Source of the DNA: an uncultured Candidatus Saccharibacteria bacterium
GTDB lineage: Bacteria; Patescibacteriota; Saccharimonadia; Saccharimonadales; Saccharimonadaceae
Length of the DNA stretch: 64,000 bases
NCBI GenBank assembly: GCA_946408595.1
Contig: CAMJSX010000001.1
Span: 120,356 to 184,355, forward strand
Direction: 5' to 3'
The position numbers and the translations under genes are program-made. A model generated the notes under the pieces. That model did not search any database, had not been told where the DNA came from, and was given only the letters and a program-made list of their open reading frames with translations. Positions 1 to 64,000 of this stretch are shown here, one piece after another. The number at the start of each line of letters is the position of its first letter. The stretch's first letter is position 1.

Positions 1-402
1 TCTTATACCGATCTTGCGAGTTGGTATTTTAAGCATCGTAAGGAATGCATTCTTCCGGAGTTTAAACTAAACGGTGCTTTAATGCACAGAAAAACTTCGG
101 ATTATGCGGCGGTTAATGGGCGATCAATGGCGCGCGTGATGAAGGGTAGAGATGATTATCGCGATCCAAAGCGTTTTCGCAGCGAGACTGATCGTTTAAC
201 GAGTTTTTATCGTTTAGCAAAACTGATGCTAAAGAGTGTTACCGTGCGCATTCCTGGTTCATCAACTTCTGGTGATGTTTTGGAATTTACGGAGCCATCT
301 AGTGTCGCGATTCAGGCTGAAGGTGAAAGCGAAGTGTTAAAAAATGTTAAGAAAATTGAAATAAAGAAAGGTGAAGTATGTCTGAAGGTAATAGAGAATT
401 AG
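1..402 (+). CDS. Partial CDS, C-terminal part of an unrecognised protein
   Basis: The frame is open from the first base of the window, reading SYTDLASWYFKHRK before the Met at 82 that the ORF track uses. The gene therefore probably starts upstream and about 133 C-terminal residues are visible. The segment is rich in charged residues, with a basic stretch (MKGRDDYRDPKRFRSE) and a short helix-like run (FYRLAKLMLK); the end looks beta-rich. I recognise no family. It overlaps the following kinase gene by 25 bp in another frame, which suggests translational coupling. Presence of a gene is well supported; function is unknown. Confidence 0.6.
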   Translation, partial: SYTDLASWYFKHRKECILPEFKLNGALMHRKTSDYAAVNGRSMARVMKGRDDYRDPKRFRSETDRLTSFYRLAKLMLKSVTVRIPGSSTSGDVLEFTEPSSVAIQAEGESEVLKNVKKIEIKKGEVCLKVIEN

Positions 403-1181
403 AGCAGATTATTAAATACATGAAATCACATTGGCCGTCAGAAGTGAAGCCAGAATGGCAAGTTGGGTTGGCTGAATATCCGGCGATTCTGAAAAAAGTG
501 GTAGATGATTTAACGTTGGCGGCGACTAAGAATCGGCACTTGATACGGATTGCGGGGTTATCTGGCTCAGGGAAGACTACGCAGATTTTGCCGGGCGTTG
601 AAGCTTATTGTGAGAAAAATAATTATTCACCGATTTTGATGGCAGCGCGGCGTTTTGTTGAATATCACCCACACTACCAGGAAATCAAAGAATATTACGG
701 CGACGAAAACGTACGCAAAATGACTGATGAGTTCGCGACGATTATGCTATTCTTAACTCTTTCAGAACTGATTACTGGAGGTTATGACATTGTGCTCGAT
801 GTGACGTTGCTTGATCCTGAAATGGAAGGTATTCTACTTAAGATGGTGAAGGAGAATGAATATAAGTTTTCGCTTCTGATGATTGCGGTTTCGCCTACGG
901 TTACAGAACAGTATTTGTCTGGTCGGGCCTGGCGGCATAGTCGCGAGACGGAACTGGAATTCATTCGGGCAACTTCTAAGGCTCTAGAGTTTTATGCTGA
1001 GAATTCACCGGAGTCTCGGATTATTATTTGGAGCGTTTATGATAAGCCACCAGTTTATGATGGTCCGGTGAAAGATTGTCTGAAGGTTTTTGCTGATTAT
1101 TCTTCACGCGAGGAGTTACCGAAAAAAGATGATGACGAGCGTCGTGATGCAAAAATAAAATATCTTACTACTGCTCTATAA
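378..1181 (+). CDS. Zeta-toxin-like P-loop kinase
   Basis: This 267-residue protein has a Walker A motif near residue 60 (GLSGSGKTT) followed by a helical region and a hydrophobic strand ending in an acidic residue (GGYDIVLDVTLLD), an order seen in zeta-toxin/polynucleotide-kinase-like P-loop proteins. Zeta toxins phosphorylate UDP-N-acetylglucosamine, but many chromosomal relatives have other or unknown substrates. No epsilon-type antitoxin is visible next to it. The ATG at 378 has an AAAGG-type ribosome site in front and lies inside the end of the upstream gene. The kinase fold is well supported; substrate and toxicity are not known from sequence. Confidence 0.65.
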   Translation: MSEGNRELEQIIKYMKSHWPSEVKPEWQVGLAEYPAILKKVVDDLTLAATKNRHLIRIAGLSGSGKTTQILPGVEAYCEKNNYSPILMAARRFVEYHPHYQEIKEYYGDENVRKMTDEFATIMLFLTLSELITGGYDIVLDVTLLDPEMEGILLKMVKENEYKFSLLMIAVSPTVTEQYLSGRAWRHSRETELEFIRATSKALEFYAENSPESRIIIWSVYDKPPVYDGPVKDCLKVFADYSSREELPKKDDDERRDAKIKYLTTAL

Positions 1182-1187
1182 TAATGC

Positions 1188-1193
1188 TATAAT
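1188..1193 (+). promoter_or_regulatory. Extended -10 box for a leaderless gene
   Basis: TGCTATAAT ends 6 nt before the ATG at 1200. A start point 7 nt after the -10 box would coincide with the A of the start codon. No ribosome site lies between. Confidence 0.65.
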
Positions 1194-1199
1194 ATTCCC

Positions 1200-1766
1200 A
1201 TGGACAATGTAAAAATTATCGCCATCGTTGGTATGAGTGGCAGTGGCAAGTCCGTTGCGGTAGATTATCTGACTAAGAAGGGTTATCCTAAGGTATATTT
1301 TGGGGGCATGATCTACAAGGAGATGGAAAAGCGTGGAATTATTCGCACTGAAGATGGTGAATCTGAAAAAATTTTCCGAGAAGAAATCCGAGAAAAGGAA
1401 GGCAAGGACTGGGTCGTGCGTCAAGTCATTGCTGAAACTAAGGACTTGATTGCTGCTGGTCAGAAACGTATTATTCTAGATGGCGTTTATTCATGGACCG
1501 AATACAAGATTTTGAAGCATGAATTTCCTAAAAATCTGACTTTTATTGCTATTGTGGTTGATAAAAAACTCCGCTACGATCGCGTGGCAAAGCGCCCGGG
1601 TCGTGCCTTTGATAGTGCCGCCATTCGTGAACGTGACCGCAGTGAAATTGAAAACCTTGAAAAGGGCGGTCCTATAGTTGCCGCGGATTATTATGTTTTG
1701 AATAATGGTACTATTGCTGATGCTGAGAATCGTGTAGAAGAAATATTGAAGGAGATTGAATTTTGA
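1200..1766 (+). CDS. Nucleotide/dephospho-CoA kinase-like P-loop protein
   Basis: This 188-residue single-domain kinase has Walker A at residues 10-17 (GMSGSGKS), a substrate-side segment YFGGMIYKEMEKRGI, a Walker-B-like strand (KRIILDGVY) and a lid region RPGRAFDSAAIRERDRSEI. The order fits adenylate-kinase/dephospho-CoA-kinase-like NMP kinases, including the UPF0200 type found in archaea. The exact substrate cannot be read; a dephospho-CoA kinase role is only one possibility. The start follows a -10 box by 6 nt (leaderless). The stop overlaps the TTG start of the next gene. Confidence 0.6.
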   Translation: MDNVKIIAIVGMSGSGKSVAVDYLTKKGYPKVYFGGMIYKEMEKRGIIRTEDGESEKIFREEIREKEGKDWVVRQVIAETKDLIAAGQKRIILDGVYSWTEYKILKHEFPKNLTFIAIVVDKKLRYDRVAKRPGRAFDSAAIRERDRSEIENLEKGGPIVAADYYVLNNGTIADAENRVEEILKEIEF

Positions 1767-2200
1767 CAGACATAGCAAAAATATCAAATGTGGCCTACAA
1801 AAAGGGGAACTGGATGCGTTATACGCTTTGGGTTTTGGCGGCAATTTGTATTGGAGCTTTAATACGCACTTTCGTTAGTACGATGAATGGTGAAGTGTCT
1901 GCGGCAGTTCCAGATGGTTATCGTTTTTCAGTGACTGATAATTATACTGAAGGCAGTAAGGTGAGAACTAGGTACTATGTTTACGATGATAAAATTGTGG
2001 TGGAGGATGAGAGTATTGAAAAAGATAAGGTGAATCGCACAGTTTTAATATATGACAATGTGAACACGGTGGGGCTCCAATATGATGAAGAAACAATTCA
2101 GTTATGTGAGCTGGGTGCTTGCCGTGAAAAGCCAAAAATCCTAGCCACAATCAAGAATCTAATATCGCGGAAAATTGGTCGCGAATACATAGGTTTTTAG
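1763..2200 (+). CDS. Small membrane-anchored protein of unknown function
   Basis: The protein has 145 residues. After a short basic N-terminus (NVAYKKGNWMRY) comes one hydrophobic segment (TLWVLAAICIGALIRTFV, about residues 20-37), then a beta-rich soluble part with charged strands (TRYYVYDDKIVVEDESIE) and two cysteines (LCELGAC). It looks like an N-in, C-out single-pass protein. The TTG at 1763 is chosen because AAGGAG lies about 8 nt upstream and the frame overlaps the previous stop; an ATG at 1814 is a weaker alternative. It lies directly before polA and may be co-transcribed. No family recognised. Confidence 0.6.
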   Translation: MTDIAKISNVAYKKGNWMRYTLWVLAAICIGALIRTFVSTMNGEVSAAVPDGYRFSVTDNYTEGSKVRTRYYVYDDKIVVEDESIEKDKVNRTVLIYDNVNTVGLQYDEETIQLCELGACREKPKILATIKNLISRKIGREYIGF

Positions 2201-2201
2201 T

Positions 2202-4622
2202 ATGAAACGTTTAGTAATAATTGACGGTAAATCAGTGTTTTACCGGGGGTACTATGCTATGGGTGCGTTGTCGCTTTTTGATGGTACGCCGACGGGTGGG
2301 GTTTATGGTTTTGCAGCGATTGCTATGGAAATTGTGAAGAAACTTAATCCGACCAAAGTCGTGGTGGCTTGGGATTCAAAAACATCGGTTTCAAAAAGGC
2401 GGGCGATTTATCCTGAATATAAAGCTGGGCGGGTGAAGCCAGGGGAGGATTTTTATACTCAGATTCCATTGCTTGAGGAGTTGATTCATGACTTAGGTTG
2501 GAATTTCGTGGAGATTGATAATTATGAAGCAGATGATATTATTGGGACATTGAGTCGTGAGGCGGATGAAGCTGGTGACTGGGAGACTTATATTATTTCG
2601 TCCGATCTTGATATGCTGCAAATTGTAGATGACAACACGCATATGTGGCGGATTCTGAAAGGGTTTTCGAATATTGAGCAGATTGATGTGTCTGAGTTTG
2701 AAACTAAATATGGTATAAAGAAAGCGCAGTTTTTGGACCTTAAGTCTTTGAAGGGTGATGCTTCTGATAATATCCCTGGAGTTCCTGGGATTGGTGAAAA
2801 AACGGCGGTGAAGCTTTTAAATGATTATGGCACGCTTGATAATATATATAATAATATAGAGCAAATTCCGGGTTCTGTGAGAGGGAAGCTAGAAGCGGGT
2901 AAGGATTCGGCTTATCTTTCACGCAAACTCGCAAAAATTATGTTTGATGCGCCGGTTGATCTTAATGAACTTCCTGAGTTTTCGTTTGACCGCGAAAAGG
3001 TTATCACGGGCCTCAAGAAACTTGAGTTTAATTCGTTGATTCGAAAATTCGTAAAGGAGGGATCCGAAGCAGCGCTCTCTCGGGACGGGTCGCTCGCGCC
3101 CGTCGTTACGGAGCTCGCGCCCTCATCCTCGGTCGTAACCTCCGGAAGCCCTCGAGTAGCGCTATCTTCGGATCCCCTCGAAAACGCCGTTTCATTACCC
3201 GCAGACGCTATTATCGATTTTGATATTAAAGGTTTGATGCACAATGATAAGAAGGTGGCGGGGGAGATTTTGGCGGGGAAGAAGTCGTTTTGGGATTTGA
3301 ATCAGGCGGCGTTTCTTTTGAATCCGCTGGCTAGGGAGAATCCACAGCTAGTAGTGCCGGAAGAAGAGTATCAAAAACAAGCCTTGGAGTTTAGTAAGTA
3401 TCCTCGACTATATAATATATATACTGATTTTGACTTGCCACTGATTCCAGTGCTTTACAAGATGGAAGAAAAGGGGATGCTGATTGACCGCGGGTATTTT
3501 GAAAACTTGCAAAAGGAATACACTGCTGAGGTGCGTCGTCTTGAACAGGAAGTTTATAAGTTGGCAGGCACAGAGTTTAATCTAAATTCGCCGATTCAGC
3601 TTTCGGAGGTTTTGTTTAACACTTTGAATCTTCCGACTAAGGGTGTTAAGAAGACTTCTCGGGGCTATTCTACTGGAGCTAAAGAGCTGGAGAAACTAAA
3701 AGATTCTCACCCGGTGATTCCGAAGATTATTGAGTATCGTGAGGCGGCGAAACTATTGTCGACATATATTATCCCGATGCCGGATTTGGCCGATGATGAC
3801 GGTCGGGTGCATACGACTTTTACTCAGAATGTGACTGCGACTGGACGTTTAAGTTCGAAGGATCCGAATATGCAAAACATTCCGGTGCGTACTGAGGAAG
3901 GGAAGCGAATCCGTACTGGGTTTGTGGCGCCAGAAGGTAAGGTGCTAGTTTCGGCGGATTATTCACAGTTTGAGCTGAGACTTGCGGCGATTTTAAGTGG
4001 AGACCAAAGCTTAATTGATGATTTTAATAATGGGATCGATATTCACACTAAGACGGCGGCGGAGGCTTTTCACGTTCCGTTTGAGCAGGTGACTAAGGAG
4101 CAACGTCGGGCTGCTAAGGTAGTGAACTTTGGAATACTTTATGGTATGAGCGTGAGGGGTTTGTCGGAAGCAGCGAAGATGCCGTTTTATGAGGCGAAAG
4201 AGTTTATCGAGAATTATTTTAGGCTTAGAGCACCGATTAAACAGAAACTAGAGCAGATTTTGAAGCAGGCTAGGGAAGAGGGATTTGTGGAGACTTTTTA
4301 TGGTCGCCGTCGTCCGACTCCTGACGTGAAATCGTCGAACTTTGTAATTCGGCAGGCGGCTGAGCGGGCGGCGATGAATATGCCGATTCAGGGGACGGAA
4401 GCGGATTTGATGAAGCGAGCGATGATTCACGTGGACAAAGCTTTGCCAGAGGGTGCTGAGCTGGTAATGCAGATTCATGACTCGTTGATCGTGGAATGTG
4501 ATGAAGAGCAGGCTGAGAAAGTGGCAGAAATACTGCAGCGCGAGATGGAACATGTTGCGCCAGAACTTGAAGTTAAACTGGCGGTTGAGGTGACGATTGG
4601 TAAGAATTGGGGTGAACTGTAG
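2202..4622 (+). CDS. polA: DNA polymerase I
   Basis: PolA (806 aa) fills gaps and removes RNA primers. The N-terminal 5' nuclease is complete: EADDIIGTLSREA, SSDLDML and KGDASDNIPGVPGIG. The polymerase domain carries motif A (SADYSQFELR), the O-helix region (KVVNFGILYGMS) and motif C (MQIHDSLIVEC). The part between them is much shorter than a full 3'-5' exonuclease domain and lacks clear Exo motifs, so proofreading is probably absent. At the start of this linker (residues about 285-326) lies a GC-rich palindromic insert translated in frame (see 3056-3180). The ATG follows the previous stop by 2 nt. Confidence 0.95.
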   Translation: MKRLVIIDGKSVFYRGYYAMGALSLFDGTPTGGVYGFAAIAMEIVKKLNPTKVVVAWDSKTSVSKRRAIYPEYKAGRVKPGEDFYTQIPLLEELIHDLGWNFVEIDNYEADDIIGTLSREADEAGDWETYIISSDLDMLQIVDDNTHMWRILKGFSNIEQIDVSEFETKYGIKKAQFLDLKSLKGDASDNIPGVPGIGEKTAVKLLNDYGTLDNIYNNIEQIPGSVRGKLEAGKDSAYLSRKLAKIMFDAPVDLNELPEFSFDREKVITGLKKLEFNSLIRKFVKEGSEAALSRDGSLAPVVTELAPSSSVVTSGSPRVALSSDPLENAVSLPADAIIDFDIKGLMHNDKKVAGEILAGKKSFWDLNQAAFLLNPLARENPQLVVPEEEYQKQALEFSKYPRLYNIYTDFDLPLIPVLYKMEEKGMLIDRGYFENLQKEYTAEVRRLEQEVYKLAGTEFNLNSPIQLSEVLFNTLNLPTKGVKKTSRGYSTGAKELEKLKDSHPVIPKIIEYREAAKLLSTYIIPMPDLADDDGRVHTTFTQNVTATGRLSSKDPNMQNIPVRTEEGKRIRTGFVAPEGKVLVSADYSQFELRLAAILSGDQSLIDDFNNGIDIHTKTAAEAFHVPFEQVTKEQRRAAKVVNFGILYGMSVRGLSEAAKMPFYEAKEFIENYFRLRAPIKQKLEQILKQAREEGFVETFYGRRRPTPDVKSSNFVIRQAAERAAMNMPIQGTEADLMKRAMIHVDKALPEGAELVMQIHDSLIVECDEEQAEKVAEILQREMEHVAPELEVKLAVEVTIGKNWGEL
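3056..3180 (+). repeat. GC-rich nested palindromic element inserted in frame in polA
   Basis: The outer arms GGATCCGAAG (3060-3069) and CTTCGGATCC (3166-3175) are perfect inverted repeats. AGCGCT lies inside on each side, then further short stems (GACGGG/CCCGTC; hairpins with TCGTTA or TCGTAA loops). The element is far richer in G+C than the flanking polA sequence and adds a low-complexity Ser/Ala/Val-rich linker without a stop. This matches the style of palindromic elements that insert into coding regions, such as Rickettsia RPEs; kinship is not claimed. Confidence 0.75.
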
Positions 4623-4631
4623 TTTTCCACA
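4623..4631 (+). promoter_or_regulatory. DnaA-box-like 9-mer
   Basis: TTTTCCACA differs from the classical DnaA box TTATCCACA at one base. It lies just after polA and 30 nt before the -35 of the NrdD-like gene. The same 9-mer occurs at 41767-41775 (minus strand) and 58045-58053. Binding by DnaA is an inference. Confidence 0.3.
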
Positions 4632-4660
4632 ATTTTTCCATATTTAGTGTTAAAAAGTTC

Positions 4661-4689
4661 TTGACACCACTACATGTGGTGTTTATAAT
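4661..4689 (+). promoter_or_regulatory. Promoter with a palindromic operator in its spacer
   Basis: TTGACA (4661-4666) and TATAAT (4684-4689) are separated by exactly 17 bp. The inverted repeat ACACCAC-TACAT-GTGGTGT (4664-4682) is perfect over 7 bp per arm and fills the spacer, so a bound repressor would block RNA polymerase. It resembles NrdR boxes in outline (ACAC...GTGT) but is 3 bp longer than the 16-bp consensus. Confidence 0.75.
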
Positions 4690-4743
4690 GGTTTTTAGGT
4701 AATGCTTAATAACAAACATAAGTCTGTGAAAGGACAGAAAATC

Positions 4744-5181
4744 ATGAAGAAAATTATTTACAAAAACCCTAACGACGCCGAGAATTTCGACCTCAAGCGT
4801 TTTGTAAAGTCTTTGAATCGTTATGCCAAAGTTTCTGAAAGTGATGCTAAGAAAGTTTTGGAAGATTTTGAGCAATACGAAACAATGCACGTTTCTTGTC
4901 TGGTTGAGGCCGGCATGAGACTCATTGCTGAGAAGAAGGACGAAAAAGCCGCTAAGGAATATTTTGAGCAATATGCTGAATACTTTGATGAAGGCAAATT
5001 TGAACGTCTTCGCCGTATTACTGGTTATCTAGTTGGTACTTTGGACCGCTGGAATGATGCCAAGAAAGCCGAGGAAAAGGCTCGCGTCAAACATTCCGTG
5101 AACTCTGCAATTGATGACGCTGCTCGCATGGCTGCGCTTGAAACTCAAGCTATGGAGCAAAACATCGCCTACGCCCACTGA
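4744..5181 (+). CDS. Small NrdD-like protein (ATP-cone-like part plus glycyl-radical-like tail)
   Basis: From the ATG at 4744 the product has 145 residues; this start has AAAGGAC upstream at good spacing, while the track's ATG at 4702 lies right after the promoter and lacks one. The first ~85 residues (NPNDAENFDLKRFVKSLNRY...VSESDAKKVLEDFE) recall an ATP-cone. The following RRITGYLVGTLDRWNDAKKAEE...RVKH resembles the C-terminal glycyl-radical segment of anaerobic ribonucleotide reductase NrdD. The ~500-residue catalytic barrel is absent, so it cannot be a reductase itself. A regulatory or radical-repair role is conceivable but unproven. The family call rests on remembered motifs only. Confidence 0.45.
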   Translation: MKKIIYKNPNDAENFDLKRFVKSLNRYAKVSESDAKKVLEDFEQYETMHVSCLVEAGMRLIAEKKDEKAAKEYFEQYAEYFDEGKFERLRRITGYLVGTLDRWNDAKKAEEKARVKHSVNSAIDDAARMAALETQAMEQNIAYAH

Positions 5182-5186
5182 TATGA

Positions 5187-5192
5187 TATAAT
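5187..5192 (+). promoter_or_regulatory. Extended -10 box for leaderless mutM
   Basis: TGATATAAT ends 6 nt before the mutM ATG at 5199; no ribosome-binding sequence lies between. Confidence 0.65.
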
Positions 5193-5198
5193 AGGCGT

Positions 5199-6050
5199 AT
5201 GCCGGAGTTACCAGAGGTAGAAACAATTAAACGTGGTCTTTGTCAGTTTATCGTGAAGAAGAAACTGATAAGGACCACGATTTTATGTGCCAAATCTTTT
5301 ATTGGTGAGCCGGTAACTGGAGCGGTGAAGGATATTCGTCGGTTTGGGAAAGCCCTCATTATCGACTTAGACAATCAGAAGTCGCTGATGATTCATCTAA
5401 GGATGACGGGGCAGTTAATATATGATGGAGAGGAGCGTTATGCTGCTGGCCATCCGAGTGAGAATTTTACGGCTGAGCTGCCGAATAAACAGACTAGAGT
5501 GATTCTCGAGTTTGATGATGGGGTTTTGTATTTTAATGACCAGAGAAAGTTTGGTTTTATTAAGGTTCTTCCGACTAGTGAGGTAGAGAAGGATGCGTTT
5601 ATTAAGAAATTAGCTCCGGAGCCTTGGACAATTTCTGTCGATGAGCTATATGAGAAGTTGCAACGTCACAAGAATTCGGCGATTAAACCGACTATTCTAG
5701 ACCAGACTATTATCTGTGGGCTGGGGAATATTTATGCTGATGAGGCGCTGTTTGCGAGTAAGATTCATCCTGAGAGAAAATGTGGCACGATTACGCGGGA
5801 GGAAACCGAGCTACTAATTGAAAATGCCAAGGATGTGATGGAAAAATCGATTGCTTCTGGTGGTTCGACCATGGCGACTTATGTGAAAGCCGATGGCACG
5901 AAGGGCGATTATCTTGATTTCTTTGCGCAGGTGTTTCATAAGGAAGGACAGCCTTGCCCACGCTGCGGGACCAAGATTATAAAGATCAAGGTGGCTGGGC
6001 GCGGTACGCATATTTGTCCGCATTGTCAGAAGAAGGAGGGTGAGAAATGA
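5199..6050 (+). CDS. mutM: Formamidopyrimidine-DNA glycosylase
   Basis: Fpg/MutM (283 aa) excises 8-oxoguanine and formamidopyrimidines and cleaves the abasic site. The start MPELPEVETI carries the catalytic Pro2 and Glu3, LMIHLRMTGQL follows, GLGNIYADEALF is the helix-two-turn-helix region, and the C-terminal zinc finger has four cysteines (CPRCG...CPHCQ). Length is normal for the family. It shares a 4-bp ATGA overlap with holA, so the two are translated together. The start has no Shine-Dalgarno site but a -10 box 6 nt upstream, which implies a leaderless transcript. Confidence 0.96.
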   Translation: MPELPEVETIKRGLCQFIVKKKLIRTTILCAKSFIGEPVTGAVKDIRRFGKALIIDLDNQKSLMIHLRMTGQLIYDGEERYAAGHPSENFTAELPNKQTRVILEFDDGVLYFNDQRKFGFIKVLPTSEVEKDAFIKKLAPEPWTISVDELYEKLQRHKNSAIKPTILDQTIICGLGNIYADEALFASKIHPERKCGTITREETELLIENAKDVMEKSIASGGSTMATYVKADGTKGDYLDFFAQVFHKEGQPCPRCGTKIIKIKVAGRGTHICPHCQKKEGEK

Positions 6051-6652
6051 TTCAGATATTTACCGGTGATGACCGTGTTCGGGCGCAGCAGGAAATTAAA
6101 AAACTGTTGGGTAAGGACTATGAAGTGATTGAGGGGGCCGAGATTAATTTGGCAGACCTTCCGAGTATTTTTTATGGAGCTTCATTGTTTAGCGAGAAAC
6201 GTAAGATTTTGATTCGTGATTTTTCAGCAAATAAGCCAGCTTATGGAGAGCTCTCTAAATATTTGGACACTCCGCATGAGATTATTTTGTTCGAGACTAA
6301 ATTGGATAAACGTAGTGTTGCCTACAAAGAGATAAAGGATAAAATTTCAGTGAGGGAGTTTAGCTTGCCAGAAGACCCGAATTTTAAGCAAGTGTTTAAT
6401 ATTTACCGCACGGCTAAGACTGATGGCCCGCGAGCCATTAAAATGCTAGAAGTGATTAGGCCAAATGAAGATCCAATTAAATTTGCTGGACTTTTAGTTT
6501 CGCAGGTGATTAAAGATTATACGATGAAGCAGGGAAATAAGGAAAAGAAGGTTCTGAAGGCGCTGTCTAAACTTGATCTTAAAATGAAAACCACAAAAAT
6601 CGACCCCTGGTTACTCGTGGAGTCGTTTTTGCTTGAATTATCTACTTTTTAG
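6047..6652 (+). CDS. holA: DNA polymerase III delta subunit-like (clamp loader), short form
   Basis: The sequence has the delta-subunit layout: MIQIFTGDD start, the SIFYGASLFSEKRKILIRDF strand-helix region in place of a nucleotide-binding fold, and a helical region with KFAGLLVSQVIKDY and a C-terminal helical bundle that ends in DPWLLVESFLLEL. HolA opens the sliding clamp within the clamp loader. At 201 residues it is much shorter than the usual ~340, with trimmed linkers and little of the collar domain. It overlaps mutM by 4 bp at the start and converges on rpsT with an 11-bp tail overlap. Confidence 0.75.
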   Translation: MIQIFTGDDRVRAQQEIKKLLGKDYEVIEGAEINLADLPSIFYGASLFSEKRKILIRDFSANKPAYGELSKYLDTPHEIILFETKLDKRSVAYKEIKDKISVREFSLPEDPNFKQVFNIYRTAKTDGPRAIKMLEVIRPNEDPIKFAGLLVSQVIKDYTMKQGNKEKKVLKALSKLDLKMKTTKIDPWLLVESFLLELSTF

Positions 6653-7004
6653 TAGCTGGCTTCTTGGCGGCTGGCTTTTTGGCAGTAGTCTTGGCCTTGG
6701 CAGTCGTCTTAGCGGCCTTTGGAGCAGCTTTTGGAGTGGCAGCTTTGGTGGCGGTCAATTTGACACCAGCCTTTTTGGCGAAAGCGTGAAGTTCGGCTTT
6801 ACGACGAGCAGCAGTGTTTTTCTTGAGTAGGTCTTTCTTTACAGCTTTATCATACTCAGATTGAGCTTTGGCCAAAGTTTTGGCACTTGGTTTGGTTTTG
6901 AAAGCCTTAACTGCAGCTTTAATATCTTTTTTGATTTCTACATTGTGCTCTGTGTGCTTTTCCGCTTGACGAGCAGCCTTCTTGGCAGATTTAATAATCG
7001 GCAT
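6642..7004 (-). CDS. rpsT: 30S ribosomal protein S20 with an Ala/Lys-rich tail
   Basis: Residues 1-85 match S20, a three-helix 16S-binding protein: MPIIKSAKKAARQAEKHTEHN, then KAFKTKPSAKTLAKAQSEYDKAV, KKDLLKKNTAARRKAELHAF. Usual S20 length is 85-90; here about 30 extra residues of Lys/Ala/Thr/Pro (PKAAPKAAKTTAKAK) follow and are probably disordered. An AGGA site precedes the ATG at 7004. Its last codons overlap the end of holA on the other strand, so no terminator hairpin fits between the two genes. Confidence 0.93.
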   Translation of the reverse strand: MPIIKSAKKAARQAEKHTEHNVEIKKDIKAAVKAFKTKPSAKTLAKAQSEYDKAVKKDLLKKNTAARRKAELHAFAKKAGVKLTATKAATPKAAPKAAKTTAKAKTTAKKPAAKKPATKK

Positions 7005-7137
7005 TTTTTTCCTATATAATTAAAAATTAATGACTTTTACACATTATAACTCTTTTCTCTTAAAAAGTAAAGTCCCAGCCAAAAATGACCTTGCTATTTT
7101 TAGAAGCTTATGGTAATCTTGTGTTAGAAAGGTAATA

Positions 7138-8910
7138 ATGCCTGATCAAAACGACACAAACCCAACACCAATTATAGATCCAGTTGTTCCAGCTATCGGG
7201 CAGGATGGTGTTCCTGTTGATGCGTCGTATGCAGATGTAGTCGTTCCTCCTGTCCCAGAACCAGCTCCGGCGCCTACAGCGCCAGTGGCTTCTGATGGTG
7301 TGGCCGCTCAATCGCCAGTGGGTTCTTTAGCCCCAGATTTTGCTGCTGCTAATGTTCCAGAGAATAATACCGATAACTCCGCTATGATAGCAGATGTGGC
7401 AGCCAAGATTAATTCTGCTCACAATATTCTTGTCGCTTTGTCTTCTGACCCTTCAGTAGATGAAATGTCGGCAGCGATTGGTTTAGCGCTTTATCTAGAT
7501 CGTTTAAATAAGCGTGTGACGACTATTTATTCGGGGGCTACGCCGAATGCTCTTAAGTTTTTGAAGCCGGAAGAGACTTTTGAGAAGACCGCTGACATTT
7601 TGCAGGATTTTGTGATTGCTTTGAACAAGGAGAAGGCAGATCATTTGCGCTATAAACTTGATGGCGAATACGTTAAGATTTTTATTACTCCTTATCGTTC
7701 GAAGATTACTAGCGAAGATTTGGAATTTTCGTATGGTGATTACAATGTAGACTTGGTACTTGCTCTTGATGTCGCGAATGGGATTGATCTTGATGATGCG
7801 CTTCGTGAGCATGGTCGGATTATGCATGATGCTGTAGTGATTAATATTACTACTGGGAATCCAGGTAAACTGGGCGAGATTGAATGGAGCGATAAAACTT
7901 CAAGCTCTGTTTCTGAGATGATTGCAGAACTAGTTATTGGTATGAATTTAAATAAGCCAGAAAAAGAGGAAGCTACGGCATTCCTTACTGGTATTGTGGC
8001 GGCGACGAATCGTTTTGCAAGCGCTGGCACTACATCGAAGACGATGAAGATTGCTTCTAAGTTGATGGAATTTGGCGCGAACCAACAATTGATTGCTAAG
8101 AATATTACTCCAGATACCGAGAATGAATTCTTTACCTTTGACGCTGGAGATGGTGAAAAGGCCGATGGAGATGCTACTAAATTAGATATTAAACATGGTG
8201 GTGAAACTGATGTTGATGAAGACAAAGAAATTAGCGCATCGGTGAATGACAAGGAATCAACTTTGCTCGCTGATCTTAAGGCGGCTGAAGCTAGTTTGTC
8301 TTCTGCGGGCGCTGAAGTAACGCCGACCGAAGAAGAGAAACCAGTTCGTATTGAAGATGAAAAGACTGACGAGAAGACAGATAATGAAGCTGACGATGAG
8401 CTTGCGTCTGTGGCTGCAGATTTGAAGACTGCAGTCGAAGGGGGAACGACATCTGAACCAAAGCTTCCTGAGCCAGTAGGTGCTATTGCTCCAGAGCCTG
8501 CTTTAGAGCCAGTGGCTGCGCCAGCACCAACAGGCGATATTTCGTTAGAACCTACGGAAGAAGAGACAAATAAATACGGCCAGATGTTAGAGGAAGCTTT
8601 AGCTGAGGCAGGTGTAGATGATTCTCCAATAGGAACGATTGCTAGTACACCTGATGAACCTGCTGATTCTTTCAATAATCCGGCTTTGAATTCCGCTCCT
8701 TCAGTTGCGAGTGTTCCAGAGATTAACGGCGTGCCAGAAATAAACTATATGCCGCCTGCGGGTGAGGATATTTTGCCACCACCACCAGCTCCACCGATTG
8801 ATCCTAATTTGCCAGAACCTACTCCACTTGGTCCACAACCTGCGATGCAAGACCAAATATACCAGCCACAGGCTGCTGCTCCAGGTTCCTTCCAGATTCC
8901 TGGCGTTTAA
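7138..8910 (+). CDS. DHH-family phosphoesterase-like protein with lost catalytic motifs and long disordered arms
   Basis: The 590-residue protein has a Pro/Ala-rich N-terminal arm (about 1-85), a folded core (about 86-320) and an acidic, Pro-rich tail (to 590). The core follows the NrnA/RecJ-type DHH layout strand by strand, but the metal-binding motifs are replaced: ALSSDPSVDEMSAAIGLAL in place of HxxPDGDAxGS, VVINITTGN where DHH is expected, and GIVAATNRF where DTG is expected. It should therefore bind rather than cleave, if the fold call is right. RBS GAAAGG precedes the ATG. No nearby partner is evident; tRNA-Asp follows. Confidence 0.65.
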   Translation: MPDQNDTNPTPIIDPVVPAIGQDGVPVDASYADVVVPPVPEPAPAPTAPVASDGVAAQSPVGSLAPDFAAANVPENNTDNSAMIADVAAKINSAHNILVALSSDPSVDEMSAAIGLALYLDRLNKRVTTIYSGATPNALKFLKPEETFEKTADILQDFVIALNKEKADHLRYKLDGEYVKIFITPYRSKITSEDLEFSYGDYNVDLVLALDVANGIDLDDALREHGRIMHDAVVINITTGNPGKLGEIEWSDKTSSSVSEMIAELVIGMNLNKPEKEEATAFLTGIVAATNRFASAGTTSKTMKIASKLMEFGANQQLIAKNITPDTENEFFTFDAGDGEKADGDATKLDIKHGGETDVDEDKEISASVNDKESTLLADLKAAEASLSSAGAEVTPTEEEKPVRIEDEKTDEKTDNEADDELASVAADLKTAVEGGTTSEPKLPEPVGAIAPEPALEPVAAPAPTGDISLEPTEEETNKYGQMLEEALAEAGVDDSPIGTIASTPDEPADSFNNPALNSAPSVASVPEINGVPEINYMPPAGEDILPPPPAPPIDPNLPEPTPLGPQPAMQDQIYQPQAAAPGSFQIPGV

Positions 8911-8916
8911 AATCTC

Positions 8917-8945
8917 TTGATTTTCATATCTAAATGCGATATAAT
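8917..8945 (+). promoter_or_regulatory. tRNA-Asp promoter
   Basis: TTGATT (8917-8922) and TATAAT (8940-8945) with a 17-bp spacer, ending 11 nt before the tRNA. Confidence 0.65.
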
Positions 8946-8956
8946 AACCAGCAGGT

Positions 8957-9033
8957 GGATTCGTAGCTCAGTTGGTTAGAGCGCTGCCCTGTCACGGCAG
9001 AGGTCGCGAGTTCGAGTCTCGTCGGATCCGCCA
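8957..9033 (+). tRNA. tRNA-Asp (GTC)
   Basis: Acceptor stem GGATTCG/CGGATCC, D arm, anticodon stem CTGCC/GGCAG with anticodon GTC at 8991-8993, T arm with TTCGAGT loop, discriminator G and an encoded CCA. Confidence 0.97.
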
Positions 9034-9061
9034 TTTTGCTTTCAGCAAAACAACAAAAAGG

Positions 9062-9107
9062 GAGACTCGTTCTTCGAATCGAGTCTCGTCGAGCAGAGTC
9101 TCGTCGA
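9062..9107 (+). repeat. T-arm-derived hairpin and repeats after tRNA-Asp
   Basis: GAGACTCG (9062-9069) pairs perfectly with CGAGTCTC (9080-9087) around a TTCTTCGAAT loop. TCGAGTCTCGTCG (9079-9091) copies the tRNA's T-loop/T-stem end at 9012-9024, and GAGTCTCGTCG appears again at 9096-9106. The same architecture follows tRNA-Val (29661-29706). Confidence 0.7.
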
Positions 9108-9150
9108 AGTATTGTATAAATTTTTACTCTGTGGTATAATACATTTCAAT

Positions 9151-9369
9151 ATGGCTATTAAAGTTACTAGAAAAGATCAGGGAGAAGCGAACGAGAACAT
9201 TATTCGCCGTTTCAACCGCAAAGTCCTTCAGAGCGGTATGATGCCTCTTAAGAAGTCGCAAATGCGTTTTTCAAAACCTATATCAAAGCGCGAACGCCGT
9301 CTTAAAGCTATCATTCGCGAAGCCCGCAAGGCCGAAAAGACTGAACGCATCAAGCTTGGCTTGAAATAA
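9151..9369 (+). CDS. rpsU: 30S ribosomal protein S21
   Basis: The 72-residue product (MAIKVTRKDQGEANENIIRR, then RFNRKVLQSGMMPLKKSQ and a basic helix SKRERRLKAIIREARK) is S21, which sits near the mRNA exit/anti-Shine-Dalgarno region of the 30S subunit. The ATG at 9151 is chosen over the track's upstream start because TATAAT (9135-9140) lies inside the extension. This gives a leader of only a few nucleotides and no ribosome site, notable for a protein tied to initiation. A strong terminator follows. Confidence 0.93.
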   Translation: MAIKVTRKDQGEANENIIRRFNRKVLQSGMMPLKKSQMRFSKPISKRERRLKAIIREARKAEKTERIKLGLK

Positions 9370-9372
9370 CAA

Positions 9373-9399
9373 AATCTCCCCTTTAAGGGGAGATTTTTT
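9373..9399 (+). terminator. rpsU terminator
   Basis: AATCTCCCC-TTTAA-GGGGAGATT hairpin followed by a T run. Confidence 0.9.
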
Positions 9400-9426
9400 G
9401 TGCTATAATTTAATTAAAGGAGTAAT

Positions 9427-10020
9427 ATGATTATTTTATTTGGTTTAGCTGGTTCAGGTAAGGGAACACAAGGCAAGGCCTTGTCGGAGATTTTTGGATG
9501 GCGGGCTTTGTCGGTAGGGCAGGTGATTCGTGATACTGGTGAGTATGCTAACACGATTGATAAAGGGAACCTCATTCCAGATGAGGACGTGATTCGTTTG
9601 ATGACTAAGCAAATTGAAAAATCTGAGGCTGAAGGTTTTGATGTGATACTTGATGGCTATCCGCGCACGGAATACCAAGCCAAATGGTTGGTTGATCATA
9701 TGTCCGATAAATTAGACGGGGCCATAATTTTGGAAGTGCCAAAGGAAGAGCTTTACGAACGTTTGACGCTGCGTGGTCGTGATGATGATAAAGAAAAAGA
9801 AAGCATTGATCGGCGCTTTGAAATCTTTGAACAAAATATTTGTTCAATTTTACCTCTGTTGGAGGCCAAAAATATTCCAATTCGGCGAGTTGATGGCGTG
9901 GGTTCAATTGGTGAAGTGACCGACCGTTTGGTAGATGTTGTGAAAGAATTAAACCCTGATGCCACTGAGCAAGACGAAGACGTCAATGGTGACGAGATTG
10001 AAAAAAGCTACGGAGAATAG
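9427..10020 (+). CDS. adk: Adenylate kinase
   Basis: Adk interconverts ATP+AMP and 2 ADP. Visible are the P-loop GLAGSGKGTQG, the AMP-binding part (ALSVGQVIRDTG, then GNLIPDEDVIRLM), the DGYPRT motif and the LTLRGRDDD lid entrance. The lid is short and lacks the zinc-binding cysteines of long forms; total length 197. RBS AAAGGAG precedes the ATG, and TATAAT lies 20 nt upstream. The map gene starts 1 nt after the stop, so the adk-map arrangement common in ribosomal operons persists, although secY and the r-protein genes are absent here. Confidence 0.93.
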   Translation: MIILFGLAGSGKGTQGKALSEIFGWRALSVGQVIRDTGEYANTIDKGNLIPDEDVIRLMTKQIEKSEAEGFDVILDGYPRTEYQAKWLVDHMSDKLDGAIILEVPKEELYERLTLRGRDDDKEKESIDRRFEIFEQNICSILPLLEAKNIPIRRVDGVGSIGEVTDRLVDVVKELNPDATEQDEDVNGDEIEKSYGE

Positions 10021-10021
10021 A

Positions 10022-10798
10022 ATGATTAATACTGAGAATAGTAGCCAGGACAAAGTCCAGGAAAAGATTGTCGCCATGCGTGAAGGCGGTAAGATTTTGG
10101 GTAATTTGCTGCGCGATTTGAAAGAGTATGTGAAACCGGGGGTGACTGGTAAGGAAATTGATGCTTGGGTGCGCAAGGAAATTGTTAAACGTGGTGCGAA
10201 GGTGGCTTATGATTTGTTGGATGAGGAATTCCCGGGAGCAATTTGTATTTCCGTGAATGATGAATTAGTGCATGGTGCGCCGAAGGACGAGCCGTTAGAG
10301 AAAGGCGACAAGGTTAGTTTTGATCTAGATATATATTATAAGGGTTACTTTACTGATTCGGCTTTTACGATGTTAGTAGGCGGTGAAGGTTCACCGGCCG
10401 TGAAGAAGATGATTAGTGTGACTGAATCCTCGATGTGGGAGGGTATTGAGCAAGTAAAGCCGGGCGCTACGATTGGTACGATTGGGCATGCGGTAGAGCA
10501 GGTTTTGAGAAAAGGTCATCTTGGCGTGATTGAAAATTATGTCGGTCACGGTATTGATAAGGAAATGCATTCAGCGCCGGAGGTACCAAATTATGGCAAG
10601 AAGGGCCACGGCTATAAACTAGTGGAAGGCGATACAATTTGTATTGAGCCGATGTCTTGTCTTGGTAAGCCGGCTAACCATATTGAGGGTGATGACAACT
10701 GGACTGTGAAGATGAATGACGGTAGCATTGGTTGCCATTGTGAACATACTGTGCTTGTGACGAAAGATGGTTTTGAAGTTTTGACTCTACCAGACTAG
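10022..10798 (+). CDS. map: Methionine aminopeptidase type I
   Basis: Map removes the initiator methionine from nascent proteins. The metal-binding residues can be followed: HGAPKDEPL (His), DLDIYYKGYFTDSA (two Asp), GHGIDKEMHSAPEVPNY (His), IEPMSC (Glu) and CEHTVLVTKDG (Glu). The start at ATG 10022 (MINTENSSQ, 258 aa) is chosen because GGAG lies 8 nt upstream and the track's extension to 9959 lies inside adk. Co-transcribed with adk. Residue content and order look intact. Confidence 0.95.
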   Translation: MINTENSSQDKVQEKIVAMREGGKILGNLLRDLKEYVKPGVTGKEIDAWVRKEIVKRGAKVAYDLLDEEFPGAICISVNDELVHGAPKDEPLEKGDKVSFDLDIYYKGYFTDSAFTMLVGGEGSPAVKKMISVTESSMWEGIEQVKPGATIGTIGHAVEQVLRKGHLGVIENYVGHGIDKEMHSAPEVPNYGKKGHGYKLVEGDTICIEPMSCLGKPANHIEGDDNWTVKMNDGSIGCHCEHTVLVTKDGFEVLTLPD

Positions 10799-10804
10799 TT
10801 GTGC

Positions 10805-10810
10805 TATAAT
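10805..10810 (+). promoter_or_regulatory. Extended -10 box for leaderless ftsA
   Basis: TGCTATAAT ends 6 nt before the ATG at 10817. The upstream TTG used by the ORF track lies before the -10 box, so it cannot be in the transcript from this promoter. Confidence 0.65.
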
Positions 10811-10816
10811 GAGCTT

Positions 10817-12055
10817 ATGGATAACGATAAACGCTTTGTAACCGGTCTTGATGTGGGCACCGAAAACGTCCGCGCTGTAATTGCTACAGTTGATAAAGAT
10901 AATCATATAGCAGTAGTTGGTTACAATGAAGGCAAGACCGCAGGTATGCGAAAGGGTATTCCGGCGAATTTGACTGGTCCGGCTGAATCTATTGATAAGA
11001 TGCTCGCTGAGGCAGAGCGAATGGCGGGTTACGAAGTGCGTTCGGCGTTTGTTTCGATTAATGGTTCACAAATTTTGTCTACTCATACTGAGGGTATGAT
11101 TGCCGTTGGTACGGTGGAGCACGAGATTAATGAGACTGATCTTGACCGAGTTGAAGATGTGGCGGTGACTGGCCGAATTCCGGCCAATCGCGATGTACTA
11201 GACGTGATTCCGCTTGAATATGCTTTAGACGGGCAGGCAGGGATTAAAGATCCGCTAGGGATGAGCGGGGCTCGTCTTGAAATGCGGGCAAATGTGATTT
11301 CTGCTCTGACTCCGAATTGCGACAATTTGAAGAAAGCGACTTTGTCTGCGGACGTGAATGCTGATCGTTTGGTCCCGAGTGCTGTTGCGGCAGCGAAGGC
11401 CGTGCTTTCTGAGCGTCAAAAAGAGAACGGTGTGGCGGTAGTTGATATGGGGGCAGCGACTACATCGATAGCAGTTTATGAAGAAGGCGATTTGCAATAT
11501 GTTGGTGTAGTGCCGGCAGGTTCGAACAATATCACTAATGATCTTGCTATCGTTCTAGCTATTGATCCTGATATGGCTGAGGAGATTAAGACTCGTTTTG
11601 TCACTGGTAGTTTTAATTCTGAGAAGAATCCCGTGATTCGCATTGGCAAGGAAGGCAAACTTGAGCGTGCTTTTGAGAGAAAAGAAGTCGAAGAAGTAGT
11701 GAAGGCTCGTTTGGAAGAAATCTTTACAGAAATTCGTAAGAAGTTGAAGTCTGCTCACTATGATCAACGTCTCCCAGAGGGAATTGTTTTGACTGGTGGC
11801 GGTGCCAAGATGCGTGATATTGAATTATTTGCTAAGCAAGTGCTAGAAGCGTCTGTGAAAATTGGCATACCACAAGATTTAGGTGGGGTCTCGGAGCCAA
11901 TTGCGAAGCCAGATTATGCTGTGGCTATTGGGCTTGCTAAACTTGCGGCTGAAAGCTTAGACCATCTTCCGTCCTCAAATAAGAAGAGCAAAAAATCTTC
12001 CAAACCATCTCTTAAAAAGCCTGGATTATTAAAAAAATTATTCAGCAAATTTTAA
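10817..12055 (+). CDS. ftsA: Cell division protein FtsA
   Basis: FtsA is the actin-like membrane tether of the FtsZ ring. The product (412 aa from ATG 10817) starts MDNDKRFVTGLDVGTENVRA (phosphate-1 loop), has the 1C subdomain in the first third, a second phosphate loop (VAVVDMGAATTSIAVYEEG) and the adenosine motif (GIVLTGGGAKM). The C-terminal basic/hydrophobic segment KPGLLKKLFSKF is the typical membrane-targeting amphipathic helix. The start is set by the -10 box 6 nt upstream. ftsZ follows after 58 bp with its own promoter. Confidence 0.93.
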   Translation: MDNDKRFVTGLDVGTENVRAVIATVDKDNHIAVVGYNEGKTAGMRKGIPANLTGPAESIDKMLAEAERMAGYEVRSAFVSINGSQILSTHTEGMIAVGTVEHEINETDLDRVEDVAVTGRIPANRDVLDVIPLEYALDGQAGIKDPLGMSGARLEMRANVISALTPNCDNLKKATLSADVNADRLVPSAVAAAKAVLSERQKENGVAVVDMGAATTSIAVYEEGDLQYVGVVPAGSNNITNDLAIVLAIDPDMAEEIKTRFVTGSFNSEKNPVIRIGKEGKLERAFERKEVEEVVKARLEEIFTEIRKKLKSAHYDQRLPEGIVLTGGGAKMRDIELFAKQVLEASVKIGIPQDLGGVSEPIAKPDYAVAIGLAKLAAESLDHLPSSNKKSKKSSKPSLKKPGLLKKLFSKF

Positions 12056-12058
12056 CTC

Positions 12059-12087
12059 TTGATTTAGAGACAATTTAGATATATACT
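12059..12087 (+). promoter_or_regulatory. ftsZ promoter
   Basis: TTGATT (12059-12064), 17-bp spacer, TATACT (12082-12087), 26 nt before the ftsZ ATG. A GCGAGGA ribosome site lies in the leader. Confidence 0.65.
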
Positions 12088-12113
12088 AGTAGTATATAAA
12101 GCGAGGATTTATT

Positions 12114-13289
12114 ATGCCAGAAGTTAAACCGACAGAGGTGGAAAGCAAAGCAAGCATTAAAGTTGTGGGTGTAGGCGGTGCCGGAGGTTCCGCTGTTGAA
12201 AGAATGAAGGAAGTAGGGCTCACAGGTGTGGAATTTGTTGCCATCAATACTGATGCTCAGGCGCTTCATCACTCTTCAGCTGATGTTAAAGTTCATATTG
12301 GAAAAGGCCTTGGGGCTGGTGGCGATCCAGAAAAAGGTCGCGAAGCTGCCGAGGAAGGTAGGGAAGCCATTGATAAGGCTCTGGATGGTGCTGACATGGT
12401 ATTTATCACGCTTGGTGCTGGTGGTGGTACCGGTTCTGGCGCAGGTCCGATTGTGGCAGAAGAAGCTCGCAAGAAAGATATTTTGACTGTTGGCGTGGCG
12501 ACGAAGCCATTTACGTTTGAAGGTGCACGTCGTCGGGCGAATGCTGATTTAGCGATTGATAAGTTGGCTCGTCAAGTTGACGCATTGATTACAATTCCAA
12601 ACGATCGTTTGCTTCAGACGATTGATCCTCGTACTCCTCTGCTTGAAACCTTTAAGATTGCTGATGATGTTTTGCGTCAAGGTGTCCAAGGTATTTCTGA
12701 GCTAATTACTGAACATTCATTGATTAACCTCGACTTTGCGGATGTGAAAGCCATTATGAAGAACGCTGGTTCTGCACTCATGGGCATTGGTCGTGCTTCT
12801 GGTGAAAACCGTGCTGTGATTGCAGCTCAACAAGCCGTTGAGTCACCATTGATTGAGGTAAAGATTGAAGGTGCTCGTGGTGTGTTGTTTAGTGTGGCTG
12901 GTGGTTTTGATATGTCGATGAGCGAAGTCCAAGAAGCGGCAGAAGTGATTACTGGTGCAGTTTCGCCAGATGCCAACATTATCTTTGGTGCTTCTATCCG
13001 CCCAGAACTTGAAGATGAAATTGTGGTTACTGTAGTAGCAACTGGTTTTGATTCGGAATATTATAATAATGGCAATGAACAGCCAGTAGAGGAAGAACCA
13101 ATTTCTTCTTTCTCTAAAGATGAGAAACCTACTGCTGAGGTAAAGGATTTTGCAGCTGAAAGCAAATCTAATATGTGGGATTCAATTAAGAACGAGCCAA
13201 CACCTGAACCGGCTCCATCCGATGATGACGAAATGGATGTACCGCCTTCACTACGTGAGCGTTTGCGAGGCAAAAGAAAGAAAAACTAA
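12114..13289 (+). CDS. ftsZ: Cell division protein FtsZ
   Basis: FtsZ is the tubulin-like GTPase that forms the division ring. GVGGAGGSAVERM, the tubulin signature GAGGGTGSGAGP and NTDAQAL are intact, as is the T7-loop region (LINLDFADVKAIM) that completes the GTPase site of the next subunit. A ~60-residue acidic linker leads to a basic tail (PPSLRERLRGKRKKN) that looks like the FtsA-binding peptide. 391 residues is normal. RBS GCGAGGA precedes the ATG. nrdR follows 13 nt later and may be co-transcribed. Confidence 0.97.
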   Translation: MPEVKPTEVESKASIKVVGVGGAGGSAVERMKEVGLTGVEFVAINTDAQALHHSSADVKVHIGKGLGAGGDPEKGREAAEEGREAIDKALDGADMVFITLGAGGGTGSGAGPIVAEEARKKDILTVGVATKPFTFEGARRRANADLAIDKLARQVDALITIPNDRLLQTIDPRTPLLETFKIADDVLRQGVQGISELITEHSLINLDFADVKAIMKNAGSALMGIGRASGENRAVIAAQQAVESPLIEVKIEGARGVLFSVAGGFDMSMSEVQEAAEVITGAVSPDANIIFGASIRPELEDEIVVTVVATGFDSEYYNNGNEQPVEEEPISSFSKDEKPTAEVKDFAAESKSNMWDSIKNEPTPEPAPSDDDEMDVPPSLRERLRGKRKKN

Positions 13290-13302
13290 ATAGGAGCGGG
13301 GC

Positions 13303-13755
13303 ATGGAATATAGATTCCGAATTGGCGATAGCAAAGTGTTAGAGAGTAGGGAAACTCTCGATGGCACGATGATTCGCCGTCGTCGTGAGTCTACTGATGG
13401 TCACCGTTTCACCACCTACGAAAGAATTGAGCTTCCGCCACTTACCGTATTAAAACGGAGTGGCAATAAAGAAATTTATGATCGCGACAAGCTACTTTTA
13501 GCTGTGAAGCGCAGCGTTGGTAAGTTCTTTAATTCTGAGCTTGAGATTGAAGATGTCGTGACGCGCGCTACGGATATTTTGTATTCTTATAATACCGATC
13601 AAGTGAGTTCTAAACAAATTGGTGAGGCAGTTCTTGACGTACTTGCTGAGGTAAATGAAGTTGCCTATGTGCGTTTTGCTTCTGTATTTCGCGAATTTAA
13701 GACTCTCGAGGACTTTGAAAAAATATTGAAGGAGCAAAAAGAGAAGAAAAAATGA
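13303..13755 (+). CDS. nrdR: NrdR-like regulator without zinc-ribbon cysteines
   Basis: NrdR is an ATP/dATP-sensing repressor of ribonucleotide reductase genes. The C-terminal ATP-cone is clear (LKRSGNKEIYDRDKLLLAVKR, VSSKQIGEAVLDVLAEVNEVAYVRFASVFREF), as is the RRRRE/HRFTTYERIE core of the N-terminal domain. All four cysteines of the usual zinc ribbon (MxCPxC...CxxC) are missing: the start reads MEYRFRIGDSKVLESR and ECxxC became ESTDG. DNA binding may use a metal-free fold or be lost. The gene overlaps the following thioredoxin-like gene by 4 bp (ATGA). A candidate target operator lies at 4664-4682. Confidence 0.85.
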   Translation: MEYRFRIGDSKVLESRETLDGTMIRRRRESTDGHRFTTYERIELPPLTVLKRSGNKEIYDRDKLLLAVKRSVGKFFNSELEIEDVVTRATDILYSYNTDQVSSKQIGEAVLDVLAEVNEVAYVRFASVFREFKTLEDFEKILKEQKEKKK

Positions 13756-14006
13756 GGGTGGTTTGTATTTATAAGGATAGGCAGGACTATACCAGAAGTG
13801 TTGAGGAGTGGCTGGAGAATTTTCGCCGTCAGACTGGCCATGAGATCGAGACAATGGACCCAGATAAAAATACTGGGTTTTGTGAGGCGTACGATATAGT
13901 TGAGTTCCCGACGATTATTGCGCTTGGCAATACTGGTGAAGTACGGAACATCTGGCGTGGGCGGACTTTACCGCTGATGAATGAAGTGCTATACTACGTA
14001 ATTTAA
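13752..14006 (+). CDS. Thioredoxin-fold protein lacking the CxxC motif
   Basis: The 84-residue product shows the end of a thioredoxin fold: YDIVEFPTIIALGNTGEVRNIWRG matches the cis-Pro loop and the following strands. Where CxxC should be, the sequence reads YKDRQDYTRSVEEW, so disulfide chemistry is not expected; a lone Cys sits at residue 5. The ATGA overlap with nrdR argues for translational coupling and perhaps a shared task in ribonucleotide reductase control, which is inference. A strong promoter for the next gene starts right after the stop. Confidence 0.6.
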   Translation: MRVVCIYKDRQDYTRSVEEWLENFRRQTGHEIETMDPDKNTGFCEAYDIVEFPTIIALGNTGEVRNIWRGRTLPLMNEVLYYVI

Positions 14007-14008
14007 CC

Positions 14009-14036
14009 TTGACTTTTATGGGGGAAGTGTTATTAT
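14009..14036 (+). promoter_or_regulatory. Promoter of the secreted-protein gene
   Basis: TTGACT (14009-14014) and TATTAT (14031-14036), 16-bp spacer; the leader then runs to the ATG at 14075 with an AGAAGG site. Confidence 0.55.
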
Positions 14037-14074
14037 AAAAGCATAAGTATTAAAAATAAGAAGGCCATACAAAC

Positions 14075-15730
14075 ATGTACAGCAATAATAGGATACTTAA
14101 TGCTTTAGCCGGCGTGCTTTTGTCGATGGTTTCTTTTTCGGTACTGATTTTGACTTTGCCGAGTGCCAAGGCTAGTGATAGTGTGGTCGATAATGTAACT
14201 ATCAACGTCCCAGTCTCCTGTTCTATGTCCGCTACTGGTAATAACTCACATAATGCCACTGTCCAGAATGGTGCTACAGTCAGTGATATCGGAACCACTA
14301 ACATTAAAGTCATATGTAATGATAACTCCGGCTATGCCATCTATGCCATAGGCTATACTGATGATACCTATGGTAAAACTGTATTAACAAGTTCAACACT
14401 AGGTTCTACTCACGATATCATTACATCATCTACTGTTACTACTGGTACCTCATCCTGGGCTATGAAACTAACAGCTACATCAGGAACCTATGCTCCTACT
14501 ATTGTTACTGACTATGCATCCTATCATGCAGTACCAGCAGAATATACTAAAGTAGCCTATCTCACTTCTTCTACTGACACTGGCAACAATGCTACTGGCT
14601 CTAATCTCACTACTACCTATAGAACCTACATCTCCCAAACTCAGCCTGCGGGAACCTATGTAGGGCAGGTGAAGTATACGTTGGTGCATCCGAATGGAGA
14701 ATTTCCGATGCCAAATAATCTAGTTGGTACAACTTTGAGGTTCAATGAGCATATTGATGTGGAATCGTTGGTCCCCGTTCTTGATAGTATGTCGGCCAAT
14801 GGTGTAAATTTACGATTTGCTGTAAAAGTTACACCCGCTGATTTATGTGCTCTGTTCGAAATACCAGCTACTGGCATTACGACCTGGAGTCAGTTCGTTG
14901 ATTCTTTACCTACCGTTTTAGCTTCTGCTGGTGCGACAGACATCCAATCTAATATGCATATAATAAATGAGGATCAATCTTATTCGTATTTAGATTATAC
15001 AGGGTTCTATGTTTTTAATTCTCCAGAATACTATCTATACTATAATATGCATGGAGGTAGTGAGGACACAAGCAATTGGTTATATATACCAGCCTCCACT
15101 GGCTCTATGTCTTTTACTCTTAACAATGAATCATACGGTTTTAATTCGTTTAGAGATTTAATTGGCGGATTTGCCAATGGTGCTTGGGTGAGCGAACAAT
15201 ACTATGGGTGGGATGGAGGTGTTTGGGGTGGTGAATTATTCCGTACAATTAGTATTTATGGAGGTGATGACGTTACTAATCCAGCGCTTATCCAGTGGTT
15301 GAATGATAATGCTACGTTATTGTACATTGAGGATTCTCCTGCTAATAAGACCTGGACGTTTAATGAATATGCGCCATCTGATCCTGATATGGAATGGGAC
15401 GTTACGGGGACAATTTATAGTAATCAGTATTCGGCTTACCACTTCGATTTAATTGATACAAATTTAGATTATGGGGTGCCTATATGGAGCTTTTATTACT
15501 ATGATACTACTGCTCCGTATGAGGCTTGGGATGGTTTTATATATTTGCCGGAAGATTTAAATATACCGGAAAGTGGTATAGATTACACCGCTGGCTGGTA
15601 TTTCGGAAATGGCCAAAGACCAGCACAATATGTACAGGTTTCGCCGCCAACTATTACACTTCAGGGTGGAGAAGACTTATATAACCCAGCTTTCATTTCG
15701 TGGTTACGTGAGAATGCGACTTCTAATTAG
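14075..15730 (+). CDS. Large secreted Thr/Ser-rich surface protein
   Basis: The 551-residue protein begins with a signal peptide (hydrophobic ALAGVLLSMVSFSVLILTL, then PSAKAS as a likely cleavage site). The first 200 mature residues are Thr/Ser/Asn-rich and beta-like and end in TQPAGTYVGQVKYTLVHPN, a motif I associate with secreted Saccharibacteria-type proteins. Two later segments are similar to each other (ISIYGGDDVTNPALIQWLNDNATLL and the C-terminal TLQGGEDLYNPAFISWLRENAT), which points to a duplicated small domain. No C-terminal membrane anchor is visible. Possible role in contact with a host cell is inference. Confidence 0.7.
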   Translation: MYSNNRILNALAGVLLSMVSFSVLILTLPSAKASDSVVDNVTINVPVSCSMSATGNNSHNATVQNGATVSDIGTTNIKVICNDNSGYAIYAIGYTDDTYGKTVLTSSTLGSTHDIITSSTVTTGTSSWAMKLTATSGTYAPTIVTDYASYHAVPAEYTKVAYLTSSTDTGNNATGSNLTTTYRTYISQTQPAGTYVGQVKYTLVHPNGEFPMPNNLVGTTLRFNEHIDVESLVPVLDSMSANGVNLRFAVKVTPADLCALFEIPATGITTWSQFVDSLPTVLASAGATDIQSNMHIINEDQSYSYLDYTGFYVFNSPEYYLYYNMHGGSEDTSNWLYIPASTGSMSFTLNNESYGFNSFRDLIGGFANGAWVSEQYYGWDGGVWGGELFRTISIYGGDDVTNPALIQWLNDNATLLYIEDSPANKTWTFNEYAPSDPDMEWDVTGTIYSNQYSAYHFDLIDTNLDYGVPIWSFYYYDTTAPYEAWDGFIYLPEDLNIPESGIDYTAGWYFGNGQRPAQYVQVSPPTITLQGGEDLYNPAFISWLRENATSN

Positions 15731-15837
15731 CTTTTGATTCTTGAATTTATACTAGTGGTGGTAGTAAGAGCACCGGTCGGTTAGTGCGTTGCGTTGTGCA
15801 GTAACCTTTGTTTCTCGCCTTTTTTCTAAACTTATGT

Positions 15838-16018
15838 TATACTTACGATGTAAGGCGTTTTAGCAGCTATCACCTGCAAGCCGGCGGAAGAAAGGGAATA
15901 ACCCGATTAGACCCGCTCGTGAATCCGCGTGAGAGATAAATTAAGTGCTGGCAGTAGCCAGAAATTGGATGGTACCGCTTCTAAAGGAGTTCCAATGGCA
16001 AAACCATTGGATTTTTTA
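15838..16018 (+). promoter_or_regulatory. T-box riboswitch upstream of ileS
   Basis: The 304-bp gap before ileS holds an extended -10 (TGTTATACT, from 15838), a short structured 5' region with a candidate Ile specifier ATC at about 15873-15875, and the T-box word TGGTACCGC at 15970-15978. TGGT matches a tRNA-Ile 3' end (ACCA). TTGGA before the T-box can pair with TTCCAA (antiterminator), and the same CCAATGG pairs instead with CCATTGG in a terminator at 15992-16017. Uncharged tRNA-Ile would thus promote read-through. Stem I looks short compared with Firmicutes T-boxes. Confidence 0.8.
15992..16017 (+). terminator. Regulated terminator of the ileS T-box
   Basis: CCAATGG-CAAAA-CCATTGG followed by ATTTTTT; mutually exclusive with the antiterminator. 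Confidence 0.85.
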
Positions 16019-16034
16019 ATTTAAAGGAGACCAA

Positions 16035-18977
16035 ATGAAATACCAAGCGGGCACACGAAGAAAGGCTATCGAATACGAGAAGGCTCTCGTAGATTGGTGG
16101 AAGAAGAATCAAACCTTCGAGAAGTCGGTTGAGAACCGACCGATTGACAAATCTTACGTTTTTTATGATGGTCCTCCGTTTATTACTGGTAATCCGCATC
16201 ATGGTACGTTGCTTAGTTCAATCGTGAAAGATGCTGTGCCACGCTACTGGACCATGAATGGTTACCGTGTGGAGCGAAGATGGGGTTGGGACTGCCATGG
16301 TCTCCCGGCAGAGAACTTCGTCGAAAAGCAACTTGGTATTACTGATCGTCGTGAAATTGGCACTAAGTGGTCGCTTGAGGATTATATTATTAAAGCGCGT
16401 GAGTCCATGGTGGCGAATTCCGAGACTTGGCGCTCGACTATTGACCGCATTGGCCGCTGGGTGGATTTTGATAATTGTTACCGCACGATGAACAAAGATT
16501 TTATGGAATCCGTGTGGTGGGCGTTCAAAAAATTATACGAAGCGGGTAAAATATATGAAGGCCGTAAGGTTCTGATGTATGATACGAAGTTTGCGACGCC
16601 GGTTTCTAAGGCTGAGGTGACCATGGATAACGACGCTTATCAGACCGTGACTGACCCTTCAGCTTACGTGAAATTCAGATTAAAAGGTGCGGAGAATACC
16701 TACTTTCTAGCTTGGACGACTACGCCATGGACGTTGCCGGCCAATATGGCACTCGCTATCAGCCCGGACTTAGATTATGGAGTCTATAATATTGATGGCG
16801 AACAATATATTTTGGCTACAGAGCGTGCAAAAGTTTTGTTCAAAGATGTGAAGCCAACGCAGGCTTTTAAAGGTGCGCACTTTGTGGGTCAAAAGTATGA
16901 GCCAATTATAAAAGTCGCGGATGGTTTGTTTGACTTAGGCCTACGTGGTGATAAAGGCACGATTACTCGTCCGGATACTTATACGGTACTGCTGGGTGAT
17001 TTTGTTTCGGCCGAGGATGGTACGGGCATTGTTCATATTGCTCCGGCTTATGGTGAAGACGATTATGCGCTGGCTCAGAAATACGAGCTGGATTTCGTGG
17101 ATTGTCTGGATGAAAATGGCTACTATCTTCCTGATATGGCAGAGGAGCTCCATGCACTTGGGGTACGTGATACCGACGAACACGGTATTCAGGCCTGGGC
17201 GGGTAATAAATTCATTGCTAAGGTGCTCGAAGAGAAGGGGATTATTTATAAGATTGAGTATATTCAGCACGAATACCCGTTTAATCCACGTTCTAAAGAG
17301 CGGATTATGTACCGGGCGTTTCCGTCTTGGTTCTTTGATATTGAGAACCAGAAGCCTCTGATGCTGGCGGAAAACGAGAATATCAACTGGTTCCCGGATT
17401 ATTTAAAACACGGCCGTTTTGCAAAGAATATCGAACAGGCGCCAGATTGGAATTTGTCGCGCGATCGCTTTTGGGCGACGGCAATGCCGGTATGGAAGGG
17501 CGATAGGGGGTCCATTAAGGTAGTGGGTTCTTATGATGAACTTTATGAGCTGTCTGGTAAGCGCCTTGAGGATTATCACCGTCCATGGGTGGATGCGATA
17601 GAGTTTGATATCGACGGGGAGCATTTTACACGGATTGAGAAGGTGCTAGATTGCTGGTTTGAATCCGGCTCGATGCCGTTTGCGCAGCTCCACTATCCGT
17701 TTGAGAACAAAGAGAAGTTTGAACGTAACTATCCGGCTGATTTCATTGTGGAATATGTCGGGCAGGTGCGGGCTTGGTTCTATTATGTGCATGCGGTGAA
17801 TACGGCGTTGGCTGAGATTGGCGCCTTTGGTGAGAAGGCTAAAAATGGTGCTAAAAATGCTTACAAAAATGTGATCACCACTGGCACACTGGCTGGGAAT
17901 GATGGTCGCAAAATGAGTAAGTCGCTTGGCAATTACACTGATCCGAATATCTTGATGGACCAGTATTCTGCCGATGCTTTGCGGTTCTTGCTACTGAGCT
18001 CCCCGGTGCTTTCTGGCGAGGATTTTGCGTTGCTTGATAAAGATGTCTCTGATGTCAGTCGTAAGCTAGCGATGCTTTGGAATGTGTACGACTTCTTTAC
18101 GACTTATGCCGAGATTGAGGGGATTGATAGCGATGGTTTGAAACTGGACGCTAAGAATCCTCTGGATGCTTGGATTGTCTCCCGTGCTTATCAGCTTCGT
18201 GATGCCATTACTGAGGGAATGGAAGAATATAATATCCCGAAGGCGCTTGAGGACGTTTTAACGTTCATTGACGATCTTTCCAACTGGTTTGTGCGTCGTT
18301 CGCGTCGTCGTTTCTCTAAAAATGAGGACGAGCAGGATAAAATGGCGGCCTTTGCCACGCTTTACTATATATTAATATATATAGCTAAGCTGTTGGCGCC
18401 GTTTACGCCGTTCTTGTCAGAGGAGCTATATCAGAAGATGACTGGTAGTGGTGAGTCTATCCATCTCCTAGACTGGCCAGAAGCGGGCGTGATTGACACC
18501 GAGGTGCTTGACCAGATGTCTCGTACCCGTCAGATTATTACCGATGCATTGGCGCTTCGGATGCAAAAAACCGATACCGAAGACCAAATTAAGGTACGTC
18601 AGCCTTTGTCTAAACTAGTTTATACTGGCGATAAGCTGCCGGATTTCTATGAGCAGATAATTATGGATGAAGTAAACGTGAAGAAGGTCGAAAACGGCTC
18701 AGAATTCACGCTTGATAAGACGCTGACCGAGGAGCTAAAGAGGGAAGGGTATGCCCGTGACCTGATTCGTGCTATCCAGTCGGCTCGTAAGAATGCTAAG
18801 CTGAATATGGATGATCGGATTAGGTTGTCGCTGTCGATTGACCTTCCAGCTGGTTTTGAAGGATTAGTATTATCTGAGGTACTAGCTGATTCGTTTGAGA
18901 AGGGAGCTAACTACGCTCACGATGAGATTGCTAAGGTTTCCGGCGAAAATGTCACGATTTCATTAGAAAAAATATAA
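16035..18977 (+). CDS. ileS: Isoleucyl-tRNA synthetase (eukaryotic-like type)
   Basis: IleRS (980 aa) charges tRNA-Ile. The class I catalytic parts are YDGPPFITGNPHHGTLL, GWDCHGLPAENFVEKQLG and DGRKMSKSLGNYTDP (KMSKS). The CP1 editing domain has AWTTTPWTLPAN and a later GTGIVHIAPAYGEDDY. The wording is of the eukaryotic-like IleRS2 type, which tends to be less sensitive to mupirocin. The HxGH signature reads HHGT, with the last His replaced. No C-terminal zinc-binding module is visible. RBS AAAGGAG precedes the ATG. Expression is controlled by the T-box. Confidence 0.95.
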   Translation: MKYQAGTRRKAIEYEKALVDWWKKNQTFEKSVENRPIDKSYVFYDGPPFITGNPHHGTLLSSIVKDAVPRYWTMNGYRVERRWGWDCHGLPAENFVEKQLGITDRREIGTKWSLEDYIIKARESMVANSETWRSTIDRIGRWVDFDNCYRTMNKDFMESVWWAFKKLYEAGKIYEGRKVLMYDTKFATPVSKAEVTMDNDAYQTVTDPSAYVKFRLKGAENTYFLAWTTTPWTLPANMALAISPDLDYGVYNIDGEQYILATERAKVLFKDVKPTQAFKGAHFVGQKYEPIIKVADGLFDLGLRGDKGTITRPDTYTVLLGDFVSAEDGTGIVHIAPAYGEDDYALAQKYELDFVDCLDENGYYLPDMAEELHALGVRDTDEHGIQAWAGNKFIAKVLEEKGIIYKIEYIQHEYPFNPRSKERIMYRAFPSWFFDIENQKPLMLAENENINWFPDYLKHGRFAKNIEQAPDWNLSRDRFWATAMPVWKGDRGSIKVVGSYDELYELSGKRLEDYHRPWVDAIEFDIDGEHFTRIEKVLDCWFESGSMPFAQLHYPFENKEKFERNYPADFIVEYVGQVRAWFYYVHAVNTALAEIGAFGEKAKNGAKNAYKNVITTGTLAGNDGRKMSKSLGNYTDPNILMDQYSADALRFLLLSSPVLSGEDFALLDKDVSDVSRKLAMLWNVYDFFTTYAEIEGIDSDGLKLDAKNPLDAWIVSRAYQLRDAITEGMEEYNIPKALEDVLTFIDDLSNWFVRRSRRRFSKNEDEQDKMAAFATLYYILIYIAKLLAPFTPFLSEELYQKMTGSGESIHLLDWPEAGVIDTEVLDQMSRTRQIITDALALRMQKTDTEDQIKVRQPLSKLVYTGDKLPDFYEQIIMDEVNVKKVENGSEFTLDKTLTEELKREGYARDLIRAIQSARKNAKLNMDDRIRLSLSIDLPAGFEGLVLSEVLADSFEKGANYAHDEIAKVSGENVTISLEKI

Positions 18978-19083
18978 TAATAAACTTATTCTTGTTTACG
19001 GTTCGTATCGCGCCAGGACTGGATTTTTAATATTTTTACCTCTGTAAATTTGACAAAAAGGTGAAAAATAAGCATAAACACTA

Positions 19084-19147
19084 TTGACTTTTTTGCGAAA
19101 GTGTGCTATACTGAAAATAAGTTAGAAAATAAAATAAAAATTCTAAC
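19084..19147 (+). promoter_or_regulatory. Strong promoter and 5' leader hairpin of the small-ORF locus
   Basis: TTGACT (19084-19089), 17 bp, TATACT (19107-19112) with an extended TGC. The transcript would begin with GTTAGAA (19121-19127), which pairs perfectly with TTCTAAC (19141-19147). The ~100 bp between ileS and this promoter show no gene. Confidence 0.7.
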
Positions 19148-19191
19148 AAATAAACAAAAATAAAAACTAACCAAAACAAAAAGGAAACAAT

Positions 19192-19356
19192 ATGGCGAAT
19201 ATAAACACCTACAAAATACCAAATTTTGAGTACTATAACGATGAAGCTAGCTATGCCTCGCCAACAGAAACTAGCGAAGAAGCTACCGAGATGATTAGGA
19301 AGGCCAAGTCTAGAAATATTAAATTAGGTAAGGCCGCCATATTCGGTAACTTATAA
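19192..19356 (+). CDS. Small protein of 54 residues, unknown function
   Basis: The ORF starts with MANINTYKIPNFEYYNDEAS and ends in KLGKAAIFGNL. It is too short for the ORF track. It has a good ribosome site (AAGGAAAC) 7 nt upstream, lies 80 nt after a near-consensus promoter and before a second tiny ORF and a terminator. The N-terminal half is acidic and Tyr-rich, the C-terminal half basic (MIRKAKSRNIKLGK). This acidic-leader/basic-tail shape is reminiscent of a peptide precursor, but no processing site or modification enzyme is visible nearby. No family recognised. Confidence 0.55.
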   Translation: MANINTYKIPNFEYYNDEASYASPTETSEEATEMIRKAKSRNIKLGKAAIFGNL

Positions 19357-19397
19357 CCTCTGCTAAATAGCAGTTTACTCTAGAAAGGAGTTGTACC

Positions 19398-19496
19398 TTG
19401 AAAGAAAAAATATCAAATTTAACATGGAGGATTGCCAATGTAAATAATTTACAATTAGTTTACGAAGTCGCAGTTATTATCGTTAACTCTATGTAA
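19398..19496 (+). CDS. Tiny ORF of 32 residues with TTG start
   Basis: A TTG at 19398 follows AAAGGAG by 9 nt. The peptide (MKEKISNLTWRIANVNNLQL, then a hydrophobic VYEVAVIIVNSM end) could insert in or touch the membrane. It lies between the 54-residue gene and a terminator, in the same transcript. The length makes chance possible; the ribosome site and position are the support. Confidence 0.35.
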   Translation: MKEKISNLTWRIANVNNLQLVYEVAVIIVNSM

Positions 19497-19530
19497 AAAC
19501 AATATAAAACTACTAGCCATAAAAGTAAAA

Positions 19531-19555
19531 ACCGAACAAAGCGTTCGGTTTTTTC
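19531..19555 (+). terminator. Terminator of the small-ORF locus
   Basis: ACCGAAC-AAAGC-GTTCGGT hairpin followed by TTTTT. Confidence 0.9.
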
Positions 19556-19589
19556 TTACGTTTTACGATGGTTTTTTGCTAAAAAATGT

Positions 19590-19618
19590 TTGACCATTTT
19601 ATAAGCTTATGCTAAACT
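19590..19618 (+). promoter_or_regulatory. Promoter of the surface locus
   Basis: TTGACC (19590-19595), 17-bp spacer, TAAACT (19613-19618) with extended TGC; starts the three-gene unit 19659-23316. Confidence 0.6.
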
Positions 19619-19658
19619 TAAAAACAGAAAGGTCAACAAATAACATAAAACTTTAATT

Positions 19659-19985
19659 ATGGAAAATTATCTCATTGGGCGCGATACCCTCGGCAAGCTA
19701 GTCGATCAACTGATCGCCCAGAAATATCCCAATCAATCTCCGGATTCATTAAATGAAATTCGTGAGGATAATATCAGGAAGTTAGACGATCAGATTAGCG
19801 AGGCTATTTTTGGTGGTCTAAACGATGAACAACTTGACGAGATAAATGCAATGTTTGATCGAGAAGAAAATAACCCATCGGCCTTTCAAATTTTTTTCAA
19901 GAACGCTGGTATTGATTTGGAACAAGTTATCAAAGATGAAATGTCAAAGTTTAGCCAGGAATTCTTAGGAGGTGAAAATGCATAA
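19659..19985 (+). CDS. Small helical protein of unknown function (108 aa)
   Basis: The sequence is acidic and predicted helical (LGKLVDQLIAQKYPNQSPDS, NIRKLDDQISEAIFGGLNDE), with no signal peptide, membrane segment or cysteines. The general shape (helices with regularly spaced Leu/Ile and an acidic C-terminus) recalls small DUF5663-type proteins seen in CPR genomes; this is a weak match from memory. Its stop overlaps the start of the next gene, whose ribosome site AGGAGG lies inside this gene's end. The leader has only a distant AAAGG, 25 nt before the ATG. Confidence 0.6.
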   Translation: MENYLIGRDTLGKLVDQLIAQKYPNQSPDSLNEIREDNIRKLDDQISEAIFGGLNDEQLDEINAMFDREENNPSAFQIFFKNAGIDLEQVIKDEMSKFSQEFLGGENA

Positions 19986-21837
19986 TTCAGAAATATTCAG
20001 TGGTGGTAGTGGAGAAGCTGGCGCAAATAAAGGTGAAGCAACTAAGAAATATGAAGAGAGGGGAGAAAAAGTATTAAGTGCGGCTGAGAGAAAAGCTCTT
20101 TTGAAGGAAAAAGAGGAATTGTTGGCTAGGAGAGCCGAGATTGATGCAGAGCTTGCAGCTTTGGATAGCGATGAACAGAAAGAGCCAGAATCTTCGGAGC
20201 CGGAACCATCTGGGCAACCAGAAGGTACAACGGATCCGGAAGGGGCATCCGACCCAGAGGGAGCGACAGACCCAGAAGGAACATCTGATCCAGAAGGTGG
20301 GGCAACAGACCCTGAAGGAACGCCTGAACCGGAGGGTGGTACATCAACTCCACAAGGTGGCGAGAACAACGCTACACCAGAGGGGCAGCATAGAGCTAAG
20401 ATTGAATATGTCAAGAAGAGGGCCAAGAAAAATTCAGGCGTTAGAGATGTTGTAATAGGGGCTGCGACCATTGCCTTAGCAGGATTTTTGGGCGTGGCGA
20501 TTGGTACAAATGGATTCAATGTTGCTCAAAACAATAATCAGGCACCGCAAGGTTCGTTGAACCCTACTGCAATTGTCCAAACTGCTCAGCCAGAGAGAGC
20601 TCCATCGCCGGATGGCACGACATCGCCAGATGGTGCAATACTACCGGATGGCACAATAATACCAGGCAGCACTACTGCTAATGAGCAAGATGCTTCCGCT
20701 ACAGAAAATGAAGAGAAAGAAAAAGGCATCAAAGACGGATATGGCGAACGTGGTATGTGGCTTTCCCAGAACAAGGAACATGATTATGATTATGGTGACG
20801 CCAAGGAAGTTGGTGAAGTGTGCGACCATGATGAAGTTGAGATGTTGAAATACACCGCCGACAATCAGGTTGAAAGCCTTGCTGATTATATGGCTGAATT
20901 CCCAGAAGAGTTATGTCCGGAAGGATTCTATGGACTGAACCCTCGTGAGATAGAGAAGAAACTTGAAAGCCTTACCCCTGATGAATATAAGAAGGTTAAG
21001 GCGCAGGCGATGCATGCTTTGGACGAAGCTTATACTCGTGCCACTGTGACGCAGCGTGATTATCATCATTATGGCATGTTGCTTGGCGATGAAAAAGGCG
21101 CTGTGGTGCATGAAAACATGCAACTTGTTGACAGAGGTATTGGCCCAGGTGTTGAGGTTGTTGAGTTCTATTGGGTTGATAAAGATGGTAAAGAAATCGG
21201 TTCAATGCTCGTGAATATTCGTCGTACTTCTGCGAATGAGAAGGGCGAAGTTGATGAGCACGAAGGTGGTTTAGAGGTATTAAGAGTTGGTACTACTGAT
21301 CAGGGGCCTGAAACTCCTCCAACTCCACCGACTCCACCAACTCCTCCAACGCCAGAGACTCCAGAACCAAAGAAGCCGGAAGAGGAAATTGAGCATGCTG
21401 GACCACGTGTCGATCAGCAAGGTCTTGATGAAGAAAAAACTCCAGCTACTAAGCTAGAAGATGATCAAGCTGGTTTTGAAGGAATAGAACAACAAGAGAG
21501 AAAAGATGAGGCTGAAGCGGCAGAGGCAGCTAGAATCGCTGCCGAGCAAGCTGAAAAGCAAAGAAAGGCAGAAGAGGAAGCCGCTGCTCGTCGTGCGGCT
21601 GAGCAAGCAGAAGCAGAAGAGGCTGCGCGTAAAGCTGATGAGGCTGCTCGAAAGGCAACAGAGGAAGCTAGTAAGCAACAATCAGAAGCTGCCGAAGCTG
21701 AGCGTGCTGCTGATGATGAAGCAGCAAAGAGGGAAGCTGCTCAAAGAGCCGCTGATGAAGCCGCCCAAAGAGGCGCTAAAGAAGCTGACGAAAATGCCAA
21801 TGCTTCGGCTAGTGAAAGAGCAAACATAGATTATTAA
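19978..21837 (+). CDS. Single-pass membrane protein with DPEG repeats and coiled-coil tail
   Basis: The ATG at 19978 (619 aa) is preferred to the track's GTG at 19972, because GTG is part of the AGGAGGTG ribosome site. Order: coiled coil (about 30-62), acidic repeats of the type TDPEGASDPEGATDPEG (about 85-115), one membrane segment (VVIGAATIALAGFLGVAIG, about 157-177), a mixed folded region (about 250-430) with three Cys, a PPTPPTPPTP hinge (about 445) and an Ala/Glu/Arg coiled coil to the end. No signal peptide precedes the single segment. It probably spans the envelope; topology is inference. It is co-transcribed with its neighbours. Confidence 0.7.
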   Translation: MHNSEIFSGGSGEAGANKGEATKKYEERGEKVLSAAERKALLKEKEELLARRAEIDAELAALDSDEQKEPESSEPEPSGQPEGTTDPEGASDPEGATDPEGTSDPEGGATDPEGTPEPEGGTSTPQGGENNATPEGQHRAKIEYVKKRAKKNSGVRDVVIGAATIALAGFLGVAIGTNGFNVAQNNNQAPQGSLNPTAIVQTAQPERAPSPDGTTSPDGAILPDGTIIPGSTTANEQDASATENEEKEKGIKDGYGERGMWLSQNKEHDYDYGDAKEVGEVCDHDEVEMLKYTADNQVESLADYMAEFPEELCPEGFYGLNPREIEKKLESLTPDEYKKVKAQAMHALDEAYTRATVTQRDYHHYGMLLGDEKGAVVHENMQLVDRGIGPGVEVVEFYWVDKDGKEIGSMLVNIRRTSANEKGEVDEHEGGLEVLRVGTTDQGPETPPTPPTPPTPPTPETPEPKKPEEEIEHAGPRVDQQGLDEEKTPATKLEDDQAGFEGIEQQERKDEAEAAEAARIAAEQAEKQRKAEEEAAARRAAEQAEAEEAARKADEAARKATEEASKQQSEAAEAERAADDEAAKREAAQRAADEAAQRGAKEADENANASASERANIDY

Positions 21838-21855
21838 AAGGAAAGGAAGCCAAAG

Positions 21856-23316
21856 ATGAAAAAAATTATCACAAAACTAACGGTGGCGATACTAGCGGTA
21901 CTAGCTGCTTTTGGGTTGGCAAGTCCTACCTTGGCTTGGGGCCCAGAACGAACGACCTATACCAATGAGTCGCCAGCCACTTATGCAACATTTAACTCGA
22001 TTACCAACAACGCTGCTGTAGGTGATGAACGAAACTTCGTGAGAGTTGGTGAGGCCAATTCGACCGCGCCATACACAGACGAAATTGAAGTCGTCCCAGG
22101 TAAGGAATATGAGGTGTACATTTATTATCACAATGATGCCGCCTCGAACACAAATGCTAGCGGATATGGTATTGCTACAAATACTAAACTTTCTTCATCT
22201 TATCCAACAAAGCTCACTCCTGGGGAAAGAGGTATGATTTCTGGGATTATTTCCTGGAGTTATGTTAACCCAAGTGATGATAGCGTGAACACTGGTACGG
22301 TGTGGGACGAAGCTTACCTTACGACCAAATCCGACAATGTAGTATTGAGATATAAAACTGGTACGGCGGTGATCCACAATGGCGGTAAAGCCAATGGCTC
22401 GGTTCTTTCGACAAATCTGTTTACTAAAGACGGTACGCCAATCGGATATAACAAGTTGGCTGGTACTATTCCAGGCTGTGCGGAGTATTCGGGCTATATT
22501 ACTTACACCCTCGTAGCAGAAAAAGTTGATGCATCGCTAGAAAAATATGTTTCTACTGATGGTACGAATTGGCAAAAGAATGTCACAGTGAAACCGGGTG
22601 ATTACGTTACATATAAAGTGGTGTTCAAAAACACTGGAAACACCAAGCTCACTAATGTAATTTTTAAAGATGTGCATGACGGTGGTCTTAGTCTCAGATC
22701 TGGCAGCACAAAGGTTTATGATGTTAATAATGTTGATGGGAAAAAGATTGACGATATATTAGATTTGAGTGGTTATAATGTTGGTGATGTGGCTCCTTCT
22801 GCGCTTGTCCAAATTATCTATCAAGATAAGGTTTCTACTGATAAAGCTTATTGTGAAAATACTTTGAACAACACTATTACGGTAAGCTATAATTCGAACT
22901 TATCAAAAGAAGATAGTGCAAGCGTGACAGTGAAATGTGACAAGCCAGTACCTCCTTGTGAGGCTGATCCAAGTTTGCCAGAATGCCAAGAAAAACCCGA
23001 TTGTACAACTAATCCAGAACTACCAGAATGCCAAGAAAAACCAGATTGTACAACTAACCCAGAGTTGCCGGAATGTCAGGAGAAACCCGATTGTACAACC
23101 AATCCAGAACTACCGGAATGCCAAGAAAAACCAACTTGCGACACTAATCCAGAAATGGAAGGTTGTGAGACCCCAGAAGAAATCGTTAGCACTGGTCCTC
23201 TTGAAATTGTTTTAGCGATAGTGATTATACTTGGCATTATCGGTGGCGGATACTACTTCTATCATACTCGTAAGACCTTAAAGGCCGTTGAGAATAAGGT
23301 TTCTGGTGATAGATAA
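21856..23316 (+). CDS. Secreted, membrane-anchored protein with DUF11-like domain and Cys/Pro repeats
   Basis: A signal peptide (KLTVAILAVLAAFGLASPTLA) opens this 486-residue protein. A beta domain follows, then a DUF11-like Ig-type module (VKPGDYVTYKVVFKNTGNTKLTN, about residues 230-350). Five 15-residue repeats of the CTTNPELPECQEKPD type (about 368-442) form a stalk with two Cys per repeat. The end has VSTGP, a membrane segment (LEIVLAIVIILGIIGGGYYF) and a basic tail, similar to Gram-positive sortase substrates though without a strict LPxTG. It is likely a surface adhesin-like protein; RBS AAAGGAAG precedes the ATG. Confidence 0.75.
   Translation: MKKIITKLTVAILAVLAAFGLASPTLAWGPERTTYTNESPATYATFNSITNNAAVGDERNFVRVGEANSTAPYTDEIEVVPGKEYEVYIYYHNDAASNTNASGYGIATNTKLSSSYPTKLTPGERGMISGIISWSYVNPSDDSVNTGTVWDEAYLTTKSDNVVLRYKTGTAVIHNGGKANGSVLSTNLFTKDGTPIGYNKLAGTIPGCAEYSGYITYTLVAEKVDASLEKYVSTDGTNWQKNVTVKPGDYVTYKVVFKNTGNTKLTNVIFKDVHDGGLSLRSGSTKVYDVNNVDGKKIDDILDLSGYNVGDVAPSALVQIIYQDKVSTDKAYCENTLNNTITVSYNSNLSKEDSASVTVKCDKPVPPCEADPSLPECQEKPDCTTNPELPECQEKPDCTTNPELPECQEKPDCTTNPELPECQEKPTCDTNPEMEGCETPEEIVSTGPLEIVLAIVIILGIIGGGYYFYHTRKTLKAVENKVSGDR
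22957..23181 (+). repeat. Five tandem 45-bp repeats inside the DUF11-like protein gene
   Basis: Five units of 45 bp encode 15-residue repeats with the CxxNPxxPxCQEKP pattern. The inner three are almost identical and the outer ones diverge, as expected for expansion by slippage or unequal recombination. Confidence 0.9.
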
Positions 23317-23341
23317 GCTTCCCAAATCTTAAATAGTGTGA

Positions 23342-23347
23342 TATAAT
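23342..23347 (+). promoter_or_regulatory. -10 box of rplU
   Basis: TGATATAAT (extended -10), 24 nt before the ATG; the leader includes AAAGGAAC. Confidence 0.6.
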
Positions 23348-23371
23348 ATATCAAATTAATAAAGGAACAAT

Positions 23372-23680
23372 ATGAAGAAAGCAGTGATCCTCGTTTCTGG
23401 GAAGCAATATCTCGTCGAGGAAAAAGAGACCCTACGGGTGGACCTCCTCCCGGAAGGAACCAAAGAGCTCGAAACTGATGCTTTACTCGTAATCGATGGC
23501 GACAAAACTACTGTCGGCACTCCTACAGTGAAAGGCGTGAAGGTTTCGGCCAAAGTCAAAACCGCAGAAACAAAGGGTGATAAGGTTCGTGTGATTCGTT
23601 ATCATTCTAAGAAGCGCGTTCACAAAGAGACTGGCCATCGCCAGAAATACTCTGAAATAGAGATTGTAAAAATCGCTTAA
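23372..23680 (+). CDS. rplU: 50S ribosomal protein L21
   Basis: L21 binds 23S rRNA near helix 46. The sequence (MKKAVILVSGKQYLVEEKET, then TPTVKGVKVSAKV and KVRVIRYHSKKRVHKETGHRQ) fits the family over its usual 102 residues. RBS AAAGGAAC lies 7 nt before the ATG. The usual partner rpmA (L27) does not follow: a terminator and parA come next. Confidence 0.94.
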   Translation: MKKAVILVSGKQYLVEEKETLRVDLLPEGTKELETDALLVIDGDKTTVGTPTVKGVKVSAKVKTAETKGDKVRVIRYHSKKRVHKETGHRQKYSEIEIVKIA

Positions 23681-23683
23681 TAA

Positions 23684-23709
23684 AATAAGTCCTTCGGGAC
23701 TTATTTTTT
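23684..23709 (+). terminator. rplU terminator
   Basis: AATAAGTCC-TTCG-GGACTTATT hairpin with a T run. Confidence 0.9.
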
Positions 23710-23713
23710 ATGA

Positions 23714-23719
23714 TATAAT
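23714..23719 (+). promoter_or_regulatory. -10 box of parA
   Basis: TGATATAAT, 9 nt before the parA ATG; at most a 2-3 nt leader. Confidence 0.6.
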
Positions 23720-23728
23720 ATAAGCATT

Positions 23729-24502
23729 ATGAGTGCGAAGGTAATATGTGTGACTAATCAAAAGGGTGGAGTCGGGAAGACTACTACTGCGGTTAACCTT
23801 TGCTATTATCTTGCTAAGAACAGGAAACGTACTCTTTTAGTTGATTTTGATCCTCAGGGTAATGCTACGTCTGGCCTTGGTTTTGATAAGAACAACAATG
23901 ATCTTGGTTCTACGATGACAGAGGTGATTCTTGGCTCTGTTGTGATGTCGGATTGTATCAAGCATACGAAGTTTAAGAATTATGACCTTGCTCCTACGAC
24001 ACCTGAGCTTGCGAATGCTGAGGTCGAGATTACAGGTATGAACAAAAAATTTGTACGTTTGCGTGATGCGATTAACACTGTAAGAGACGACTATGACTAT
24101 ATTATTATAGATTTGCCCCCGAGTTTATCGCTTCTCACGGTGAACGGGATGATCGCTTCAGATTATTTATTGCTTCCGGTGCAGACGGAGTTTTACGCTC
24201 TTGAAGGTGTGGCACAGCTACTAGAATCGATGAAGCTGGTGATGAAGCAAGCTAACCCGAAGCTTAGACTACTCGGCGTGGTGGCTACTATGTATGATAA
24301 GCGCACCAGCCTTTCGGCTCAGGTTCTGGCTGAAATTAAAAAGTATTTCAAGGATTTGACGTTTAAGACAACTATTCCGCGTAATGTGCGTCTAGCTGAA
24401 GCTCCGTCTCATGGGGTGCCAGTCGGGGCGTATGATAAGTTTAGCAAAGGCGCCAAAGCCTACAAAGATTTTACTAAAGAAGTGGAGGAAAGAATTAAAT
24501 GA
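23729..24502 (+). CDS. parA: Chromosome-partitioning ATPase ParA/Soj
   Basis: ParA (257 aa) is a DNA-bound ATPase that drives chromosome segregation with ParB. The deviant Walker A KGGVGKTT near residue 11, the switch region VDFDPQGNATSGLG and the Walker B IIIDLPPSLS are intact, and the C-terminal RNVRLAEAPSHGVP is typical. The length is that of the small chromosomal Soj type without an N-terminal HTH. The start has a -10 box 9 nt upstream and no ribosome site. It overlaps parB by 4 bp (ATGA). Confidence 0.95.
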   Translation: MSAKVICVTNQKGGVGKTTTAVNLCYYLAKNRKRTLLVDFDPQGNATSGLGFDKNNNDLGSTMTEVILGSVVMSDCIKHTKFKNYDLAPTTPELANAEVEITGMNKKFVRLRDAINTVRDDYDYIIIDLPPSLSLLTVNGMIASDYLLLPVQTEFYALEGVAQLLESMKLVMKQANPKLRLLGVVATMYDKRTSLSAQVLAEIKKYFKDLTFKTTIPRNVRLAEAPSHGVPVGAYDKFSKGAKAYKDFTKEVEERIK

Positions 24503-25344
24503 CAGCAAAAGGTCTCGGTCGCGGTTTCGAATCGCTGATCCCTACAGATTTAGTGGACGAAGAGTTCGATTTAACCGCAGTAGAAGATAAGGTTTCTAGC
24601 GAGTTAAAATCGCTTAGTCTCGACGATATTATCCCTGACGAAGAACAGCCGCGTCGTGTTTTTAGTAAAGAGGCGATTGAAGCGTTGGCTGCTTCAATTA
24701 AAGAACACGGGGTATTGCAGCCAATTGTAGTGACAAAAGAAGATGGTAAGTATAAGATTGTGGCTGGTGAACGTCGCTGGCGAGCTTCTAAGTTGGCTGG
24801 GTTAAAGAAAATACCAGCTATCATCCGGACGCTAGATTCTCAGAACCGTCTTGAGCTTTCGATTATTGAGAACGCACAGCGCGAGGATTTGAACGCGATT
24901 GAGCTCGCGACTGCCTATGCCAAGCTGAAGACTCAGTTTAATTTATCAGTCGAAGAGATTTCTGCCAAAGTGGGGAAGAGCGAAGCTTCTATTCAAGGTA
25001 CGATGCGACTCTTGAATCTTCCTGATGACGTGAAGAAAATCATGGTCAAAGAGAAGCTTACTGAAGGCGTGATGCGTCCGCTAGTTTCTCGTGATGAAGC
25101 GACTATCAAGAAGGTTTTGCCAAAGATTATTAAAGAAGGTTGGACGGCACGTAAAGTTGAACGTTACTTCCAGGATAATAAGAAGAAATCCAGCGCTTCA
25201 ATGATCAAGCGTCACGAGTCGCATAAGGATGAGGATGCTCTTTCCAAGAAGTACAAAACTCCAGTGGTGATTAAGAATCACTCACTGACTTTCAAATGCA
25301 AAACTGATGCTGATTTGAAGGCTCTGATCAAAACTTTGCTATAA
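24499..25344 (+). CDS. parB: Chromosome-partitioning protein ParB/Spo0J
   Basis: ParB (281 aa) is a CTP-dependent clamp that loads at parS. The N-terminal domain carries DEEQPRRVFSKEAIEALAASI, GVLQPIVV and the CTP-binding VAGERRWRASKLAG; ENAQREDLNAIELATAY leads into the HTH (LSVEEISAKVGKSEASIQGTMRLL). A short C-terminal dimerisation part follows. The overlap with parA supports coupling. No parS-like TGTTTCACGTGAAACA site was seen in the window. Confidence 0.95.
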   Translation: MTAKGLGRGFESLIPTDLVDEEFDLTAVEDKVSSELKSLSLDDIIPDEEQPRRVFSKEAIEALAASIKEHGVLQPIVVTKEDGKYKIVAGERRWRASKLAGLKKIPAIIRTLDSQNRLELSIIENAQREDLNAIELATAYAKLKTQFNLSVEEISAKVGKSEASIQGTMRLLNLPDDVKKIMVKEKLTEGVMRPLVSRDEATIKKVLPKIIKEGWTARKVERYFQDNKKKSSASMIKRHESHKDEDALSKKYKTPVVIKNHSLTFKCKTDADLKALIKTLL

Positions 25345-25345
25345 T
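25340..25345 (+). promoter_or_regulatory. Extended -10 box for leaderless rsh
   Basis: TGCTATAAT ends 6 nt before the ATG at 25352 and overlaps the parB stop codon. Confidence 0.65.
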
Positions 25346-25351
25346 AGATAC

Positions 25352-26821
25352 ATGAAGAATCCAGATTCGGAGCGTGTTTTACGCGCGGTTGAAATGGCAA
25401 AAAAGGCCCATGATGGTCAGTTTAGAAAAACCGGCGAGCCGTATATCGTGCATCCTTTGGCAGTCAAAAAGATTTTGGAAGAATGGGGGATGGATGAAGA
25501 TACGATTATTGCGGGGATTCTTCATGATACGATCGAAGACACACCGTTAACTCTTAATGATATCAAACAGGAATTTGGCGAATCGGTGGCATTTCTAGTT
25601 GATGGAGTAACGAAACTTTCAACGGCGAGAAACGGAATGCGGGATATTGATACTTATCTTCCGGAGACGAAGGATAATTTCTTGAGACTAATGATTGCAT
25701 TAGGTAGTGATATTCGGGTGCTGATTATTAAGCTGGCTGACCGTTTGCATAACCTTCGCACTCTTTCTGCTTTGCCGCCTGATAAGCAAAAGAAAATTGC
25801 GAAAGAGTCACTTGAGGTCTTTGCGCCACTGGCCGACCGGTTAAACATGGGGCTTCTGCGCGTAGAGATGGCAGATCTGGCGTTTAAGTATGTTGATCCG
25901 CGTCGTTATGAACAACTAAAGAATTTGATTGAAAGATATAACAAATCCGCAGCGAAGTCACTTCAAAAGATTGAGGAAGAAGTCTCGGAGGCTCTTAGGA
26001 AAGAAAAGATTAACTTTACGATTTCTGGTCGTGTGAAATCAGTCTACTCACTACATAAGAAGCTAGCCAAACACAACCAGAACATGGGCGAGATTTATGA
26101 TCTTACGGCACTTAGGGTGATTGTTGACGATATTACCGATTGTTATTTGACGCTTGGTGTGATTCACTCACTATATACTCCGATGGGTGGTAGGATCAAA
26201 GATTATATTGCGATGCCAAAGCAAAATGGTTATCAATCTCTGCATACTACGGTGATTACTAAGGATAAACGGGTGGTTGAATTCCAGATTCGGACTAAGG
26301 AAATGCACGAATACGCGGAACGAGGTTTGGCGGCTAGTTTTTATTATAATGAACAAAAGGTGACCGAGAATTATAAGAAAGGGAAAATTGAACACTTGCC
26401 GACTAATTTGCTTTGGATTACTGAGTTACAAACTACGGCAGCGAGACTACGTGAGGGTAAGAAGGTTGATTTGAAGAAGTTGAAGCTCAATCTATTTTCG
26501 GACAAGATTTTTGTGTATACACCAAAAGGTGACATTATCGATCTTCCGGTTGGGGCGATGCCGCTAGATTTTGCTTATCGGCTTCACTCTGAGATTGGTG
26601 ACCACGTAGTGGGCGTGAAGATTAATGGCAAGATGAGCAATATGAATAAAAAATTGGAACAAGGTGATATTGTGGAGATTTTGACTTCTAAAAACCAGAC
26701 CCCGAAGATTTCGTGGCTGGATCGGATTATTACTCCGCATGCTCGTCAGAAGCTTCTGCGGGCGTTGAAGCTTCGTCCGAGTGAGAATGAGACGTCTATC
26801 CCACCGCTGAAAAAGAAGTAA
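25352..26821 (+). CDS. rsh: RelA/SpoT-type (p)ppGpp synthetase/hydrolase, short form
   Basis: This enzyme sets the alarmone level in the stringent response. The hydrolase domain is intact (YIVHPLAV, GILHDTIEDT, the HD/ED pair), so is the synthetase core (RIKDYIAMPKQNGYQSLHTTV, VEFQIRTKEMHEYAE), and a TGS domain follows (FVYTPKGDIIDLPVGAMPLDFAY). The 489-residue protein stops after TGS and lacks the helical, zinc-finger and ACT parts that sense the ribosome in full-length proteins. It should be bifunctional, with altered regulation. Leaderless start. Confidence 0.93.
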   Translation: MKNPDSERVLRAVEMAKKAHDGQFRKTGEPYIVHPLAVKKILEEWGMDEDTIIAGILHDTIEDTPLTLNDIKQEFGESVAFLVDGVTKLSTARNGMRDIDTYLPETKDNFLRLMIALGSDIRVLIIKLADRLHNLRTLSALPPDKQKKIAKESLEVFAPLADRLNMGLLRVEMADLAFKYVDPRRYEQLKNLIERYNKSAAKSLQKIEEEVSEALRKEKINFTISGRVKSVYSLHKKLAKHNQNMGEIYDLTALRVIVDDITDCYLTLGVIHSLYTPMGGRIKDYIAMPKQNGYQSLHTTVITKDKRVVEFQIRTKEMHEYAERGLAASFYYNEQKVTENYKKGKIEHLPTNLLWITELQTTAARLREGKKVDLKKLKLNLFSDKIFVYTPKGDIIDLPVGAMPLDFAYRLHSEIGDHVVGVKINGKMSNMNKKLEQGDIVEILTSKNQTPKISWLDRIITPHARQKLLRALKLRPSENETSIPPLKKK

Positions 26822-26837
26822 ACTCTGATAAGTATGA

Positions 26838-26843
26838 TATAAT
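26838..26843 (+). promoter_or_regulatory. tRNA-Thr -10 box
   Basis: TGATATAAT, 9 nt before the tRNA. Confidence 0.55.
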
Positions 26844-26852
26844 AAATGATGT

Positions 26853-26928
26853 GCCGTTGTAGCTCAGTTGGTAGAGCAGCTCATTCGTAACGAGCAGGTC
26901 ACAGGTTCAAACCCTGCCAACGGCTCCA
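26853..26928 (+). tRNA. tRNA-Thr (CGT)
   Basis: Acceptor stem GCCGTTG/CAACGGC, D arm, anticodon loop TTCGTAA with anticodon CGT, T arm with GTTCAAA, discriminator T, encoded CCA. The last anticodon-stem pair is an A/C mismatch. Confidence 0.95.
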
Positions 26929-26954
26929 TTTTTTATAGTTATGCTATAATAGTT

Positions 26955-27326
26955 ATGAATAATATGAAAAATTTTCTAGAAGATATAAAAAAGATTTACA
27001 AGAACGAAAGACTGACTTTGGGCCTAATCATTTTGAATATTTTAGGTTCTATAACATTATTGATAGTTAGTCTTTTGAAGCTCAATCCAGATAGTGCAGT
27101 TGTGAAAATTGGATATGGGGATATCGGAGGGTATCGTAACGGTTCTTGGGCTGATATTCTTGTTTTTCCGCTTCTGGCTATTATCTTTGGGTTTTTGCAT
27201 ACGCTGATTGCTCTACGTATTTATGAAAAACGTGGAGCGGGAATGACGAAGTTTTTCTTGATTGTTACTACTACTCTTATTATTGGTACCTTTATCCTGC
27301 TATTCAGATTGACAGAAGGGGCTTAG
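26955..27326 (+). CDS. Small integral membrane protein (glycosyltransferase operon)
   Basis: The start is placed at the ATG at 26955 (or 26964, MKNFLEDIK), since the track's upstream start lies inside tRNA-Thr. TATAAT (26945-26950) is only 4 nt before the first ATG, so the ATG at 26964 may be the true one. The ~123 residues contain three membrane segments (LILNILGSITLLIVSLL, ILVFPLLAIIFGFLHTLIAL, FFLIVTTTLIIGTFILLF) with short basic loops. No family recognised. The glycosyltransferase gene starts 1 nt after the stop, suggesting a common role at the membrane. Confidence 0.65.
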   Translation: MNNMKNFLEDIKKIYKNERLTLGLIILNILGSITLLIVSLLKLNPDSAVVKIGYGDIGGYRNGSWADILVFPLLAIIFGFLHTLIALRIYEKRGAGMTKFFLIVTTTLIIGTFILLFRLTEGA

Positions 27327-27327
27327 G

Positions 27328-28953
27328 ATGCGTCGGAATTTAGAGATTCCTCAGGGTAAGCGCACTAAGGCATATCGTTTTTTTGAAATACTTCCTGGGC
27401 TGATATCTTATGGGGCGATTATTTTGCTGTTTATTCTATCTTGGCTTGATCCAGTGGTTGGTTCAATTTATCTTTTCATCGTGATTGCTTCAACTTTGGT
27501 TAAGGCGATTGGCGTGGCTTACCGCACAGTTCAGGGTTACGAGGTGATCAAACGAGCCGAAAAAGTTGATTGGCGTCAACGAATTGAGGACCTTAAAGAT
27601 CCGCACGCGGCTTACGAACGTTTAAGAGACCATCATGATAAGAGTTATCATTTCGAAGAACACGTTGAGAATCTTAAGTTTATGGCGACCATGGACACTG
27701 AATATCCTGACCCGTCCAAGATTTACCATGTAGTGATTATTGCGGCCTATAATGAAGGTCCGGAAATACTTGAGCCTTCTATTGAAGCTATCAAGAAGTC
27801 ATCTTTTCCGAATGACCATATTATTGTGGCGCTTGCTTATGAAGAAAGAGGCGGGGAAGCAATGGTGCAAACTGCGAAGGCGCTAACTAATAAGTATAAA
27901 GATACTTTTAAGGACTTTGTTGCGATTAAACATCCTGATAACATTCCAGGAGAGGTAATTGGTAAAGGGCCAAATCTTACGTATGCCGGCGAGAAGATTG
28001 CTGATTATGTGAAGAATAAACACCTTTCAGTGGCCAATATTATTGTGACATCTCTTGATAGTGATAATCATATGCATGAGAAATACTTGGATTCTGTGGC
28101 TTACGAGTTTATTACTCACCCTAACCGACAACGTTTAAGTTATCAGCCAGTGTCGCTATTTACGAATAACATTTGGGACGCACCTGCTCCTACGCGTGTG
28201 ATTGCGGTGTCTAATTCATTCTTTAACGTGATCTCTACCATGCGCCCACACGTGTTAAGAAATTTTGCTTCGCACTCTCAGCCTTTGCAAGCTCTTGAAG
28301 CGATGCATTTTTGGAGCAAACGGACCATCGTGGAAGATGGGCACCAATTTTGGCGTAGTTTGTTCTTCTTTAGCGGTGACTATTCAGTTTTGCCAATCCG
28401 AATTCCGATCTATCAAGACGCGGTGATTGACGAAACATTCTTAAAAACAGTGAAGGCTCAGTTCGTCCAGGTTCGTCGTTGGTATTACGGAGCTTCTGAT
28501 GTGGCATATGTCGGTACGAGACTGTTTACTTCTAGGAAAAACCGCCCGGTGCCGTTTTGGCAACTTTTCCCGAAGTTTTGGAGACTGCTAGACGGGCACG
28601 TAACGCTGGCAATTTTGGCACCCATTGTAGCTTTTGGTGGTTGGGTGCCGATGATTATGAATGTTTCGTCTCATAATATGGTGGCATATAATTTGCCAAA
28701 CATCGTTAGCGTGGTCGAAACCTTTGCTTCGGTGGGTTTGATTGTTTCGGTGCTGGTTTCATTTAAGCTTTTGCCGAAACGTCCAGCTAAATATCGTAAG
28801 ACTAAGAATATTGTGATGATTCTGCAGTGGATTTTGATGCCGATTACTTCAATTATTTATCAGTCTTTAGCTGCTTTTTATGCTCAAACTCGTTTGATGC
28901 TTGGGCTGTATATGGAAAAATTTGATGTTACTAAGAAGATTATAAAAAAATAA
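27328..28953 (+). CDS. Membrane glycosyltransferase, family 2-like
   Basis: The 541-residue protein has two N-terminal membrane segments (residues about 20-65), a GT-A fold cytosolic domain and three C-terminal segments. The sugar-nucleotide site reads YHVVIIAAYNEGPEILEPS, the metal-binding DxD-type motif is TSLDSDNHMH, and QVRRWYYGASD resembles the QxxRW motif of processive enzymes, with EDGHQFWR as the likely catalytic acid region. It probably builds or exports a surface polysaccharide. It is the middle gene of a tight unit with a small membrane protein and a TetR-like regulator. Confidence 0.8.
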   Translation: MRRNLEIPQGKRTKAYRFFEILPGLISYGAIILLFILSWLDPVVGSIYLFIVIASTLVKAIGVAYRTVQGYEVIKRAEKVDWRQRIEDLKDPHAAYERLRDHHDKSYHFEEHVENLKFMATMDTEYPDPSKIYHVVIIAAYNEGPEILEPSIEAIKKSSFPNDHIIVALAYEERGGEAMVQTAKALTNKYKDTFKDFVAIKHPDNIPGEVIGKGPNLTYAGEKIADYVKNKHLSVANIIVTSLDSDNHMHEKYLDSVAYEFITHPNRQRLSYQPVSLFTNNIWDAPAPTRVIAVSNSFFNVISTMRPHVLRNFASHSQPLQALEAMHFWSKRTIVEDGHQFWRSLFFFSGDYSVLPIRIPIYQDAVIDETFLKTVKAQFVQVRRWYYGASDVAYVGTRLFTSRKNRPVPFWQLFPKFWRLLDGHVTLAILAPIVAFGGWVPMIMNVSSHNMVAYNLPNIVSVVETFASVGLIVSVLVSFKLLPKRPAKYRKTKNIVMILQWILMPITSIIYQSLAAFYAQTRLMLGLYMEKFDVTKKIIKK

Positions 28954-28955
28954 TT

Positions 28956-29525
28956 GTGCCGATTAGAATAACCGAAAAAAGACTCAAAGACAAAAGATTT
29001 AGAGATACGGAAGAAGCAATCGTGATGGCATTTTTTGTGTTGAAGGATAAAATTATTTGTTTAAAACGCTTGATTAAAACAGCTGACATATCGCGTTCTA
29101 CTCTTTATCGTCATCATGAAAACATTAATAAAATAGTTCCGGATTATGAAGAGTACATGGTTTCAAAATATAAAAGGTTCATTCAACGACTTTTGAAATT
29201 CAAGAGGATCGATTTGAAGACATTGTACGTACAGACGTTATCATTTATGTCCAATAATCATAAGATAATGGCTTTCTTGTTAGAATTTGATAATCATAGT
29301 TTTCTTGAAGAAATGATTGGGTTTTTGAAGCCGAAGATTATTTCGGTGAGTAAAATAACAGATCAAGAGGTGATGAGCATTTATTTGAAGGAGGTAGTTT
29401 GCCTAATTGAAGAGTGGGGAAGGGCTGGGTTTGATAGTAAGAAGATTGACGGTACTGTTGATAAGATAATGTTTTTAACTAATACGGCGTATTTTAGGCT
29501 GAACCCGATTAAGAGGCTAGCTTAA
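28956..29525 (+). CDS. TetR/AcrR-like regulator
   Basis: The 189-residue protein begins with a basic helix and an HTH at about residues 38-60 (LKRLIKTADISRSTLYRHHE), where SRSTLYRH is the recognition helix of the TetR type. The rest is helical and could form the ligand/dimer domain; conservation there is too weak to guess a ligand. GTG start, 2 nt after the glycosyltransferase stop, so it probably belongs to the same transcript. No operator was identified. Confidence 0.65.
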   Translation: MPIRITEKRLKDKRFRDTEEAIVMAFFVLKDKIICLKRLIKTADISRSTLYRHHENINKIVPDYEEYMVSKYKRFIQRLLKFKRIDLKTLYVQTLSFMSNNHKIMAFLLEFDNHSFLEEMIGFLKPKIISVSKITDQEVMSIYLKEVVCLIEEWGRAGFDSKKIDGTVDKIMFLTNTAYFRLNPIKRLA

Positions 29526-29540
29526 ATCTGGTATCTGTGA

Positions 29541-29546
29541 TATAAT
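29541..29546 (+). promoter_or_regulatory. tRNA-Val -10 box
   Basis: TGATATAAT, 10 nt before the tRNA. Confidence 0.6.
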
Positions 29547-29556
29547 AATTTGCAGC

Positions 29557-29633
29557 GGGTGATTAGCTCAGTTGGCTAGAGCGTCTCGTTTACACCGAGA
29601 AGGTCGGGGGTTCGAGCCCCTCATCACCCACCA
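29557..29633 (+). tRNA. tRNA-Val (TAC)
   Basis: Acceptor stem GGGTGAT/ATCACCC, anticodon stem CTCGT/ACGAG with anticodon TAC, T arm GGGGG-TTCGAGC-CCCTC, discriminator A, encoded CCA. Confidence 0.97.
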
Positions 29634-29721
29634 GACGCAAGTTGCGTCTTTTTTGTGCACGGGGCTCGTTCTTGCGAAGCGAGCCCCTCATCACCCACCA
29701 GACGCATAAGGCGTCTTTTTT
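29634..29721 (+). repeat. Duplicated tRNA-Val 3' end, terminators and T-arm hairpin
   Basis: A terminator (GACGC-AAGTT-GCGTC-TTTTTT, 29634-29654) follows the tRNA. GGGGCTCG (29661-29668) then pairs perfectly with CGAGCCCC (29680-29687). The 27 nt from 29680 to 29706 repeat 29613-29639 exactly (tRNA T-arm end, acceptor end, CCA and start of terminator), and a second terminator ends the block. The rest of 29722-29824 holds nothing recognisable but the promoter region of the next gene. Confidence 0.85.
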
Positions 29722-29824
29722 GTGTTTTTGAGAGTTTTGGGACATTTGTTGCAAAACTTTGAAATCTAAAAAAATCTTTGGGGTAGATCATGATAAAATC
29801 GAGGCATCAAAAGAAAGGATTTTT

Positions 29825-30469
29825 ATGCTAAAAATTGTAGTCTTTGACAGTGGTTATGGCGGTGAACTTTTTGCTGATTATCTAGAAAACGAATTACCGG
29901 TGATGGATATTATCAGGGTGATTGATTGGCGGCATGCTGATGAGATGCAAAACAATGCCAGATATACACGTCATCTTGCAGAAGAGGCTTTAAAACCATA
30001 TATCGGAAAGGTTGACTTAATAGTGTTTGCAAACTATCTTTTATCGATTACTAGCCTGAGGTATTTCCAGCGTAAATATAAAAACCAACGTTTTATAGGC
30101 GTTTCATTGAACCATCCAGCGAATTATCGTTATCGTACGGCTATTCTGACCACTAAAGCCGTGGCTAGAACTTTACGTTATAAATTATTTGCTCGCCAGA
30201 TTGGGGCTAGGACCTGCGTTTTAGACGATTGGCCAATTTTGATTGACGATGGGGAATTGGGGCATGCCAAAATTCGTCGTGATCTTAAACCACTTGCACC
30301 ATATAAGCCAGAACAGTTGATTTTTACTTGTACTCAATTTGCTGATCTTGAGAGTGAGCTACGTCGGATTTTTGGTCATAATACTAAGATAATAAATAAT
30401 TATGAAGATACAGTTCATGATATTTGCCAAATTTTGAGAATCCGTGGTGCCTTGAAAAAACAAAAATAG
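29825..30469 (+). CDS. Glutamate-racemase-like protein with a lost catalytic cysteine
   Basis: The 214-residue protein follows the Asp/Glu racemase fold: KIVVFDSGYGGELFADYLE matches the FDSGxGG start and FTCTQFADLESEL the second half-site (GCTHxPxL). In MurI the first catalytic Cys sits in ACNTAS; here it reads VFANYLLSI, with no Cys. One catalytic base is therefore missing and ordinary racemase activity is unlikely. The ATG at 29825 is used because AAAGGA lies 8 nt upstream; the track's start at 29759 lacks one. It stands alone, before the AEC transporter. Confidence 0.65.
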   Translation: MLKIVVFDSGYGGELFADYLENELPVMDIIRVIDWRHADEMQNNARYTRHLAEEALKPYIGKVDLIVFANYLLSITSLRYFQRKYKNQRFIGVSLNHPANYRYRTAILTTKAVARTLRYKLFARQIGARTCVLDDWPILIDDGELGHAKIRRDLKPLAPYKPEQLIFTCTQFADLESELRRIFGHNTKIINNYEDTVHDICQILRIRGALKKQK

Positions 30470-30494
30470 CCCAAGTGTGATACAATAAAAGCAT

Positions 30495-31427
30495 ATGCAG
30501 ATTGAACTGACTGTCTTTTATGCGCGTCTTGGTTCCATTGCCTTGATTATGGCGCTAGGGTTTTTACTTGGCAAATTTAAGCTTATTAGCGAACATACCA
30601 ACAAGCAACTTACTAATCTACTGCTCACGGTCTTCATGCCAGCCTCGCTTTTTATGGCATTCAAATCCGAATACGACCAGAATTCGGCCAATCTTTTCTT
30701 TTCCGGTCTTCTTGCTGGCACGCTTATCATGCTTGTGCTTATTATCCTTGCAAAAATAATATTCAACAAAAAATGGATGAAAAAAGAGCTATCACGCGAA
30801 GCCCAGTTTGCTATGATTTTTAATAACGCTACTTTTCTTGGTTATCCAATCGTGGAGAGCACTTTTGGCCCGAGCGGTATTTTAGCTTACTGCGGCTTTA
30901 TTATTGCATTCAATATCGCGCTATTTTCCTATGGCATTTGGCTCTTTGAACAAAAGTTTTCCATTAAACTATTACTCAATATTATTTTTAATCCCAACAT
31001 CATCGCAGTAATCCTGGGTATGGTTGTTTTTCTAATCGGTATTAAACTACCTAGCTTCTTAACAGATTCAATTAAATATGTTGGTGGCGCTACTACTCCA
31101 CTTTCTATTATTTGTATTGGCTTTATGCTATCACAAGCCAAATTAAAAAAAGTACTCACCAAATGGAAACTTATGCTTACAGCTATCATTCAGCTAACAC
31201 TCGGCCCACTCATTACGTGGGGAATACTCACTTTACTCCAATTCCCAGCAGAAGTAATCCAAGTTTGTACACTCATCCAGGCTTTACCTACTGCTACTTC
31301 ACTCGGTCTGTTTGCTGTCAAATACGGCGGTAATGAAGCCGAGTCCTCCGAACTTGTCACCATTTCAACCATATTCTCAGTTGCTACATTACCCTTAATG
31401 GTCTTTCTCCTTCTAACTGTGTTATAA
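30495..31427 (+). CDS. AEC-family transporter
   Basis: The 310-residue protein has about ten membrane segments in two related halves of five, the layout of the auxin-efflux-carrier/malonate-permease family. Typical pieces are FMPASLFMAF (first half, broken helix), FNNATFLGYPIVESTFG and, near the end, LIQALPTATSLGLFAVKYGG, where N, G, P and T residues form the substrate crossover. The substrate is probably a small organic acid. TACAAT ends 8 nt before the ATG with no ribosome site. Third codon positions favour C more than in most neighbours, which may point to a different origin. Confidence 0.8.
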   Translation: MQIELTVFYARLGSIALIMALGFLLGKFKLISEHTNKQLTNLLLTVFMPASLFMAFKSEYDQNSANLFFSGLLAGTLIMLVLIILAKIIFNKKWMKKELSREAQFAMIFNNATFLGYPIVESTFGPSGILAYCGFIIAFNIALFSYGIWLFEQKFSIKLLLNIIFNPNIIAVILGMVVFLIGIKLPSFLTDSIKYVGGATTPLSIICIGFMLSQAKLKKVLTKWKLMLTAIIQLTLGPLITWGILTLLQFPAEVIQVCTLIQALPTATSLGLFAVKYGGNEAESSELVTISTIFSVATLPLMVFLLLTVL

Positions 31428-31451
31428 TTAGATGATAAAGAAAGGATAAAG

Positions 31452-33206
31452 ATGAAACAAGAGAATAATCTCGAAAATATGCGACACACTTTAAGTCATG
31501 TACTCGCCGCTGCGGTGCAGGAGCTTTATCCTACAGTAACATTCGGTATTGGTCCTGCTATTGATAACGGTTTTTACTATGACATTGACTTTGGTGATGT
31601 AAAAATATCCGATGCGGATTTACCAAAGATTGAGAAGAAAATGCGAGGAATCGTTTCGCGAAAGCTTCTAATGGAGAAACGTGTGGTCTCTAAGATGGAG
31701 GCTTTGAACTGGGCGCGCGATCATGCTCAAAAGTATAAGATTGAGTTGATTGAAGATTTACCAGAGGACGCCGAAATCTCATTCTATGATATGGGCGACC
31801 TCTTTACGGATTTGTGTAAGGGGCCACATGTTGAGAATACTGGTGAAGTGGGGGCATTTAAACTGATTCGCGTAGCTGGTGCTTATTGGCGTGGCGATGA
31901 GAAAAGGGAAATGCTGACTCGGATTTATGGTGTAGCTTTTGACACTGAGGCGGAGCTTGATGAATACTTAAAGCGCCAAGAAGAAGCTAAGGCTCGTGAC
32001 CACCGTAAACTTGGGAAGGAACTAGATTTGTTCTGTTTCTCAGATTTAGTAGGTGCAGGGTTGCCGCTCTTTACTCCACGTGGTACTGAACTCCGCGAAC
32101 TGATGGCGAATTATTCTTTGAGCTTGCGTGGTCGTGAAGGATTTAAGAAGGTGTGGACTCCGCATATTACCAAGACTGATCTCTATAAGACCTCTGGTCA
32201 CTATGCTAAATTTGGCGATGAGCTCTTTATGGTCCATTCACAAGTGAATGGGGAAGATTTTGCGATGAAGCCGATGAACTGCCCGCATCATGCACAAATT
32301 TTCGCTTCTCGTCCACGTACTTATAAAGAGATGCCAGTACGCTATATGGAAGCTACTACGGATTATCGCGATGAGAAGACCGGTGAACTTGGTGGGCTTT
32401 CGCGTGTGCGTTCGCTCACTCAAGACGATTCACACGTTTTCTGTCGCAAGGATCAAATTAAAGATGAAGTGAAGCGTTTGGTGGCTATTGTAAAGGAGCT
32501 TTACGCTACGGTAGGGATGCAAAAGCTACGCGCACGTCTATCTTATCGTTCGGATGAAGATAAATATCTTGGCGATAAGAAGCTTTGGGATATGGCGCAA
32601 AAGCAAATTAAGCAGGCCGCGATTGATAATGGTCTAGATTATTTCGAACAGGAAGGTGAGGCCGCTTTCTATGGACCAAAGATTGACTTTATGGCTGAGG
32701 ATGCCATTGGTCGCGAACATCAGTTGGCGACGATTCAGCTAGATTTTGTGCAGCCAGAGCGTTTTGAACTTGAATTCGTTAATGAGAAGGGCGAAAAAGA
32801 GCGTCCAGTGATGATTCACCACGCCACGCTTGGTTCGATTGAACGTTTCTTGTCGGTATTTATCGAACATACTGGTGGTTGGTTCCCATTCTGGTGTGCT
32901 CCAGAACAAGTTCGTATCGTGACGGTCAATGATAAGGTTTCGGATTATGTGGCTAAGATTACTGATGTTCTAGATAAAGTTGTGCTTGAAAAACCACTCA
33001 AGTACAACGAGTTACGTTATACGATTGATGATTCAGCTGATTCGTTAGGGAAGAAGATTAAACGAGCTACTGACTTCAAGATTCCAGTTCTCATCATCGT
33101 TGGGCCAAAAGATGCCGAGGAAGGTATCGTTTCGCTTCGCCTTCGCGATAAAGAAGAGAAGATTAAGCTTGCCAAGCTTGCAGACTATTTATGCAAACTA
33201 TCATAA
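31452..33206 (+). CDS. thrS: Threonyl-tRNA synthetase without the N-terminal TGS domain
   Basis: ThrRS (584 aa) is a class II synthetase. The protein begins directly with the editing domain (MRHTLSHVLAAA, HxxxH; LCKGPHVENTGEV), then the catalytic core with zinc ligands (MKPMNCPHHAQIF), motif 2 (RYMEATTDYRDEKTGELGGL, LTQDDSHVFC) and motif 3 (GSIERFLSVFIEHTGG), and the anticodon domain at the end. The ~60-residue N1/TGS domain of longer forms is missing. RBS AAAGGA precedes the ATG; miaA starts inside its 3' end. Confidence 0.95.
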   Translation: MKQENNLENMRHTLSHVLAAAVQELYPTVTFGIGPAIDNGFYYDIDFGDVKISDADLPKIEKKMRGIVSRKLLMEKRVVSKMEALNWARDHAQKYKIELIEDLPEDAEISFYDMGDLFTDLCKGPHVENTGEVGAFKLIRVAGAYWRGDEKREMLTRIYGVAFDTEAELDEYLKRQEEAKARDHRKLGKELDLFCFSDLVGAGLPLFTPRGTELRELMANYSLSLRGREGFKKVWTPHITKTDLYKTSGHYAKFGDELFMVHSQVNGEDFAMKPMNCPHHAQIFASRPRTYKEMPVRYMEATTDYRDEKTGELGGLSRVRSLTQDDSHVFCRKDQIKDEVKRLVAIVKELYATVGMQKLRARLSYRSDEDKYLGDKKLWDMAQKQIKQAAIDNGLDYFEQEGEAAFYGPKIDFMAEDAIGREHQLATIQLDFVQPERFELEFVNEKGEKERPVMIHHATLGSIERFLSVFIEHTGGWFPFWCAPEQVRIVTVNDKVSDYVAKITDVLDKVVLEKPLKYNELRYTIDDSADSLGKKIKRATDFKIPVLIIVGPKDAEEGIVSLRLRDKEEKIKLAKLADYLCKLS

Positions 33207-33934
33207 TCTTGGGACCGACGGGGTCGGGCAAGACTGGTGTTTCGATTGAAATTGCCAAGGCGATTGATGGCGAGATTATTTCGGCTGATTCACGGGCGAT
33301 TTATAAGGGAATGGACATTGGCACGGCCAAACCTACTGAAGAAGAGATGCAGGGTGTCCCTCACTATGGTTTAGATTTGGTGGAGCCGGGGAAGCGTTTT
33401 ACGGTGGCCGATTGGAAGGCTTATGCCGAAGGAAGAATCAAAGACATCAAGGCGCGAGGCAAAGTTCCGATGATTGTAGGAGGCACTGGGCTTTATATTG
33501 ATGCTTTGATATATGACTATAAATTCAAAGGTCCGACGGGTCAGAAAATTGGTGACGTTGAACAAAAAACTTGTTCTGATCGTAAGAAAATAAAAGGGGA
33601 CTATTTAATCATTGGCATAGATTGGCCAACTGAAGAGCTCAGAACACGTCTCAAAAAACGTATTGATCAGATGTTTTCGAAAAAACTATATGATGAGACA
33701 ACTAAACTTGTTCAGGTTTATGGCTGGGGGAGCCAGGCGATGAAGAGCGATATTTATGAATATGCCTGGAAGTATTTGCAAGGGGAGTTATCCGAAGAGG
33801 AAGCTAAGGAGAAATGCTTCTTTGAAGACTATCACCTGGCTAAGCGCCAGATGACTTGGTTCAAGCGCAACAAGGATATCAACTGGTTGCCGCTTGAACA
33901 AGTCTATCCGTTCGTGATAAATAAATTTAAGTGA
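33191..33934 (+). CDS. miaA: tRNA dimethylallyltransferase, short form
   Basis: MiaA adds the isopentenyl group to A37 of tRNAs that read U-starting codons. The P-loop GPTGSGKTG, the substrate-binding ADSRAIYKGMDIGTAKPT, VPHYGLDLVEPGKRFTVADW and GGTGLYIDALIY are all present, and the end has DYHLAKRQMTWFKR. At 247 residues it is shorter than the usual ~300, with a reduced helical insertion domain. The start overlaps thrS by 16 bp. Confidence 0.93.
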   Translation: MQTIIILGPTGSGKTGVSIEIAKAIDGEIISADSRAIYKGMDIGTAKPTEEEMQGVPHYGLDLVEPGKRFTVADWKAYAEGRIKDIKARGKVPMIVGGTGLYIDALIYDYKFKGPTGQKIGDVEQKTCSDRKKIKGDYLIIGIDWPTEELRTRLKKRIDQMFSKKLYDETTKLVQVYGWGSQAMKSDIYEYAWKYLQGELSEEEAKEKCFFEDYHLAKRQMTWFKRNKDINWLPLEQVYPFVINKFK

Positions 33935-33966
33935 TTGCTTAAAAACGTGCTACAATAATATGTAGG

Positions 33967-34572
33967 ATGAGTAAAGAAAATAATACACCAACAGAAAAAT
34001 TATTTGGTTCTAAAACTCGTGCCAAGTTATTAAAACTTTTTTTTGAAAACCCGGAGAAATCTTTTTACGTTCGTGAGATGACTAGGGTGATTGATGAACA
34101 GATTAACTCGGTGCGACGTGAACTATTAAACCTCGAAAGTGTGGGCGTCATTAAAAATGAGACTTTTGATAATAAAGTTTATTATTCAGCCAATATTAAA
34201 CATCCATTTGCGAGACCATTAGTTGATATTTTTTCGAAAAAAATTGATACAACCCGCGAAAAAGACGTGCGCGAAACTACGTGGGAAGAATATTGCCGTC
34301 CAGTGAAAAATTATTTGAAAGGTCTCATTGTGACGAATCGTTTGCCGGGGCAGGAGGGAATTGACCTTTTGATTATTGGTAATGATAAGACTAAGAAGCT
34401 TACACGTTGGGCTGAAGTGATTGAGAAGAAACAGGGTAAACCAATTAATTATGTAATTATGTCGGTTGATGATTTTTCGTATCGAAAGAGCGTTAAGGAT
34501 CGTTTCGTAGAGGATGTGCTTGAGATGGAAATTACTGAAATAATTGACCCAGATAAGATTATAAAAGGATAG
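33967..34572 (+). CDS. Winged-helix regulator with a nucleotidyltransferase-like C-terminal part
   Basis: Residues 10-75 form a winged helix (GSKTRAKLLKLFFENPEKSF, VREMTRVIDEQINSVRRELLNLESVGVI). The C-terminal half (YLKGLIVTNRLPGQEGIDLLIIGND, KTKKLTRWAEVIEKKQGKPINYVIM) resembles the MNT/nucleotidyltransferase-like domain that follows such HTHs in many archaeal and CPR regulators; the GS..D-x-D catalytic pattern is not preserved. It is probably a transcription regulator. TACAAT lies 10 nt before the ATG. It is first in a unit with the MBL-like and protease genes. Confidence 0.65.
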   Translation: MSKENNTPTEKLFGSKTRAKLLKLFFENPEKSFYVREMTRVIDEQINSVRRELLNLESVGVIKNETFDNKVYYSANIKHPFARPLVDIFSKKIDTTREKDVRETTWEEYCRPVKNYLKGLIVTNRLPGQEGIDLLIIGNDKTKKLTRWAEVIEKKQGKPINYVIMSVDDFSYRKSVKDRFVEDVLEMEITEIIDPDKIIKG

Positions 34573-34580
34573 GAGAGACT

Positions 34581-35027
34581 ATGTTCGAAATTGAAAGTAG
34601 AAATCAAGATGAAATTATAATTACCACAAAAAAGACTACCATTAAGTTCAATGTTAAGAATGAGACCATTGACGCTGGTTTGACAGTGGGTAAAATCAAG
34701 GGTCCTGGTGAATTCGAAATTGGCGATGCTACGATTCGTGGTATTATGACGGTGAGCAACAAGACTATTTATGATGTTGAGGTGGGCGGCGTGCATGTCG
34801 GTATCTTGGGCGATATTGAAGAAAACCTCGATGACATCGTAGCTGACATTTTGTGCACCTCTAGTATCCGCGCCATCCGCGAAATTGAACCAAAGCTCAT
34901 TATTTCTATGGGCAACGTTGATGCTATGGTCTCAGAATTAAAGCTTACCGCTCGAACCGAAAAGAAACTCAAAGTCAAATCCCTCGACGCTCTCCCAACG
35001 ACTAAGGAAGTTGTGGTCCTAAACTAA
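34581..35027 (+). CDS. Degenerate metallo-beta-lactamase-fold protein
   Basis: The sequence (148 aa) follows the second half of UlaG-like MBL proteins: KIKGPGEFEIGDATIRGIM, TIYDVEVGGVHVGILGDI and IEPKLIISMGN match the GPGEYEI...VRGI, LGDL and LLLPVGN strands. The metal-binding HxHxDH cluster is absent, so hydrolase activity is not expected. RBS AGGAGA lies 6 nt before the ATG. Its stop shares bases with the start of the site-2 protease gene (TAATG), which argues for a joint function; the role is unknown. Confidence 0.6.
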   Translation: MFEIESRNQDEIIITTKKTTIKFNVKNETIDAGLTVGKIKGPGEFEIGDATIRGIMTVSNKTIYDVEVGGVHVGILGDIEENLDDIVADILCTSSIRAIREIEPKLIISMGNVDAMVSELKLTARTEKKLKVKSLDALPTTKEVVVLN

Positions 35028-35695
35028 TGGCTAGCACGGCACTTATTTTTAACGTTCTGAAACTAATGCAAGTTTTTATTATTTTGGCTATTATAGTTTC
35101 TTCGGTTATTATGCATGAGCTTGCCCACGGCCTCGTCGCTTATTGGTTGGGTGACCACACCGCAAAAGACGCCGGTCGCCTTACTTTTAATCCCATCAAA
35201 CATATAGACCCCTTTATGTCGATTTTAGTTCCAGTTATTTTATATCTTTTAAAAGCCCCAGTTTTTGGCGGTGCAAAACCTGTCCCCATTAATTACTATA
35301 ATCTTAAGGGCCGCGAATGGGGCATGGCGCTAGTTGCCGTTGCTGGTCCACTAACTAATTTTTTACTCGCTTTTCTTGCTTTCCTTATCGGGCATTTCAC
35401 CGGCGCTCTTTATGGTAGCGGAGGAGAACTATTAGTATTCGTTTTTACTGAATTCATTTATATCAATCTTGGCTTTATGCTTTTTAATCTTATTCCTATT
35501 CCACCACTCGATGGCTCTCGCGTTCTTTACGTTATTTCTCCCGACTCCGTCCGCAATACTCTAAAATCAATAGAAACATACGGTGTTATCATAGTCTACA
35601 TCCTCATTGTTCTATTTGGCGAAGTTTTCTCTGGCCTGATGATAAATGGTATGGAGGGGATTCTGCAGTTCTTTTATTTCGTCGTTGGCGGGTGA
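35027..35695 (+). CDS. Site-2-type intramembrane metalloprotease (M50 family)
   Basis: The 222-residue protein has about five to six membrane segments. The zinc motif HELAHG lies in the first (VIMHELAHGLVAYWLG) and the third ligand motif in NLIPIPPLDGSRVLY. GAKPVPINYYNLKGREWG is the usual cytosolic loop. There is no PDZ domain, so this is the compact YwhC-like type. Such enzymes cleave membrane-bound regulators. Its last codons and TGA stop (35693-35695) lie inside the left arm of the structured element at 35683-35766. C-rich codon use, as in the AEC gene. Confidence 0.9.
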   Translation: MASTALIFNVLKLMQVFIILAIIVSSVIMHELAHGLVAYWLGDHTAKDAGRLTFNPIKHIDPFMSILVPVILYLLKAPVFGGAKPVPINYYNLKGREWGMALVAVAGPLTNFLLAFLAFLIGHFTGALYGSGGELLVFVFTEFIYINLGFMLFNLIPIPPLDGSRVLYVISPDSVRNTLKSIETYGVIIVYILIVLFGEVFSGLMINGMEGILQFFYFVVGG

Positions 35696-35766
35696 CATGC
35701 TTGGAGGGGGACCCCCAAAATTGTCGTCAATTTTGGGGGAGGAAAGCATGGCAGGACCCGCCAACG
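35683..35766 (+). repeat. Structured GC-rich element, copy 1
   Basis: The outer arms CGTTGGCGGGT (35683-35693) and ACCCGCCAACG (35756-35766) pair perfectly. Next, CATGCTT pairs with AAGCATG, and an inner hairpin CCCCCAAAATTG-TCGT-CAATTTTGGGGG is perfect over 12 bp. The unpaired words GA, GGAGGGGG, GGGGGAGGA and GCAGG are shared with copy 2 (38269-38346), whereas stem sequences differ in a compensating way. Confidence 0.85.
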
Positions 35767-35771
35767 TATGA

Positions 35772-35777
35772 TATAAT
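35772..35777 (+). promoter_or_regulatory. -10 box of the structured RNA
   Basis: TGATATAAT (extended -10) directly after the element; start predicted near 35784. Confidence 0.6.
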
Positions 35778-35783
35778 AATACT

Positions 35784-35916
35784 AGCCCCACCGGCAGCAT
35801 GATTTTCCTGAATAATCATGTTTTAGGGATTTCGTGGCTTACGTCCGTGGATGTAACGCATAAGATTTTACCCACCTTGTATATATTACGGGGAAAACAG
35901 GCCGGCGGGGTTCCTT
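35784..35916 (+). ncRNA. Structured RNA or leader of unknown class
   Basis: CCCCACCGGC (35786-35795) pairs with GCCGGCGGGG (35901-35910) with one A/C mismatch, closing a ~125-nt unit. Inside are the hairpin CATGATT...AATCATG, a GTTTT/AAAAC helix and a small ACGTC-CGTG-GATGT hairpin. An extended -10 box sits 6 nt before the start. It ends about 18 nt before the Nudix-RNase H gene, so it may be a leader (riboswitch-like) or a separate RNA such as a 6S-like one. SRP RNA signatures (GGAAG/AGCAGCC) are absent. No known class matched with confidence. Confidence 0.55.
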
Positions 35917-35933
35917 AAAACAAAGAGTGGGCA

Positions 35934-36782
35934 ATGAAACAAAGAATACGCGTAGTTGGAATTATTAAAAACGAGGATGGGGTATTGATTTTGAAACGAA
36001 ACCGAGGCCGTTCTGACGCCCCGGTTTTTTGGGAGCTTCCTACCGGTAAGATAAAGTTTGGCGAACAACCGGAAGAAGCGATGGCGCGCTCACTTTCTGA
36101 GTATACGGGTTATCGGGCGAGCTCGATTAAACTTCGAGACGTGATTACTTTTTTGAATTTAGAGGGCTCTAGTCGTCTCAGTAATCTTTACATTGTTTAT
36201 GATGTGGAAGTGGTGGGTAATGCTCAACCTGTTCCGCGTGACAGATATACCAGCTATAAGTTTATTAAAGATTTCACTACTGCTAATGTTCGCTTGAATG
36301 AGGCTAGCCTTTCGGTATTTGAAATTATGGAGAATAAGGTTGATAATACGCGTATTTCTTCGAGAGAAACGGCAAATTCGGTCAGCATTTATGTGGATGG
36401 CGCCTCGAGAGGGAACCCAGGCCCTGCAGGGGTGGGTTATTATGTTATCGGTGTTGATGGCAAGGTAATTGAGCGGGGCGGGAAGTTTATTGGTTTTGCT
36501 ACCTCTAGAGTGGCTGAGTATTATGCGATGAAAAATGGGGTGGAATTGGCTGTTCAGATGGGTCTCAGATCGGTGCATTTCTTCTCTGATAGCTTGATGG
36601 TAGTTAACCAGTTAAATGGGATTTTCTCGATCAAGAATCCTGACATCATTCCAATTTATACCGCCATACTTAAACTTCTAGATAGTTTTGATAGCGTGTC
36701 GTTTACGCATATTCCACGTATTGAGAATCTAGTGGCTGATTCGGAAGCCAACCAGGCGATCAATAGTATTTTACAGAGGTAG
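35934..36782 (+). CDS. Fusion of a degenerate Nudix domain and RNase HI
   Basis: Residues 1-135 have the Nudix fold (RVVGIIKNEDGVLILKR, LPTGKIKFGEQPEEAMARSL), but the Nudix box reads RSLSEYTG where RExxEExG is expected, so the metal-binding glutamates are largely lost. Residues 145-280 are an RNase H domain with all four acidic positions in place: YVDGASRGNPG (Asp), AEYYAM (Glu), FFSDSLMV (Asp) and VADSEAN (Asp). It should cleave RNA in RNA-DNA hybrids; the Nudix part may only bind. The start lies 18 nt after the structured RNA. Confidence 0.8.
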   Translation: MKQRIRVVGIIKNEDGVLILKRNRGRSDAPVFWELPTGKIKFGEQPEEAMARSLSEYTGYRASSIKLRDVITFLNLEGSSRLSNLYIVYDVEVVGNAQPVPRDRYTSYKFIKDFTTANVRLNEASLSVFEIMENKVDNTRISSRETANSVSIYVDGASRGNPGPAGVGYYVIGVDGKVIERGGKFIGFATSRVAEYYAMKNGVELAVQMGLRSVHFFSDSLMVVNQLNGIFSIKNPDIIPIYTAILKLLDSFDSVSFTHIPRIENLVADSEANQAINSILQR

Positions 36783-36797
36783 AAAGAGTCTAAAGCA

Positions 36798-36826
36798 TTG
36801 ACTTTTAGCATAACCTGTGATATAAT
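36798..36826 (+). promoter_or_regulatory. Promoter of the rimB-rimK pair
   Basis: TTGACT (36798-36803), 17 bp, TATAAT (36821-36826) with extended TGA; 8 nt before the ATG, so almost leaderless. Confidence 0.65.
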
Positions 36827-36834
36827 AAGAAGAT

Positions 36835-37359
36835 ATGGTACAGCACCAAAAATCATATAAAAATAGTGTAATTGGCTCGACAGAGCTGATTCAGGTTGCC
36901 GGCATTAAAAAAGTGCCTGCAAAGGTGGATACTGGGGCTGATACTTCGGCGATTTGGGCTTCAAATATTGATATGGAAAAAGACGGCACGCTCGTTTTTT
37001 GTCTATTTGGGCCGAAATCTCCATTTTATACTGGAGAAGTTTTAAAAACCTCAGATTATTTGGTGAGAAATGTGCGTTCTTCACATGGTGATGTACAGAT
37101 TCGTTACAGAGTGAAGTTACCAGTGGTGATTAACGGAGAGGCTTTTTCTACTACTTTTACTCTGGCAAATCGTACACGTAACCATTTTCCAGTTTTGATT
37201 GGACGCCACACACTTGAGGGGAAGTTTTTAGTTGATGTCTCAAGGTCGTGTGTAGAGCGTCCAGCAGCCAAGAAATCCGTACGTTTGAACCAAGAATTAA
37301 GGGAGGATCCTTATGAATTTCATCAGAAATATTTAAAAAACCAGGAGAAAAAAGCATGA
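36835..37359 (+). CDS. RimB-like retropepsin-fold protease (DUF785/Zn_protease family)
   Basis: The 174-residue protein has the aspartic-protease-like signature KVDTGADTSAIWAS and RHFPVLIGR-type second strand (NHFPVLIGRHTLEGKFLVDV). This family (often called ATP-dependent zinc protease, RimB in recent use) occurs next to RimK ligases and trims the polyglutamate tails they add. The stop overlaps the rimK start by 4 bp (ATGA), a strong sign of joint function. Family call rests on motif recognition. Confidence 0.75.
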   Translation: MVQHQKSYKNSVIGSTELIQVAGIKKVPAKVDTGADTSAIWASNIDMEKDGTLVFCLFGPKSPFYTGEVLKTSDYLVRNVRSSHGDVQIRYRVKLPVVINGEAFSTTFTLANRTRNHFPVLIGRHTLEGKFLVDVSRSCVERPAAKKSVRLNQELREDPYEFHQKYLKNQEKKA

Positions 37360-38264
37360 AACTAGCTATTCTATCAAATGGGCCAGCTAACTATTCTACG
37401 AAACGATTAGTAGAGGAGGCCAAGAAGCGCGGGCATGATGTTCACGTAATTAAGTATAAAAACTGTTATTTGTCTCTTGATGACAAGCACCCGGACGTCT
37501 ATTACGGGAGTGAAAAACTGAAGGGTTTTGATGCAATTTTGCCACGTATCTCTAATAATATGACTCGTTACGGCTGTGCTGTGGTGCGCCAATTTGAGAT
37601 GCAAGGGGTCTGGACCTCGGCTTCTTCGGTGGCGATTACTCGGGCGCGTGATAAGTTGCGTGCGGCTCAGATTTTGGCTAAATATGATATTGATACACCA
37701 AAGACTTTGGTATCGAGAAACACCTCTGATATTGATGATTTGCTTGAACAGATTGGCTTGCCGGTGATTATTAAGTTGGCGACTGGTACGCACGGTAACG
37801 GCGTGATTTTGGCAGATACGCGTAAAGCGGCAAAATCGGCGTTGCAGGCGTTTTACCTCTATAATGAGGATGGTACGAACATTCTGTTGCAGGAGTTTAT
37901 TAAAGAGTCGGCTGGTACGGACATCCGTGCATTTGTGGTAGGGAATAAGGTGGTGGCAGCGATGCAAAGAGCTTCTTTAGATGATGATTTTCGCTCTAAC
38001 CTTCACCAAGGTGGCCAAGGTACTCCTGTAAAACTAACGGCCGAGGAAAAGAAGATTGCTTTGAGAGCAGCAAGAGCGATGGGTCTTCATATTTGTGGCG
38101 TTGATCTGATGCGTTCGACTCGTGGACCATTGGTGCTTGAGGTGAATGCTTCACCTGGATTTGGCATTGAAAAGGTGACCGGCAAAGACGTAGCTTCGAA
38201 GATTATTGAGTATATTGAGTTTAATGCGCCGCGCCACAATGGCAAAGACAGGGTAGGAGCCTAG
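37356..38264 (+). CDS. rimK: RimK-type ATP-grasp ligase
   Basis: RimK (302 aa) adds glutamate residues to the C-terminus of ribosomal protein S6 or to related acceptors. The ATP-grasp core can be followed: ATP-binding KLRAAQILAKYDIDTPKT, VIIKLATGTHGNGVILAD, LQEFIKESAGTDIRAFVVG and the metal/ATP site VDLMRSTRGPLVLEVNASPGFG. The N-terminal half has the usual LPRISNNMTRYG. S6 itself is not in the window. Coupled with the RimB-like gene; structured element copy 2 starts 4 nt after the stop. Confidence 0.85.
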   Translation: MKLAILSNGPANYSTKRLVEEAKKRGHDVHVIKYKNCYLSLDDKHPDVYYGSEKLKGFDAILPRISNNMTRYGCAVVRQFEMQGVWTSASSVAITRARDKLRAAQILAKYDIDTPKTLVSRNTSDIDDLLEQIGLPVIIKLATGTHGNGVILADTRKAAKSALQAFYLYNEDGTNILLQEFIKESAGTDIRAFVVGNKVVAAMQRASLDDDFRSNLHQGGQGTPVKLTAEEKKIALRAARAMGLHICGVDLMRSTRGPLVLEVNASPGFGIEKVTGKDVASKIIEYIEFNAPRHNGKDRVGA

Positions 38265-38268
38265 TATT

Positions 38269-38346
38269 GACGGGTGACGGCTCTGGAGGGGGTCCCCCGC
38301 TGAGCGTTAGCGAAGTGGGGGAGGAGAAGAGCCGGCAGGACCCGTC
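38269..38346 (+). repeat. Structured GC-rich element, copy 2
   Basis: GACGGGT (38269-38275) pairs with ACCCGTC (38340-38346), CGGCTCT with AGAGCCG, and GGGGG/CCCCC segments form the centre. The order of conserved unpaired words (GA, GGAGGGGG, GGGGGAGGA, GCAGG) equals copy 1, while paired bases have changed together. It lies between rimK and the RNase P RNA promoter. Confidence 0.85.
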
Positions 38347-38375
38347 GAGAGGTGGTAATTTTTTGATTCTTATGG

Positions 38376-38381
38376 TATAAT
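38376..38381 (+). promoter_or_regulatory. rnpB -10 box
   Basis: TGGTATAAT (extended -10), 6 nt before the RNA 5' end at 38388. Confidence 0.65.
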
Positions 38382-38387
38382 ACATCT

Positions 38388-38724
38388 GAGCCAGCAAGGC
38401 AATCGCTTGGAAACACCCAAGAGGAAAGTCCGGGCAACACAGAGCAAGGTAGTCGCTAACGGCGACCGTCCGTAAGGATAGGGAAAGTACCACAGAAACA
38501 ATACTGCCCTTCGCAGGGCGATGGTGAAAAGAGTGGGGTAAGAGCCCACAGCATCTCGTAGCGATATGAGGTGGCGGCAAACCCTACCTGTTGCAAGGAG
38601 TACTATCAGCTTCTGCTCGAAGACGTACGCTCACCGCTTGAATGCTATAGCAATGTAGCGTCTAGATAGATGATTGCCGACTATATATTATATATAGTGA
38701 CAGAACCCGGCTTATCAATGGCTC
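38388..38724 (+). ncRNA. rnpB: RNase P RNA
   Basis: The catalytic RNA that matures tRNA 5' ends. Conserved words are GAGGAAAGTCCGGGC in the 5' part, ACAGAAA and GGGTAAGAGCCCA in the middle, and GACAGAACCCGGCTTA at the 3' end. P1 is GAGCCA (38388-38393) with TGGCTC (38719-38724). The ~337-nt length and layout fit the ancestral A type. Confidence 0.95.
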
Positions 38725-38733
38725 ATATCAAAA

Positions 38734-38754
38734 ACCCACCCGAGAAGGGTGGGT
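38734..38754 (+). terminator. Hairpin between rnpB and the rpmB operon
   Basis: ACCCACCC-GAGAA-GGGTGGGT; the T tract is weak on the plus strand, and it also lies downstream of rpmB on the minus strand. Confidence 0.6.
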
Positions 38755-38769
38755 CTTTGGTTTTGAAAC

Positions 38770-38997
38770 TTATTTAGCGGCTTTTTTAGCTGCAGTTTCT
38801 TTTGGCGATTCAATTAAACCTTTTTTCTTCAGAGTGCGAAGGGCAGAGGTCGAAACATTGCACTTCACTTTTTGGCCGTTGATGACCAAAGTTCTCTTAG
38901 TAACATTTGGCTTGAAAACTTTTCGTGTATGGCGTTGAGAGAATGACACATTGTGACCATACATTTTGCCTTTTCCGGTAACTTCACAAATTGCCAT
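38770..38997 (-). CDS. rpmB: 50S ribosomal protein L28
   Basis: L28 (75 aa) starts MAICEVTGKGKMYGHNVSFSQRHTRKVFKPN and has the usual VKCNVSTSALRTLKKKGLIE end, followed by a short Ala/Lys tail. Only one Cys of the variant zinc-type is in the start region, so this is the C- form. It is the last gene of the minus-strand infC-rpmI-rplT-rpmB unit, 1 nt after rplT; rpmB is not usually part of this operon, so the linkage is somewhat unusual. Confidence 0.93.
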   Translation of the reverse strand: MAICEVTGKGKMYGHNVSFSQRHTRKVFKPNVTKRTLVINGQKVKCNVSTSALRTLKKKGLIESPKETAAKKAAK

Positions 38998-38998
38998 G

Positions 38999-39346
38999 TT
39001 ATTTCTCCTTCACCGTATTAACGATTGCTTTGAATGCTTCAGGATTGTTTACAGCAAGATCAGCTAAAACTTTGCGATCGAGATTGATATTTTTTGCTTT
39101 CATACCGGCAATTAATTGCGAGTAGGAAAGACCAAGTTCTCTTGAAGCATTGTTGATGCGGGTAATCCAAAGAGCGCGTAAATCGCGTTTGCGATTGCGG
39201 CGATCACGATAGCTATATCGTAATGCCTTGATAACACCTTGTTTACCCAAACGAAAACTGCGGGTGCGGGCATGTTGCATGCCTTTGGCAGATTTCAAAA
39301 TTTTCTTATGTTTGGCCATAGCGGCCACACCACGTTTTACTCTCAT
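38999..39346 (-). CDS. rplT: 50S ribosomal protein L20
   Basis: L20 (115 aa) is an early 23S assembly protein. [54 protein letters not shown] and the C-terminal [20 protein letters not shown] are typical. In many bacteria L20 represses this operon by binding the rpmI leader; no pseudoknot was checked here. It lies 2 nt after rpmI. Confidence 0.96.
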
Positions 39347-39348
39347 AG

Positions 39349-39543
39349 TTAAACCCCTAATGCAGTCTTAACGTTTTTCTTGATTTTGCCATTGATGGCG
39401 GCAGCAGTTTTCATGTTGCGCTTCCTGGCTTTGCTTTTTTTCGCGAGAATGTGATTCCCGTAGGCGCGCTCACGCGTAATCTTACCAGAACCGGTAATCT
39501 TGATGCGCTTGGCGGTGCCTTTATGCGTCTTTAGTTTTGGCAT
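39349..39543 (-). CDS. rpmI: 50S ribosomal protein L35
   Basis: L35 (64 aa): [37 protein letters not shown]. Standard family length. It follows infC by about 60 bp and has AAAGGA before the ATG. Confidence 0.95.
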
Positions 39544-39606
39544 AGGTTTTCCTTTAGTTTAAAGTTAGTAATAAATGTGCAATCAGGGAACCGTGGAAGT
39601 AGGAAA

Positions 39607-40125
39607 TTACTTCTTCCGTATTCCGACTGATAGGTTGCGTCCGTTGAATTGGGCTTTGCCTTCTTCGACAATGTCGTCACCAATGAGGGTGAGAACTTTA
39701 TTTAAAAGTTCAGTACCGATTTCTTTGTGTGCCATTTCGCGACCTTTGAAAACAATCATGATTTTCACGCGGTCACCATCATCTAGGAATTCGCGCATTT
39801 TGCGGACTTTGATGTTAAGGTCGTTATCTGAAATCTTGAGGCCAATCTTCATTTGCTTCAACTCGGACTGCTTTTCACGAGCTTTCTTACGATTTTTGGC
39901 TTCTTCTTTCATCTTTTGATACTGGAATTTGCCCCAGTCAATGATTTTAACGACCGGCGGATTGGCGTTAGCGGCAATTTCCACTAAATCCACTCCTTGG
40001 TCTCTTGCGAGAAGTTGGGCTTCGCGACTAGACATAATGCCCAGTTGCTCACCTGATGAACCTATTACGCGTACCTCCGGATAACGAATTTCTCCATTAA
40101 GACGGGTGCGTGACAAATTTTTTAT
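39607..40125 (-). CDS. infC: Translation initiation factor IF-3, probably with an AUA start codon
   Basis: IF-3 keeps 30S subunits free and checks the initiator codon. The N-terminal domain (LNGEIRYPEVRVIGSSGEQLGIMS, REAQLLARDQGVDLVEIAANANPPVVKI) and C-terminal domain (KMKIGLKIS..., VKIMIVFKGREMAHKEIG) are complete. The track starts at TTG 40116, but that codon is 14 nt from the GAAAGGA site. An in-frame ATA at 40125 is spaced about 5 nt and is a rare start typical of autoregulated infC genes. Either choice avoids ATG/GTG. Confidence 0.93.
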   Translation of the reverse strand: MKNLSRTRLNGEIRYPEVRVIGSSGEQLGIMSSREAQLLARDQGVDLVEIAANANPPVVKIIDWGKFQYQKMKEEAKNRKKAREKQSELKQMKIGLKISDNDLNIKVRKMREFLDDGDRVKIMIVFKGREMAHKEIGTELLNKVLTLIGDDIVEEGKAQFNGRNLSVGIRKK

Positions 40126-40169
40126 AGTATTCCTTTCTTCTCTTGAATTAACCTGTGATTAATTATACC

Positions 40170-41678
40170 TCATCTTCTTCGATAAGTCAACGCTTCGGCG
40201 AGGTGTTTTGAAAGAATAATGTCGGTTCCTTCAAGATCGGCAATGGTTCTGGCGACTTTGATAGTTTTAAAATAAGCCCGGGCCGATAAATTGAGTCGTT
40301 CTGAGGCCTCGGCGAGGAGCTTTTCGGCTTCCGGTTCCATAGTGAGAAGGTTCGAAACTTGGAAGCTGGAAAGTGAGCTATTATAAATGCCGTCTCGTTT
40401 GTAACGAGCCTTTTGGCGGGTAATTGCCCCTGTTATAGTATTTTTTACAACATTATGTTCATGGTCAGTGGTGGCGATGGTGGCGGCGAGTTCTGAGTTT
40501 TTGACCTTTTCAACTTCAATGTACATGTCGATACGATCGAGCAAAGGTCCGGAAATTTTCTTGTGGTAGTTTTGGATTTGGGTTTCGGTGCATTTACATT
40601 CGTGTGTAGGATCACCGAGATAGCCACAAGGGCAGGGATTCATAGTGGCGACTAGCATGAAATCGGCTGGATAGGTGGTTTTCTGGTTCGCGCGAGAGAT
40701 GGTGACGGCTTTATCTTCGAGAGGTTGGCGGAGTGATTCTAGGACCGAACGGGGAAATTCGGGAAGTTCATCTAGGAACAAAACGCCTTTATCGGCTAGG
40801 GAGATTTCGCCTGGACCGTTTACGCCGCCGATGATGGAGGTGGCGGAGGCGGTGTGATGCGGGCTTCTGAACGGCCTATTTGTTACGACTTCACCGGTAG
40901 TCATGCCAGAGATGGAGTATAGTTTAGTGATTTCAACCATTTCTTCAGGGGTTAAATCAGGGAGCAAATTGGCGGCGGCTTTGGCGAGGAGGGTTTTGCC
41001 GGCTCCCGGTGGACCAGAAATGAGGATGTTATGATGTCCGGCGATAGCAATTTCCATGGCACGCTTGGCGTTAATTTGCCCGCGAATGTGGTCTAGAAGC
41101 GCCTCAGAGGCCATTTTGGTGGCATTTTTTGGTATTTTTACGTCTTGGTTAGTTTTTAGGATTTGGCCCTGGTTTTTGAGTTGTAAAAATAGGTTGATTA
41201 GAGTGTCGACACCGTAGATTGTGACTCCTTTGATGAGCGATGCTTGCGAGAGATTCTGAATTGGTACGTAGATTTCCTTAAAACCGGTGGTTTTTGCGGT
41301 CTCTACGATGTTGATGATGCCTTTGACTGGGCGGAGTTCACCGCTTAATGACAACTCGCCAACAAATATTTTACCTTCGGTGTCGGGCTTGATTAATTGC
41401 CCGGAGAGCATCAAGACCGATAGCGCGATGGGCAGATCTAGGTACGAGCCGTCTTTTGAAAGGTCTGCTGGTGCCAAATTAATAGTGACTTTGCGGTCCG
41501 GGAATGAAAAACCCGAATTCACAATGGCACTTCGCACACGCTCCTTGGCTTCGTTAATAGTTTTGTTGGCCATACCCACAATATTGAAAGCTGGTAGCCC
41601 ACGATTCTTGTCGCCCTCGACTTCCACCAACTTTCCAAGAAAGCCGTAGGGCATTGCTGAATGAATTTTACTTGTCAT
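40170..41678 (-). CDS. comM: ComM/YifB-like Mg-chelatase-family ATPase
   Basis: ComM is an AAA+ helicase that promotes branch migration during natural transformation. The 502-residue protein has the N-terminal Lon-protease-like domain (FNIVGMANKTINEAKERVRSA, FPDRKVTINLAPADLSKDGSYLDLPIA), Walker A GPPGAGKTLLAKA, Walker B GVLFLDELPEF and the ATMNPCPCGYLG signature, ending with RLNLSARAYFKTIKVARTIADLE. Complete for the family. It suggests that this lineage takes up DNA; other com genes are not in the window. Confidence 0.95.
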   Translation of the reverse strand: MTSKIHSAMPYGFLGKLVEVEGDKNRGLPAFNIVGMANKTINEAKERVRSAIVNSGFSFPDRKVTINLAPADLSKDGSYLDLPIALSVLMLSGQLIKPDTEGKIFVGELSLSGELRPVKGIINIVETAKTTGFKEIYVPIQNLSQASLIKGVTIYGVDTLINLFLQLKNQGQILKTNQDVKIPKNATKMASEALLDHIRGQINAKRAMEIAIAGHHNILISGPPGAGKTLLAKAAANLLPDLTPEEMVEITKLYSISGMTTGEVVTNRPFRSPHHTASATSIIGGVNGPGEISLADKGVLFLDELPEFPRSVLESLRQPLEDKAVTISRANQKTTYPADFMLVATMNPCPCGYLGDPTHECKCTETQIQNYHKKISGPLLDRIDMYIEVEKVKNSELAATIATTDHEHNVVKNTITGAITRQKARYKRDGIYNSSLSSFQVSNLLTMEPEAEKLLAEASERLNLSARAYFKTIKVARTIADLEGTDIILSKHLAEALTYRRR

Positions 41679-41766
41679 ACGGACGGTCCTAACATGGACG
41701 AAAAATTTTTACAACCCCCCACCCAAAATCAATAAAAAATTATTCAAAAAATTGGCTGAAAATGCT

Positions 41767-41775
41767 TGTGGAAAA
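41767..41775 (-). promoter_or_regulatory. DnaA-box-like 9-mer
   Basis: TTTTCCACA on the minus strand, between comM and the candidate sRNA promoter; the same word occurs at 4623 and 58045. Confidence 0.3.
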
Positions 41776-41810
41776 CTCGCAAAAAATACAAAAATTGTTC
41801 AAAAAATCTA

Positions 41811-41839
41811 TTGACATTAGCTTTTTTTCGCGGTATTAT
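41811..41839 (+). promoter_or_regulatory. Promoter of the candidate sRNA
   Basis: TTGACA (41811-41816), 17-bp spacer, TATTAT (41834-41839): near-consensus sigma-70 type. Confidence 0.75.
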
Positions 41840-41845
41840 AGAGGT

Positions 41846-41953
41846 AGCTTCTGAATAAAAAAATTATTCAGAAGGTCAAAACAAAAATTTAGCCAAAATA
41901 ACTCCACACTCTACTTTGAAGACCGGTTTTCCTCGCAGTTACCGGTCTTCTTC
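41846..41953 (+). ncRNA. Candidate small RNA of about 108 nt
   Basis: Directly after the promoter, CTTCTGAATAA (41848-41858) pairs perfectly with TTATTCAGAAG (41864-41874). A single-stranded A-rich stretch follows, then GAAGACCGGT (41918-41927) pairs perfectly with ACCGGTCTTC (41941-41950) before TTCT, which could act as terminator. There is no ORF with a start codon in the transcript. It lies between comM (divergent) and tmRNA. Confidence 0.55.
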
Positions 41954-41976
41954 TATGCAAAAGAGACGCTTTGTGA

Positions 41977-41982
41977 TATAAT
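41977..41982 (+). promoter_or_regulatory. tmRNA -10 box
   Basis: TGATATAAT (extended -10), 12 nt before the mature 5' end. Confidence 0.6.
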
Positions 41983-41994
41983 TTAATGCAAGTT

Positions 41995-42349
41995 GGGGCT
42001 GACAAAGCTTAGACGGATCATTAACAAGCATAATGCATATCGATTAAATACCGTAAGTATTAATAAGTGCTAAAAACACTAAGACTGCGCATGTAGCATA
42101 CATGCCAGCATATGCCTAATTTAATGTAGGCTGGTTTGCGCGTGAGATTCCGTAGCGCGTAAATTATCATACAACGGGACTAAGGCCATTAATGTGGCGA
42201 AGAATGGCACGAAAATTTAGCCACGGCAATTGTTAGTTTCGTTTTCTGCAGCTAACAATAAACGCCAAAATTAAAACAGAAAACTAAATATGTAGATTTA
42301 TGCTCACGTGATAATTCGGACCCGGAGGCAGTATCCGGCAGCTCCACCA
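41995..42349 (+). ncRNA. ssrA: tmRNA
   Basis: tmRNA rescues stalled ribosomes. The acceptor stem is GGGGCTG (41995-42001) with CAGCTCC (42339-42345), then A and an encoded CCA. The tag frame starts at GCT 42069 (resume region GTGCTAAAAAC) and reads AKNTKTAHVAYMPAYA before TAA at 42117-42119. Several pseudoknot-like stems follow. The putative T arm is CCGGA-GGCAGTA-TCCGG; its loop lacks the usual TTC word. Confidence 0.92.
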
Positions 42350-42361
42350 ATGCTTTTGAAT

Positions 42362-42383
42362 TCGCCTTTTCAAGGCGATTTTT
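42362..42383 (+). terminator. tmRNA terminator
   Basis: TCGCCTT-TTC-AAGGCGA hairpin followed by TTTTT. Confidence 0.85.
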
Positions 42384-42499
42384 GTTGGCTATTATAGCGT
42401 TTTGTTGTGAAAAATACAACAAAATGAATAAAAAATTAATACAGATACTAACAGGGAAGCAAAATGTAATAAATACAACGTTGAAATTGAATAAATGTA

Positions 42500-42528
42500 T
42501 TGATTTTTTATTGAGTTTATGCTAATAT
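42500..42528 (+). promoter_or_regulatory. Promoter of the unassigned structured RNA
   Basis: TTGATT (42500-42505), 17 bp, TAATAT (42523-42528) with extended TGC. The stretch 42384-42499 before it holds no recognisable feature. Confidence 0.65.
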
Positions 42529-42534
42529 GAAGAT

Positions 42535-42873
42535 AGTCGCGATGACTAAAATAAAAACTAATAACAAACCTTAAAAATATGAAAAAACACAAAAAACCAT
42601 AAAATTTGGCGGGCGAAAAGGTAATTTCTAGCCATAAATTACATATAGGAATTACCTAGAGCTCCGCTAAAAGCGTCGAGCGCGTTGGTAAATCTTTCAC
42701 TAGCACCTTAGAGAAACATAAACAAGAGCGAAAGAAAAAACTAACAAGGATCAATGCTTCACCTAGCGTGAAGCGGTCAAAGAAGGGAAAAGCGGATACG
42801 GGTTGTGGCCAATAGTTGTGATTATAGCGCCAGATAACCCCCGCTTCCCTCCAAAAATACTTGGGGGATTAAA
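42535..42873 (+). ncRNA. Unassigned structured RNA of about 340 nt
   Basis: This gene-free region contains strong nested pairings: GGTAATTTCTA with TAGGAATTACC (one G-U), the hairpin GCTTCAC-CTAGC-GTGAAGC, and a long hairpin in which AAGCGG/CCGCTT, GGGTT/AACCC and TGGC/GCCA stack. A promoter lies upstream, and the leaderless membrane-protein gene starts after it. The only start codons at its 5' end give peptides of 7-10 residues. It is not RNase P, tmRNA or SRP RNA by their signatures. Boundaries are estimates. Confidence 0.6.
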
Positions 42874-42895
42874 CCAGTTATGTTATAATCAAGGA

Positions 42896-43249
42896 ATGAA
42901 GCAGAATCGCATCATTTCTTATATAAGTATTATCGGACTCGCAGCCTTAATTCTTATACTTAATTTAACATCACCGACGGAAATTGGACCGTTCGGTGTT
43001 TTATTATTTTTTACAACATTATATATTTCGATTTTTGGCATTATTTCTGCCTTGATGCAGGTGTATTACAAGCTTGCTCTCAAAAGGAGTGTTTTTAGAA
43101 ACAAGGATTATCTTTATGCTGCGGTGATGTCTTTTGGCCCGATTATGCTTTTGATGGCAAGATCTTTCGGGGTAGTTAACTTTTGGACTGTAGGCCTGAT
43201 TGCGTCATTTTTATTTTTAGCTGAATTTTTAGTCGCAAAACGCATATAG
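42896..43249 (+). CDS. Small membrane protein, unknown function
   Basis: From the ATG at 42896 the product has 117 residues and four membrane segments (ISIIGLAALILILNL, FGVLLFFTTLYISIFGIISAL, YAAVMSFGPIMLLMA, FWTVGLIASFLFLAEFLV). The start is set by TATAAT (42884-42889) exactly 6 nt upstream; the track's start at 42803 lies inside the structured RNA. No family recognised. It precedes the 43267 gene and VirD4-like ATPase gene, which has its own promoter. Confidence 0.7.
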   Translation: MKQNRIISYISIIGLAALILILNLTSPTEIGPFGVLLFFTTLYISIFGIISALMQVYYKLALKRSVFRNKDYLYAAVMSFGPIMLLMARSFGVVNFWTVGLIASFLFLAEFLVAKRI

Positions 43250-43266
43250 TATGATAAAATAAGCAT

Positions 43267-43803
43267 ATGGATTATAGTCAGAAAGGTCAAACAGGAGACG
43301 TAATGGATTTTTTTACCGCTGGTGTTGGGAATGTTCCTGCTGATCAGAATACTTATCAATCTGAGAATAACCTGGATTTGACTAATAATCAGACTTCTTG
43401 GGACATGAATAAAGAAGTGCAGCCGTCGGTTGAGAATACGCGTAATATCGGTAATAGGGCTATTCTTTCGTCGGAAAAAGCTGCTCAAACTGAAATGATT
43501 CACGACAATCAACTACTTGATGAGTTAGTTGAATCAGTGGTTTCGCATGATGTGCCTGTCGCTCCAACTACTATTCCAGATGAAATGATTGAAAAAATCT
43601 CCTTTGACGCTAGTCTTATTAAGACTGACGGCGATCATATTGATCCGAGAGCTATTAAGGAGGCCGACCATGTGATTAGTGTTTTAGGAGAGACGCGTGA
43701 CGCCTGTAGTTTTGAAGAGGCAATTAGGGGAGAAAATGGCATGGTGAGAAAGAATGTGACTAATTCATACAAAGATAATCCATATAACAGGAAGGCGGCC
43801 TGA
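43267..43803 (+). CDS. Acidic soluble protein preceding the VirD4-like ATPase
   Basis: The 178-residue product is acidic and Asn/Asp/Glu-rich with no membrane segment. The first half looks disordered (AGVGNVPADQNTYQSENNLD); the second may fold (PDEMIEKISFDASLIKTDGD, ADHVISVLGETRDACSFEEA). No family recognised. TAAAAT ends 6 nt before the ATG (leaderless); an alternative ATG at 43303 (MDFFTAG) would have GGAGACG as ribosome site. The stop overlaps the ATPase start (TGATG), so the two proteins are probably partners. Confidence 0.65.
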   Translation: MDYSQKGQTGDVMDFFTAGVGNVPADQNTYQSENNLDLTNNQTSWDMNKEVQPSVENTRNIGNRAILSSEKAAQTEMIHDNQLLDELVESVVSHDVPVAPTTIPDEMIEKISFDASLIKTDGDHIDPRAIKEADHVISVLGETRDACSFEEAIRGENGMVRKNVTNSYKDNPYNRKAA

Positions 43804-46508
43804 TGGAACCTTGGGTGGTAGCTATTGCAGCATTTGTCGCTATCATCATTCTTTTTGCAATTATTTTTGCTTCTAGAGTTTCTAAGCTTAGGAAGGCCAA
43901 GAAATATGAGCGTGGTCTTAAGATGGTGTCACTGTTGATACACTTGCCACCTACCACTGATGATATTGAAGGTAATGGTAGAGATAAACGTGATGTTGCG
44001 AATGAGGCTATTTCAAAAGCTCAGGTGATGTATTCGATATTGGCCTCAACTATTACCAAAGGGTTTAAGACTAGACTATATGGTCAGCGTCATTTTTCTT
44101 TTGAAATAATCGCTAAAGATGGCATTATTAGATATTACGCCATTGTACCGGCTGTTTTGACAGAGGTGGTGAAGCAATCTGTCCAGTCTGCTTATCCGAC
44201 CGCTAAAATTGAAGAGAAAAGGGAAGAAAACATTTTTGCTCCAGAGGGTAAGGTAGATAATGTGTCAGGGGCGGAGTTGACTTTGAATAAGGAATATTAC
44301 CTTCCAATCGCGACGTACGAGGACACAAAGAGCGATGCGTCGATGGCTATTTTGAATGCATTGTCTAGCGTGGGTAAAAAAGAAGGTGCAACTGTACAAA
44401 TATTGTTCCGTCCTGCACAAAAAAATTGGTTTTCGACTGGCAAGCAATACATTGAAGACGTTCAGAAGGGCAAGAAAAAGAAGACTGGCGGTGCTGCGTT
44501 CGGTGATTTAGTGATGGATGTGGTAAGGGCTCCTTGGGAAGTTCCGCAAGAACATGAAAAGTCTACGGAAACCAATGTTATTTCTAATGTGAAACAAGAA
44601 GAGATTCAGGCTATTGCTGGTAAGATGCGTTATCCGGGCTTTGAAACTTTAATTAGAATTGTGGCGTGTTCCGATTCGAAGCCGCGTTCTGAAGCAATCG
44701 TTGGTGGGATTGTTTCTGCCTTTTCTCAGTTTAATTCGCCAGAATACAATGGTTTTAAGGTAAATACCTTTAAGGATTCTAAGAAACTAGTCGTGGATTA
44801 TGTGTTTAGGTTCTTCCCGTTGAGAATTAATTCAAGTATCTTAAATAGTGTTGAGCTTGCTTCAATTTTCCATTTGCCGGAGCAAAGCTCAATCCCGAAC
44901 TCTCAGGTTGAGCGTCAGCTAGTCAAACAGGTAGATGGGCCAGCCAAGCTTGTGACTGAGGGTGTATTGCTGGGGACTAATGAGTTTAGAGGAGAGAAGA
45001 AAGCGATTTATCTTGGTGATGATGATCGCCGTCGTCATATGTACGTGATAGGTCAGACTGGTATGGGTAAATCCGTATTTCTCGAGAATATTGCCTTTCA
45101 GGATATGTGCGATGGTCGTGGTTTTGCCTTTATTGACCCGCACGGTGATGCTGTAGAGGCGCTTTTAAAGCGGGTGCCGCAAGAACGTATTGATGACGTT
45201 ATCTATTTTGACCCAGCGGATATTGAGCATCCAGTGGGTATGAATATGTTTGAGTTTACTTCTGAAGATCAGAAAGACTTTATCGTCCAAGAGGGAATTT
45301 CTATGCTTCAGTCGCTGTTTGATCCAAATAACCAAGGTTTCTTTGGGCCTCGTGGGCAACACATGTTTAGAAATGCGGCGCTTCTTCTGATGGCCGATCC
45401 GGCTGGAGCGACTTTTATTGATATTCCGCAGTGCTTTACCGACCCAGAATTTGTGAAGTCTAAGTTGAAATATGTTACGGACAAGGCGGTTTATGATTAC
45501 TGGACTAAGGAGTTCCCAGCTTCCCAAAAATCAAATGATGCAGGTGAAGTAATTACTTGGTTTGCTTCAAAGTGGGGACCATTCCTTTCGAATACTATTA
45601 TGCGTAATACTTTGGGACAGATTAAATCAGGTTTCAATATCCGAGAAATAATGGACAATAAGAAAATTTTCTTGGTTAACCTATCTAAAGGCCGACTTGG
45701 CGATATTAATGCTAATCTTCTCGGTATGATTTTCGTGATGAAGTTCCAACAGGCCGCGATGTCGCGCCAAGACATCCCAGAAAGCCAACGTCAAGATTTC
45801 TGTCTTTATGTAGATGAGTTCCAAAACTTTGCGACAGAATCGTTTGAGTCAATCTTGAGCGAAGCTCGTAAATACCGCCTTAACTTGATTGTGGCGAACC
45901 AGTTTATGACTCAGTTGACCGATAAAATTAGGGAAGCGTTGCTTGGTAACGTGGGTACGATTATTTGCGGTCGTGTTGGCGTTACGGACGCTGATTTGAT
46001 GGTTAAAGCTTTCACACCTACGTTTACTGCTGAAGACCTTACTAAGACGCCAAATCACGCTGCTGTGGCCAAAGTAATGATGTTTGGGATGCCATCAAAT
46101 GCCTTTACAATGAATTTGCCAGCTCCGATGGGTGAACCGAACGATGAGTTAATGAACACCTTGAAGGTTTATTCAGCTACTAAATATGCTAAAACGCGTG
46201 CCGAGGTGGAGAGAGAAATACAGGAGCGTTGGTCGGCTGCTGCAAAAGCAAAGAGCGATGTGACAGAACAGGAAAAGGAGCCATCATCGGATAATGATTC
46301 TGGTGAAAAGAAGTTCCTGGATGATTGGTTGGCTAAAAATCCGGCAAAACCGGCGCCTGAACCGGTGCCAGAGGCGCCAGCGGAGCCAGAGCCAGCGGAG
46401 CTAGAGCCAGAACCAACGCCACAGCCGCAACCACAACCAGAGCCGGAACCAGAGCCAGAACCCACCCCTGAGCCGAAGGAAGACGAAATTGTTTTTAAGA
46501 TAAGATAA
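43803..46508 (+). CDS. VirD4/TraG-like ATPase with N-terminal membrane anchor and Pro/Glu tail
   Basis: The 901-residue protein has one N-terminal membrane segment (VVAIAAFVAIIILFAIIFA), a ~350-residue N-terminal domain and a HerA/TraD-type ATPase domain: Walker A GQTGMGKSVFLEN (about residue 420), FAFIDPHGDAVEAL, and Walker B LYVDEFQNFATES. The tail (about 845-895) is a Pro/Glu run. In conjugation, such proteins pump DNA or proteins. No relaxase or T4SS genes are nearby, so a housekeeping role in DNA or protein export, common in CPR genomes, is more likely. TGATG coupling to 43267. Confidence 0.8.
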   Translation: MEPWVVAIAAFVAIIILFAIIFASRVSKLRKAKKYERGLKMVSLLIHLPPTTDDIEGNGRDKRDVANEAISKAQVMYSILASTITKGFKTRLYGQRHFSFEIIAKDGIIRYYAIVPAVLTEVVKQSVQSAYPTAKIEEKREENIFAPEGKVDNVSGAELTLNKEYYLPIATYEDTKSDASMAILNALSSVGKKEGATVQILFRPAQKNWFSTGKQYIEDVQKGKKKKTGGAAFGDLVMDVVRAPWEVPQEHEKSTETNVISNVKQEEIQAIAGKMRYPGFETLIRIVACSDSKPRSEAIVGGIVSAFSQFNSPEYNGFKVNTFKDSKKLVVDYVFRFFPLRINSSILNSVELASIFHLPEQSSIPNSQVERQLVKQVDGPAKLVTEGVLLGTNEFRGEKKAIYLGDDDRRRHMYVIGQTGMGKSVFLENIAFQDMCDGRGFAFIDPHGDAVEALLKRVPQERIDDVIYFDPADIEHPVGMNMFEFTSEDQKDFIVQEGISMLQSLFDPNNQGFFGPRGQHMFRNAALLLMADPAGATFIDIPQCFTDPEFVKSKLKYVTDKAVYDYWTKEFPASQKSNDAGEVITWFASKWGPFLSNTIMRNTLGQIKSGFNIREIMDNKKIFLVNLSKGRLGDINANLLGMIFVMKFQQAAMSRQDIPESQRQDFCLYVDEFQNFATESFESILSEARKYRLNLIVANQFMTQLTDKIREALLGNVGTIICGRVGVTDADLMVKAFTPTFTAEDLTKTPNHAAVAKVMMFGMPSNAFTMNLPAPMGEPNDELMNTLKVYSATKYAKTRAEVEREIQERWSAAAKAKSDVTEQEKEPSSDNDSGEKKFLDDWLAKNPAKPAPEPVPEAPAEPEPAELEPEPTPQPQPQPEPEPEPEPTPEPKEDEIVFKIR

Positions 46509-46511
46509 CCC

Positions 46512-46540
46512 TTGAATTTTTGGCCTCTTAGGTGTATAAT
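46512..46540 (+). promoter_or_regulatory. gyrB promoter
   Basis: TTGAAT (46512-46517), 17 bp, TATAAT (46535-46540); the leader contains AGAAGAGG before the ATG at 46571. Confidence 0.65.
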
Positions 46541-46570
46541 AGGGAGGTATATTTAAGAAGAGGTATTAAA

Positions 46571-48550
46571 ATGGCCAAAGAAGCCTATGATTCGTCTGAG
46601 ATTCGGGTGCTCGAAGGTCTTGAGCCAGTACGCTTGAGGCCAGGTATGTATATCGGTTCTACCGGTTATGATGGGTTGCATCACCTTATTAAAGAGATTG
46701 CCGATAACTCTATTGATGAAGCGATTGCTGGCTATGCCAACAGGATAGATATTACTATATTAAATGATGGTGGCGTTAGAGTAGACGACAACGGTCGTGG
46801 TATCCCAGTAGATATTCACCCGAAGACCAAGAAGTCTACCCTTGAGACGGTGCTCACCGTGCTTCATGCTGGCGGTAAATTCGGTGACGGTGGCTATAAG
46901 GTTTCATCTGGACTTCATGGTGTAGGCTCGTCTGTGGTGAACGCTCTTTCAAGCAAGATGGTGGCCGAAGTTTATCGTGATGGTAAGACGCACCATATTG
47001 AATTTGACACTGGTAAGCCTACGATGGAGCTAAAAGTCACTGCTGGCTCGCCTAGAGAACATGGTACCTCAATTACTTTTTATCCAGATCCGGCTATTTT
47101 TAAAGAGACGACGACTTTTGATTACGATTGGGTTTCGAGCTATGCTCGTCACCAGGCTTATCTTACTAAGGGTATATTAATTACGGTTAATGACGAGCGC
47201 AATGGCGCCAGGGAATCATTCTACTTCGAAGGTGGCATTAAGAGCTATGTAAAGCGTTTGAATAATGGTAAGGAAGTTTTATCTGATGATATCTTTTACG
47301 TTGAGAAACAGGTTGGTGATACTGGGGTAGAAATTGCTCTCCAATACAACGATACCTTCGCAGAAATTATGAAACCATTTGCCAATAACGTGCTCACCCC
47401 AGATGGTGGTATGCATGTGGTAGGTTTTCGTACTGGTCTTAACCGTACGATTAATGATTATGCTCGTAAGAACGGTCTCTTAAAAGAGAAGGAAGATAAT
47501 CTAACTGGTGACGATATTAAGGAAGGTCTCACCGCGGTGATTTTGGTAAAACTTCCTGATCCACAGTTTGAAGGTCAGACTAAGAACAAGCTTGGAAATC
47601 CTGAAGTGAGAGGTTATGTTGATAAGGTGATGACTGAGTATTTCGGTTATTATCTTGAAGAAAACCCAGCAATTGCTAAGAAAATTGTGGGTAAAGCTAC
47701 TCTTGCGGCTAGAGCGCGTAAAGCAGCGCGTGCGGCACGTGATAACGTAATTAGAAAGGGCGCTTTTGAGGGGCTTAACCTTCCATCGAAGCTGGCCGAC
47801 TGTTCATCTAGAAATGCTGAGGAATGTGAGCTCTTTATCGTAGAGGGTAATTCTGCTGCTGGTTCTGCTAAGGAAGGCCGCGATTCACGTATCCAGGCTA
47901 TCTTGCCGCTACGTGGTAAGGTATTGAATACTGAGCGGGCGAGATTAGACAAGATGCTTGCAAACGCCGAGCTGGTTTCTCTGATTAAGGGTTTAGGTGT
48001 GGGGATTGGTGACCAGTTTAATATGGATGGCTTGAGATATCATAAGATTGTCTTCATGACGGATGCTGATGTTGATGGTTCACATATTTCGACGTTGCTT
48101 CTAACCTTCTTCTTCCGTTACATGCCAGACATTATCAAGGCGGGACATGTTTATCTAGCTAAACCACCGCTATTTGGCTTGATTAAGGGTACAGGGAACG
48201 GTCGTAAGATTGATTATATATATGACGAGCAGGCCCTAGAGGATACTTTGACCAAGAAGATTGCCGAGCGTAAGGCTGCGGGGACTAAGATTGATGAGGA
48301 AACTGAGCGCTTTAAACAAGCTGGTTATACTGCTCAGCAACGCTTTAAGGGTCTTGGCGAAATGGATGCGGCTCAACTTTGGGAGACGACTATGAATCCA
48401 GAAAATCGTATTTTGATAAGAGTCAATATTGAAGACGCTGAAAAGGCCGATGCGATCTTCAGTAAACTAATGGGTGACCAAGCCGAACTACGTAAAAACT
48501 TTATCCAAGCTCGCGCTGCTAGCGTTGATTTGGATGATTTGGACTTTTAA
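46571..48550 (+). CDS. gyrB: DNA gyrase subunit B
   Basis: GyrB supplies the ATPase that drives supercoiling. The start ATG 46571 (MAKEAYDSSEIRVLEGLEPV, 659 aa) follows AGAAGAGG; the track's ATG at 46532 overlaps the promoter -10. The GHKL domain has IKEIADNSIDEAI, DNGRGIPVDIH and GGKFGDGGYKVSSGLHGVG; the Toprim domain has EGNSAAGSAKEGRD, LPLRGKVLNTE and MTDADVDGSHI. All parts are in order. gyrA follows after 9 bp. Confidence 0.96.
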   Translation: MAKEAYDSSEIRVLEGLEPVRLRPGMYIGSTGYDGLHHLIKEIADNSIDEAIAGYANRIDITILNDGGVRVDDNGRGIPVDIHPKTKKSTLETVLTVLHAGGKFGDGGYKVSSGLHGVGSSVVNALSSKMVAEVYRDGKTHHIEFDTGKPTMELKVTAGSPREHGTSITFYPDPAIFKETTTFDYDWVSSYARHQAYLTKGILITVNDERNGARESFYFEGGIKSYVKRLNNGKEVLSDDIFYVEKQVGDTGVEIALQYNDTFAEIMKPFANNVLTPDGGMHVVGFRTGLNRTINDYARKNGLLKEKEDNLTGDDIKEGLTAVILVKLPDPQFEGQTKNKLGNPEVRGYVDKVMTEYFGYYLEENPAIAKKIVGKATLAARARKAARAARDNVIRKGAFEGLNLPSKLADCSSRNAEECELFIVEGNSAAGSAKEGRDSRIQAILPLRGKVLNTERARLDKMLANAELVSLIKGLGVGIGDQFNMDGLRYHKIVFMTDADVDGSHISTLLLTFFFRYMPDIIKAGHVYLAKPPLFGLIKGTGNGRKIDYIYDEQALEDTLTKKIAERKAAGTKIDEETERFKQAGYTAQQRFKGLGEMDAAQLWETTMNPENRILIRVNIEDAEKADAIFSKLMGDQAELRKNFIQARAASVDLDDLDF

Positions 48551-48559
48551 GGAGGAACT

Positions 48560-51085
48560 ATGGAAGACGACAAGAATAACCAAATTCCAGCAGAAAATCT
48601 AAACGATGACATCATCGCTTCCGAAGATGGTCTCCCTACTACTGAGGATGGCATTGAGCTACGAACTGTAGAAAGTACGATGGAAGATTACTTCCTGCGT
48701 TATTCACTTTCGGTGATTGTGGATCGTGCTCTTCCGGATGTTCGGGATGGTTTGAAACCAGTAAATCGCCGTATATTATATGCGATGAACAAAAATGGTT
48801 GGAAGGCTCCGCACGCGACAGTCAAATCCGCTCGTATCGTTGGTGAGGTAATGGGTAAGTACCATCCGCATGGTGATTCATCGATTTATGATGCAATGGT
48901 TAACCTAGCACAACCTTGGAAGATGCGCTATACGCTCGTTGAAGGCCAAGGTAACTTCGGTTCGATGGATGGTGATGAGCCAGCTGCTTCACGTTATACC
49001 GAGGCCCGCCTCGATAAGGTTGGTGCTGAGCTTCTAGCGGACATCGAGAAGGAAACAGTAGATTTTCGTGATAACTTTGATGGTACTGAGAAAGAGCCGT
49101 CGGTTTTGCCATCTGCGGTGCCAAACATTCTTTTGAATGGTCAGATGGGTATTGCGGTCGGTATGGCGACTAACATTCCACCGCATAACCTTGGAGAGTT
49201 GGTGGATGCTACAGTGGCTCAGATTGATAATCCGGAAATTAGCTTAGAAGGCTTGATGAAATACGTCAAAGGTCCAGATTTCCCAACTGGCGCAGAGGTT
49301 TACGGTGGCGCTCCAATGAAAGAAGCATATGCTACAGGTAAGGGTTCTGTTACTATTCGGGCAGTTGCCAATATTGAGGAACGCAAGAATGGTAGATACA
49401 ACATCGTAATCACAGAAGTTCCTTACGGTATGAGCAAGGAAGACTTCATTGATAAGGTTCGTGATTTGGTGCTGGCAAAGAAATTAGACCATATTGCTGA
49501 CGCTCGTGATGAGTCTGCTCGTGGTAAAGTTCGCGTGGTGGTGGAGCTCAAGAAAGATGCTTTCCCGAAGAAGATTTTGAACCAGCTTTATAAACTTACT
49601 CCGCTTCAAACGTCATTCCATTATAATATGTTGGCATTGGTTGACGGTATTCAGCCTCGTATCTTAGGTCTTAAAGAGATTTTGGCGGAGTTTATTAAAC
49701 ACCGTCAGAAAGTAATTCGTCGTCGTACGGAGTTTGATTTAAAGAAGGCTAAAGAGCGTGCTCATATCTTGGAAGGTTTGAAGATTGCGCTTGATAACAT
49801 CGATGAAGTGATCAAAGTAATTCGTGCTTCATATGATGATGCTGATAAACAGCTCATGAAACGCTTCGGCTTGTCCGAAATTCAGGCAAATGCTATCTTG
49901 CAGATGCAACTTCGTCGTCTCCAGGGTCTCGAGCGTGACAAGATTGAGGAAGAGTTGAAACAGTTACATGAACTGATTAAGAAACTTGAAGCAATCTTAG
50001 CTGACGAGAAAGAAGTGCTCCGCGTAGTAAAGGAAGAGCTCATTGCAATTAAAGAGAAATATGATGATCCACGCCGCTCCAAGATTATTAATCATGAAGT
50101 TGGCAAGTTCTCCGAAGAAGAACTAATTCCAGAAGAAGAGAGCGTGATTTTGCTCACATCTGAGAACTATATGAAGCGTGTGCCACAAGCTGACTTTAGA
50201 AAGCAAAATCGTGGTGGCAAGGGTAAGCGCGGGATGACTACTAAGGAGGAGGATGTAATTGCTCAAATTTTGACTGCAAACTCCCATGACTATCTGTTAT
50301 TCTTTACTAGCCAAGGTCGTCTATTCCGGATGAAGGCCTACGAGGTACCACAAGCTTCGCTTGCTGCGAAGGGAACTGCTGCAGTGAACTTACTCAATAT
50401 GCATCCAGAGGAGAAAATTACCGCTATTATTAAGCAGGGTGACGCCGGCGCCGATGGCTACCTCTTTATGGCTACCAAGAAGGGAACAATTAAGAAGTCT
50501 GCTATCAAGGATTTCTTCAACGTTCGTTCCAATGGCCTTATCGCCATTAAGTTAGATTCTGGTGACGAACTTAGGTGGGTCAAAGAAACTACTGGTGAGA
50601 ATGATATCGTGATTTCGACTTCCGCTGGTCAAGCGACGAGGTTTAATGAAAAAGAGGTTAGAGCGATGGGCCGTTCAGCGATGGGCGTCCGCGGTATGCG
50701 TCTTCGCCCGAAGGATGAAATCGTCGGTATGGATGTGATTACTGATCCAGGTCAGAAATTGATTGCGGTTTCGGCAAATGGTTATGGAAAAGCGACGTTA
50801 GTTTCTAACTTCCCGCCACATAAGCGTGGTGGTGTAGGCATCAAAGTGGCGGCGGTGACTGCAAAGACAGGTCCGATTGTGGCAGTTCATACTCTAGATC
50901 CATTAGCTAAAGAAGTGATTATGATGTCCACCAAGGGTCAAGCCATTCGGGTATCTATGAAAGAAATCCCAACTCTCGGCCGTGCCACTCAGGGTGTCCG
51001 GATTATGAAGATGGGTGAAGGTGATACTGTAGCATCGATTGGTATCGTGTTGCCGGAAGAAGAATCCGAAGAAGAAAAAGCCTAG
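48560..51085 (+). CDS. gyrA: DNA gyrase subunit A
   Basis: GyrA cuts and rejoins DNA. The catalytic Tyr lies in [10 protein letters not shown], the quinolone-pocket region reads [20 protein letters not shown] with the usual Ser and Asp, and the beta-pinwheel starts with a GyrA box ([11 protein letters not shown]), which marks it as gyrase rather than topoisomerase IV. 841 residues, normal length. RBS AAGGAGG precedes the ATG. The N-terminus has ~35 extra acidic residues before the conserved start. Confidence 0.96.
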
Positions 51086-51125
51086 ACGTTTTAAGATAAG
51101 AAGCTTATGCCAATAAAAGGATGGG

Positions 51126-51191
51126 TGGGGGGTTGTAATTTCTAACTCCCCATGCCTATACTCCTTAAAAATCAAATTTAAGGAGTATTTT
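51126..51191 (+). promoter_or_regulatory. Two hairpins before the secreted-protein gene; the second masks its ribosome site
   Basis: A first G-rich hairpin (GGGGGGTT with AACTCCCC, one mismatch) is followed by TACTCCTTAAA (51159-51169) pairing perfectly with TTTAAGGAGTA (51177-51187). AAGGAG in the second arm is the ribosome site of the ATG at 51193, and ATTTTT follows. It could be the gyrA terminator, an RNA thermometer-like switch, or both. Confidence 0.6.
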
Positions 51192-51192
51192 T

Positions 51193-52182
51193 ATGAAAAG
51201 AAATGCCATTTTTATATCAATTTTAATGTTGATTCTGGGAACTTTTCCTGTTGGTCAGGTAAATGCCACCGCGCCAGATTATAGCGATTACTGGACATTG
51301 GAAGAAGTATTGACTACAAGGGAAGAAGCCAAACAAGAAGTCCTTGGTTATTGCTATTTTAGCGAAGAGCCAGATTGTATGGAGAGATATCATGTCGAAT
51401 ATATCCTTCCACGGGGTAGCAAGTATCAAGCAGCAGATAGTATGAATGCCTTTAGATATTTAGTCACCGCAGTAAATCCGGCACAAAATACTGTGCGAGT
51501 GATGTTTTTTGAAGACGATATGTCGATGACTTATACTACTGGCGAATTATATAATGATAATATCGATGAGCTAATAATGGTTTGGTTTGATCTAGGGTTT
51601 TTAGGTTATAACTTCTATGATGAATACCATGCTGGTGCTTTGCCATCTAAAACGCATCTTCTCTTTGCGAGAGATAATCTTGCGGAGTCTTTCCCGCCTA
51701 GAGAAGAAGTGACACTCGAATTAGAGAGTGACGTTTCTGATAATTATCGCAATATGATTTATTATTTTTTCGTGACTGAGGGTGGCAATAGATATATGGA
51801 TCCGATAGATTACACTAGTTGTGTTGAATATCCATTTTATCGTGAAGGAATGGAATGCAGGCTGTTTTATGGTAAAGAAGAGGGTGGCAATCCAATTTAT
51901 TTGCCGGTTGAGATAACAACAAATACTGATGATGTCTTAGATGAAACTGAGCCAGAAGAGAACCAACCGGATGTCCCGGGTCCAATTACTGAAGAAAAAG
52001 AGCAGGAGGTGATATTCGATGTGCCGTTTGCTCCAAATACTGGCGTAAAAACTGAATGTGAGCGGAAAATTGAGTTTCCTTGGTGGATTATTTTGCTAAT
52101 TGCAGCCGGCGAAATACTGACGATTTGGTGTTTATTGCCAAATTATCGAAAATTTAAGAAAAATAATGAAAAAAAGTCTTGA
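51193..52182 (+). CDS. Secreted protein with C-terminal membrane anchor
   Basis: The 329-residue protein opens with a signal peptide (RNAIFISILMLILGTFPVGQVNA), continues with a globular, aromatic/acidic domain (about 30-245) containing paired cysteines (GYCYFSEEPDCMERYH; SCVEYPF...MECRLFYG), an acidic/Pro spacer and a membrane segment (WWIILLIAAGEILTIWCLL) with a basic tail. FAPNTGVKTE before the anchor recalls the LPxTG-like region of surface proteins. No family recognised. Its ribosome site lies in a hairpin. Its TGA stop overlaps the -35 box of the 16S promoter. Confidence 0.7.
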   Translation: MKRNAIFISILMLILGTFPVGQVNATAPDYSDYWTLEEVLTTREEAKQEVLGYCYFSEEPDCMERYHVEYILPRGSKYQAADSMNAFRYLVTAVNPAQNTVRVMFFEDDMSMTYTTGELYNDNIDELIMVWFDLGFLGYNFYDEYHAGALPSKTHLLFARDNLAESFPPREEVTLELESDVSDNYRNMIYYFFVTEGGNRYMDPIDYTSCVEYPFYREGMECRLFYGKEEGGNPIYLPVEITTNTDDVLDETEPEENQPDVPGPITEEKEQEVIFDVPFAPNTGVKTECERKIEFPWWIILLIAAGEILTIWCLLPNYRKFKKNNEKKS

Positions 52183-52207
52183 CAAAAATCGTTAGATTTG
52201 ATAAACT
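52179..52207 (+). promoter_or_regulatory. 16S rRNA promoter
   Basis: TTGACA (52179-52184), 17 bp, TAAACT (52202-52207); about 125 nt before the mature 16S 5' end. Confidence 0.7.
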
Positions 52208-52262
52208 GATAGCAGTCTAAAGCTGCGAGCAACATCTTATTTTAGTAGTCTTTGGAAATAGT

Positions 52263-52283
52263 TTAACAATTTAGTTGTGCAAT
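52263..52283 (+). other. 5' arm of the 16S processing stem
   Basis: This 21-nt leader segment is complementary to 54007-54027 with a single G-U pair, enclosing the complete 16S gene as for RNase III processing. Confidence 0.8.
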
Positions 52284-52331
52284 TAATCATCGTCAGTTTA
52301 TTTATTTTAATTTGAGTTTTTCAAATTTTCT

Positions 52332-53863
<1,532 letters not shown>

Positions 53864-54006
53864 TGAGAAGGAATTGATGCGTCTTAGGTAGCAATATTTA
53901 AGATAGCTAGGTCGGTTACGGTTATGTCGAGTAAGCTTAGGACATAACATTATCTGGTTCGCCAGACGTAACTTTAGCTTAAACAAACACACGACTTTCG
54001 ATGAAG

Positions 54007-54027
54007 ATTGCACAACTAAGTTGTTAA
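54007..54027 (+). other. 3' arm of the 16S processing stem
   Basis: Complementary to 52263-52283 over 21 nt with one G-U pair, immediately before the terminator. Confidence 0.8.
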
Positions 54028-54031
54028 GGAG

Positions 54032-54056
54032 ATCCACCCGAAAGGGTGGATTTTTG
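54032..54056 (+). terminator. 16S rRNA terminator
   Basis: ATCCACCC-GAAA-GGGTGGAT followed by TTTTG. Confidence 0.9.
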
Positions 54057-54063
54057 CTTATCC

Positions 54064-54091
54064 TTGCAAATCTTATTCTATCTGATAAAAT
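54064..54091 (+). promoter_or_regulatory. Promoter of the 54135 gene
   Basis: TTGCAA (54064-54069), 16 bp, TAAAAT (54086-54091) with extended TGA. Confidence 0.5.
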
Positions 54092-54134
54092 CGATTGCAC
54101 GGGGAATTGTCCCTAGTACCTTAAGAAAGGGGGA

Positions 54135-54524
54135 ATGATTATAATGAAAAACCAAAGGCTCGCCGATTATATTAAGGAGGTTAATAAAGCGCACGAGTAC
54201 TACTTTGCTCTTACTCCATATTACGCTCCGGTAATAGATCGTCCTTCGGCTATCGATGTGAGATTTGATCCTAAGCGTTGCGTGAGGCCAAAACATCTTA
54301 GTTCTATGCTCATAGAGGATTATATTTCGTGTAGGTTTTTCGAACGTAAACAGCCGCTCGTACGTGTTGCTTCGGTAAACCACGATCCTTCCAGAAGAGA
54401 GAATCGCAACTTTGCTACAGAAGGGGCGTTCAAACTCGAGATTATGATTTGCAGTCCGGACTATTCAGAACAGGTAGTTATAGATGTGTTAAAGGGGATC
54501 ATAGAGGAATATTTTGCCTTATAA
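54135..54524 (+). CDS. Protein of unknown function (129 aa)
   Basis: The start has a strong AAAGGGGG site. The product is mixed alpha/beta with no signal or membrane segment: an N-terminal helix (LADYIKEVNKAHEYYFAL), basic strands in the middle (DVRFDPKRCVRPKHL) and a C-terminal amphipathic stretch (SEQVVIDVLKGIIEEYF). No family recognised. It is flanked by its own promoter and terminator. Codon choice and ribosome site are like those of the next gene (54679) and unlike the older core genes, so the two may have arrived or be regulated together. Confidence 0.65.
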   Translation: MIIMKNQRLADYIKEVNKAHEYYFALTPYYAPVIDRPSAIDVRFDPKRCVRPKHLSSMLIEDYISCRFFERKQPLVRVASVNHDPSRRENRNFATEGAFKLEIMICSPDYSEQVVIDVLKGIIEEYFAL

Positions 54525-54530
54525 TCAAAT

Positions 54531-54556
54531 AACCTGGCAGATTTGCCAGGTTTTTT
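54531..54556 (+). terminator. Terminator after the 54135 gene
   Basis: AACCTGGCA-GATT-TGCCAGGTT followed by TTTT. Confidence 0.92.
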
Positions 54557-54577
54557 GTTGTTTGGAAGGGCTGGGGC

Positions 54578-54637
54578 GTGACAAAATCGATAAAATGTGT
54601 TATAATTATAAGAGAACCTCATTTGAGGTCGTTTTTT
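54578..54637 (+). promoter_or_regulatory. Promoter with a start-proximal terminator-like hairpin
   Basis: GTGACA (54578-54583), 17 bp, TATAAT (54601-54606). ACCTC-ATTT-GAGGT (54616-54629) with CGTTTTTT begins only a few nucleotides after the predicted start point, so most transcripts may end at once unless the hairpin is prevented. Confidence 0.5.
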
Positions 54638-54678
54638 AAAAATCTAGCCAAAATCTTAACGAAAGGGGGTGTTTTGTT

Positions 54679-55818
54679 ATGAGTAATAATTATCCTGAAT
54701 CTTTGACTGCGATTGGCGCATCGTATCCGTACTCGAAAGAAGAATTGCACTCGATGATGGATGAGCTTACCAAAGAGATTAACTCTGTTGCTATTAAATC
54801 CGGTATAGATCCTGGCAGATGGGTGATTGCAACGCCTGAGGACTGGAGAGAAATGTATCCGAACGTTAATAGTAACCTGGTTGTTCATGAGCATGGCTCG
54901 TTCTCGTCGGCTGCTGAGGAGTCTCTTCGTCGGCTTTGGAAAAAACATGGATACAGAAAGTCGATCGGTATTAAGGTGCCTATCACTATGAAACCTAAGG
55001 CTAATCAGTCAGTTCAGCCCGCTTTGCAGGAAACCGCTCAGGCGGAAACCAAGCTGGAAGCTGAGTTGGAAACAACGGACACCCCTGATAGTAATTTGGG
55101 GAGTTCGTCGGAAGATGCCGGCAAAGTAAATGTTCCTGAGCTGGAAACAGATAAGGAACCCCTGTCTGAACGTGACGAAGCTGAACGAATTATCCAGAAG
55201 CTTTGTCTGGAGAGAGGGAGTATCCCGCCTGTGTTAGACTTCATGAAGGCAACCAACCGCGGAGATAAAACTCTGAAAGAGTGGTTTTATCCTTGGTGGA
55301 AATGGCCGGAGCGGTTCGGTGTTGATTGGTCATCTGAATTACAGAGAACCAAAGCGAAGGCTGCCGAGGAGAAAGCTGCCGCTGAAGAGGCCGCCAAGGC
55401 TGCCGAAGCTGCCGCTGCAAGTAGCATCGATGAGGAAGCCGAGGAAGTCGAGCCGATTGAGGAGGAACTTCCCGTAGAAGATATCGAAGCTGAAGATATC
55501 GGCGACGATGAGCCGGACGAACCCAGTGATGAGCCGGTAGATTCTGACGATGAGCCGGTAGATTCTGACGATGAACCGGATGAACCCGCTGAAGAGGAAT
55601 CCGCTGGGGAAGAATCCGATGATGAATCTGAAGAAGATCCGAATGAAGAAGTCTATTACAGTGTTCCGCCTGGATTTGAGGGCGAAATTACTTTCAGATT
55701 CAAGAATGAATCGGATGAGGACGCAGGTATCTGGCTTTACTTCAGCAAGTATCTTGAGGCCAAGTTGAATGTTACCATGAACAGCAGAAAAGAATTTAAA
55801 ACAACAAACGATGGTTGA
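54679..55818 (+). CDS. Acidic, low-complexity protein with two short folded parts
   Basis: The 379-residue product starts with a ~95-residue region (ELHSMMDELTKEINSVAIKS, WREMYPNVNSNLVVHEHGSF), a linker, then a second conserved-looking part (RIIQKLCLERGSIPPVLDFM, FYPWWKWPERFGVDW), an Ala/Glu coil, a long Asp/Glu run with DEPVDSDDEPVDSDDEPDEP repeats and a short C-terminal beta part. No membrane segment or signal. No family recognised. RBS GAAAGGGGGTG lies before the ATG. It has its own promoter, attenuator-like hairpin and terminator. Confidence 0.65.
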   Translation: MSNNYPESLTAIGASYPYSKEELHSMMDELTKEINSVAIKSGIDPGRWVIATPEDWREMYPNVNSNLVVHEHGSFSSAAEESLRRLWKKHGYRKSIGIKVPITMKPKANQSVQPALQETAQAETKLEAELETTDTPDSNLGSSSEDAGKVNVPELETDKEPLSERDEAERIIQKLCLERGSIPPVLDFMKATNRGDKTLKEWFYPWWKWPERFGVDWSSELQRTKAKAAEEKAAAEEAAKAAEAAAASSIDEEAEEVEPIEEELPVEDIEAEDIGDDEPDEPSDEPVDSDDEPVDSDDEPDEPAEEESAGEESDDESEEDPNEEVYYSVPPGFEGEITFRFKNESDEDAGIWLYFSKYLEAKLNVTMNSRKEFKTTNDG

Positions 55819-55833
55819 TTTTGGCTAGATAGC

Positions 55834-55862
55834 AAATAAACCCCGGATTCCGGGGTTTATTT
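55834..55862 (+). terminator. Terminator after the acidic protein gene
   Basis: AAATAAACCCCGG-ATT-CCGGGGTTTATTT, 13-bp stem ending in T residues. Confidence 0.92.
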
Positions 55863-55865
55863 TGT

Positions 55866-55871
55866 TATAAT
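55866..55871 (+). promoter_or_regulatory. -10 box of the 55887 gene
   Basis: TATAAT, 15 nt before the ATG; GGAGGAGG lies between, partly within the predicted leader. Confidence 0.5.
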
Positions 55872-55886
55872 GAGTGGAGGAGGAAT

Positions 55887-56216
55887 ATGGAAGAATTTGT
55901 AAAAGATTTATCTGGAGTGTGGTATCTTGCGACAGCCGAAGATGGCCAGCCGCACGTAAGGCCGTTTGATAAAGCGGCTGAAGTGGGCGGAAAGCTTTAT
56001 ATTGGCACAACGAATACTAAAAAAGTTTATGAGCAGATAAAGAAGAATCCAAAGATTGAGATTTATGCTCCGACTGATTTTGTGCCATGCCGCTTCATAG
56101 CCGAGGCGTTTATTGAGGAAAACGTTGACGTGGCGGAGGAAGCCTTTGAAAAAATGGGGAAGGCTTACGATCCAGAAACATCTATCGCTCTCAGATTAGA
56201 GAATATCAAGAAATAA
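55887..56216 (+). CDS. Pyridoxamine-5'-phosphate-oxidase-like flavin-binding protein
   Basis: The 109-residue protein has the split-barrel layout: GVWYLATAEDGQPHVRPF, KLYIGTTNTKKVYEQIKKNPKIEI and FIAEAFIEEN match the short PPOX-like/general-stress group that binds FMN or F420. The true PNPOx substrate residues cannot be verified. It stands alone between two terminators, with a strong GGAGG ribosome site. Likely a small redox protein. Confidence 0.8.
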   Translation: MEEFVKDLSGVWYLATAEDGQPHVRPFDKAAEVGGKLYIGTTNTKKVYEQIKKNPKIEIYAPTDFVPCRFIAEAFIEENVDVAEEAFEKMGKAYDPETSIALRLENIKK

Positions 56217-56220
56217 TAAA

Positions 56221-56243
56221 AGCGGCCATAATGGCCGTTTTTT
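56221..56243 (+). terminator. Bidirectional terminator
   Basis: CGGCC-ATAAT-GGCCG followed by TTTTTT; it serves the plus-strand gene, and the minus-strand mazG ends right beside it. Confidence 0.8.
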
Positions 56244-56583
56244 AGCGGTTGTCACCGGCGCCGTGGATTTGGTTGCGGGTGCGGCGGCTTTCGAGTTTGT
56301 CGAGATTGTTTTTGGCGACGACAGAAAGAGGAGTCTCTAAATAACGAGAGAGTCCAGCTACATACCAGAGAACATCGCCGAGTTCTTTTATGACCTCGTC
56401 TTTGTCTTCTGGGGAAATGATGCCGTTTTTATCGCGGAGAATCTTTTTGATTTTGTCGGCCGTTTCGCCAGCTTCACCGACGAGACCAAGGATTTTTTCG
56501 GAGAAACCAATGGAAGTTGGGTCCATAGTGGCGCTCGAAGTATCATATTGCTTGGATTGCTCTTGGTATTCGTCTAAATTCAT
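56242..56583 (-). CDS. MazG-like nucleotide pyrophosphohydrolase
   Basis: The 113-residue protein (start MNLDEYQEQSKQYD at ATG 56583) has the paired acidic motifs of the all-alpha NTP-PPase fold: GLVGEAGETADKIKK (ExxE) and DEVIKELGDVLWYVAGL (ExxxD). Such enzymes clean non-canonical NTPs. The track's start at 56886 lies far upstream, inside the neighbouring gene. TATAAT on the minus strand (56590-56595) ends 6 nt before the ATG (leaderless). The promoter region is shared with the divergent methyltransferase gene. Confidence 0.85.
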   Translation of the reverse strand: MNLDEYQEQSKQYDTSSATMDPTSIGFSEKILGLVGEAGETADKIKKILRDKNGIISPEDKDEVIKELGDVLWYVAGLSRYLETPLSVVAKNNLDKLESRRTRNQIHGAGDNR

Positions 56584-56625
56584 GATCTTATTATAACACT
56601 TTAAGAAAAACAGGGGTAAAAGTGG

Positions 56626-56631
56626 TATAAT
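56626..56631 (+). promoter_or_regulatory. Extended -10 box for leaderless RNA methyltransferase gene
   Basis: TGGTATAAT ends 6 nt before the ATG at 56638. Confidence 0.65.
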
Positions 56632-56637
56632 CGGGGC

Positions 56638-57168
56638 ATGGAAGATACGCGCAATCTTGTTGATGAATATAAAGGTATGACAAATGAACAAGTTTTTGAT
56701 GCACTGTCGAAAAAGCGAAATAGTCTTGAGGTTGCGATCGAAAATGTTGAGCACGATTTTAATATCGGCACGGTGGTTCGCAATGCGAATTCGTTTAATG
56801 TGAGTAAAGTTCATATTATTGGGCGTAAAAAATATAATCGTCGTGGCGCGATGTGTACAGATAAATATCTCGAAATTGTTCATCATGAGACTCTGGAGGA
56901 TTTTTTACAGAGTCAGAAGGGGAGAGAACTAGTCGCGATCGAGAATAACACTCCTCGGGCTTTGCCGCTTGGTGAGAAGAAATTTGGTGACCAAGTTACG
57001 TTAATTTTTGGTTCAGAGGGCAGCGGGATTTCAAAAGAATTACTCGAGGCTGCTCAGGATGTGCGCTATATTGAAAGCTTTGGCTCGACTAGGTCGGTCA
57101 ATGTTGGGGTGGCTTCGGGGGTCGCGATGTATGAATGGGTGCGTCAACGCGTTATAATAAAAGCATGA
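56638..57168 (+). CDS. SpoU/TrmH-family RNA methyltransferase
   Basis: A 176-residue SPOUT enzyme that methylates a ribose 2'-O in tRNA or rRNA. The three SPOUT motifs are present: NVEHDFNIGTVVRNANSFNV, TLIFGSEGSGISKELLEA and FGSTRSVNVGVASGVAMYEW, the last making the knotted SAM site. No N-terminal RNA-binding extension, so closest to TrmL/TrmH-like short forms; the exact target is unknown. It overlaps the following nuclease-like gene by 4 bp and the promoter of that gene lies inside it. Confidence 0.88.
   Translation: MEDTRNLVDEYKGMTNEQVFDALSKKRNSLEVAIENVEHDFNIGTVVRNANSFNVSKVHIIGRKKYNRRGAMCTDKYLEIVHHETLEDFLQSQKGRELVAIENNTPRALPLGEKKFGDQVTLIFGSEGSGISKELLEAAQDVRYIESFGSTRSVNVGVASGVAMYEWVRQRVIIKA
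57153..57158 (+). promoter_or_regulatory. -10 box inside the methyltransferase gene for the 57165 gene
   Basis: TATAAT ends exactly 6 nt before the ATG at 57165; here without the TG extension. Confidence 0.5.
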
Positions 57169-57911
57169 AAATTTTGCAGCTTAATGCCTGGACGGGCAGG
57201 ATAAAATACAACATCGTTAATTTTATTAGGAATAATGATTTTGATGTGATTTGTCTTCAGGAGGCGGTGTGGACGGAAGATGACGGAGAAGAACTTGAAT
57301 ATTTCTTCGCAAGCCTTAGGCAAATTCAGCAGGCGAGCGGGCTTCCTTATGTAGAAAAAGCTTCACATTGGGGAATTAATCTTGGCGGAAAGAATATTGA
57401 GCGGGTGGAGCAGGGGAATGTGATTCTGTCTCGTTTTCCGATTAAGAAGGCTGAAATCAAGGAAATTAGCGGGGTTTATGACGAACGATTTATGTCGAAT
57501 GCCGATGAGGTGAATAACCAGCTCTATACTGCGATCAAAGTTGAGCTTGGAAACGGGCTAACGGTCCTGAATTATCACGGTTTTTGGCGTAATCAGCCGA
57601 TGGGCGATGAAGTTAGTACGGAGTGTATGAAGCGGGTGGCCGAGATGATTAAGGGTGCTAAGGGGCCGGTTGTGATGTGCGGCGATCTGAATTTGGTTTA
57701 TGAGGCGCCAGCGATGCGTGAGCTCGATTTCTTGCATGATCTCACTCATGATTTTGGGGTGAAAAACACGCTCGTGAAGATGAAGCTGAAAAAGGATATT
57801 GCGTGCGACCATATTCTTGTGAACGACAAGGTGAAGGTGAATAGCTTTGCTGTTTTGTCAAACGAAATAGCGTCGGACCATATGCCACTTGTGGCTGACA
57901 TCGAGATATAA
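57165..57911 (+). CDS. Endonuclease/exonuclease/phosphatase-family protein
   Basis: The 248-residue protein (start MKILQLNAWTGRIKYN) has the metal-dependent EEP fold: LNAWTG (Asn), ICLQEAVW (Glu), LNYHGFW, VVMCGDLNLVY (GDLN) and ACDHILVND...IASDHMPLVADI (SDH). Members cleave DNA, RNA caps, lipids or inositol phosphates; the target here is not readable. The ATG at 57165 is preferred because a -10 box ends 6 nt before it. Overlaps the methyltransferase stop. Confidence 0.87.
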   Translation: MKILQLNAWTGRIKYNIVNFIRNNDFDVICLQEAVWTEDDGEELEYFFASLRQIQQASGLPYVEKASHWGINLGGKNIERVEQGNVILSRFPIKKAEIKEISGVYDERFMSNADEVNNQLYTAIKVELGNGLTVLNYHGFWRNQPMGDEVSTECMKRVAEMIKGAKGPVVMCGDLNLVYEAPAMRELDFLHDLTHDFGVKNTLVKMKLKKDIACDHILVNDKVKVNSFAVLSNEIASDHMPLVADIEI

Positions 57912-57930
57912 CAGGGGAAAAGATAAGAAA

Positions 57931-57956
57931 AATCGCCTTTTAATGGGCGATTTTTT
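57931..57956 (+). terminator. Terminator after the EEP gene
   Basis: AATCGCC-TTTTAATG-GGCGATT followed by TTTT. Confidence 0.9.
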
Positions 57957-58044
57957 AGGTCATATTTGCTTAAATACCCTCGCAGTTGGTGAATATTTAA
58001 GGCTGTATCTATTATATATCACGAAATGAATATTGTCAATAGCG

Positions 58045-58065
58045 TTTTCCACATGTGGTGGAAAA
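58045..58065 (+). promoter_or_regulatory. Palindrome upstream of the KGG gene
   Basis: TTTTCCAC-ATGTG-GTGGAAAA is a perfect 8-bp inverted repeat 42 bp before the -35 box. It contains the DnaA-box-like TTTTCCACA and the word ACATGTGGTG, which is also in the operator at 4664-4682. The rest of 57957-58106 shows no gene. Confidence 0.45.
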
Positions 58066-58106
58066 GGGAAAATCTAAGTGTTCGGTTTTTATTAAGCAGA
58101 AACGTA

Positions 58107-58135
58107 TTGACAAAACGAAAGCGGTATGGTATAAT
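58107..58135 (+). promoter_or_regulatory. KGG gene promoter
   Basis: TTGACA (58107-58112), 17 bp, TATAAT (58130-58135) with extended TGG: fully consensus boxes. The ~60-nt leader begins with a CACTC/GAGTG hairpin. Confidence 0.8.
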
Positions 58136-58203
58136 AAACATATGCACTCTGATTGGGAGTGGTTTTGATATTAATATTCGGTGGGCAGATAGGAGTTCTA
58201 GAA

Positions 58204-58401
58204 ATGGCTGGAACTAAAGCTGGCGGCATGAAAGCTGCTGCTACCAACAAGGCTAAATACGGTAAAGAATTTTACGCTCGTATTGGCAAAAAAGGTGGCG
58301 AAAACGGTCACACCGGTGGTTTCGCTGCTAACCCAGCCCTCGCTCGTATTGCTGGTGCTAAAGGTGGACGTATTTCCCGCCGTGGCCCAGCTGCTAAATA
58401 A
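58204..58401 (+). CDS. KGG-motif small stress-like protein
   Basis: The 65-residue product MAGTKAGGMKAAATNKAKYG has the repeated KGG/GG pattern (ARIGKKGGENGHTGGFAANP, GAKGGRISRRG) of GsiB/con-10-like stress proteins, which are hydrophilic and mostly disordered. The ATG at 58204 follows TAGGAG; the track's start at 58153 lies in the leader. The consensus promoter, leader and terminator suggest a highly expressed single gene. Confidence 0.85.
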   Translation: MAGTKAGGMKAAATNKAKYGKEFYARIGKKGGENGHTGGFAANPALARIAGAKGGRISRRGPAAK

Positions 58402-58414
58402 GTAGCTAGGGAAA

Positions 58415-58445
58415 AATAGACCCCGTAAAAAGGGTCTATTTTTTT
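58415..58445 (+). terminator. Bidirectional terminator between KGG and ImmA-like genes
   Basis: AATAGACCC-CGTAAAAA-GGGTCTATT with T runs. Confidence 0.9.
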
Positions 58446-58839
58446 ATCTTTCGCAATTTGGGCAGTGATATTTTCCGTCTGGGGTTTGGTAGCGGGTGAG
58501 CCCGCATTTTTTGCATTTAGATCTCTGGTGGAGCCAGTTTCGGTAGCTGTCTAGATCGTCTTCGACGAGGTTTTTGTTGATTTTTACGCCGAGAGAATCG
58601 GCGATTTTTTCGGCTTCATCCCAGGCGGCGCGCTCCATTTTGAGGCGCTCGATGTCGGTGGTGTAGTTATTGTGTTTTAAGATGGCGTGGCCGAGCTCAT
58701 GAAGGATGAGGGAATCAAATTCGGGGTCGTTTGGATCAAAATAAATGGTTTTTGGAAAACGGAACAAAAAGCGCTTGCCGGCACGGAAATTGAACTCGAT
58801 ATAGGTTTTCTTTAGGGTCTCGAGAAGAGTATCTACCAT
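58444..58839 (-). CDS. ImmA/IrrE-type metallopeptidase with zinc ribbon
   Basis: The zinc motif HELGHAILKHN (HExxH) is followed by ERAAWDEAEKIAD, where the Glu is the third ligand, as in ImmA/IrrE peptidases. The end has a four-Cys zinc ribbon (CKKCG...CPNC). Such enzymes often cleave repressors, but no adjacent HTH repressor is visible. The ATG at 58839 (131 aa) is preferred; the track's TTG at 58854 is possible. On the minus strand, converging with the KGG gene. Confidence 0.82.
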   Translation of the reverse strand: MVDTLLETLKKTYIEFNFRAGKRFLFRFPKTIYFDPNDPEFDSLILHELGHAILKHNNYTTDIERLKMERAAWDEAEKIADSLGVKINKNLVEDDLDSYRNWLHQRSKCKKCGLTRYQTPDGKYHCPNCER

Positions 58840-58939
58840 AAGCGTATTGAACAAATAATTTATACAATTAGTATAGCATGAAAAATTGGTTGAAAAAGCT
58901 GGACTTTTCAGGGGAATTCTGATAAAATTAAGGGAATTT

Positions 58940-58979
58940 CAGGTTCATTCAAAAGCAGGGGGATTTTTGAATGGGCCTG
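58940..58979 (+). promoter_or_regulatory. Leader hairpin of the rpsA-like gene
   Basis: CAGG-TT-CATTCAAAA pairs with TTTTGAATG-GG-CCTG around a G-rich loop; it ends 20 nt before the ATG at 58999 and just before the GAAAGGA ribosome site. TGATAAAAT (58919-58927) may be the promoter. Confidence 0.6.
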
Positions 58980-58998
58980 AAGAAAGGAAAATATAAGA

Positions 58999-60066
58999 AT
59001 GGCAAAATCTGCCAAATTAACTATGGATGAACTTCTTGCTGCTAGCGAAGATTCATTCAAACATGTCGCTGCTGGCGATACTGTTAAAGGGACGGTTCTT
59101 TCCGTCAAGAAGCACGAGGTTTTGATTGACCTTGGTGCACAAGGTGTTGGTCTTGTACCTCGCCGCGAGGCTGGCTTCGCACGCAACTTGAACGTTGGTG
59201 ATGAGGTTACTGTCTCTGTTATCGAATCAGAAATGGAAGATGGTTACGTCCTTCTTTCACTTCGCAAAGCCGTCAAGGATAAAGGCTGGGATGAAATCCA
59301 AGCTAAACTCGACAATTCTGAAATCGTCGAGGTTACTCCATTTGACGCAAACCGTGGTGGTCTCCTCGTTGAATACGAAGGTATCCGCGGCTTCCTACCT
59401 GTTTCTCAGCTTTCTGCTGAACACTATCCACGTGTTGGCTCAGCTGACAAGGACGAAATTTTGCAACGCCTCAACTCTCTTGTTGGCAAGGCTATTAAGG
59501 TTCGTATCCTTGATGCAAACAAGAAGGAAAACAAGCTTATCTTCTCTGAGAAGGAAGCTATCAAAGATGGTCTTCAAGAACGCTTTGCTGAGCTCAAAGT
59601 TGGTGATACCGTCAAAGGTGTTGTCACCGGTGTTGTCGATTTCGGTATCTTTGTAAACGTTGAAGGTATTGAAGGTTTGGTTCACATTTCTGAGATTTCT
59701 TGGGAACGTGTCAATAACCCATCCGACTATGTTAAGGTTGGTGAAACCATCGAAGCTAAGATCATTGCTATTGACAAGGAACGCTTGTCACTTTCTATGA
59801 AGCAACTCGTTGAAGATCCATGGATCTCTGAGGTTGCTGACCTTAAGAAAGGTTCAAAGGTTGAAGGCACTGTTACTCGCATCACTCCATTTGGTGCATT
59901 CGTACAGATTTCTCCAGCTGTTGAAGCATTGGTCCACGTTTCTGAACTTGGTGAAGGCTCAGATGTTGATCCTGAGAAGATCTTTACCTTGAACGAACGT
60001 AAGAGCTTCAAGGTGCTTGATGTCGATAAGGAAGGTCGTAAGATCTCACTTTCGATTGTTAAATAG
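58999..60066 (+). CDS. rpsA: Ribosomal protein S1-like protein with four S1 domains
   Basis: The 355-residue protein has four S1 (OB-fold) repeats: about 20-88 (GDTVKGTVLSVKKHEVLIDLG), 103-175, 190-260 (VKGVVTGVVDFGIFVNVEGI...LVHISEISW) and 275-345 (VEGTVTRITPFGAFVQISPA...ALVHVSELG). S1 brings structured or leader-poor mRNAs to the 30S subunit, which may matter given the many leaderless genes. Four repeats is the Gram-positive/actinobacterial-like length. Codon choice is C-richer than in its neighbours, fitting strong expression. Confidence 0.92.
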   Translation: MAKSAKLTMDELLAASEDSFKHVAAGDTVKGTVLSVKKHEVLIDLGAQGVGLVPRREAGFARNLNVGDEVTVSVIESEMEDGYVLLSLRKAVKDKGWDEIQAKLDNSEIVEVTPFDANRGGLLVEYEGIRGFLPVSQLSAEHYPRVGSADKDEILQRLNSLVGKAIKVRILDANKKENKLIFSEKEAIKDGLQERFAELKVGDTVKGVVTGVVDFGIFVNVEGIEGLVHISEISWERVNNPSDYVKVGETIEAKIIAIDKERLSLSMKQLVEDPWISEVADLKKGSKVEGTVTRITPFGAFVQISPAVEALVHVSELGEGSDVDPEKIFTLNERKSFKVLDVDKEGRKISLSIVK

Positions 60067-60084
60067 CGCAATACTTTAATAGCA

Positions 60085-60240
60085 AAATCCCTCTCGAGAG
60101 ACGCTTGTTCGCTCCTGTCGTTACAGGGCGAACGGCGCTCAATCCGCTCCTCGTAAGGAGCGGACGCTCTCAAGAGGGCTTTTTGCTATCAAGGTATACT
60201 TCGCTCTTTCGCTCCTCGTAAGGAGCGGATGCTCCTGAAA
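60085..60240 (+). repeat. GC-rich tandem hairpin repeats and terminators after rpsA
   Basis: CCCTCT (60091-60096) pairs with AGAGGG (60173-60178) and encloses two perfect hairpins: GTTCGC-CCTGT with ACAGG-GCGAAC (one bulged T) and CCGCTCC-TCGTAA-GGAGCGG; CTTTTTG follows. A second unit repeats CGCTCCTCGTAAGGAGCGGA (60210-60229) and ends in GCTCC...GGGAGC-TTTTTG. Loops TCGTTA and TCGTAA recur, as in the polA insert. Confidence 0.75.
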
Positions 60241-60273
60241 AGGGAGCTTTTTGTTGCCCATTTTTATGTGTGC

Positions 60274-60279
60274 TATAAT
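60274..60279 (+). promoter_or_regulatory. Extended -10 box of the acyl-CoA ligase gene
   Basis: TGCTATAAT, 9 nt before the ATG at 60289; only a 2-3 nt leader is possible. Confidence 0.6.
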
Positions 60280-60288
60280 AAAAAGGCT

Positions 60289-62007
60289 ATGAAAAAGAAA
60301 GATTATCAAGAGCGTCCTTGGCTCAAGTATTATGAAGAAGGCGACATGCGCCCGAACCTTGAATATCCTGACTGTTCGATGGTCGACATGGTGCTTCAAT
60401 CTGCTGAAAAATGGCCAGATAATATGGCATATTCATATTTTGGTCACAAGGTAACCTATAAGAACTTTGTCAAAAAAATCGAGAAGACTGCAAAAGCTCT
60501 CAAGAACTACGGCGTTAAGGAAGGCGATCGTGTGACGATCTGTATGCCAAACACTCCAGAGAGCATCACGATGGTTTATGCTGTCAACATGATTGGTGCA
60601 GTGTGTAACATGGTTCATCCACTTTCTTCCGAGAAGGAGCTTGAATACTACATTAAGGTCTCTGACAGTAAATATGTGCTCGTGATCGATGCAGTTTTTG
60701 ACAAGATTTATAAGTGTCGTGACACAGCCAATCTTGAGCGTATTATCGTGGTGCGCCCATCAGATGGCCTAGGTTTCTTAAAGAAGAAACTTTATCGTGT
60801 ACTTCACGTTAAAAAAGTGAAACTTCCAACCAATGATTCACGTGTGGTTTTGTGGGAAGACTTCATTGCTAATTCCTATTTCTACCAGGGTAATTATTAC
60901 GAGAAGCGTGGCGCAGATGACCTCGCGGTGATTCTTTATTCTGGTGGTACTACGGGAACACCAAAGGGAATCATGCTCAATAACTTGAGCTTTAACGCAC
61001 TTGGTCTTGGTGCAATCGAAGTAATTAAGCCATGCGTTCCTGGCGCAACCATTCTCTCGATTCTCCCTATCTTCCACGGCTTTGGTCTTGGCGTTTGTAT
61101 CCATATTCCACTCTGTGGTGGTATGGGCTGTGTGCTGGTTCCAGCATTTTCGAAAAAACAATTTGCCGACCTTATCCGCAAGAACGAGCCAACCTTTATC
61201 GTTGGTGTTCCTACACTATTTGAAGCTTTGCTCGAAACGAAACTTAAAGAGAACGAGCTTGAATGTGTGAAGGCCGTGGTTTGTGGCGGTGATGCTTTGA
61301 ACCAGACTTTGCGCAACAAAGTTAATGACTTCCTCAAGGCTCATGGCTCAACAGCTGTGATTCGTGTGGGTTATGGTCTCACAGAAGCAACTGCTGCAAC
61401 TTGTCTTTCTCCTGAAAGAGCTTGTGATGAGGGTATCATCGGCGCTCCACTACCGGACAACTACTTCAAGATCATCAAACCAGATACATTCAAGGAATGT
61501 GCAGTTGGCGAAGAAGGTGAGATTTGTATTAATGGTCCATCCGTGATGATGGGATATCTTAATAATGACGCTGAAACGGCCCAAACTCTTCGCGTCCATG
61601 ATGATGGCAAGGTATGGCTACATACGGGCGATATTGGTGTGCTCAAGAAAGATGGCTTCATCTACTTTGCGCAGCGCCTCAAGCGTATGATTATCTCTTC
61701 TGGATATAACGTTTATCCAACTCAGCTTGAGACAGTTATCAACTCTCATGAGGCGGTTCTCACCTCAACTGTGATTGGAATTGATCACCCATACAAGGGT
61801 CAAGTGCCAAAGGCATTCATCGTTTTGAAGCCTGGCTATAAGGCTGGTAAGCGCATCGAACGTGAGATTCGTGAGCTTCTCGAAAGAAACGTGCCGATTT
61901 ATGCACTTCCAACTGCTTACGAATTCCGTGATAAGCTCCCAACGACCTTGGTCGGTAAGGTTGCTTTCAAGAAACTCGAAGAAGAAGAAAAGGCAAAAAA
62001 GAAATAA
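60289..62007 (+). CDS. AMP-forming acyl-CoA ligase-like enzyme
   Basis: The 572-residue ANL-family enzyme has the AMP-binding P-loop LYSGGTTGTPKGIML, the adenine-binding GYGLTEATA, the hinge motif HTGDIGVLKKDGFIYFAQR and the C-terminal catalytic lysine region (LPTTLVGKVAFKKLEEEE). It resembles fatty-acyl-CoA synthetases, activating a carboxylic acid with ATP. No fatty-acid synthesis genes occur in the window, so it may activate scavenged host fatty acids (inference). The ATG at 60289 is used because the -10 box lies just upstream; the track's start is in the repeat. Confidence 0.9.
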   Translation: MKKKDYQERPWLKYYEEGDMRPNLEYPDCSMVDMVLQSAEKWPDNMAYSYFGHKVTYKNFVKKIEKTAKALKNYGVKEGDRVTICMPNTPESITMVYAVNMIGAVCNMVHPLSSEKELEYYIKVSDSKYVLVIDAVFDKIYKCRDTANLERIIVVRPSDGLGFLKKKLYRVLHVKKVKLPTNDSRVVLWEDFIANSYFYQGNYYEKRGADDLAVILYSGGTTGTPKGIMLNNLSFNALGLGAIEVIKPCVPGATILSILPIFHGFGLGVCIHIPLCGGMGCVLVPAFSKKQFADLIRKNEPTFIVGVPTLFEALLETKLKENELECVKAVVCGGDALNQTLRNKVNDFLKAHGSTAVIRVGYGLTEATAATCLSPERACDEGIIGAPLPDNYFKIIKPDTFKECAVGEEGEICINGPSVMMGYLNNDAETAQTLRVHDDGKVWLHTGDIGVLKKDGFIYFAQRLKRMIISSGYNVYPTQLETVINSHEAVLTSTVIGIDHPYKGQVPKAFIVLKPGYKAGKRIEREIRELLERNVPIYALPTAYEFRDKLPTTLVGKVAFKKLEEEEKAKKK

Positions 62008-62010
62008 TAA

Positions 62011-62036
62011 AAGGCCCCGCGCAGACGGGGCTTTTT
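62011..62036 (+). terminator. Terminator after the acyl-CoA ligase gene
   Basis: AAGGCCCCG-CGCAGA-CGGGGC followed by TTTTT. Confidence 0.9.
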
Positions 62037-62049
62037 AATGCGCTCATGG

Positions 62050-62055
62050 TATAAT
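62050..62055 (+). promoter_or_regulatory. -10 box of the LiaF/LiaG-like pair
   Basis: TGGTATAAT (extended -10), 26 nt before the ATG; leader with AAAGGAG. Confidence 0.6.
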
Positions 62056-62081
62056 AGTTATAACAATTAAAAAGGAGAAAA

Positions 62082-62756
62082 ATGAAAACCTTTAGCAGAA
62101 TGATATGGGGATTTGCGCTGATCGCGCTCGGTGTTATTATCGGCGGCAACGCAATGAAATGGTTCGATATCAATATTTTCTTTGATGGATGGTGGACACT
62201 ATTTATTATTGTCCCTTCCGCAGTCGACGTAATTGCAAAGCGTGAGCTTAGCTCTCTTATCGGTGTTCTAGTTGGCGTAGTGCTTCTACTCGCATGCCAA
62301 GATATTGTTGATTTTGGCGACATCTGGAAATTGATTCTCCCAGCCGTTTTGATTTTAATTGGCCTTTCTTTCATCTTCAAAGACGTCTTCAATTTTTCGA
62401 AGAAGAAAGAAATCGATCATTTGAACGATGTTGCTGGCGACAAAACAGAATACAATGCTACCTTTTCTGGCCAAAACATCAAGGTTGATGGCGAGTTCAA
62501 AGGCGTGAAGCTTTCGGCAATCTTTGGCGGAATCAAATATGATCTTTCCGAAGCTAAAATCAAAGGCAAACAAGTGCTTAACTGTACTGCCGTGTTTGGT
62601 GGAATTGATATCATCTTGCCAGAAGACGTGAATGTTGAGGTCGTTTCTTCCTCTGCCTTCGGTGGTGTTTCTCGTAAACGCGTGAACAAAGGCGATGGCT
62701 CGAAGATTGTTTATATTAACGCTAATTGCGCCTTCGGCGGAGTGGACATTAAATAA
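62082..62756 (+). CDS. LiaF-like membrane protein
   Basis: The 224-residue protein has four membrane segments in its first half (IWGFALIALGVIIGG, WWTLFIIVPSAVDVI, SLIGVLVGVVLLLAC, LILPAVLILIGLSFIF) and a beta-helical C-terminal domain with the recurring phrase FGGI/FGGV (SAIFGGIKYDLSEAKI, AVFGGIDIILPEDV, SAFGGVSRKRV, CAFGGVDIK). This is the LiaF/DUF5668 architecture, which in Firmicutes restrains an envelope-stress sensor kinase. No LiaRS pair is in the window. Its stop overlaps the next start. Confidence 0.8.
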   Translation: MKTFSRMIWGFALIALGVIIGGNAMKWFDINIFFDGWWTLFIIVPSAVDVIAKRELSSLIGVLVGVVLLLACQDIVDFGDIWKLILPAVLILIGLSFIFKDVFNFSKKKEIDHLNDVAGDKTEYNATFSGQNIKVDGEFKGVKLSAIFGGIKYDLSEAKIKGKQVLNCTAVFGGIDIILPEDVNVEVVSSSAFGGVSRKRVNKGDGSKIVYINANCAFGGVDIK

Positions 62757-63592
62757 TGACCACCTTTCAGAAGATAATTAAGTATTTCGCGATTTCGCTC
62801 GCTGCGGTCATAATCGTATCGATCGTATCGGGAATTACCTTCGGAATCTATGTCGCAGGGAACGTTATCGGACTAATCCGTAGTGATGATTCTGAGGTAT
62901 TAGAAAACCTAGAAGTGATTTCTGGTTCAGAGAATGCTTCCGCTTCAAAGCTTGAAGTCGAGCTTGGTGCGATGAACTTTTATATTAAGAAAGGCGACGA
63001 GTTCAAAGTTGAAGCCAATAAATCTGATGTGAAGTTTGAAGTAAAGGACAATGTTGCTTATATTAAGGATGACACACGTGGCGGTTGGTTTAACTTTGGC
63101 TCAATTAAGGGAAGTATTGTTGTATATATTCCAGGCGAGAGTGAAATCTTTGAAGGCGTCGTAATCAAAGGCGGAGCTGGGGTGATCAATATTGATGATC
63201 TAAAAACCCGTAACCTTCGCTTTGATATGGGTGCCGGAAAAGTTCTGATTTCAAATCTCGAGGTAACTGACGAAGCCAAAATTGATGGCGGCGCAGGGAA
63301 GATCGAGATTCTTGGCGGCACTATTCGTGACCTTGATCTAGATCTCGGTGTTGGCAAAACGGACATCCGTACGAAGTTGATCGGTCATTCCGAAATCGAT
63401 GCTGGTGTTGGGGCTGTCAACATTTCTTTGATTGGTTCTCGTGATGATTACGAGATTAAGTTTAGCAGAGGCCTAGGCGGCATTTCGGTTGATGGACAAG
63501 ATGTTTCTGATGGTGAAACTATTGGAAACGGGCTAAACTTCCTTAAGATTAGTGGGGGTGTTGGAAGTATCGACGTGAAGTTTGACGAATAA
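62756..63592 (+). CDS. LiaG/DUF4097-like membrane-anchored beta-helix protein
   Basis: The 278-residue protein has one N-terminal membrane segment (FAISLAAVIIVSIVSGITFGIYVAG) and a long right-handed beta-helix-like domain with repeating GxGxxxI turns (VIKGGAGVINIDDLKTRNLR, FDMGAGKVLISNLEVT, GVGKTDIRTKLIG). This matches DUF4097/LiaG-type putative adhesins. It is translationally coupled to the LiaF-like gene. Outside-facing topology is inferred. Confidence 0.78.
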   Translation: MTTFQKIIKYFAISLAAVIIVSIVSGITFGIYVAGNVIGLIRSDDSEVLENLEVISGSENASASKLEVELGAMNFYIKKGDEFKVEANKSDVKFEVKDNVAYIKDDTRGGWFNFGSIKGSIVVYIPGESEIFEGVVIKGGAGVINIDDLKTRNLRFDMGAGKVLISNLEVTDEAKIDGGAGKIEILGGTIRDLDLDLGVGKTDIRTKLIGHSEIDAGVGAVNISLIGSRDDYEIKFSRGLGGISVDGQDVSDGETIGNGLNFLKISGGVGSIDVKFDE

Positions 63593-63610
63593 TTGTTTAA
63601 CTTCAGCTAA

Positions 63611-63640
63611 AAAAAGGACCGCACGATGTGCGGCCTTTTT
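63611..63640 (+). terminator. Bidirectional terminator
   Basis: AAAAAGGACCGCAC-GAT-GTGCGG-CCTTTTT; it separates the LiaG-like gene from the convergent small gene. Confidence 0.9.
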
Positions 63641-63646
63641 GACAAG

Positions 63647-63817
63647 CTAATTGTCGTTAACTTTCTTAGTATTTGTAGGTACATATTTAAGTACAGCTTC
63701 TATGTTGCCTTCAACTTCAAAGAACCTTTCTCTTGCATCCCTTGGGGAACGTACGCTTGTTGGGGTGAGCACACCCCGCTCTTCTTCGGTTAAAAACGAC
63801 TTGTTCTGATTGGCCAT
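63647..63817 (-). CDS. Small protein of 56 residues, unknown function
   Basis: The start MANQNKSFLTEEERGVLTPT (ATG 63817) is chosen because GGGAGGTGAT lies 4-11 nt upstream; the track's longer version would include this site. The peptide is hydrophilic and charged (VRSPRDARERFFEVEGNIEA) without membrane segment or cysteines. TGGTATAAT on the minus strand (about 63861-63869) is a likely promoter. No family recognised. Confidence 0.6.
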   Translation of the reverse strand: MANQNKSFLTEEERGVLTPTSVRSPRDARERFFEVEGNIEAVLKYVPTNTKKVNDN

Positions 63818-63920
63818 ACCATCACCTCCCATTTTTGGCCTAACAAATGCTACCTCTGTATTATACCATGGGACTTTAGGGATAGCGAGGCTTAATTCTA
63901 TTGACAATAAAACAAAAATA

Positions 63921-63935
63921 AGACCCTTTGGGTCT
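63921..63935 (-). terminator. tRNA-Asn terminator
   Basis: AGACCC-AAA-GGGTCT followed on the minus strand by TTATTTTTG. Confidence 0.75.
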
Positions 63936-63947
63936 ATTTTTATTCTG

Positions 63948-64000
63948 TGGCTCCCCCGGCCAGACTCGAACTGGCAACCTCGAAGTTAACAGCTTCTTGC
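63948..64000 (-). tRNA. Partial tRNA-Asn (GTT), cut by the window edge
   Basis: On the minus strand the 3' part is visible: anticodon loop CTGTTAA with anticodon GTT, T arm GCCAG-TTCGAGT-CTGGC, acceptor 3' strand CGGGGGA, discriminator G and an encoded CCA. The 5' half (acceptor and D arm) lies outside the window. Confidence 0.9.

Follow-up and report, generated by a model that had tools for sequence, protein, structure and literature searches.

A covarying palindromic repeat of Saccharimonadia, found between genes and in frame within them, as a probable mobile element

The window analyzed here, a stretch of 64,000 nucleotides of DNA from an uncultured Candidatus Saccharibacteria bacterium, contains the gene order site-2 protease-like (S2P), MutT/RNase H, zinc-protease-like, RimK-like and RNase P RNA, which is common to many relatives. 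Two complete copies of a palindromic element occur among these genes, each built from three stems (P1, P2 and P3) separated by internal loops:

35027..35695 (+): site-2 protease-like gene, an open reading frame whose last codons and TGA stop come from element copy 1
35685..35764 (+): element copy 1, complete, from its fold, a pattern search and a covariance model match of 74.5 bits
35685-35693/35756-35764: P1 of copy 1
35694..35695 (+): internal loop GA of copy 1, in which A35695 takes part in an A.G / G.A purine covariation with G35751
35696-35702/35744-35750: P2 of copy 1
35703..35711 (+): internal loop GGAGGGGGA of copy 1, its G-run complementary to the C-run of P3 as judged from the matching of run lengths
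35712-35723/35728-35739: P3 of copy 1
35740..35743 (+): internal loop AGGA of copy 1, on the 3' side of P3, from the alignment
35751..35755 (+): internal loop GCAGG of copy 1, from the alignment
37356..38264 (+): gene for a RimK-like ATP-grasp protein, separated from copy 2 by 2 nt
38267..38348 (+): element copy 2, complete, from its fold and a covariance model match of 96.1 bits
38267-38275/38340-38348: P1 of copy 2
38278-38284/38328-38334: P2 of copy 2
within 38294-38321: P3 of copy 2

The genome to which the window belongs possesses five copies in total, three of them minimal forms devoid of P3. The TGA of the S2P gene (35693-35695) is located in the left arm of copy 1, as indicated by the first-pass annotation, and in the adjoining loop, and the S2P protein therefore ends with codons of the copy 1 arm. 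Most of the syntenic relatives lack both elements: their S2P genes end at the homologous codon, and in most relatives the stop codon of the RimK-like gene leads directly to the promoter of the RNase P RNA. Two relatives have an element at one of the two positions: in locus L172 it directly follows the stop codon of the RimK-like gene, and in L160 the end of the S2P gene bears a minimal form, devoid of P3, that again supplies the TGA stop. Empty sites corresponding to element-bearing loci were thus seen at the DNA level.

Two other features of the window deserve mention. A very highly conserved region of about 129 nt (35784-35912, + strand), located 5' of the MutT/RNase H gene and preceded by a promoter-like TATGATATAAT, shows an outer stem and an inner hairpin that covary among 19 sequences, has no match in Rfam and, from sequence comparison, makes a good candidate for a structured RNA of a new kind, such as a leader, a riboswitch or a 6S-like RNA. 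A tmRNA at 41995-42349 (+) was matched by Rfam and missed by ARAGORN, and is for this reason probably a divergent form.

Both structured elements recognized by the first-pass annotation were recovered, fold as it had described and have the limits given above, which are those of the covariance model, with P1 corrected to a length of 9 bp. From the outside inwards, the element consists of P1, with the inner arms GGGT/ACCC, an internal loop made of GA facing GCAGG, a P2 of 7 bp, a second internal loop made of GGAGGGGGN facing AGGA(NA), and the P3 hairpin, which starts with CCCCC and ends with GGGGG. The words first taken as unpaired are indeed fixed words of the internal loops, except that 'GGGGGAGGA' is just partly unpaired, since its GGGGG closes P3 and only AGGA(NA) is left single-stranded. 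The G-run of 'GGAGGGGG' and the C-run of P3 are also complementary; in most copies the C-run is as long as each of the G-runs on its 5' and 3' sides (5:5:5 or 4:4:4). The top strand alone folds with energies of -48.6 (copy 1) and -49.6 kcal/mol (copy 2), corresponding to z values of -6.1 and -6.7, and none of 200 shuffled sequences folded equally well. As a sign of an intrinsic terminator, a T-run was looked for directly after each of the two window copies and is missing from both.

Following a pattern search, a first covariance model (R1) was built from 13 copies, in the alignment of which 98.7% of the cells pair and 61 cells are changed on both sides, versus 18.7 in shuffles; sliding the partner by one column lowers the pairing to about 50%. 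The search with covariance models revealed many more copies in related genomes, and the compensating stem changes noticed between the two window copies are confirmed: in an alignment of 133 copies, 97.3% of the cells are paired, with 581 two-sided changes versus 158 in shuffles, counts which are non-independent because both sites and genomes are related. Covariation also extends to a non-Watson-Crick pair, A11 being found with G72 in 116 of the 133 copies and G11 with A72 in 13, the mixed combinations being limited to 4. In line with the first-pass annotation, which knew of no named class, no Rfam family matches the element, and the search of the window region gave no credible match either at the gathering score or at E up to 10. 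The earlier reading as an RNA (or extruded DNA) structure was right to leave the option of DNA open; what has emerged is a dispersed repeat and not an RNA class of two copies.

Of the 174 genomes of the genus, 85 contain the element, which is about 80-90 nt long, as detected with R1; copy numbers range from 0 to 24 among the species of the genus, the maximum being reached in a genome of about 0.7 Mb. The class-wide search, performed with a second model (R2), found it in 93 of 392 genomes, representing 19 of the 152 genera sampled and extending to further families of the order, and one genome of another genus contains 18 copies; these genomes are mostly metagenome assemblies, and E-values obtained with such custom models are only approximate. 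Outside the genus, the middle loop is different (e.g., GGGGCGGCCCC), GGGTG(A/G)C ... G(A/G)CAGGACCC being retained, and in one family P1 itself is altered to GAGT with ACTC or GCTC. A loose pattern search over the family returned mostly chance matches outside the genus. Most of the named records that carry the core pattern are assemblies of Saccharibacteria, and the digestive tract of goat, sheep, buffalo, yak and deer is the source of many; a few matches in Streptomyces, Nitrospira and one Thermoplasmata archaeon are probably due to chance, because they come from a pattern search only. Viral contigs yielded no exact match to the core pattern.

Besides the copies located outside genes, such as both window copies and many others, many copies occur inside long open reading frames, as called in this analysis. 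Both flanks of each copy were compared with proteins of other genomes. In 56 copies, 40 of them sense and 16 antisense, the two flanks match one homologous protein, and the frame is preserved in every one of these copies. They represent about 21 distinct sites, for which (1/3)^21 = 1e-10, the grouping of sites having been made within this analysis and the orientation and frame resting on homology within one genus. The insert adds about 28 amino acids, and homologues devoid of it are 24-36 residues shorter. The host proteins comprise IleRS, ArgRS, CysRS, a penicillin-binding transpeptidase (FtsI-like PBP), a cysteine desulfurase-like aminotransferase, Tgt, QueA, MnmA, a RluB-like pseudouridine synthase, PriA, TypA, ObgE, exonuclease I, MurB, DNA polymerase I and IF-2, together with DNA topoisomerase I (TopA), which harbors two copies. 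In locus L118, two identical elements (3837-3910 and 4797-4870), both antisense, lie within one topoisomerase I gene. On average, at least four of the six frames of the element are open; among the sense frames, only the one with GGG-TGA is as a rule closed. Inside genes this frame is unused, and the element is read either in one of two sense frames or from its antisense strand. The GC content of the element reaches 66%, compared with 46% for the loci.

The distribution of copies offers some insight into their movement. Cores are identical at several sites of one genome, and sites shared by different genomes, e.g., those in Tgt and the transpeptidase, hold different element types depending on the genome, while a single core type occupies several shared sites in genome G209; taken together, these two observations suggest re-invasion or conversion at shared sites. 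Elements at shared sites are on average 77.6% identical, their flanks 76.6%, and the loop words are mostly intact, which counts against mere relics maintained without re-invasion, conversion or a host function. Complementarity between the flanks exceeds chance when a bulge is allowed (37 copies versus 3.9 expected at a score of at least 8). It extends up to about 27 bp, falls partly at back-to-back -10 boxes, and is strongest in other families, where copies cap longer intergenic hairpins; within the genus there is on average no uninterrupted extension of P1 into the flanks. At locus L138 (3240-3323), the flanks add 7 perfect pairs to P1 (ACCATAA/TTATGGT), using part of a -10 box, and the left copy is missing from the related element-less site, as if one arm had served as template for the other. 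Locus L039 carries, at 4101-4180 within a gene for a penicillin-binding protein, an element whose right part matches the copy at 3643-3722 of L038 (same genome) and whose left arm of P2 is left unpaired, which is due either to exchange between copies or to an assembly error.

Five families of candidate mobilizers were considered, and the presence of none of them follows that of the element. The Y1 transposase occurs in 8 of 170 genomes of the genus and is missing from nearly all element-rich ones. Of 34 genomes, 20 encode RVT_1 reverse transcriptases, with a maximum of four per genome and no relation to copy number; within the genus, loci L302 and L303 are examples from genomes that bear them. 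Tyrosine recombinases of the general family PF00589 are present in 33 of 34 genomes regardless of the element, usually as one or two genes, and neither resolvases nor IS110 are associated with it. Genomes G191 and G198, with at least 10 copies, possess just one tyrosine recombinase and none of the other families tested. No autonomous copy with cargo between half-elements is evident among the loci examined.

These data bear on the possibility that the element is a MITE, a sequence bounded by terminal inverted repeats of 9 bp whose mobility would depend on a cut-and-paste transposase encoded at another place. The P1 arms do form such repeats, the copy number is high, recent copies are identical, and the main subfamily has conserved neighbors, ACA on the left and GAGA on the right. 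However, the terminal arms rank with the most variable regions of the element, even in copies with identical cores, whereas the internal loops are the conserved ones; the tested transposase families are missing from most genomes, and no clear target-site duplication was seen in comparisons with relatives which, at 70-80% identity, are too diverged for a sharp view of the insertion ends. A MITE is accordingly regarded as unlikely.

A cis-acting or small regulatory RNA, e.g., a riboswitch, a 3' UTR element or an sRNA, whose structure would be selected in the transcript, would agree with the strong covariation, with the conserved unpaired words and with the location of the window copies at gene ends beside promoter-like -10 boxes. 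Against it, gene context and orientation are inconsistent, the copy number varies widely within one genus, and the antisense copies in genes are as conserved as the sense ones (medians of 92.6 and 89.1 bits). In addition, G-U pairs account for 0.7% of P1 and 2.4% of P2 although both stems are highly variable, unlike the RNA candidate beside copy 1, the outer stem of which varies mostly via G-U in the same genomes and shows it in about a fifth of the cells. Genome G209 contains four copies with the same P2 and different, yet always complementary, outer P1 pairs, as if the arms had been re-templated. From the equal conservation of antisense and sense copies, the rarity of G-U and these arm differences we infer that the sequences point to pairing at the DNA level, the top strand being probably the folded one because of a conserved G-T position in P3. 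Taking G-U rarity, antisense conservation and in-frame translation into account, a mobile DNA palindrome fits better than an RNA gene or regulator, and the latter appears quite improbable.

The attC sites of integrons are hairpins with unpaired bases, whose terminal structure varies and whose arms are conserved in complementarity alone. The palindrome studied here shares these properties, including unpaired bases on one strand, a variable apical loop and diverging yet complementary arms; several pairs of copies in the same orientation, 300-1200 bp apart, and the long flanking inverted repeats of other families could also evoke a folded single-strand recombination site at which a tyrosine recombinase inserts cassettes. 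However, the alignment contains no GTTRRRY/RYYYAAC core boxes, the inner arms of P1 being GGGT/ACCC in nearly all 133 copies. Copies stand singly inside conserved genes without any cassette, and tyrosine recombinases are nearly universal with or without the element, which makes an attC-like site decidedly doubtful. An insertion eliminated by self-splicing or ribosome bypass, either prior to translation or in the course of it, would suit the essential-gene location and the strong folding, but is rejected as extremely improbable by the frame test, since removal would require neither the frame kept in every tested copy (one third would be expected) nor the mostly stop-free frames, and since antisense copies are unable to form the motif in the mRNA; as judged from reading frames, the insert is translated rather than spliced.

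Among known repeats, the closest in function are the Rickettsia palindromic elements (RPE), palindromes of about 100-150 bp present in many copies, which enter unrelated protein genes without loss of frame, frequently at one shared position in orthologues, and which have IleRS among their hosts (PMC10969869, PMC3767692, PMC2996958). Like RPE and their Wolbachia equivalents, the Saccharibacteria element is a dispersed multi-copy palindrome found both in frame in unrelated genes and outside genes; IleRS is a host in both cases, and both bacterial groups have reduced, host-dependent genomes. It differs in coming from another phylum, in its three stems, strictly conserved internal loops and strong covariation, and in the use of two sense frames and the antisense strand, whereas RPE encode one conserved peptide. 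Because it consists of in-frame palindromic insertions in unrelated genes, yet differs in phylum, fold and frames, the element may be said to work like an RPE, a likeness in the mode of insertion. The ERIC/RU repeats of enterobacteria are also small mobile palindromes, mostly intergenic and sometimes creating in-frame gene fusions (PMC2759123), but their fold differs and in-frame insertion in essential genes is common in the Saccharibacteria element. REPs, extragenic repeats with GTAG/CGTC tags (PMC3733652), resemble it, as REP/BIME mobilized with RAYT (Y1), by their dispersed short palindromes and stranded hairpin, but the present element occurs in genes as well and does not track Y1_Tnp.

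On these grounds, we consider that the repeat is probably a palindromic element of Saccharimonadia, mobile but non-autonomous, which works in the manner of the Rickettsia palindromic elements. The failure of all five enzyme families to follow it, the lack of a clear target-site duplication and the intact loop words at shared sites weigh against this reading. A folded single DNA strand would be the intermediate by which copies move or are copied, and the internal loops GA/GCAGG, the GGGG-tract and AGGA would be recognized by a putative enzyme. Templated correction in the course of replication, combined with selection for the mobile fold, may keep the arms complementary, and insertions breaking the frame of essential genes would be purged. 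The element would essentially serve itself, any benefit to the host being hypothetical. A bolder proposal, to be held only tentatively, is that of a new mobile class which transposes as a folded single DNA strand, either without a dedicated transposase or with an as yet putative one, and repeatedly re-invades the same essential-gene sites; its arms would be re-templated at each insertion, so that copies with identical cores would gain different, perfectly complementary ends.

In the papers found, protein-coding palindromes are reported mainly from Rickettsiales (Rickettsia, Wolbachia), and the open-access literature searched contains no earlier palindromic elements of Saccharibacteria, which is weak evidence of absence. 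Finding a large, independent family among the ultra-small episymbionts of a distant phylum suggests that repeats adding new segments to essential proteins recurrently settle in genomes that are reduced and dependent on a host. Its covarying fold provides a strong handle on a possible mechanism of movement and, as cultivated and genetically tractable Saccharibacteria exist, the long-standing question of how such repeats move could become testable, provided that a cultivable carrier is found (PMC10633639).
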